In this document: positions 1-32,422 of the stretch, one piece after another | Numbering within the stretch: the stretch's first letter is position 1 | Layout: every line of letters starts with the position of its first letter | Assembly: GCA_913061495.1 (NCBI GenBank) | Contig: CAJXVG010000013.1 | Location: 1-32,422, forward strand | Source of the DNA: an uncultured Winogradskyella sp. | GTDB taxonomy: Bacteria; Bacteroidota; Bacteroidia; Flavobacteriales; Flavobacteriaceae | Direction: 5' to 3' | DNA: 32,422 bases | The notes under the pieces: model-generated | Databases searched by the model: none | What the model was told of the DNA's origin: nothing | The model's input: only the letters and a program-made list of their open reading frames with translations | Made by a program: the position numbers and the translations under genes

Positions 1-48
1 TCTACACGTAAGGAGTCGTCGGCAGCGTCAGATGTGTATAAGAGACAG
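1..48 (+). other. Nextera/Tn5 i5-side sequencing adapter (artefact)
   Basis: TCTACAC + 8-nt index GTAAGGAG + TCGTCGGCAGCGTC + mosaic end AGATGTGTATAAGAGACAG at the exact contig end. Confidence 0.99.
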
Positions 49-526
49 GTACAGAGTTATCAAAAAGTAAAGGCAGTAAATTTGCCAAAGAATTAGATTT
101 AACAACCTTGCCCTTTGCTCCCATAAAGTAAATTTCTATTGGCTGATTTTGTTTTATTTCGTATTCTGCTATAGCTTGTCTACAAGCACCACAAGGTGGA
201 ATTGGTTTATTCGTAATTTGATTTTGTGAGGATGCCGTTAAAGCCATTTTTAAGATTTTTGACTTTGGGTATTTAGCACCAGCATAATAAATAGCCGTAC
301 GCTCAGCACAAAGTCCCGAAGGGTACGAGGCATTTTCTTGATTGCTACCCACAATAACTTCGTTGTTATCTAGCATAATAGCTGCTCCGACATTGAATTT
401 TGAATAAGGTGCGTACGCATTATCCCTTACCTCAACAGCTTTAGCCATGAGATTTTGAATATCATTTGGAAGCTGATCTAAGGCATCATAGACTTGTAAA
501 GTAGTTTCAATTTTAACTTCTTTCAT
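49..526 (-). CDS. cdd: Cytidine deaminase, C-terminal end truncated at the contig edge
   Basis: Zinc-binding motifs CAERTAI and PPCGACRQ and the YAPYSKFNVGAA motif. ORF-track residues translated from 1-48 (SYTHLTLPTTPYV) are adapter. Confidence 0.9.
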
Positions 527-546
527 GCTAAGGCATTTATTTAGAC

Positions 547-583
547 AAAAAAACTATTGCTCTTTTGAAACAATAGTTTTTTT
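547..583 (-). terminator. Rho-independent terminator downstream of porV
   Basis: 13-bp perfect inverted repeat AAAAAAACTATTG / CAATAGTTTTTTT with A/T-tract flanks. Confidence 0.75.
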
Positions 584-606
584 GACATTTTAATTATTTG
601 TGTTTT

Positions 607-1869
607 CTAATACTCGTCATACTCGCCATCACCAAAATTAAAGGTCAATGAAAAGCGTAATGTGTTTTCTAATGGACTTTGAATTTTTGATGCAGAAAAT
701 AAATAGGACAAATCAATATTAATTGTTGAGTATTTAAACCCAGCACCTAATGAAAAGAACTTACGCGCTCCTTTATCATCTGCTTCATTAAAATAACCAG
801 CTCTTAAGGCAAAGGATTCTTGATATAAATACTCTGCACCCAAAGCCCAAGTAAACTCTCTTAATTCTTCACTAAATCCGCCTGGTGCATCACCAAAAGA
901 CTGAAATACTCCGCTGATGAAACTAACATCATTATCTTGGCCTTCTAGGATTACATCTTGTCCAGAAGCAGCTTCTTGTTCTGGAGTTTGGGTATCTCCA
1001 TCATCTGTGTTAAAAACTCCGTCGTCATTAGCATCAGTAAAAACTATTCTTTCTCCACGAATCGGTGGTGTTGGTACTAAATATTTTGAAACTTCAGCAG
1101 TTACTCCCAACGTACTATATTGATCAAAAATAAAATCAAAACCAGCTCCCAATCTTAAATTTGTTGGTTGAAATGTATCTTGTCCTCCATCATCATACTT
1201 AAATTTTGGCCCTAAATTCTGAATCGCAAAACCTGCTCTCCAACGACCATTGAAATCTGCATAAGCTTCTTCCTCACTTTGGTAATATCCTGTAATGTCT
1301 GCACCAAAAGTGCTTGCTGGTTGTGCATTTGAACCTGGCACTTGCTCTATTCTCAATGCAGATCTCATATAACGTAAAGCTACAGCCATTGAGAATTGAT
1401 CTGCCAATCTTAGTGAATAAGCTACATCTATGGCATATTCATTTGGCTTTACGGCAAAACCAACATCATCAGCATCTTGTGTCAAAACAATTTCACCTAA
1501 AGAAAAATACTTTAAACTTGCTGAAACTGCACTGTAATCATTTAGCCGATTAAAATATGTTGCGTAACTCAAAGATATATCGTTAACTAGCCTTGTTAAA
1601 TAAGGAGTATAACTAAGACCAACACCAGATTTAGCTTCTGAAAATGCATATTTTGCAGGATTCCATTGTTGTGAAAAACCATCAACCGAAGTAGCGACAC
1701 CAACATCTCCCATACCTGCAGATCTTGAGTCTGGTGCTATTAGCATAAAAGGTAAGCCAGTTGTAATTACGCGACTATCGTTATCATTGGGTATAAGCTG
1801 TACTGAATTTTGTGCAAATGTGAAGTTAAGTGTTGCAACAGCAACCAAGGTAAATATGATTTTTTTCAT
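607..1869 (-). CDS. porV: Type IX secretion system outer-membrane protein PorV (LptO)
   Basis: MKKIIFTLVAVATLNFTFAQ signal peptide, then LPFMLIAPDSRSAGMGDVGVATSVDGFSQQWNPAKYAF; typical PorV/OmpP1-like N-terminus; adjacent to porU. Start placed at the MKK Met (1869) rather than the ORF-track start (1887). Confidence 0.93.
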   Translation of the reverse strand: MKKIIFTLVAVATLNFTFAQNSVQLIPNDNDSRVITTGLPFMLIAPDSRSAGMGDVGVATSVDGFSQQWNPAKYAFSEAKSGVGLSYTPYLTRLVNDISLSYATYFNRLNDYSAVSASLKYFSLGEIVLTQDADDVGFAVKPNEYAIDVAYSLRLADQFSMAVALRYMRSALRIEQVPGSNAQPASTFGADITGYYQSEEEAYADFNGRWRAGFAIQNLGPKFKYDDGGQDTFQPTNLRLGAGFDFIFDQYSTLGVTAEVSKYLVPTPPIRGERIVFTDANDDGVFNTDDGDTQTPEQEAASGQDVILEGQDNDVSFISGVFQSFGDAPGGFSEELREFTWALGAEYLYQESFALRAGYFNEADDKGARKFFSLGAGFKYSTINIDLSYLFSASKIQSPLENTLRFSLTFNFGDGEYDEY

Positions 1870-1933
1870 GTGAGTTTTTAAGTTCATAGCACCTACTAAA
1901 AGGCACTAAATCGTTAACAAATATAATTTAATA

Positions 1934-4900
1934 TTAGAGTATTACAAGTTTTTCAATTTTTTCAACTTGCTTATTTAAACGGTTAGATTTCACTTTTAGT
2001 TTATAGATGTACACTCCTTTTCCTATTTTATCTCCAAAATCGTCTCTTCCATCCCAAATAATATCCTTAGACAAAGAGCTCACGGATTTACTTCCGCCAG
2101 TTGTTTGGCCATTTAAAGTTCTTACTAATTTTCCTGAAACTGTAAAAATCTGTACCGAAATATCCAGTGGTTCCACACTATTATGGTTAAACCAAAATTC
2201 TGTGTAATTTACAAAGGGGTTAGGGTAATTAAGCACGTTGTTAATGACCAATTCTTCATCCTTATCAAAAACTCTAAACTGAATTTCTGCTGTTGAAGAA
2301 TTGTTATAAACATCCCAAGCTTTTACAGTTAATGTATGCAAGCCAGGTTCTAAATCCCTGAACGGATAAGATACTGCTCCATTGGTATAATCATCTACAT
2401 TGGCTTGATAATAGTCGTTTAGTATAAACGGGTTGGTTTCGTCCCCATCAATAACAGCAGTAATATCGTGACCAATGCCACTAGCTGTATTTATACCATT
2501 TTCATCTTGCAGTTTTGCCAAAAGATTAGGCGATTCATTGGTAATGCCACCTGAGACGAAATTTTCGTCATTCATAAATAAGTTGATAACTGGGCCAGTA
2601 TTATCCTCTGGTGCATTTTCATTGATACCACCTATTTCTATATCAAAATTTGAACCTGTTTGATCTGAAAGTATATTATTTTGTTTTGCATAAAAACTCA
2701 CCTTGCCATTTCCTACAGGAATACCAATATCTCTTGGCACTATGAAATCGAATTCAAATTGGCCATTTTCTATGGTTGCTTGGCCTCTAAAAATAATTTC
2801 ACCTAAGGTATTAAAATCTAGTATTATTAATCCATTACTATCTTGAACACCATCATTACCCAATGTTTGTCGTTCTATTTCTTTATCGAAAACAGTCGCT
2901 GTAAGCACTCCGTTATAATTTGAAAGCAAATTACCGTTAACATCGGTTACCTCACCTGCAAGTTTTGTATAGCTTAGTGCTTTTAGCGTATCAATTGGCT
3001 GTGAAATATCTACGTCATTGACTTTTGTTAATCTTATATCTGGTTTAGGGATGGCCAGTTTCATTGCTGGGTCTCCAATTAAAAACACAAGGCGTTTTTG
3101 ATCGTCACCAGCCACTACATTGTCCGTCTTTGTAAGTCTTAATGCTTCACCAATGGAAGGGTAATCGCTAGACCCAAAAGCAAACAAATAATCATCTAAG
3201 GTCTCGTTGAAGTCAATTCCATAGTATAAGAAAATCTGTCTTGTGGTAGTAATGAGACCAATAGCTCCACCGTTTTTGTTCCAAAATGTAAACTCGCCTG
3301 CTGTATCTCTGTGAGGATCATCAAACTTTGTATACTCGCAGGTTACAGTCACAAACAAGTTAAACTTGCAAATATTATTGACCTCTTGAGTATCGGTTTT
3401 GTCGAAAATGCGTTCTTTAGCTAAACCATCTTCACCTCCATGACCGAAATAATTTACCACAAGAGCACCAACCTCAATGGCATCTTTTACCGCTTTGTTC
3501 ACCTTAGGATATCTATCACCTGCAGAAGAGGGTTCTTGCTCAAAAGCATCTGAATGAATTTTAGTGACATTAATAAACGGTTTTTCGTTCTCTAAAGCCA
3601 CTCCCAAACCTTCGGTTGTTTGCTGTAATTGTCTTTCAGACACAACATCTACATCATCAGAAATAATAATAACATTGTTTCTCCAACTACCAAAAGCTTC
3701 AGGTTGGTAATAGGCAGCAATCTTATCTACCATTTCATTTGCGCGTTGTACATCTTCAACTACAATTCTACCTATAGCAATATCCAAACGGTCAATATCC
3801 TCTTCCATGGATCCTTCGTTTTCATCTAACATGCCATAAAAATCATCAGACACAAAAGAGCTTGAAAGACTAAAACTGCTATTAGTGTACCAAGAAGGAA
3901 CCAAGTTTGTATTATTGCGAATCCTATTTTTATAGTCGTAAGATCCATCTCCAAATAAACAAAGGTACTTTAACCTATTTGCAGGTGTGCTTGCATTGTC
4001 GTAAACATATTTTATAAAATTTCTTATAGCGGCAATGTCTTGGCTTCCTGTACTAAATTCAGTATAAATTTTATCTAAGGTTACAACTTTTACATTGAGA
4101 TTGTATTGGTCTCTATTAATTTGAGCCAATCGCTCTGCTTGGGACAAAAAGATATTTGGAGTTAAGATGATATAATCTATATCTTCAAAAACACCTTGTG
4201 CATTTTGAAAAATTGTTCCTTTTAAATTTTGATTGGCTACAGTAGTTCTGGAATCTTTTTTTGGTTCAAAGAAATCTGAATTAGCAAATGCAACATAAGT
4301 TCTTTCTTCTCCTGATTGTGCTTTAAATGAGAACGAACTTTCACCTTCAGTATTTAAGCTCGAAACCACATTAAAGCGATCACTTATATCCCAAACCTCT
4401 CGGACTATACCAGTATTGGATAGTACATATTCTACAATACCTCCTGTATTATTTACGATATCATTTTTAAAAACAAGTTGATCACCAGCGTAAGTCAATT
4501 GCCGTGTAGCTTCAATATTTATATAGTCAAGAAAACCGTCTGCAGAAGGGTTTCCGTTATTGTCGTAATTTAAGGTAACTGCAATATTATCTGAATTAGC
4601 ATTAATAGAATAGATACCTGCATTAGCACTACCTAAAATCGAACCATCAACTATAGCGTTTAATGGCAAAGTTGACACATTTGCTCCATTAACATTTATA
4701 TTCATAAGGGATTGTACTGCAGATACTGCACCAACAGCAACGCTTACCTCAACAGGAGTACTTTGTACCAAGTTTGGAAAATTAAACTCATAGGTTCTTT
4801 CGTTTTCAACATCAAATTTATCTCCAAACCACCTTCTACCCAACTTTGCTAAATTAAACTCATCAACTTCGTAAAATTGATAGTCTTGAAACGTATTAAT

Positions 4901-5788
4901 CTGAAAGTCTGCCGCTGCATTGATGGTTGGCATGGGTTGAATACGTTTTCCATTACCTGGACTAATATTTACATAGTAATAGGTTTTGTCTGTATATAAA
5001 TTAATATTTGTATTACTTTCTTGATTGTAAGTTGTTGGGCCTTCACCGTAAAGTAAAATGTAATCGCCATTATCAAAACTCCCATCTTCTTCACCAACAA
5101 ATTTTACAGCATTTTCTACAACATCAAAAGGATAATTGGCAGAATTTAAATAGGGCAACATCCTTCCTCCATTTCCATATATTTTAATTGTCCTTGGATC
5201 TATTGAGTTTGTATTAATGCCCAGACTACTTAAAAATCCTTTAGTCAATTGAAACACACCAGACTTATCAATATAAAAGCGATACCATTGACCAGAACTT
5301 AAAACTGAATTGGTAATATCGTTTTGGTTTCTTGAGCTACTTGAGCTTCTTCCTACTTGTGTATTGTAATTTATAGTAAAACCCGTAATTTTTTTATAAG
5401 AACCTCTATCTTTTATGATTGGTGAAATTTCGAAATAATAATTGCGGACACCTCTTGCATTAGTATTATGAAACACATACTTAGGTGAATTTGGAATTAA
5501 ACCTACATCCAAGTCTTTTAATTCAGTCTGTAAAATAGTTTGATATGAAATATTTGAAACCGTAACTGAATTTTCATTTACATAACCAGCACTACTCCAT
5601 TGGGCAAAGAACTTTAAGCCTTCAGAATCGCCATAACTAAAATGTTCAGCATCAAAACTGGGTACTTCAATTTTACTTAAAGCTGTTGCTAATACTTTTG
5701 GTTCATTCCAATTGATAATAAATTCTTTTTGTTGACCAAAGGTTAGAAATCCACAACAAAACAAAAAAAGAGTAAAGTGATTTTTCAT
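1934..5788 (-). CDS. porU: Type IX secretion system sortase PorU (gingipain-like C25 peptidase)
   Basis: 1284-aa secreted protein with VNYFGHGGEDG (His) and LFVTVTCEYTKFDDP (Cys) catalytic-site motifs, C-terminal NYPNPFVNYTEFWFNH...GKGVYIYKLKVKS; adjacent to porV and gldJ. Confidence 0.93.
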   Translation of the reverse strand: MKNHFTLFLFCCGFLTFGQQKEFIINWNEPKVLATALSKIEVPSFDAEHFSYGDSEGLKFFAQWSSAGYVNENSVTVSNISYQTILQTELKDLDVGLIPNSPKYVFHNTNARGVRNYYFEISPIIKDRGSYKKITGFTINYNTQVGRSSSSSRNQNDITNSVLSSGQWYRFYIDKSGVFQLTKGFLSSLGINTNSIDPRTIKIYGNGGRMLPYLNSANYPFDVVENAVKFVGEEDGSFDNGDYILLYGEGPTTYNQESNTNINLYTDKTYYYVNISPGNGKRIQPMPTINAAADFQINTFQDYQFYEVDEFNLAKLGRRWFGDKFDVENERTYEFNFPNLVQSTPVEVSVAVGAVSAVQSLMNINVNGANVSTLPLNAIVDGSILGSANAGIYSINANSDNIAVTLNYDNNGNPSADGFLDYINIEATRQLTYAGDQLVFKNDIVNNTGGIVEYVLSNTGIVREVWDISDRFNVVSSLNTEGESSFSFKAQSGEERTYVAFANSDFFEPKKDSRTTVANQNLKGTIFQNAQGVFEDIDYIILTPNIFLSQAERLAQINRDQYNLNVKVVTLDKIYTEFSTGSQDIAAIRNFIKYVYDNASTPANRLKYLCLFGDGSYDYKNRIRNNTNLVPSWYTNSSFSLSSSFVSDDFYGMLDENEGSMEEDIDRLDIAIGRIVVEDVQRANEMVDKIAAYYQPEAFGSWRNNVIIISDDVDVVSERQLQQTTEGLGVALENEKPFINVTKIHSDAFEQEPSSAGDRYPKVNKAVKDAIEVGALVVNYFGHGGEDGLAKERIFDKTDTQEVNNICKFNLFVTVTCEYTKFDDPHRDTAGEFTFWNKNGGAIGLITTTRQIFLYYGIDFNETLDDYLFAFGSSDYPSIGEALRLTKTDNVVAGDDQKRLVFLIGDPAMKLAIPKPDIRLTKVNDVDISQPIDTLKALSYTKLAGEVTDVNGNLLSNYNGVLTATVFDKEIERQTLGNDGVQDSNGLIILDFNTLGEIIFRGQATIENGQFEFDFIVPRDIGIPVGNGKVSFYAKQNNILSDQTGSNFDIEIGGINENAPEDNTGPVINLFMNDENFVSGGITNESPNLLAKLQDENGINTASGIGHDITAVIDGDETNPFILNDYYQANVDDYTNGAVSYPFRDLEPGLHTLTVKAWDVYNNSSTAEIQFRVFDKDEELVINNVLNYPNPFVNYTEFWFNHNSVEPLDISVQIFTVSGKLVRTLNGQTTGGSKSVSSLSKDIIWDGRDDFGDKIGKGVYIYKLKVKSNRLNKQVEKIEKLVIL

Positions 5789-6117
5789 TTATTCATATTT
5801 GTCGAGGTGCTAAATGTTGAATTTTATATTCAAATAAAAGAGGGCACCTACAATAATCTTTTTCATAGTAAATAACGGTAGTATATAGGCCTTATTATAA
5901 TAGCACAATTTTTATTTCAAAAATACAACAATAATTTATTTTCTTGTTCGTTATTAAAGAGCAAAATACACCGATAAACCGACTTTAAATCCGTTGTTGT
6001 GTTCAAAAAAAAGGATGAAATGCATGTTTTTTTTATATTTTGAAGTCAAAAAAGGTTGTTGGTTTACCTTTAATTGTTATATTGCGAGTCTAAAATTTAA
6101 CGAGCTTACTTAAACGT

Positions 6118-7797
6118 ATGGATATGAAAAATGTCTCAAACCTCAAATTTTTAATAGCGCTTACGCTTTGCGCCACTATTGTTGGCTGTAAACGTTCGTC
6201 TAATTCCGGAAATGTAGATAGCGCCACAGGTTGGAAAATCAACTCTAGAGATGGTGGTTTTCAGTACAATACTGATTTTAAAGAACAAGAAACTCCACAA
6301 GGTACTGCCTTTGTAGAAGGTGGAACTTTCACTATGGGTAAAGTACAGGATGACCCTATGCACGATTGGAACAATACTCCAAATCAGCAACACATCCAGT
6401 CTTTTTATATGGATGAAAATGAAGTTACCAATCTAAATTATCTGTTCTATTTAGATTACCTTAAAAGTGTTTATCCTCCAGATGATCCAAATTATTCATT
6501 AATATATAAAGGTGCATTACCTGATACATTAGTTTGGAGAAACCGTTTGGGATACAATGAAATGATGACAGAAAACTATTTACGTCATCCAGGATATGCA
6601 AATTACCCAGTTGTTGGTGTAAGTTGGATACAAGCTGTTGAATATGCCAATTGGAGATCTAATCGTGTTGCTGAATTAGCACTACAAGAAGAAGGCTATA
6701 TTAAACAAGATGCTCAATACACTGATTTAAGTGCTGAAAGCACATTTGATGTTGATACTTACATCAATGCTCCTTCACAAACTTATGGTGGTAACGATGA
6801 CGTACTACAAGGAGGTAAGCGAAGACAACAAACAGACGCAGACGGTAACCCAATAAATGTATATGCAAATAGAGAAACAGGTGTTATCCCAGTAAAATTT
6901 AGACTCCCAACTGAAGCTGAATGGGAATATGCAGCTCTAGGCATGAGTGATTTAAGAGAATACAATGTATATAGAGGTCGTAAAAAATATCCATGGGACG
7001 GACAATACACCAGATCAGGTAAGCGAGTTAATCGTGGTGACCAATTAGCAAATTTTAAACAAGGTAAAGGTGATTATGGCGGAATTGCAGGATGGTCTGA
7101 CGATGGTGCTGATATTACTGCAGAAGTTAAATCTTACGAACCTAACGACTATGGCCTATATGATATGGCTGGTAACGTTGCAGAATGGGTGGCTGATGTT
7201 TACAGACCTATTGTAGATGATGAGTTTAATGATTTTAACTACTATAGAGGTAATGTTTATACCAAAAATGTCTTAAATGAAGACGGTACTGTTAAGATAG
7301 TAACAGTAGATGAAATTGTTTACGACACTTTAAGTAACGGTAAAATTATTGCAAGAGATTTACCAGGTGAGATTGCTACTACTGCTGTAGATGAAGAAGA
7401 AACCTATTTAAGAACAAACTTCAGTAAAAGTGACAACCGTAACTTTAGAGATGGTGATAAGCGCTCTTCTCGTTATTACAGAGATAGTTTTGACGAAGCA
7501 GATACAAATGCCAAGGATACCAGAAAAATGTACAACTCGCCAAAGCATGTTGTTGAAGTAGATTCTTCTGAAGGTGAAATGGTAAGAAAGTATGATAAAT
7601 CTAATAACAGAACATCTTTAATCAACGATGAAGTAAGAGTTTATAAAGGTGGTTCCTGGAGAGATAGAGCATATTGGATTGACCCAGCTCAGCGTCGTTA
7701 TTTCCCACAAGATATGGCTACAGATTATATTGGCTTTAGATGTGCTGTATCTAGAGTAGGATCAAAATCTGAAGGGAAAGGAAAAAGACGAAACTAA
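6118..7797 (+). CDS. gldJ: Gliding motility lipoprotein GldJ (formylglycine-generating-enzyme-like fold)
   Basis: Lipobox ...CATIVGC; FVEGGTFTMGKVQDDPMHDWNN, MDENEVTNLNYLFYLDYL, VYKGGSWRDRAYWIDPAQRRYFPQDMATDYIGFRCAVS; syntenic with porU/porV. Confidence 0.93.
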   Translation: MDMKNVSNLKFLIALTLCATIVGCKRSSNSGNVDSATGWKINSRDGGFQYNTDFKEQETPQGTAFVEGGTFTMGKVQDDPMHDWNNTPNQQHIQSFYMDENEVTNLNYLFYLDYLKSVYPPDDPNYSLIYKGALPDTLVWRNRLGYNEMMTENYLRHPGYANYPVVGVSWIQAVEYANWRSNRVAELALQEEGYIKQDAQYTDLSAESTFDVDTYINAPSQTYGGNDDVLQGGKRRQQTDADGNPINVYANRETGVIPVKFRLPTEAEWEYAALGMSDLREYNVYRGRKKYPWDGQYTRSGKRVNRGDQLANFKQGKGDYGGIAGWSDDGADITAEVKSYEPNDYGLYDMAGNVAEWVADVYRPIVDDEFNDFNYYRGNVYTKNVLNEDGTVKIVTVDEIVYDTLSNGKIIARDLPGEIATTAVDEEETYLRTNFSKSDNRNFRDGDKRSSRYYRDSFDEADTNAKDTRKMYNSPKHVVEVDSSEGEMVRKYDKSNNRTSLINDEVRVYKGGSWRDRAYWIDPAQRRYFPQDMATDYIGFRCAVSRVGSKSEGKGKRRN

Positions 7798-7817
7798 AAG
7801 ACACTAAATAATATTTT

Positions 7818-7850
7818 AAAAAGTCCTGATAAAATTATCAGGACTTTTTT
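7818..7850 (+). terminator. Rho-independent terminator after gldJ
   Basis: AAAAAGTCCTGATAA/TTATCAGGACTTTTT hairpin followed by a T-run. Confidence 0.8.
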
Positions 7851-7862
7851 ATTTTTAAGCCT

Positions 7863-9140
7863 ATGGAAATAGCCCAATTATACCAAAAATTTAGAGCAAG
7901 TTCATCGATATCTACAGATACCCGAAAACTGACAAAGGACTGTATGTATTTTGCCCTAAAAGGAGATAATTTTGATGGTAATAAATTTGTGTCACAAGCT
8001 TTTGAAGCTGGTGCTAAATATTGCGTTGTTGATGACAAGAAAGCAGTAATTAACCAAAATTGTCTTTTAGTTGAAGATACATTGACAGTGCTTCAGCAAT
8101 TGGCAAATTATCACAGAAAAGAAATTAAAATTCCTATTATATCTCTAACGGGAAGTAATGGCAAAACTACAACCAAAGAACTAATTCAAACCGTATTAGC
8201 TACAACATATAATGTAAAGGCTACAAAAGGCAACCTAAACAACCATATTGGTGTACCACTTACTTTATTAACTTTTTCAAGCTTGGATTTTGGAATTGTT
8301 GAAATGGGAGCTAATCACTTAAAAGAAATCCAGTTTCTGTGTTCAATAGCTGAGCCAGATTTTGGGCTTATTACAAATTTTGGAAAAGCACACTTGGAAG
8401 GTTTTGGAAGTCTTGAAGGCATCATACAAGGAAAGTCAGAACTTTATGACTATTTAATAGCGAATAAGAAATCTGTTTTTATCAATACTGATGATATTAA
8501 ACAAGTACAACAGATTGGTGCTTACTCTAAAGTTATCAACTTTGGCTCAAGCCCAAACAATGATCACACAATTAAATTTGAAAACGCCAATCCATTTGTA
8601 ACTTTGAGTTATAACGATACCAGAATAGAGAGTCAACTTATAGGAGATTACAATTATAGTAATATTGCGTGTGCAATTGCAATTGGCGAATATTTTAAAG
8701 TAACCTCAGAAAATATTAAAAAGGCTATTGAAAATTATCAACCAAAAAATAACCGTTCGGAAATTATAGAAAAAAATTCTACTAAAATTATTCTTGATGC
8801 CTATAATGCCAACCCAACCAGTATGTTGGCCGCATTAAAAAATTTCAAACAATTAGAGGCTGAAAATAAATATCTCTTTTTAGGCGATATGTTTGAATTA
8901 GGAAACGAAGCAGAAACAGAACATCAAGCTATTGTTGATTATGTAGAAAAACATTTTAATTCCAATACTTATTTAATTGGAGAAAATTTTAATAAAACGA
9001 AAACTTCATTATTAATCCATAAGTTTTCAACGTTTGAAGATTTAAAACCACATTTGAAACAACAAAACCTAGATAATTGTTCTATTTTAATCAAAGGCTC
9101 ACGAGGCATGGCTTTGGAGCGTATTTTAGAGCTCATCTAA
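7863..9140 (+). CDS. murF: UDP-N-acetylmuramoyl-tripeptide--D-alanyl-D-alanine ligase
   Basis: Mur ligase ATP-binding SLTGSNGKTTTKELI, NLNNHIGVPLTLL, DAYNANPTSM, LGDMFELG. Confidence 0.95.
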   Translation: MEIAQLYQKFRASSSISTDTRKLTKDCMYFALKGDNFDGNKFVSQAFEAGAKYCVVDDKKAVINQNCLLVEDTLTVLQQLANYHRKEIKIPIISLTGSNGKTTTKELIQTVLATTYNVKATKGNLNNHIGVPLTLLTFSSLDFGIVEMGANHLKEIQFLCSIAEPDFGLITNFGKAHLEGFGSLEGIIQGKSELYDYLIANKKSVFINTDDIKQVQQIGAYSKVINFGSSPNNDHTIKFENANPFVTLSYNDTRIESQLIGDYNYSNIACAIAIGEYFKVTSENIKKAIENYQPKNNRSEIIEKNSTKIILDAYNANPTSMLAALKNFKQLEAENKYLFLGDMFELGNEAETEHQAIVDYVEKHFNSNTYLIGENFNKTKTSLLIHKFSTFEDLKPHLKQQNLDNCSILIKGSRGMALERILELI

Positions 9141-9152
9141 AAAAATTTATAA

Positions 9153-9190
9153 AAAGAAATCCAAACTGAATAGTTTGGATTTCTTTTTTT
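9153..9190. terminator. Bidirectional terminator between murF (+) and tRNA-Val(GAC) (-)
   Basis: AGAAATCCAAACT-GAAT-AGTTTGGATTTCT hairpin with a T-run on the plus side and an A-tract (T-run for minus) on the other. Confidence 0.8.
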
Positions 9191-9191
9191 G

Positions 9192-9266
9192 TGGGTCATA
9201 CTGGATTCGAACCAGTGACTTCTACCCTGTCAAGGTAACACTCTGAACCAACTGAGTTAATGACCC
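9192..9266 (-). tRNA. tRNA-Val (anticodon GAC)
   Basis: Minus strand GGGTCATTAACTCAGTTGGTTCAGAGTGTTACCTTGACAGGGTAGAAGTCACTGGTTCGAATCCAGTATGACCCA; GGGTCAT/ATGACCC acceptor, TTACC-TTGACAG-GGTAG anticodon arm, GGTTCGAATCC T-arm. Confidence 0.93.
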
Positions 9267-9293
9267 TTGATACTAAATTTATAAACGTAATAA

Positions 9294-9538
9294 TTAATTC
9301 TGATTAATGAGCTTCTCAATCATTTTTCGACTTTTCCATCTTTTTATAGTTATCTCTCTTTGAACATCAAATGACCTACAATCATAAGTTTCAAAATATT
9401 TCAATTACCAATTCTTCGCTCTTGAAGTAAAACCTTTATTACTTGCTAATGTTTTTCTATTCTTCCTTCAATTCCATTCGTTGAGCCAACATATTTATTT
9501 AGTTTTTCAGAAAATAAAATATAAGTAAAGAATTTCAT
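9294..9538 (-). pseudogene. GIY-YIG nuclease-like (UPF0213/YhbQ-type) pseudogene
   Basis: Minus strand: MKFFTYILFSEKLNKYVGSTNGIEGRIEKH, a 1-nt frameshift, then LASNKGFTSRAKNW*LKYFETYDCRSFDVQREITIKRWKSRKMIEKLINQN*. One frameshift plus one in-frame stop in a GIY-YIG-like reading frame. Confidence 0.82.
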
Positions 9539-9557
9539 TACAACAACCAACAAAAAA

Positions 9558-9580
9558 GGTTTCCTATATTAGGAAACCTT
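9558..9580 (-). terminator. Rho-independent terminator of tRNA-Val(UAC)
   Basis: Minus strand AAGGTTTCCTAATATAGGAAACCTTTTTTG: 9-bp perfect stem plus T-run, immediately 3' of the tRNA. Confidence 0.82.
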
Positions 9581-9582
9581 AG

Positions 9583-9657
9583 TGGGCGCAGAGAGATTCG
9601 AACTCCCGACCCCTTGGGTGTAAACCAAGTGCTCTGAACCAACTGAGCTATGCGCCC
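9583..9657 (-). tRNA. tRNA-Val (anticodon TAC)
   Basis: Minus strand GGGCGCATAGCTCAGTTGGTTCAGAGCACTTGGTTTACACCCAAGGGGTCGGGAGTTCGAATCTCTCTGCGCCCA; full cloverleaf. Confidence 0.95.
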
Positions 9658-9671
9658 GATTTTTTTAAACT

Positions 9672-9741
9672 TACACAGGATTCGGAAAACCTGACCCTCC
9701 CGATGTAATCGGGATACTCTAACCAACTGAGCTACTCGCCC
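9672..9741 (-). pseudogene. Degenerate tRNA-like gene (TAC in the anticodon loop)
   Basis: Minus strand GGGCGAGTAGCTCAGTTGGTTAGAGTATCCCGATTACATCGGGAGGGTCAGGTTTTCCGAATCCTGTG: intact D-arm and anticodon arm, but the T-loop is expanded (CAGG-TTTTCCGAAT-CCTG) and no CTCGCCC pairs with the 5' GGGCGAG. Confidence 0.75.
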
Positions 9742-9755
9742 TCTAAATTGGATTG

Positions 9756-9785
9756 CAAATATAGATTAGTTTTTAATATCTCAAA
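9756..9785 (-). promoter_or_regulatory. Bacteroidota-type promoter for the tRNA array
   Basis: Minus strand TTTG (-33) ... TATATTTG (-7, TAnnTTTG) with 18-nt spacing, just upstream of the tRNA-like gene's 5' end. Confidence 0.6.
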
Positions 9786-9804
9786 AGAAATTTTATAAAA
9801 AAAA

Positions 9805-11022
9805 TCAAATTATTTCAGCAACTACAAATGTGCTACCTCCAATGAAGATAACATCATTTTCATTAGCAGCTGACCTTGCGGAATTTAATGCTTCTTCAAC
9901 ACTATTAAATGCTCTCCCTTTAAGTCCGTATTCTACAAATTGGGCTTTCAATACCAAAGCATCTAGACCACGTTGCACATTGGGTTTACACAAATAATAC
10001 GAGGCTGACTTTGGCAATGACGGCAATACTCCTGACAAATCTTTATCATTAACAACTCCAAATACTATGTGCAGACGCTCGTATTCTTCTTCTTTTAATT
10101 GTTGCATAACATAGGTTAACCCTTCCCTATTATGTGCCGTGTCACATATAGTTTTTGGCTTATGACCCAAAATTTGCCAACGTCCTTTCAATCCTGTATT
10201 GTTAATAACATTTAAAAGGCCTTTTTTTAATTCTGTTTTAGAGATTTTGAATTTTGAATAACTCAATATATTTACAGCTTGCATTACTGCCTTTATATTA
10301 TGAATTTGATATAAACCTTTCAAATCACTTTTTAGTCCTTTCTGGATTAATTTATCTGCAAAAAAAATTTCGGAATTTGAAGATTTTGCTTTTACTTGAA
10401 ATATAGACTTAGTTTCAGGTTGAGTTTCACTCACAACCACAGGTACATTTGGTTTAATGATTCCAGCCTTTTCTTCTGCTATTTTTTGAAGTGTATCTCC
10501 TAAAAACTGAGTATGATCTAAGCCTATATTGGTGATAATAGACAACTCAGGAGTGATAATATTTGTAGAATCTAATCGTCCTCCCAAACCCACTTCAATT
10601 ATTGCAACATCTACCTTTTGTTTAGCAAAATAACCAAATGCCATTCCTACAGTCATTTCAAAAAAAGACAACTGATGTGATTCTAAAAATGCTTTGTTGC
10701 GCTTAATAAAACCAATGACGAATTGTTTGGAAACAACCTCACCATTAATGCGAATGCGCTCTCTAAAATCCTTTAGATGTGGTGATGTATATAAACCAAC
10801 TCTATAACCAGCTTTTTGAAGTACCGAAGCTAACATGTGGCTTGTTGAACCTTTTCCATTGGTACCAGCAACATGAATTGATTTGAATTGTTTGTGAGGA
10901 TTATCTAAATGATGAGATAATGCTAATGTGTTTGTTAAATCTTTTTTGAAAGCTGATTTGCCCTTATTTTGATACATGGGCAATTGTTGAAACATCCAGC
11001 TAACTGTCTCATCGTAATTCAT
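9805..11022 (-). CDS. folC: Bifunctional folylpolyglutamate synthase/dihydrofolate synthase
   Basis: SIHVAGTNGKGSTSHMLASVLQKAGYRVGLYTSPHL, VGLGGRLDSTNI, ICDTAHNREG. Confidence 0.93.
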   Translation of the reverse strand: MNYDETVSWMFQQLPMYQNKGKSAFKKDLTNTLALSHHLDNPHKQFKSIHVAGTNGKGSTSHMLASVLQKAGYRVGLYTSPHLKDFRERIRINGEVVSKQFVIGFIKRNKAFLESHQLSFFEMTVGMAFGYFAKQKVDVAIIEVGLGGRLDSTNIITPELSIITNIGLDHTQFLGDTLQKIAEEKAGIIKPNVPVVVSETQPETKSIFQVKAKSSNSEIFFADKLIQKGLKSDLKGLYQIHNIKAVMQAVNILSYSKFKISKTELKKGLLNVINNTGLKGRWQILGHKPKTICDTAHNREGLTYVMQQLKEEEYERLHIVFGVVNDKDLSGVLPSLPKSASYYLCKPNVQRGLDALVLKAQFVEYGLKGRAFNSVEEALNSARSAANENDVIFIGGSTFVVAEII

Positions 11023-11024
11023 AA

Positions 11025-11873
11025 TTACTGACCAACGTCAAAATTAATACTTACAAAACCCACCTGAGTTGAAGGTGCGTCTGAATCTGCTGGCCATTTA
11101 TGGGATAATGCTATTTTTTTTGCTGGTTCTAATAAACATGGATGTGTATTGGTTGTACCTCTAATACCAGGTTCAGCTTTAACGACTTTTCCTTGTCTGT
11201 TTACTTCAATACGGACAACCACCAAACCATACTCGTTACAGTCTTGTTTATATATATCTCTTGAAGGTTTTCCTCGTCCTCCTAGTCCATAACCCACTCC
11301 ACCTTTTCCAGGACCTGAACCTCCAAAATAACTTGGAGCATAAGGATCACCATCTAACTGGCCTTTATTTCCTCCTACATTGTCTGACCCTTCTCCTCCA
11401 TCAGTATTGCCCTCTGCATTTTTTACTCCACCAATAAGATTATCTAGTTTTTTCTTTTTTTCTGTTTCCTCTCTACGCTTTTGTTCTTCAGCTTCGCGTT
11501 TTTTTCTTTCTATTCGTTCGGCTTCAGCTTTGGCTTTTGCTTCAGCTTCTTTCTGTTTTTTGATTGCAATTGATTCGGCTGTTTCTTGAGTCATAACCTC
11601 CTCTGCTTGTGATACTGGTTCCGTAGGTTCTACTTTTGACTTTTCTGGCTGTGCTTCTTCTACCTCTTTTTGTTGAACAGCTTTTCGAGGTTCACTGAGT
11701 GGCTTATTCCCACTTCCAAAATCAGTAGTACCAAAATTTACCGCTACTCCGTATTCTTCTGGTGGATCTAAATATTGTGGGCCAACAACAAACAATAGCA
11801 GCACTAGAATCACTGTAATTAGAATTGTGATTCTGGCAGAATTACGTTCGTGTTTGTTGTCTAAATACTTCAA
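11025..11873 (-). CDS. Energy transducer TonB
   Basis: Single N-terminal TM, charged K/E/A-rich spacer, Gly-rich linker, C-terminal VVVRIEVNRQGKVVKAEPGIRGTTNTHPCLLEPAKKIAL. Confidence 0.85.
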   Translation of the reverse strand: MKYLDNKHERNSARITILITVILVLLLFVVGPQYLDPPEEYGVAVNFGTTDFGSGNKPLSEPRKAVQQKEVEEAQPEKSKVEPTEPVSQAEEVMTQETAESIAIKKQKEAEAKAKAEAERIERKKREAEEQKRREETEKKKKLDNLIGGVKNAEGNTDGGEGSDNVGGNKGQLDGDPYAPSYFGGSGPGKGGVGYGLGGRGKPSRDIYKQDCNEYGLVVVRIEVNRQGKVVKAEPGIRGTTNTHPCLLEPAKKIALSHKWPADSDAPSTQVGFVSINFDVGQ

Positions 11874-11917
11874 CTTAATCTGATTTTGATTAGTTTCTAT
11901 TTCAAAAATGATGCCGT

Positions 11918-12313
11918 TTAATTTGGCTTCACTGCAAGTATAACCTTGAATTTATTTCTGTTGGCTATATCCATTACTTTTACAACATTTTCAACAGGTA
12001 CAGATTTTTCAGCTCTTAAAACAATAGTTGGTTCTTCTTTATCTGACAAAATAGATACCAATTGGTTTTCCAAAATGCTTTCTCCTACTCGTTTTTGGTC
12101 TATATAATAAGTTAGATCTGCTTTAATACTAACAGCTGTAGACTTTTTATTTTCAGTCTTTCCACTTGCTTTCGGCAACACAATATCAATAGCATTTGTT
12201 GTTACCAATGTTGAAGCAATCATAAAAAAAATCAATAACAAGAAAACAATATCCGTCATGGACGCAAAATTGAATTCTGGTGTTACTTTGTTATTTCGTC
12301 CTCTAATATTCAT
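11918..12313 (-). CDS. exbD: Biopolymer transporter ExbD/TolR
   Basis: EFNFASMTDIVFLLLIFFMIASTLV and VVLRAEKSVPVENVVKVMDIA are typical ExbD motifs. Confidence 0.9.
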   Translation of the reverse strand: MNIRGRNNKVTPEFNFASMTDIVFLLLIFFMIASTLVTTNAIDIVLPKASGKTENKKSTAVSIKADLTYYIDQKRVGESILENQLVSILSDKEEPTIVLRAEKSVPVENVVKVMDIANRNKFKVILAVKPN

Positions 12314-12314
12314 A

Positions 12315-13010
12315 TTAGATTGGTTCGTTTAATAAATCTAGAAACTCAACAGAATTAGCTTCCATTTTATGCACCACTTTATTGGTTCTTACCACTAAAT
12401 GGTTATAAGCCACATATGCAACAATACCAACCACAAGTCCACCAACAGTAGTAGTCATTGCGGTATATAATCCGCTAGCGAGCACATCCATTTGAATAGT
12501 TCCTCCTGCATTTGCCAATTCAAAAATTGAAAGTATCATCCCAATGACCGTTCCTAGGAAACCAATCATCGGTGCCACTCCTGAAATTGTAGCGAGTACA
12601 CTTACGTTCTTTTCGAGTCCATAAACCTCTAATCTACCAGCGGTTTCAATAGCTGTATTAATATCTTCCAATGGCTTTCCTATTCTGGTGATTCCTTTTG
12701 CTATTAAGCGTGATACTGGTGAATTAACCTGAGCACACAACATTTGTGCAGATTCCGTTTTTCCATTACTAACGTGATCTTTTATTTGATTCATAAAGTT
12801 TGAATCGACTTTTGAAGCATCTTTTATTGCGAAAATACGTTCAAAATAAATGTATGTTGAAACAATCAAAAGGGCAAAAAGGATGATAATGATGATCACG
12901 CCTGCACTACCACCACTTGTGATAAGCTCTATGATAGAAAGTGTTTTTTCAACTGATTCTTCATCAGTCACCACTTCAGCAGTATCTTGAAAAATACTAA
13001 GTAATGCCAT
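12315..13010 (-). CDS. exbB: MotA/TolQ/ExbB proton channel family protein
   Basis: ATISGVAPMIGFLGTVIGMILSIFELANAG...GLYTAMTTTVGGLVVGIVAYVAYNHLV. Confidence 0.9.
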   Translation of the reverse strand: MALLSIFQDTAEVVTDEESVEKTLSIIELITSGGSAGVIIIIILFALLIVSTYIYFERIFAIKDASKVDSNFMNQIKDHVSNGKTESAQMLCAQVNSPVSRLIAKGITRIGKPLEDINTAIETAGRLEVYGLEKNVSVLATISGVAPMIGFLGTVIGMILSIFELANAGGTIQMDVLASGLYTAMTTTVGGLVVGIVAYVAYNHLVVRTNKVVHKMEANSVEFLDLLNEPI

Positions 13011-13074
13011 ATATAAATTCTTTAAATTTTAGGTTCTAAATAGATATAACGTTAAGTTTTTGGCTTAAGTATAT

Positions 13075-14466
13075 TTAGAACAAGCCTCTAGTAACCATAA
13101 ATGCTGCTGCTCCTGCCAAGAAACCGACAAATGCCAACCATGAAATCTTTTTTAGATACCAGAAAAAATCTATTTTTTCCATTCCCATTGCCACAACACC
13201 TGCAGCAGACCCGATGATAAGCATACTACCACCTGTACCAGCAGAATAAGCTATAAAGTGCCACAATTCATTATCTAATGGCTCAGAAAACATACCTAAA
13301 CTTGCTGCAACTAATGGCACATTATCAATAATTGCCGAGCCAACACCTAAGAGTAACACTACTAAATCCGAAACGCCTTCTCCATGTAATTCTGTGCCCA
13401 TCATTGGCATTGATTCTTGAAGAGAACCAGCAAAATTAAATAGAATACCTAGAGATTCTAATGCAGCAACAGCCATTAAAATTCCTAAGAAAAATAAGAT
13501 ACTTGGCAATTCTATTTTAGACAATGAAGCATGTACAGGACTGTGACTTGAAGACGCTTCATGTTCATCTGAAACAGCTTGGGTTATTGCAAACTTTGAG
13601 TTACTATAAATTTCAGCAAATATGGCAACAACACCTAAGGACAACATCATACCAACATAAGGAGGTAAATGCGTAATCACTTTAAAAACAGGAACAAATA
13701 CAATAGCTCCCAAACCTAAAAACAGCATGGTAGAACTAAATTTGCTTTTTGGCTTATCATCCTCATCTTGCAATTCTAAAGTACCTTTAAATGGTTTAAG
13801 ATATGAGGCAATAAAAGTAGGTACAGCCATACATAATAATGATGGTATAAAGAGATAGACGAATAACTTCCCTGTTGAAACCTTATCGCCAATCCAAAGC
13901 ATTGTAGTAGTTACATCACCAATTGGAGACCAAGCTCCACCTGCATTTGCTGCAATGATAATTAAACCTGCATACCAAATTCTAATATCTCTGTCTCTTA
14001 CAATTTTCTGAAGAATTGAAATTAATACAATTGTAGCTGTAAGATTATCTATTATAGCGGAAAGTATGAATGCCAGTATAGAAAACATCCAAAGTAATTT
14101 CTTTCTGCTATTAAAATTAACTGCAGATTTGATAGTAGAGAAACCATCAAAATAATCGATAATTTCAACAATGGTCATTGCTCCCAATAGAAACACTAAT
14201 ATCTCAGCGGTTTTACCTAAATGGTGTAAGAGCGTTTCTTCCATCCATTCCATCTTGGCTTCATGACCAAAATTTGCAAAGCCTTCTACCAAACCATGGC
14301 TTGCAGAATCAAACCATTCATTAAAGTCATCAATACCAAGTGAAATTAATGCCCAACTAATAGCCATCATCACCAATGCTGGTATTAATTTATCTATTTT
14401 AATATTATGCTCTAATGTAATGGCTAAATAACCAAAAACAAAGACTAGAATTATTACGGTTGTCAT
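13075..14466 (-). CDS. nhaD: NhaD-type sodium:proton antiporter
   Basis: Multi-TM protein with LSAIIDNLTATIVLISIL, IIAANAGGAWSPIGDVTTTMLWIG and VGSAIIDNVPLVAA. Confidence 0.9.
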   Translation of the reverse strand: MTTVIILVFVFGYLAITLEHNIKIDKLIPALVMMAISWALISLGIDDFNEWFDSASHGLVEGFANFGHEAKMEWMEETLLHHLGKTAEILVFLLGAMTIVEIIDYFDGFSTIKSAVNFNSRKKLLWMFSILAFILSAIIDNLTATIVLISILQKIVRDRDIRIWYAGLIIIAANAGGAWSPIGDVTTTMLWIGDKVSTGKLFVYLFIPSLLCMAVPTFIASYLKPFKGTLELQDEDDKPKSKFSSTMLFLGLGAIVFVPVFKVITHLPPYVGMMLSLGVVAIFAEIYSNSKFAITQAVSDEHEASSSHSPVHASLSKIELPSILFFLGILMAVAALESLGILFNFAGSLQESMPMMGTELHGEGVSDLVVLLLGVGSAIIDNVPLVAASLGMFSEPLDNELWHFIAYSAGTGGSMLIIGSAAGVVAMGMEKIDFFWYLKKISWLAFVGFLAGAAAFMVTRGLF

Positions 14467-14479
14467 ATGTAGTTATAAT

Positions 14480-15709
14480 TTATATTAATTGTCTTAGTGC
14501 AATTTCAAAGGCAGTTTCACTAATACCAATTTGTGATGGATTATTTTTATTTACTTTTTTTAATGCTTTTTTTATAACTCTCGATGTATCATTAAAAATG
14601 GCTTCATCTGTCATTTGTACTCTTCTCTCCATGAAATAGGCAAAAACTCTTGCCATACCACAGTTAGATATAAAATCGGGAATTAAACTTACCTTTTGGT
14701 CTGTATGCTCCATTATTGATCCAAAAAATATTTCCTTATCTGCAAAAGGTACATTTGCTCCACAGGTAATCACCTCTAAACCAGTATCTATCATTTGATC
14801 TATTTGATCTTGGGTAACCAAACGAGATGCTGCACAAGGTGCAAAAACTTCAGTCTGTAAAGACCAAATCTTTTCATTTATTTCATCAAAAGGAATAAGG
14901 TTTTCTGCGATTAATGTATTTCCGGTTTTGTTAAGGTATAATTCTGTGATTTCCTTAAATGAAAAACCATCTGCATTTATTAAACCGCCAACTCTGTCAA
15001 TTATACCAACAACTTTAGCTCCCATTTGTGCAAAATAAAATGCTGCTGCTGCACCAACGTTTCCAAAACCTTGCACAACAACTTTTTTATTTTTTATGGA
15101 ATTTCCATTTATATCATAAAAATGTTTTGCTGCTATGGCCACTCCATAACCAGTGATCATATCTGCGACAGTATATTTTTTTGTGACGTCTGGTGAATAT
15201 TTTGGATTCTCAATTACTTTTATCACACCATGTCTTAACTGACCAATTCTATTTATTTTATCAGCTTGAGAGGGTTTAAAATGCCCTTCAAAAACCCCTT
15301 CTTGAGGATGCCAAACACCGCTTTCTTCAGTAATGGGAATTACCTCGTGTATTTCATCAACATTTAAATCTCCTCCAGTTCCGTAATAGCTTTTCAACAA
15401 CGGTGAAACAGCAGCATACCAGCGCTCTAAAACGCCTTTCTTCCTTGGGTCTTGAGGATCGAAATTAATACCAGATTTGGCTCCGCCTATTGCAGGACCT
15501 GAAACGGTAAATTTTACTTCCATGGTTTTTGCTAACGATAGCACCTCATTTTTATCTAGCCCTTTTCTCATCCTAGTTCCTCCACCAGCAGCACCTCCTC
15601 GCAATGAGTTAATAACTGTCCAGCCTTGGGCATCTGTTTCGGGATCATTCCAATGGAATACTATTTCTGGGGACTTATTTTCGTACTTCTGAAGTAACTC
15701 CTTTATCAA
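14480..15709 (-). CDS. Glu/Leu/Phe/Val family dehydrogenase
   Basis: LRGGAAGGGTRMRKG, GPAIGGAKSGINFDP, GTGGDLNVDE, VVQGFGNVGAAAAFYFAQMGAKVVG. Confidence 0.9.
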   Translation of the reverse strand: MIKELLQKYENKSPEIVFHWNDPETDAQGWTVINSLRGGAAGGGTRMRKGLDKNEVLSLAKTMEVKFTVSGPAIGGAKSGINFDPQDPRKKGVLERWYAAVSPLLKSYYGTGGDLNVDEIHEVIPITEESGVWHPQEGVFEGHFKPSQADKINRIGQLRHGVIKVIENPKYSPDVTKKYTVADMITGYGVAIAAKHFYDINGNSIKNKKVVVQGFGNVGAAAAFYFAQMGAKVVGIIDRVGGLINADGFSFKEITELYLNKTGNTLIAENLIPFDEINEKIWSLQTEVFAPCAASRLVTQDQIDQMIDTGLEVITCGANVPFADKEIFFGSIMEHTDQKVSLIPDFISNCGMARVFAYFMERRVQMTDEAIFNDTSRVIKKALKKVNKNNPSQIGISETAFEIALRQLI

Positions 15710-15735
15710 TTTTTTGATGTTTTGGTTAGTTGTAG

Positions 15736-15743
15736 CAAATATA
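15736..15743 (-). promoter_or_regulatory. Possible -7 element (TATATTTG) for the amino-acid dehydrogenase gene
   Basis: Matches TAnnTTTG on the minus strand 27 bp upstream of the start; no clear -33 element seen. Confidence 0.4.
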
Positions 15744-15776
15744 AAAAACTCTAAAGCCTAAAAAGTGAATAAATTA

Positions 15777-16850
15777 TTAATTTTCTGGATTAGGAATTAA
15801 AACTTTTCCTGATGAATGATTTTTCTTAGCTCCTGTGACACTTTTGAGACAGTTAATTTCGTTTCTGTCTTTTAAAACACCCAAAAGCCCAAATATTACA
15901 GCTTCTTTAAATTCGATAATTTTTTTTTCTGGAATACTAATTTTAGCATCTGAGAGTTTTTTTATGCGATTAATTAAAAATTCATTGTAAGCTCCACCTC
16001 CAGTAACAAGGACGTTTGCTTTTTCAGAATTTATAACATTAGAAATTTGTATTGCGATATGCTCAACAAAAGTTCTTAATATCGTTTTTGTATCTAATTC
16101 AAATTCATCTATTAGCTGAAAGATTTGATAGTCCACCCATTCTAAACCTAGAGATTTTGGTGGTTTGGTTTTGTAGAATTTTATATCATTTAATTGTCTT
16201 AAAAGTTTCTCGCAAATTTTGCCTGATGAAGCAATAGCTCCTTTATCGTCGTACTCAAAATTAATTCTAGAAACATAATGGTTTAAAACTATGTTTACTG
16301 GGCAGATGTCAAAGGCAATTCTTTCGTTTTCATATTCATAAGATATATTCGCGAAGCCTCCTAAATTTAAGCAATAGTCGTATTCCCTAAACAATAATCT
16401 ATCTCCAATTGGCACTAATGGAGCGCCTTGTCCGCCAAGTGCAACATCTTGAGCTCTAAAATCGCAAATCACTTTTCGTTTTAAGCGATCTGCTAAAACT
16501 TGCAAATTCCCTATTTGGTATGTTAATCCTTTTTCTGGTTGATGCAGTGCAGTATGTCCGTGGGATGAAATAAAATCAATTTCAGTTATATTATTTTTTT
16601 GAATAAAGTCATTGATTTTAGTAGCTAAATACTCAGAGTAATTACTATCAATTTTTCTTAATTCTTCAATCGATTTATTTACCAATTGGCTTAATTCTGT
16701 TTTCCATTGCTTAGAATATGCAACGGTTTGGGCTTTATGTATTTTAAATTTCCAACTTGTATTAAAAGTAAAGTCGGCATAAATAATATCTATACCATCT
16801 AAGGATGTGCCAGACATTACGGCTATAATTTTGTAGGACTGATTTAGCAT
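15777..16850 (-). CDS. anmK: Anhydro-N-acetylmuramic acid kinase
   Basis: IIAVMSGTSLDGIDIIYADF, FISSHGHTALHQPEKGLTYQIG, LGGFANISYE, VLVTGGGAYNEFLI. Start set at the internal Met (MLNQSYKI). Confidence 0.92.
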   Translation of the reverse strand: MLNQSYKIIAVMSGTSLDGIDIIYADFTFNTSWKFKIHKAQTVAYSKQWKTELSQLVNKSIEELRKIDSNYSEYLATKINDFIQKNNITEIDFISSHGHTALHQPEKGLTYQIGNLQVLADRLKRKVICDFRAQDVALGGQGAPLVPIGDRLLFREYDYCLNLGGFANISYEYENERIAFDICPVNIVLNHYVSRINFEYDDKGAIASSGKICEKLLRQLNDIKFYKTKPPKSLGLEWVDYQIFQLIDEFELDTKTILRTFVEHIAIQISNVINSEKANVLVTGGGAYNEFLINRIKKLSDAKISIPEKKIIEFKEAVIFGLLGVLKDRNEINCLKSVTGAKKNHSSGKVLIPNPEN

Positions 16851-16873
16851 ATTAGTAAAAATAATATTACTTA

Positions 16874-16904
16874 TTGAAAATACCACAAGAAACAATTATC
16901 TTTG
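16874..16904 (+). promoter_or_regulatory. Bacteroidota-type promoter for the acyl-CoA dehydrogenase gene
   Basis: TTG (16874-16876), 20-nt spacer, TATCTTTG (16897-16904) matching TAnnTTTG; 37 bp before the ATG. Confidence 0.65.
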
Positions 16905-16941
16905 CATGAATTTTTTATCAAATCAATAATCATAATATTTT

Positions 16942-18084
16942 ATGGACTTTAGCTTAACAGAAGAACATTTAATGATTCGTGATGCAGCAAGAGATTTTGC
17001 TCAGACCGAATTACTACCAGGAGTAATAGAACGTGACAATGCACAAACGTTTCCGGATGAATTGGTCCGAAAAATGGGCGAACTCGGTTTTATGGGTATA
17101 ATGGTAGATCCAAAATATGGCGGAAGCGGTATGGATGCTATTTCTTATGTATTGATAATGGAGGAGTTATCTAAAATTGATGCTTCAGCTTCTGTTATGG
17201 TTTCCGTAAATAACTCATTGGTTTGTTATGGTTTAGAAGCTTACGGAACTGAAGAACAAAAAGAAAAATATTTAACCAAGCTTGCTACAGGTGAGCAAAT
17301 AGGCGCTTTCTGTTTAAGTGAGCCAGAGGCTGGTAGTGATGCAACTTCTCAAAAAACTACTGCTATTGACAAAGGTGATCACTACATTATAAATGGAACA
17401 AAAAATTGGATTACCAATGGTGGCCGTTCTGATGTGTATTTAGTTATTGCACAAACCGATAGAGAAAAAGGACACAAAGGTATCAATGCATTTATTGTTG
17501 AAAAAGGAATGCCTGGTTTTGACATTGGACCTAAAGAAGATAAATTAGGAATTAGAGGGAGTGATACCCATACCCTTCAATTTAATGATGTGAAAGTTCC
17601 AAAGGAAAATAGAATTGGTAAAGATGGATTTGGATTTAAATTCGCTATGAAAACACTTTCTGGTGGACGAATTGGAATTGCGTCTCAAGCTTTAGGTATT
17701 GCCGCTGGAGCTTATGAATTGGCATTAAAATATTCTAAAGAACGTAAAGCATTTGGGACTGAAATTTGCAACCATCAAGCTATTGCTTTTAAATTGGCTG
17801 ATATGTACACGGAAATTGAAGCAGCCAGAATGTTGGTTATGAAAGCTGCGTGGGATAAAGATCAGGGCAATAATTATGATATGTCTAGTGCTATGGCAAA
17901 ACTTTATGCTAGTAAAGTTGCCATGGAGCAAACGGTTGAAGCTGTACAAATACACGGTGGAAACGGTTTTGTTAAAGAATACCATGTAGAACGTTTAATG
18001 CGTGATGCAAAAATCACCCAGATTTATGAAGGAACATCAGAGATTCAAAAGATTGTGATTTCTCGTGGAGTGATAAAAGGATAA
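16942..18084 (+). CDS. Acyl-CoA dehydrogenase (short-chain/butyryl-CoA type)
   Basis: CLSEPEAGSDATSQKTTA, ITNGGRSDVYLV, GIASQALGIAAGAYELALKYSKERKAFGTEI, QIHGGNGFVKEYHVERLMRDAKITQIYEGTSEIQKIVI. Confidence 0.95.
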   Translation: MDFSLTEEHLMIRDAARDFAQTELLPGVIERDNAQTFPDELVRKMGELGFMGIMVDPKYGGSGMDAISYVLIMEELSKIDASASVMVSVNNSLVCYGLEAYGTEEQKEKYLTKLATGEQIGAFCLSEPEAGSDATSQKTTAIDKGDHYIINGTKNWITNGGRSDVYLVIAQTDREKGHKGINAFIVEKGMPGFDIGPKEDKLGIRGSDTHTLQFNDVKVPKENRIGKDGFGFKFAMKTLSGGRIGIASQALGIAAGAYELALKYSKERKAFGTEICNHQAIAFKLADMYTEIEAARMLVMKAAWDKDQGNNYDMSSAMAKLYASKVAMEQTVEAVQIHGGNGFVKEYHVERLMRDAKITQIYEGTSEIQKIVISRGVIKG

Positions 18085-18113
18085 ACTATAATATTTTTAT
18101 AATACAATGAATT

Positions 18114-18139
18114 ACCCATCATTTTTTGATGGGTTTTTT
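18114..18139 (+). terminator. Rho-independent terminator after the acyl-CoA dehydrogenase gene
   Basis: ACCCATC-ATTTTTT-GATGGGT followed by a T-run. Confidence 0.8.
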
Positions 18140-18250
18140 ATTCATATTTCTAAAGTTTAAATTTAAGCAATTAAATTTCATTATATTAGTAAAAGCTAAT
18201 TGCATTTAAAACCCTCCCCTTTTAAATAACTGTAATCTATAAAATAGTTT

Positions 18251-21200
18251 ATGGTTTCATGGTATTGTAGAATAATTGGTTCCTTAGTTATTTTTTGTTT
18301 CACTATATCTTCTCCATTTTTGGCTAATGGACAAGAGTCAGTACACGAAAAACCTTTTTCTTTTAATGCTTTAACAATCAATGATGGGTTGTCTCAAAAT
18401 AGTGTTATTAGTATTGCTCAAGACAGTATAGGACATTTATGGCTCGCTACACAAGATGGTTTAAACAAATATAATGGCAGGAGTTTTACATATTACGATA
18501 AACAGTTTGAAGATATTACAAGGCCTACGTTTAGTAAACTAGGGAAAATTTATTTTGATAAACAAAATCAGTTATGGATTATTACTAATTCTGGTAAATT
18601 AGAACTTTATAATTCAGAAACAGATGATTTTAAACATATAACTTCCTTTAGTAATGTTAGTACTATATTTCAAGATAAAAATTTAAACAGCTATATAGGT
18701 ACCTATGGTGAAGGTCTATTTAAAATAGATGCTAAAACCAAAGACACATTACAGGTATTTAAAACAGAAGACAAACATAAAACAGTATATGACTTTATTG
18801 AGAGAAACAACTCCATTATTGTTGCAACTACAGGCTCCGTTTATGAGTTTGAGAATAACAAAGCTTACAGAGAATTTAAGGTATCCACCCATAACAATGC
18901 CAATTTTAGTACTCTCGAAAAAGATAAAAATGAAACCATTTGGCTAGGCACTTATGGACAAGGGTTATATTATAAAAAAAGAAACAAAGATTTTTTTATA
19001 AAATACGAGCACAATGAATTACCTGAAGATTTAAATATTGAAGATCTGCTGATTGACAAAGAAAATAGATTGTGGATTGCCACTTATGGAAATGGTGCTT
19101 ATATAATAAACCAAAAAAACAACAGCCTAACAAATTTTAAAGCAAACAAAAATAACCCCTATGCTATTGATTATAATGACATGCTTTGCTTATTTGAAGA
19201 TTCTACTGGCATCATTTGGTTAGGATCGGATGGCACAGGCGCCAATTATTATGATGAGCATCTAATAAAATTTAATGTACTTACCAATAATCAAGTTCCT
19301 AAAAATGTAAATGTTGATGTCGCAAGAAGTATCAGTACTGATAATACAGGGAATTTATGGATAGGGACTTCTGGTAAAGGGCTAACTCAAATTAACTTTA
19401 AAACTAATAATTATAAAACATTCACAACAAAAAACTCTCCTCTAGTTAGTGATAGAATTATTAGCTTACTGCACAACAACAATAAGTTATGGATTAGGCA
19501 CCAAGGGTTTGGCCTCAATATTCTTAATAGCTATGGAGAATACGAAACTTTTCCTCAAATATCCAACCTCATTATTTGGCGAATAGTTAAAGAAAACAAT
19601 CAACAGAGCTGGCTTTGTACCGAGCGAAACGGTATTATTCTTTTCGATATAAATACTGGAATTATAAAACAATTTAACACCAATAATTCTTCATTGTTAA
19701 CCAATGATATTAGAGTTGTAACCAAAGGAGAAAACAGTAGTTTATGGATAGGAACCGAAGATGATGGTTTGTATAAATTAAACATAAAATCTGATAATCT
19801 CACTAAAGTTGAAACCGTTAACGGAAAGATTAAATCTTTGTATTATAATAATAACAACCTTTGGATAGGTACTAACGGAAAAGGTCTTAAAAAATACAAT
19901 ACTAAAAATAGCACTGTAAAAACTTATACCAAAGCTGACGGTTTGCCCAATAACGTAATTTACGGCATATTACCAGGTGATGATGGCAATTTGTGGTTAA
20001 GCACCAATTATGGCATAAGCAAGTTTAGTCACCAAACCGAAGATCATTTTGAAAACTACAGCAACTACGATGGTTTACAAGCTCTAGAGTTTAACACTGG
20101 TGCATACTATAAAGACAACAATGGTAATTTATATTTTGGTGGACTAGAAGGACTTAACTGGTTTAACCCAAATCAGTTAACATTCAACCCTGTAAAACCC
20201 AAAACCATCATTAGTAAATTTGAAATTTTCACTAAAAAACAACCATTAGATCAAAATATAGCTTATAAATTCAATGAGAATACGGTAATTTTTACATTTT
20301 CAAGTTTACATTTTTCACAGCCAGAACGTAATTTATATAAATACCTATTAGCTAATTATGATGAAAACTGGATTGAAGCAGGAAACACTAATACAGCACA
20401 TTATACAAATCTGCCACCTAATGACTATACATTCAAAGTAATTTCCAGTAATTATGATGGAGTTTGGAATGACACAGCAGCAACATATTCATTTACAATT
20501 AAACAACCATGGTACCTAAGCACAGTTGCTATAATATGCTATGTCCTTTTTATAATGACTGGCATTTATCTCATTTACCGTTACTTAAAATGGAGATGGC
20601 ATATGAAAATGCAGCTACAGTTTGAGCACAAAGAAACTGAACGATTAAAAAAACTTGATGAATTCAAAACACGGATTTACACTAATATCTCACATGAGTT
20701 TCGCACACCACTCACTTTAATTTCTGGACCTATTGAAAAACAATTATCAAAACCAAACCTTTCAGAAGACGATGTAAAGGAACTTTCGTTAGTGCAAAAC
20801 AATTCAAAACGATTATTGAATTTAGTTAACCAACTATTAGACCTATCAAAACTTGAGTCTGGCAATTTAAAATTATCCGTTAGTAAAGGAAACCTAACTG
20901 CCTTTTTTAAGCAGATAACCGCTGCTTTTAAATTTAAAGCAAAAGATAAGAATATTAGCTTTACGGATAACCTACAACCTATAAAGGAAGCTTGGTTTGA
21001 TATTGATGTTATAGAAAAAATAATAACCAATTTGTTATCTAATGCCATAAAATACACACCAGAAGACGGGAAAATTCATTTTGAAACCATTGAGAAAAAT
21101 GGACAGCTCATTATAACGGTTATTAACAATGGTAACACAATATCAGACGAAGAACTTGGCAAATTATTTCAAAGATATTACCAAAACAGCAAAAGTGCAG

Positions 21201-22183
21201 ATGGTGTGGGTATAGGTCTTTCTCTGGTAAAAGAATTAGCAATTTTATCGCATGGCAATATTGTGGCACATACCATGAACAAGGATGATATTCAGTTTAC
21301 TATAACTTTACCAATAGAGCGTTCATATTATGATATTTCTGAAATAAATGATGAGGAACAAATAATTAAAAACGCTAAAAGTACTTATAAAACACCAATA
21401 GAAAATGAACTAACATCAACGACAAAACAAGCAGACAAGCCAATACTTCTTATAGTTGAAGATGAAAAGGACATTAGAGAGTTTATAAGTTCAATTTTCA
21501 AAAATAGTTACAACATCAAAGAGGCCTCCAATGGAGAAAGCGGTATAAAAAAAGCTGTTAAGTACATACCAGATATTATAATCAGTGATATTATGATGCC
21601 AAAAACTGATGGCATAGAGCTCTGCAATACACTTAAAAATGACGAAAGAACCAGTCATATTCCAGTAATAATATTAACAGCAAAGAGTGGTGACACAAAC
21701 GAGATAAAAGGGTTAAAGACAGGAGCTGATGATTATGTTGTAAAACCATTTAATAGTGACAAACTTAAAATACGTGTTGAAAAACTCATAGAACTTAGAC
21801 AAAAACTACAACAACGCTACAGCAATAATTTTGAATTAAATGATATTAAAACAACACCTGTAGATCAACAGTTTTTAACCAAACTTGCAACGGTTTTAAA
21901 TGAGCATATTTCAGATTCTTCTTTCAATTCAAAAGATTTAGCAAAAAAAATGCTGTTGAGTAGAATGCAACTTCATAGAAAACTCAAAGCTATTACCGGT
22001 TTTTCTACAACCGAGTTTATACGTAATGAAAGATTAAAATTGGCCATTAATCTCCTAAAAGATTCTGACCAAACAATTTCTGAGATTGCTTATCAAATTG
22101 GCTTTAATAGTCCTTCGTATTTTATTAAATGCTTTAAGGATGTTTATAAAACTACCCCTTCGGAATTTTATTCAAAAAACTGA
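18251..22183 (+). CDS. Hybrid two-component system (HTCS): periplasmic propeller sensor, Y_Y_Y domain, histidine kinase, receiver and AraC-type DNA-binding domain in one polypeptide
   Basis: 1310 aa; signal sequence; repeated LWIGT..GL propeller blades; TM at ...VAIICYVLFIMTGIYLIYRYL; H-box ISHEFRTPLTLISGP; N-box ITNLLSNAIKYTP; GVGIGLSLVKEL; receiver LLIVEDEKDIREF...DIIISDIMMPKTDG...VVKPF; C-terminal AraC HTH (TISEIAYQIGFNSPSYFIKCFKDVYKTTPSEF). Confidence 0.95.
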   Translation: MVSWYCRIIGSLVIFCFTISSPFLANGQESVHEKPFSFNALTINDGLSQNSVISIAQDSIGHLWLATQDGLNKYNGRSFTYYDKQFEDITRPTFSKLGKIYFDKQNQLWIITNSGKLELYNSETDDFKHITSFSNVSTIFQDKNLNSYIGTYGEGLFKIDAKTKDTLQVFKTEDKHKTVYDFIERNNSIIVATTGSVYEFENNKAYREFKVSTHNNANFSTLEKDKNETIWLGTYGQGLYYKKRNKDFFIKYEHNELPEDLNIEDLLIDKENRLWIATYGNGAYIINQKNNSLTNFKANKNNPYAIDYNDMLCLFEDSTGIIWLGSDGTGANYYDEHLIKFNVLTNNQVPKNVNVDVARSISTDNTGNLWIGTSGKGLTQINFKTNNYKTFTTKNSPLVSDRIISLLHNNNKLWIRHQGFGLNILNSYGEYETFPQISNLIIWRIVKENNQQSWLCTERNGIILFDINTGIIKQFNTNNSSLLTNDIRVVTKGENSSLWIGTEDDGLYKLNIKSDNLTKVETVNGKIKSLYYNNNNLWIGTNGKGLKKYNTKNSTVKTYTKADGLPNNVIYGILPGDDGNLWLSTNYGISKFSHQTEDHFENYSNYDGLQALEFNTGAYYKDNNGNLYFGGLEGLNWFNPNQLTFNPVKPKTIISKFEIFTKKQPLDQNIAYKFNENTVIFTFSSLHFSQPERNLYKYLLANYDENWIEAGNTNTAHYTNLPPNDYTFKVISSNYDGVWNDTAATYSFTIKQPWYLSTVAIICYVLFIMTGIYLIYRYLKWRWHMKMQLQFEHKETERLKKLDEFKTRIYTNISHEFRTPLTLISGPIEKQLSKPNLSEDDVKELSLVQNNSKRLLNLVNQLLDLSKLESGNLKLSVSKGNLTAFFKQITAAFKFKAKDKNISFTDNLQPIKEAWFDIDVIEKIITNLLSNAIKYTPEDGKIHFETIEKNGQLIITVINNGNTISDEELGKLFQRYYQNSKSADGVGIGLSLVKELAILSHGNIVAHTMNKDDIQFTITLPIERSYYDISEINDEEQIIKNAKSTYKTPIENELTSTTKQADKPILLIVEDEKDIREFISSIFKNSYNIKEASNGESGIKKAVKYIPDIIISDIMMPKTDGIELCNTLKNDERTSHIPVIILTAKSGDTNEIKGLKTGADDYVVKPFNSDKLKIRVEKLIELRQKLQQRYSNNFELNDIKTTPVDQQFLTKLATVLNEHISDSSFNSKDLAKKMLLSRMQLHRKLKAITGFSTTEFIRNERLKLAINLLKDSDQTISEIAYQIGFNSPSYFIKCFKDVYKTTPSEFYSKN

Positions 22184-22207
22184 AAAACAGTTATTTAACA
22201 ACATGAC

Positions 22208-22272
22208 GTTACATAATTGTTATACTTTGTTACATAATTGACATCTCAATTTCCATTCTCAATATAATTTTA
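22208..22272 (+). promoter_or_regulatory. Candidate AraC/HTCS-type operator and promoter A
   Basis: Perfect 12-bp direct repeats GTTACATAATTG at 22208-22219 and 22229-22240 (21-bp pitch), then ATATAATTTTA (-7-like TAATTTTA at 22265-22272). Confidence 0.6.
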
Positions 22273-22320
22273 CAAACAAGCAATACGTCTCCTCTTTCGT
22301 ATTGTATCCCTTAACTAAAA

Positions 22321-22371
22321 TCGTCTAATTAAAAGCAACTGTATAATGCTGAAAAAACATCAATTAGACGA
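22321..22371 (+). promoter_or_regulatory. Inverted repeat spanning the start codon of the 47-aa ORF
   Basis: TCGTCTAATT (22321-22330) and AATTAGACGA (22362-22371), perfect 10-bp arms, 31-nt loop containing the ATG at 22346. Confidence 0.45.
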
Positions 22372-22489
22372 CACCAATAATAGCGAACAAAATATTTACA
22401 TAAGTATAGACCATTTAAAACATGGCAACTATACCATAAACATTCTACTAAACAATAAAGTTGTTAAATCTATTAATATCAATAAATAA
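22346..22489 (+). CDS. Small ORF (47 aa) resembling an isolated T9SS C-terminal sorting-domain tail; not in the supplied ORF track
   Basis: ATG...TAA encodes MLKKHQLDDTNNSEQNIYISIDHLKHGNYTINILLNNKVVKSININK; in-frame stop upstream at 22316; lies between promoter A and the next gene. Confidence 0.55.
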   Translation: MLKKHQLDDTNNSEQNIYISIDHLKHGNYTINILLNNKVVKSININK

Positions 22490-22523
22490 ATTTATGAAAC
22501 CGATAAAAACTTAAAAATAAAAC

Positions 22524-22865
22524 ATGAAATCAACACAAGTAAACACTACAACATCAGAAGGTAAAACCATAGCAATCATTGCTTATATAACCATTATAGG
22601 CCTCATCATTGCTTTTGTAATTAACAATGACAAAAAAAATGCCTTTGCAAAATATCATATTACACAATCCTTAGGCTTAGCTCTCACAGGACTTGCATTG
22701 GGTATTATTGGTCTTATTCCAATTTTAGGTTGGCTTATTAACATTATTGGCATTTTCATTTTACTGTATATGTGGATTATGGGACTTATTAGCGCCATCA
22801 ACGAAAAGGAAAAACCAGTACCTCTTTTGGGACAACACTATATAAAATGGTTTAACAAGATTTAA
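22524..22865 (+). CDS. Small DUF4870-like membrane protein
   Basis: 113 aa with hydrophobic segments IAIIAYITIIGLIIAFVI and LGIIGLIPILGWLINIIGIFILLYMWIMGLISA, plus NAFAKYHITQSLGL. Confidence 0.75.
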   Translation: MKSTQVNTTTSEGKTIAIIAYITIIGLIIAFVINNDKKNAFAKYHITQSLGLALTGLALGIIGLIPILGWLINIIGIFILLYMWIMGLISAINEKEKPVPLLGQHYIKWFNKI

Positions 22866-22876
22866 TATAAAACATC

Positions 22877-24484
22877 ATGAAAACAAAACACATCATATTA
22901 GTACTTATAGGCCTTTTTCTAAGCATAAATACAGATGCTCAAATTTTTAAAAAATTAAAAGAGAAAGCCAATAAAGCTTTAGGAATTGAATCTCACGAAG
23001 AATCATTAACGTTTGGCAATTCTGCTCTACAAATTAATACAGATGCTAAAAAGGCATTTTATAAAGAAGATGTTGTAATTGAAATGTTTGAAAACAACAA
23101 ACTAACTCAGACCCAATATTTTGACAAAGATGAAATTGCTGTTAGAATTGAAGATGAGAAAATTGTAAAATCTGGTTACAATGATAGCGAAGGATTCATT
23201 TATGCCTACAATAAAAAAACGGATCAATATGAAAAATTATCAATTGTAGCATTGCAAAGTCAAGGAATGATGGCTCCAACTATGATGCTTGAAGCCTATA
23301 AACTACCACCAGAACCATTTATGGCAAGCTTAGAAAAGCATACTAATCAAGGTTTAACTCCCAACCCTTTTAACGGTATTGTAGAATTTTCTTCTATTTA
23401 CAAACCTGAAAACTTTAGGCATAATGACTTTAAAGAATCTAAACTAAAAAGTAATGGAAAAACCTATACCAAGTTTGATTTTTATAACCAAGCTGGCCAT
23501 GAAGGAAGTTATGTACTTTTTGATGACAAGAATCGCTTAGTAGAAATTTACACCAATAAATCAACTACTAGCCAACCATCTGAGGGATTTTCAATGGATA
23601 TGATGCCACTGGGAGAAAGCCGAATTAAGTACGATTATAAACCCGTAGATGTAAAATTACCACCTGCTAAAGAAGTAAAAATGGCAGGACAAGGTATGAT
23701 GGAAATGATTTTTGGCTCTTTTAAAATAGATAAAAATAATGGCAATTCTGATGATGACGATTATGATACTTCCAAATCAAAAGGGATGGTAAAATCCATA
23801 AAAAAATCATTGAAGAACAACAAGATAACTAACGATATGCTGCCAGAATCTTACGATTTTGATTATGTCTATAAAACCACCTTTGTACAGAATTCTAAAA
23901 AATCAAACGCAATGGATATGAATTTTTTGGTTAACACTAAAAATGCAAATTACAATGGTGCTGAATATATCCTTAAAGAAAAAAAAGCCCAAGGCAAATC
24001 CATAATGATTTTTGATTTAGACCTTAATGCTATGGTTATGTTCATGGAATATGACAATCAAAAAATGTTACAAATACATTCAATACCTGAAGTTAAAGAC
24101 ATAAATAACCAAGTAGATTTTACGATAAAGGAATTACCGTCAAAAACTATTTTAGGCTTTAAGTGTACAGTGCTACAGCTAGAAAATGAAAAACATATTA
24201 TTAAAGCTTATCACACCAAAAATGCACCAATTTCATTAAGCAACTTCTTTGGGTTTAGTGGTTCTAAAGGTTCAAAAAACCTAAACCTTCCAGACATGAA
24301 ACCTAGATTACTAAAACAATTTGAAAATAGTCTAGTGATGGAAATGCAATATGAAGACAAAAAAAGGAAAAAGAACAATTTTGTTATTACAGCAAAATCC
24401 CTTGAGAAAGAACCTACAAAAATTAAAAAAACAGAATACGAAAGTATGAACATGTTTTCTGCTGGAAATATGTTCAAAAATTAA
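22877..24484 (+). CDS. Secreted/periplasmic protein, DUF4412-like C-terminal half
   Basis: Signal peptide MKTKHIILVLIGLFLSINTDAQ; C-terminal MVMFMEYDNQKMLQIHSI...TILGFKCTVLQLENEKHIIKAY resembles DUF4412 proteins; family not verified. Confidence 0.55.
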   Translation: MKTKHIILVLIGLFLSINTDAQIFKKLKEKANKALGIESHEESLTFGNSALQINTDAKKAFYKEDVVIEMFENNKLTQTQYFDKDEIAVRIEDEKIVKSGYNDSEGFIYAYNKKTDQYEKLSIVALQSQGMMAPTMMLEAYKLPPEPFMASLEKHTNQGLTPNPFNGIVEFSSIYKPENFRHNDFKESKLKSNGKTYTKFDFYNQAGHEGSYVLFDDKNRLVEIYTNKSTTSQPSEGFSMDMMPLGESRIKYDYKPVDVKLPPAKEVKMAGQGMMEMIFGSFKIDKNNGNSDDDDYDTSKSKGMVKSIKKSLKNNKITNDMLPESYDFDYVYKTTFVQNSKKSNAMDMNFLVNTKNANYNGAEYILKEKKAQGKSIMIFDLDLNAMVMFMEYDNQKMLQIHSIPEVKDINNQVDFTIKELPSKTILGFKCTVLQLENEKHIIKAYHTKNAPISLSNFFGFSGSKGSKNLNLPDMKPRLLKQFENSLVMEMQYEDKKRKKNNFVITAKSLEKEPTKIKKTEYESMNMFSAGNMFKN

Positions 24485-24519
24485 AAAATCAATTATTTAT
24501 AAACTTAAAATCAATAAAA

Positions 24520-24861
24520 ATGAAAACTAAAATCTCAAATTACATCTTAAAAACATTTGTATTAGTATTAATGATTTCTATGGCATTGGCCACAATAAGC
24601 TGTTCTAGCGATGATGGCGACGATGGTGATAATCCCAATGCAATCTGTAGTCAGCTCGCAACCTTTTCCCCAACATATCTTGATACATTCAACGCTTTTC
24701 AAACAAATCCCAATGCGGAAACCTGTAATGGTTTCCGAAACACTGTGCTAGATCTCATAAATGCTATTGAGAATTGCCCTGAGCTTGCAGAACAATATTC
24801 AGAGTTGGAAGAATCAGCCCAAGCTTGGACAGACTTGGATTGCTCACAAGATTTTGATTAG
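24520..24861 (+). CDS. Small putative lipoprotein, cysteine-containing
   Basis: Lipobox-like LATISC SSDDGDDGD followed by a short helical domain with four further Cys. Confidence 0.65.
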   Translation: MKTKISNYILKTFVLVLMISMALATISCSSDDGDDGDNPNAICSQLATFSPTYLDTFNAFQTNPNAETCNGFRNTVLDLINAIENCPELAEQYSELEESAQAWTDLDCSQDFD

Positions 24862-24932
24862 GAAAGTAAAGCTTTTTAATCGACTTGTAAATATGTTTAA
24901 AAAATTAAATAAAACCAAGAACACAAAATACA

Positions 24933-25442
24933 ATGAAAACAATCAAACTTTTTTTAGCAACTATGGTAATTTGTATGTTCACAACTACAAGTTTTTCACA
25001 AACCGAAACAAAATTAGGTGCGCTTTTAGCGTATGGTACCGAAATTGAAAACATAGGTGTTGGAGCAAATGCCGAATTTCCAATAATTGAAAAACTAACC
25101 ATATCACCATCCTTTATTTACTATCTGCCAAAAGATGAAAGTGGCATAAAAATTAACTGGTTTGAAGTTAACGCCAACGCCAACTATTATTTTTTAGATG
25201 AAGAAAATATTGATGTCTATGGCATTGGAGGTCTTAACTACACTAACGTTAAAGTAAAATATGACGGTGATTCCATTTTTGGTGATGACCTATCTGTTAG
25301 CGACGGTAGAATAGGCCTAAACTTAGGTGGTGGTACCAATTTTAACATTGGTAGTAACATTACTCCGTTTGCAGAATTAAAATATGTCATCATAGATGGC
25401 GGACAGCTTGTTATTGCTGCTGGTGTAAAATTTAATTTATAA
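24933..25442 (+). CDS. Outer-membrane beta-barrel protein
   Basis: Signal peptide ...TTSFSQTE; alternating amphipathic strands; ends LKYVIIDGGQLVIAAGVKFNL. Confidence 0.7.
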   Translation: MKTIKLFLATMVICMFTTTSFSQTETKLGALLAYGTEIENIGVGANAEFPIIEKLTISPSFIYYLPKDESGIKINWFEVNANANYYFLDEENIDVYGIGGLNYTNVKVKYDGDSIFGDDLSVSDGRIGLNLGGGTNFNIGSNITPFAELKYVIIDGGQLVIAAGVKFNL

Positions 25443-25493
25443 AAAATAAATCAAAATTTTAAACCCAAATATTAATCAATAAATATACACATT

Positions 25494-26534
25494 ATGAAAA
25501 CTTTAAAAATTACAATTTTTTGCACCTTAATAAGCTTTTTAAGCTTTTCACAAACGGTACACACAGTTGATAACCGAGATCAATCTGGTGCTCAATACAC
25601 AGATTTACAAACAGCTATAAATGCTGCAAGTGCAGGAGATATTATTCAATTGCATCCATCACCAAATACTTATGGATCCATTACTATTGATAAAATGCTC
25701 ACCATAATTGGACTTGGTCACAATCCTGCAAATTCCAATGGAGAAGTTGCAACAATTTTAAACATTACATTTATAAATAATTCGGCAAGTTCGGAAATTA
25801 AAGGCTTGACCTTTAATAGTATCAATTGTGGATTATCAACCACGAGTCCAAATCAAGATAACATGCACATTATTAATAATCGTATAAATGCATCAATAAC
25901 TGGTGCTTCCACCGACAATTTGAGTGATGCTTGGATCATTGAAGGCAATTACTTTACAAATACTTCTACTAATGTGAACTCTCAAAGTGGGACTAATGAT
26001 TGGCAGGTAAAGAATAATTTTGTAAGAGGTATAATTGTTAATTTAAACAATACCAGTATTGTTACCAATAATATTTTTCTAAGTACAGCAAGTTCTGATA
26101 CTTTTTTTTCAAACTGTCCTAGTCCAATGGTAAATAATAATATTTTCTTAGCTACTGGTACTTTAACTGAAATTGGGTTATCCAACTCCTCAATAACATT
26201 TGTAAGCAACATCACTTATAGTTATTTTGGTGCAACTATAGACCCTCTTTCAGGCAGTAACAATTTAGATAATACCGACCCTATGTTTGAAAATGTCCCT
26301 TTTGGATCTGTTACCGATTTTTACAATAACAACTTCAATTTAACTAGTGTTTCTCCAGGAGTTAATGCTGGTAGTGACGGAACAGATATAGGCCTATTTG
26401 GAAATAATTTTGTATTTGATCCCAACGGAAGACCTAACCTTACACCATATCCAGAAAGTATTACAATTACAAACAGTGTTGTTGCTCCAGGACAAACACT
26501 TAATGTGGACTTTACTGCAACTCAAAAACAATAA
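25494..26534 (+). CDS. Secreted right-handed beta-helix-like protein
   Basis: Signal peptide; YTDLQTAINAASAGDIIQLHPSPNTYGSITIDKMLTIIGLG (pectin-lyase-fold-like start), then N-rich coils. Confidence 0.65.
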   Translation: MKTLKITIFCTLISFLSFSQTVHTVDNRDQSGAQYTDLQTAINAASAGDIIQLHPSPNTYGSITIDKMLTIIGLGHNPANSNGEVATILNITFINNSASSEIKGLTFNSINCGLSTTSPNQDNMHIINNRINASITGASTDNLSDAWIIEGNYFTNTSTNVNSQSGTNDWQVKNNFVRGIIVNLNNTSIVTNNIFLSTASSDTFFSNCPSPMVNNNIFLATGTLTEIGLSNSSITFVSNITYSYFGATIDPLSGSNNLDNTDPMFENVPFGSVTDFYNNNFNLTSVSPGVNAGSDGTDIGLFGNNFVFDPNGRPNLTPYPESITITNSVVAPGQTLNVDFTATQKQ

Positions 26535-26536
26535 AG

Positions 26537-27538
26537 ATGAGACGTGTTTTACTTTTTCTTATTTTAAGTATTGGGCTGATTTATAATGGCTGGAGACAAA
26601 TTACAGCGGCTGAATATTTTATAGATTCTGATCCTGGTATAGGCAATGCCACTAACTTAACAGTTACAAATGGCAATACTATAAATAGTAATTTTAGTAT
26701 CCCAACCTCGGGATTAAGTAACGGATTACATGTACTTCATATTCGTGTTAAAGGCACTAATGATGTTTGGAGTTTGTACTATCGTGATTATTTTTACATT
26801 CTAACTATAGAGGCTCCTCCTATAGGTTCTAATTTGAGTGCAGCTGAATACTTTATAGATATAGATCCTGGTATTGGCAATGGTACTGCTTTGTCTATTT
26901 CATCTGTACAAATGCTAGATGACACATTTAGTATTCACACCACAGAACTTGATAATGGCTTACACGTACTTTACATGCGTGTAAAGGATTTAGATGATAC
27001 TTGGAGCTTGTATTATAGGGATTACTTCTATATTCAAACCATAAACAATTTAGTTTCAACACCTATTACTGATGCTGAATACTTTTTTGATACCGATCCA
27101 GGAGTTGGCAACGGCTTTTCTGTTCCTATAAATGAAGGCTTCACGGTTGACGAAACTTTAGCGATACCAGTTCCATTAGATATGACAGATGGAGACCATT
27201 ATTTGTACATACGTGTAAAAAACATGGATGATAATTGGTCTTTATACATATTTGCGCTTTTTAATGTAGATGGTAGTTTATCCGTAGAAAGCAATGAAGA
27301 TTCATCTTTTAAGGTTTTTCCAAACCCTACAAATACGCTATTGAATATTCAAATCCATACAGATTTAGACTATTCAATACAACTTTTTGATATTAATGGA
27401 AAGAAGTTAATTCGTACTAAAACTAATGGATCACTTCATAGGCTAGATTTTTCAAATTATCCTAAAGGTGTTTATTTGCTTCATATTACAGAGCAAAACA
27501 CCAACAAACTTAATGTTGTTAAAATAATTAAATCGTAG
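26537..27538 (+). CDS. Secreted protein with three AEYFID.DPGIGN...LHVLYMRVKD..WSLYYRDYFYI repeats and a T9SS type A sorting domain
   Basis: Repeats begin at AEYFIDSDPGIGN, AEYFIDIDPGIGN, AEYFFDTDPGVGN; CTD FKVFPNPTNTLLNIQI...LDFSNYPKGVYLLHITEQNTNKLNVVKIIKS. Confidence 0.8.
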   Translation: MRRVLLFLILSIGLIYNGWRQITAAEYFIDSDPGIGNATNLTVTNGNTINSNFSIPTSGLSNGLHVLHIRVKGTNDVWSLYYRDYFYILTIEAPPIGSNLSAAEYFIDIDPGIGNGTALSISSVQMLDDTFSIHTTELDNGLHVLYMRVKDLDDTWSLYYRDYFYIQTINNLVSTPITDAEYFFDTDPGVGNGFSVPINEGFTVDETLAIPVPLDMTDGDHYLYIRVKNMDDNWSLYIFALFNVDGSLSVESNEDSSFKVFPNPTNTLLNIQIHTDLDYSIQLFDINGKKLIRTKTNGSLHRLDFSNYPKGVYLLHITEQNTNKLNVVKIIKS

Positions 27539-27567
27539 AAGAATCAATTTGAGTAATCTTGTTCGAT

Positions 27568-27597
27568 AAATAAAGCCTCTATATAGAGGCTTTATTT
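27568..27597. terminator. Perfect palindromic terminator separating the two envelope operons
   Basis: AAATAAAGCCTCTATATAGAGGCTTTATTT, 30-bp perfect palindrome. Confidence 0.75.
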
Positions 27598-27853
27598 TAT
27601 AATTAATTTACCATAAAGCTGTGAAAATAAATATAAGTAAAAAGTTAATTTATCTTTTTCAAATTCTTGCATTACTAATCCAAATATTCTTGTGAAGAAT
27701 GTTATCCGATCCTTTTGTGTCCTAGTGACCCTACTATTTCTAGTGAAGAAATCGTCTTCTTCTTTCTACTATGAAATTTTAATGGTGTTTTTTTATAAAA
27801 ACTTCATAAACAGATTTTTAGATTCAAATAAATATCCTAAAACCTGTGGCTAT

Positions 27854-27918
27854 GTTACATAAATCATAGCATTTGATACAATAGTCATAGCCTAAAACTA
27901 TATCATAATATAATTTTG
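27854..27918 (+). promoter_or_regulatory. Candidate AraC/HTCS-type operator and promoter B
   Basis: GTTACATAAATCATAGCATTT (27854) and GATACAATAGTCATAGCCTAA (27875) match 14/21 at 21-bp pitch; TAATTTTG (27911-27918) is an exact TAnnTTTG -7 element. Confidence 0.6.
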
Positions 27919-27939
27919 AGAACAGCCAAGGCTACAGTT

Positions 27940-28449
27940 ATGAACAACAAAAAAAACTATCAGATGAAAACACTACTCTTACTTCTCTGTCTCTTTGTCG
28001 GGCACAGTATTCAGGCACAGACCATTGAACAGCATACTTTCGCAAATGTGGGAGGTGTACTAAACAACAGCAGTAACTCACTTCAGTTTACTATTGGCGA
28101 ACCAATTATTGATCTCATAGGGACAGACGCTTCATTAGACCAAGGTTTCTGGGCTATCTCGGGCTCACGCTATACATTGAGTATTGACACTAGCACTATG
28201 GAAGACTTTGAAATAACAGTTTACCCCAATCCTGTTAAAGATTTTCTAACTATCCAAATGAACCAAATTTTACCTTATGAAGTATCTATTTACAACGTAT
28301 TAGGACAAAAGGTTTTAGAAGAGAATATGTTCTTTGGAGGGGCTTATTCTAACATCAATTTGAGTACGCTGAGTAGAGGGAACTATTTAGTGAGACTGTC
28401 TATACCTGAGTTGCAAATTAACAAAACCATTAAAATCATTAAAAACTAA
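27940..28449 (+). CDS. Small T9SS type A sorting domain protein
   Basis: MKTLLLLLCLFVGHSIQAQ signal; QHTFANVGGVLNNSSNSLQFTIGEPIIDLIGTDASLDQGFWAISG; CTD ITVYPNPVKDFLTIQM...IYNVLGQKVLE...NINLSTLSRGNYLVRL...KIIKN. The ORF-track start (27916, TTG) overlaps the -7 element, so a later ATG (27940 or 27964) is preferred. Confidence 0.85.
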   Translation: MNNKKNYQMKTLLLLLCLFVGHSIQAQTIEQHTFANVGGVLNNSSNSLQFTIGEPIIDLIGTDASLDQGFWAISGSRYTLSIDTSTMEDFEITVYPNPVKDFLTIQMNQILPYEVSIYNVLGQKVLEENMFFGGAYSNINLSTLSRGNYLVRLSIPELQINKTIKIIKN

Positions 28450-28453
28450 AGTT

Positions 28454-29674
28454 ATGACTTTCAAAATTACAATCCGAAATATCTTGGCGACAATGGCTTT
28501 GCTCATATCAAGCATCGTTTATAGCCAGCAACAACAAAAATATATTAACTATCAAGGAGTAGCAAGAGATGCCAGTAATGAGCTTATTGTCAGTCAATCT
28601 ATAAACATTGAGGTTGCGCTAAGGTTTGGCACAACATCTGGTGCTGCCTTGTATGCAGAAACACATACAGTAACTACAGATGGAAGCGGTGTGTTTAGCC
28701 TTCTTATAGGGAATGGTACGGTGCTAAACGGTGTTTACAATAATCTTGAATGGGGTGTTCTTGCACCTTACGCAACCATTAGCTTAAATGGTACCGAAGT
28801 AGGCACTGTAGAACTATATGCTGTGCCTTATTCTAACGCTAGCGGTAAAGCTACGGATATGGAAATTAACGATCTTACCAATGTAGAAGGCATGCCTCTA
28901 AACGGGCAAGTACTTAAATATAATGGCACTAGTTGGGAACCTAGTTCTGGCGGAGCTTCTACTTGGACTCAAGAAGGAGATAATATTTATTATAATAATG
29001 GTAATGTAGGTATCAATAACTCTAACCCTTCTGCTAATTTAGATGTAGTAAATGAAGAGAACGGTTTTGCTAATGCGGTGGGCGTTCTTAGCGAAATTTC
29101 TGGTGGAGCAACAACACAAATTGGTTTTAGCACAGAAGTTTCTAACGGTATTGCATTCAAATATGGCTATAAATCAAATATAATAAATAACTCATCATCA
29201 CCATCATATGGGTTCCACTCTACTACGTCTGGAAATGGTAATCAGAATTATGGTATTTATACTACGGGTGAGGATGGAAATTATTTTTCAGGAAATATAG
29301 GGTTGGGAGTACAATTTCCCTCCGAAAAAATTGATGTAGATGGTAATATTAAAGTTACCGGAGAAGTAAACCGACCTTCCACAGGTTCTGCTAATATGGT
29401 ACCCATTGCGTATGGCAATGTTAGGGCTGATGGAACAGTCGCTGCAGGTACAGGTAATTTTACAGTAGATAAGTTGGGTTATGCCTATGATATAACTGTT
29501 AATGGCGAGTCCATAAATACTGAAAACTATATCATAACATCTCAAGCACAATTATTTTACCAAGAGACAGTTTTATCTGTAGCCAACGATGGTATATTAA
29601 GAATTCTTATTTCCGATGATGCATCAACAACTAATATTGGTGGTCCTTTCTATTTTATAATTTATAAGCCATAA
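28454..29674 (+). CDS. Tail-fibre-like secreted protein, copy 1
   Basis: Signal ...LISSIVYSQ; KYINYQGVARDASNELIVSQSINIEVALRFG; LNGQVLKYNGTSWEPS; NGNVGINNSNPSANLDV; C-terminal EVNRPSTGSANMVPIAYGNV...FIIYKP. Confidence 0.75.
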   Translation: MTFKITIRNILATMALLISSIVYSQQQQKYINYQGVARDASNELIVSQSINIEVALRFGTTSGAALYAETHTVTTDGSGVFSLLIGNGTVLNGVYNNLEWGVLAPYATISLNGTEVGTVELYAVPYSNASGKATDMEINDLTNVEGMPLNGQVLKYNGTSWEPSSGGASTWTQEGDNIYYNNGNVGINNSNPSANLDVVNEENGFANAVGVLSEISGGATTQIGFSTEVSNGIAFKYGYKSNIINNSSSPSYGFHSTTSGNGNQNYGIYTTGEDGNYFSGNIGLGVQFPSEKIDVDGNIKVTGEVNRPSTGSANMVPIAYGNVRADGTVAAGTGNFTVDKLGYAYDITVNGESINTENYIITSQAQLFYQETVLSVANDGILRILISDDASTTNIGGPFYFIIYKP

Positions 29675-30285
29675 GTCATACTATTGCTTGCTAACCGAAC
29701 AAGCCTAATTAATAATAAATTTTAGATTAAGGTAGAAGAATAAAACCCTTTATCAATTCATAAAAACTAAAATCATGACAATATTTAAAAAAATCAAAAA
29801 CACATTAGCTTTATTGGCATTGCTCATATCTAGCATTGTTTTTAGTCAACAGCAACAAAAATATATTAACTACCAAGGAGTAGCAAGAGATGCTAGTGAT
29901 GAGGTTATTGCAAGTCAACCTATAGACATCCAGGTTGCATTGAGGTTTGGCACAACTGCAGGTGCTGCTGCCTATACAGAAACACATACAGTAACTACAG
30001 ATGTAAGCGGCGTGTTTAGCCTACAAATAGGAAACGGAACCGTATTAAACGGTGTTTATAACAATCTTGAATGGGGTGTTCTTGCTCCTTACGCAACCAT
30101 TAGCCTAAACGGCACTGAAGTAGGCACTGTAGAACTGCAATCCGTGCCTTATGCCAACGCCAGCGGTAAAGCCAAGGATATGGAAATCAATGACCTTACC
30201 AATGTGGATGGCATGCCAACAAACGGGCAAGTCCTTAAATATAATGGCACTAGTTGGGAGCCAAGTACTGATGAAACTAGTACTG
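28493..30285 (+). repeat. Tandem gene duplication: conserved 5' module (about 28493-28965 and about 29814-30285)
   Basis: Long identical nucleotide runs shared by both genes (e.g. GAAACACATACAGTAACTACAGATG, AATCTTGAATGGGGTGTTCTTGC, TATAATGGCACTAGTTGGGA). Confidence 0.8.
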
Positions 30286-31274
30286 GCGGAACTTCTTCCT
30301 GGACAGAAAGTGGAGACGATATTTATTATAATGATGGTAATGTGGGTATAAATAACACTAACCCTTTAGCTAATTTAGATATTGAAGGAAACATTATTCT
30401 ACGAAATGACTTTTTTACAGACAGCAGAACAGGAATTACGATATATGGTAATGGTGATGCTCCCTTATCGGCTAGTGGAATAAATACCGTTATAAATCCA
30501 GAAGGAGATGGACATGTATGGAGCTATAATTCATCTATTGGAGGTAATGCTACTGGAAACAAATATGGTTATGAAACAACTATTATCACAAATGCAACTG
30601 GAACTCAATATGGGTTTAGCGCAGACCTTACCAATAGTAGCCCAAGTACAAAATATGGTATTTCAACACTAGGTGAAGATAGAAATTATTTCTCTGGAAA
30701 TGTTGGTATAGGAGATTCAAATCCTGATGCGAAACTTCATGTTAGGTCTAGCTCAACTGGTGATAATCCTCAACTATTACTTGAAGAAATTGGCACCAAC
30801 AGTTTTAGTTCAATAAAATTTACTAATGGTAATTCTACAGCAAGTTCTAATTATTGGAGAATGAATGTCTATAGTGGAGATGCTGCAGAAGAGCGAATTC
30901 TTTTCTACAATAGGGATGCTGGTAAAGATGTAGTAGAAATAAGACCAGAGGCGGTAGTAATTGATGCAGAGGTAAACCGTCCGTCTACCGGTAATGCCAA
31001 CATGCTGCCTATTGCTTATGGCTATGTTGACTCTGATGGTACTGTTATAAATGGGAGTGGTAATTTTACGGTTCAAAGATTGAGTCTTGGAAGTTATATA
31101 GTTACTATAAATGGTGAGTCAATAACAGAAGAAGATTACATTTTCTTTGGTAATTCAAGATTCTCTAATATCAATTTTGCTGCGGTTAACAATTTATTAG
31201 AGATAAAAACATTTAGTAATAGTAATAATAACTTTATTGGACAAGAATTTTCATTTATTATTTACAAACCTTGA
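29775..31274 (+). CDS. Tail-fibre-like secreted protein, copy 2 (paralogue of the preceding gene)
   Basis: Near-identical N-terminal about 180 aa to copy 1; NVGIGDSNPDAKLHVRSSSTGDNPQLLLEE module; C-terminal EVNRPSTGNANMLPIAYGYV...FIIYKP. Confidence 0.75.
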   Translation: MTIFKKIKNTLALLALLISSIVFSQQQQKYINYQGVARDASDEVIASQPIDIQVALRFGTTAGAAAYTETHTVTTDVSGVFSLQIGNGTVLNGVYNNLEWGVLAPYATISLNGTEVGTVELQSVPYANASGKAKDMEINDLTNVDGMPTNGQVLKYNGTSWEPSTDETSTGGTSSWTESGDDIYYNDGNVGINNTNPLANLDIEGNIILRNDFFTDSRTGITIYGNGDAPLSASGINTVINPEGDGHVWSYNSSIGGNATGNKYGYETTIITNATGTQYGFSADLTNSSPSTKYGISTLGEDRNYFSGNVGIGDSNPDAKLHVRSSSTGDNPQLLLEEIGTNSFSSIKFTNGNSTASSNYWRMNVYSGDAAEERILFYNRDAGKDVVEIRPEAVVIDAEVNRPSTGNANMLPIAYGYVDSDGTVINGSGNFTVQRLSLGSYIVTINGESITEEDYIFFGNSRFSNINFAAVNNLLEIKTFSNSNNNFIGQEFSFIIYKP

Positions 31275-31328
31275 ATCCAGTAATATTTCAGTTACTAAAA
31301 AAGATAATTTGTTAAACACAAAGATATC

Positions 31329-31364
31329 AAAAAGCTTCAGAAATAAAATTCTGAAGCTTTTTTT
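31329..31364. terminator. Bidirectional terminator between the tail-fibre-like operon (+) and the helicase-like gene (-)
   Basis: AAAAAGCTTCAGAA / TTCTGAAGCTTTTT hairpin with T/A tracts on both sides. Confidence 0.85.
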
Positions 31365-32374
31365 ATTTTGATAAATCCTCAAGAACTAATCGAATTTCAC
31401 CATATGAGTATTTATCATCCAATTGGTATTTTAAATCAGAAAGATTTTCGAAGGTTTTTGTTGGAATAATTTTCTTTAGTTCTTTATAATGATCCTTAGA
31501 CATTAAATCAGTAATTGAAACTTCACCTGAAGAAATAAAGCTTGCCAAATGCCCAATTATAGTGTTAGCATTTAACTCTCGCTCCACGGCTATTTGGTCA
31601 ATTGATTTTCTGGCTTTAAATAATTCTAAAGAAATTTTCTTGGTATCTCCTTTTTTCCTTTTTGGTTTTAGGTTTTCTAAAACGGAAATATTGTTTGAAG
31701 TTTCAATATCGTTTTCATCACAATAATCTACAATAACCCTTAATATGTCAGTTCCATATTTTTCAATTCTGGTTTTACCCATACCATGGATTTGCTTCAA
31801 TTCTTGTTTGTTGGTTGGTAACATTTCACACATTGCATAAAGCGATTTTTGAGTGAATATTTGAAAATGAACCAGATCTTCTCGTTCAGCTATTTGGTTT
31901 CTCAATTCTCTTAGCAATTCAAAGAGTTTAATATTTGTGGTGCCGTCAATGATTGTTTTTCGTTGTTTCTTAGGTTTGTCTTTTGCCAAAAACACTGATT
32001 TTGCCCTAAGATTTAAAAATTGATGAGTATCAAATCCTTTTTCTAAACCTTCAAAATATAATAGTTTGGTTGCTAACAATTCATCTAAAACATCAATCTG
32101 CTTACTAATATCCTTTTCTATGGATTTGTTGTCTGTGGTAAAGCTTAGATCTTTTAAAGAGGTTTCTATCGTTGACTTAGTTTGTCCTTTAAAATATGTA
32201 ATAGCCTTAATAAACCGACTTTGTAATGGTTCACTCGTTTCTGGTATTTCGGAAACTTCAATTATTATTTTTAATTGAGAATTAAATGACGTACTTACTT
32301 TAAGTAAATTGGTTACACTATCCTTGAGTATTGTTAAAGGTGTTTCTACATTACCTTCTATGCTCCCTCTATTC
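31363..32374 (-). CDS. C-terminal part of an HRDC/helix-turn-helix domain protein (helicase-like), N-terminus missing at the contig end
   Basis: HRDC-like LFELLRELRNQIAEREDLVHFQIFTQKSLYAMCEMLPTNKQELKQIHGMGKTRIEKYG; C-terminal HTH-like KKISLELFKARKSIDQIAVERELNANTIIGHLASFISSGEVSITDLM. The ORF-track MGSEMCIRDR start is adapter-derived. Confidence 0.75.
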
Positions 32375-32422
32375 CTGTCTCTTATACACATCTCCGAGCC
32401 CACGAGACCGAGGCTGATCTCG
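32375..32422 (+). other. Nextera/Tn5 i7-side sequencing adapter (artefact)
   Basis: CTGTCTCTTATACACATCT CCGAGCCCACGAGAC + 8-nt index CGAGGCTG + ATCTCG at the exact contig end. Confidence 0.99.

Follow-up and report, generated by a model that had tools for sequence, protein, structure and literature searches.

Do two promoters of matching geometry in one Winogradskyella locus answer to the same regulator? The window, by which we mean the whole 32,422-nucleotide stretch of DNA analysed, carries the gene of HTCS1 (18251..22183, +; 1310 aa), in which a sensor region (Reg_prop propeller and Y_Y_Y), HisKA, HATPase, receiver and AraC-type HTH (Pfam) lie on one polypeptide, as defines an HTCS. The first-pass annotation described two 21-bp repeats downstream of this gene, each with a -7 element at a fixed offset, and its positions are exact. 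In promoter A, the half-site GTTACATAATTG starts at 22208 and 22229; in promoter B, GTTACATAAATC starts at 27854 and GATACAATAGTC at 27875. The TAAT of ATATAATTTT lies at 22265 (A) and 27911 (B), each 57 bp from the first half-site. Operator A (22208..22243, +), HTCS1's own, thus reads GTTACATAA-N12-GTTACATAA, a 21-bp direct repeat with a distal AT box, and operator B (27854..27889, +) reads GTTACATAA-N12-GATACAATA. Their -7 elements are TAATTTTA (22265..22272, +) and, from its sequence and the model match, TAATTTTG (27911..27918, +), exactly +57 in each case. The TAnnTTTG form ascribed to both promoters holds for B but not for A, and the site-A element of most relatives is likewise TAnnTTTA. 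A 7-bp inverted repeat, GGCTATG...CATAGCC, brackets both half-sites of B (window 27847-27891) and is not seen at A.

For B. thetaiotaomicron, HTCS motifs were predicted to be direct repeats with a mean separation of 21 bp, and in one motif class, e.g. HTCS_Rgu-1, sites of 12 bp flank a 9-bp spacer (Ravcheev et al. 2013, PMC3878776), an arrangement that recurs here. A and B are likewise direct repeats about 21 bp apart upstream of the genes they would regulate. This agreement, together with the retention of A beside an HTCS gene, supports the view that both are HTCS-type operators. The sigma-A -7 box of Flavobacterium spans -12 to -5 (PMC9723704); on that footing, transcription start sites (TSSs) are predicted at about 22277 and 27923, and the -33 region would be covered by the proximal half-site.

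The paired repeats are not a product of chance. A genome-wide motif search of the kind envisaged by the first-pass annotation finds the full arrangement with its -7 element only at A and B: GWTACA-N15-GWTACA-N28..32-TANNTTT has exactly two matches in the 3,223,733-bp genome and none in the reversed-pattern control. Because this pattern was fitted to A and B themselves, we made a held-out test with R1, a sequence-only profile of 13 orthologous sites from other genomes that leaves out both window sites. Scanned over the whole genome, R1 finds A (46.2 bits, E 1e-11) and B (29.2 bits, E 2.5e-6) and nothing else convincing, the next-best match being a partial one of 15.5 bits. One might still suppose that the repeats are accidents, or features general to promoters in so AT-rich a genome, as half-site pairs alone, with three mismatches allowed, are no commoner than in controls (15 genome matches against 23 in the reversed control). 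This reading is very improbable given the held-out E values, the columns that stay invariant across genera, and the 57 sites, against one in reversed sequence, that the long repeat with fixed -7 spacing yields in 768 kb of related loci. The signal is carried by that long repeat and spacing, not by the half-sites alone.

Conservation of site A is extensive. Sites from 13 other genomes align with it without gaps, including the +57 element, and the ACA, TG, ACA, TA and TT columns are invariant in this 13-site alignment (A1). Orthologues of the 535-aa gene downstream were found in five genomes of the same genus and 11 of other Flavobacteriaceae, with an orthologue of HTCS1 directly upstream in 11 of the 16 loci. 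Right after the HTCS stop codon these loci carry GTTACATA(A/T)GT-N9-GTTACATA(A/T)GT, and a -7 TAnnTTTA begins 57 bp from the first G of the operator. Three loci (L067, L070 and L073) have no neighbouring HTCS but keep the operator in front of the 535-aa gene. The alignment of orthologous intergenic regions thus bears out the expectation that A, directly after the HTCS gene, is kept across Flavobacteriaceae. R1 found one to four sites in most relatives, many of the secondary ones coming after other HTCS genes; relatedness among the genomes inflates site counts.

The assignment of B is a different matter. The window's genome has one close paralogue of the HTCS1 DNA-binding domain (52%), that of HTCS2, an 874-aa HTCS on contig C272 with the same set of defining domains and TPR in place of the propeller. 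The HTH1 recognition helix, SRMQLHRKLKA, is identical in the two proteins and HTH2 differs (GFN[TS]PSYF vs GFNDHSYF), which fits a shared GTTACAT and a divergent second box. HTCS2's own operator starts at C272:2768 and is 21-bp spaced (GTTACAATTGTTACAAGGTTGGTTACC). Just inside it the contig ends in a Nextera adaptor, so HTCS2's operon in this genome is unseen. At the HTCS2 loci of other Winogradskyella, the HTCS2 gene is followed by an operator and in many cases, farther along, by another, of the pattern GTTACATAA-gTcAtA-N4-TTG-GTTACAATA-gTaATA. Both HTCS types occur in W. marina and W. thalassocola. With R2, a profile built from HTCS2 operators with the window excluded, the preference of R1 is turned round: B is the best match in the genome (45.3 bits) and A the runner-up (21.4 bits). 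Two further R2 matches were not taken as sites: C32:1354 falls within a coding sequence, and at C43:12626, in a cluster of ribosomal-protein and nusG-like genes, the match is partial. Leave-one-out classification assigned 13/14, 15/15 and 12/13 known sites correctly and gave A -21 bits (HTCS1) and B +15 bits (HTCS2). Some second sites at HTCS2 loci had been chosen with an HTCS1-derived matrix and stem from related genomes, so that the counts overstate independence. The proposal that the adjacent HTCS1 controls both operons is thus probably wrong, since B classifies with the operators of a second HTCS that is present in this genome; two sister regulators account better for the evidence than a single one.

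The history of the B operon is relevant here. Its first gene encodes a small T9SS type A CTD protein (27964..28449, +; PF18962 / TIGR04183) that could start at ATG 27940 or 27964; the listed TTG at 27916 precedes the predicted TSS. Two secreted fibre-like proteins of 406 and 499 aa follow (28454..31274, +). Their N-terminal regions weakly resemble the mosaic adhesive trimer fibres of Bdellovibrio (PMC10769870; NF053851), with scores of 26.3 and 30.5 bits that fall below the cut-off of 60. The C-terminal part of a helicase gene (31363..32403, -; tblastn 68-73% identity to relatives) comes next. A gap of 87-128 bp is all that lies between the 333-aa T9SS gene and the helicase in W. marina, W. 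thalassocola and W. psychrotolerans, and in W. epiphytica the helicase likewise lies downstream of operon A; in the window, about 3.8 kb including operon B separate the two. Because operon B is absent from this position in all four relatives, it looks inserted. Four other members of the genus have an orthologue of its first gene. Only the orthologue in genome G003 is preceded by the operator, and it is part of an HTCS2 locus; no HTCS1-type gene turned up in that genome in the genus search. The lack of the operator at the other three suggests that recruitment was lineage-specific. Seven HTCS2 loci (L130, L131, L182, L183 and L187-L189) encode long runs of secreted INYKALIKDD paralogues, relatives of the 406- and 499-aa proteins, interspersed with other secreted proteins and lipoproteins.

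Two other accounts of B can be set against control by HTCS2. HTCS1 alone might govern A and B as a single signalling-to-surface regulon: B is only 5.6 kb from HTCS1, the HTH1 recognition helices are identical, and R1, which derives from HTCS1 sites, places B far above background, so that HTCS1 may bind there. In W. epiphytica, moreover, a secondary site precedes a T9SS gene and the genus search found no HTCS2, which suggests that HTCS1-type regulators can act on second promoters. We nevertheless consider sole control by HTCS1 unlikely, because B fits HTCS2 operators 16 bits better and is classed with them, HTCS2 exists in this genome, the B operon appears to be an insertion next to operon A, and the one operator-bearing orthologue sits in an HTCS2 locus. 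Less likely still is that B came in together with its operon and survives as a relic outside effective HTCS control. The apparent insertion, the degenerate second half-site (GATACAATA) and the missing operator at three of four orthologous genes are what a relic would leave, but both half-sites, the ATA boxes and a consensus -7 at exactly +57 have all been kept, and at 45 bits B matches its own class about as well as A does.

Downstream of A, after the small ORF discussed below, come a 113-aa membrane protein (22524..22865, +), called DUF4870-like because one scanned downstream protein in relatives matches that family, the ORF itself having no Pfam match, and a 535-aa secreted protein (22877..24484, +), whose full-length homologues, as seen in Meridianimaribacter, carry a C-terminal DUF4412; its predicted structure was of low confidence (pLDDT 53) and was not used. 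The rest of the operon (24520..27538, +) encodes a lipoprotein (from 24520), an OMP beta-barrel (24933), a 346-aa secreted protein (25494) and the 333-aa T9SS CTD protein (26537). Gene order is largely kept in W. marina, W. thalassocola and W. psychrotolerans. Among 91 proteins encoded downstream of the small ORF at 34 loci, DUF4412 (14), T9SS CTD (12) and mosaic-adhesive/YadA/S74 fibre domains are commonest. Neither the 10 window proteins nor the 25 families listed for these 91 include SusC/SusD, and a single GH16 is the only glycoside hydrolase family listed; the pairing of SusC/SusD with carbohydrate-active enzymes that marks a PUL-type HTCS regulon is thus not found. These domain scans agree with the first-pass view of secreted and envelope targets without SusC/SusD. 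Four distant Winogradskyella HTCSs that lack the small protein and the operator (L173-L176) adjoin secreted VGVGNTD proteins, a hint of other non-PUL HTCS systems.

HTCSs are known mainly as switches of glycan utilization, and the present proteins would form a conserved non-PUL subfamily in marine Flavobacteriaceae with operators that suggest control over secreted fibres, DUF4412 proteins and the cargo of T9SS. Like the HTCS regulons of B. thetaiotaomicron, these would be small and include operons near the HTCS gene, and their operators are direct repeats about 21 bp apart of the kind that AraC-type HTCS output domains are predicted to bind. Unlike those regulons, which cover glycan-utilization loci encoding SusC/SusD and enzymes that degrade glycans, they have T9SS, DUF4412, fibre and lipoprotein targets, a fixed +57 spacing to the -7 element and a small protein encoded first after the HTCS's own operator. 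The fixed operator-promoter geometry is precise enough for regulon prediction, and paralogues with matching first and differing second recognition helices offer a direct test of AraC-domain specificity.

That small protein, sm, is a 47-aa ORF (MLKKHQLDDTNNSEQNIYISIDHLKHGNYTINILLNNKVVKSININK; 22346..22489, +), the first of the A transcript, between operator A and the 113-aa gene. It falls below the 80-aa limit of the first ORF list and is absent from the first-pass annotation. Almost all HTCS-own operators, whether of HTCS1 or HTCS2 type, are followed by a homologue; the secondary operators never are. In a blind test, 85,462 species genomes were searched with the sm peptide only. All 46 loci recovered in this way have an HTCS upstream (within about 225 bp in 43) and the 21-bp/+57 operator in between. 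By contrast, none of 10 more distant HTCSs (38-41% identity) has sm or the operator, and these ten split from the rest with 99% support in a midpoint-rooted quick tree. A search of phages found no sm. W. thalassocola and W. psychrotolerans (L050 / L051) have two tandem HTCS1-type genes, each followed by its own operator and sm.

In close pairs of sm genes pN/pS is about 0-0.26 and third codon positions vary most; by these measures, sm is under purifying selection. AlphaFold2 confidently predicts a beta-hairpin at residues 28-46 (pLDDT 80), the predicted structure has no significant PDB match, and no Pfam or NCBIfam family reaches its cut-off. The 20-sequence alignment of sm was too divergent for a contig scan, for which a 9-sequence set was used. 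Twelve of 20 sm proteins weakly resemble the last strands of the T9SS type A sorting domain (Por_Secre_tail, PF18962; best E 1.2e-4), the best match seen scoring 22.4 bits against a cut-off of 27. At 42-50 aa, sm proteins cover less than half of that domain, with no evident signal peptide or cargo. The literature searched, mostly outside subscription journals, contains no description of an sm-like small protein associated with an HTCS. We regard sm as a concrete candidate for a new class of HTCS partner. Its constant linkage favours a role together with the HTCS, on which it would most likely act back as a feedback element or adaptor. More speculatively, a subfamily of Flavobacteriaceae HTCSs with propeller or TPR sensors and a dedicated cytoplasmic protein of about 47 aa that resembles the end of a T9SS sorting domain could use such feedback to monitor secretion of the T9SS and surface proteins it induces, a possibility that we rate as rather doubtful.

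On the evidence as a whole, we think it reasonably probable that both promoters are targets of one HTCS subfamily, A through HTCS1 and B most likely through HTCS2, with sm as feedback element or adaptor. An inner-membrane sensor kinase that carries its own receiver and AraC-type DNA-binding domain would, once phosphorylated, place two DNA-binding domains head-to-tail on the same face of the helix, at GTTACAT half-sites with 21-bp spacing. Of the two, the proximal one (about -48 to -31) would overlap the -33 region and recruit sigma-A to the -7 element at +57, switching the operon on. From its own operator A, HTCS1 would drive sm, DUF4870, the 535-aa protein, the lipoprotein, the porin and the T9SS genes. 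The apparently inserted B operon would most likely respond to HTCS2, with possible cross-binding by HTCS1. The first product of each HTCS's own operon would be sm, most likely acting back on that HTCS. Both HTCS1 and HTCS2, as judged from their sequences, share the SHIP motif of the receiver alpha3-beta4 loop with the HTCS REC-DBD auto-inhibition system (PMC11253607).

A minor observation concerns the assembly. Nextera transposase adaptor (CTGTCTCTTATACACATCT and flanks) is left at window 1-48 and 32375-32422 and at both ends of C272 (G000:C272), and this leftover adaptor creates false ORF ends such as SYTHLTLPTTPYV.
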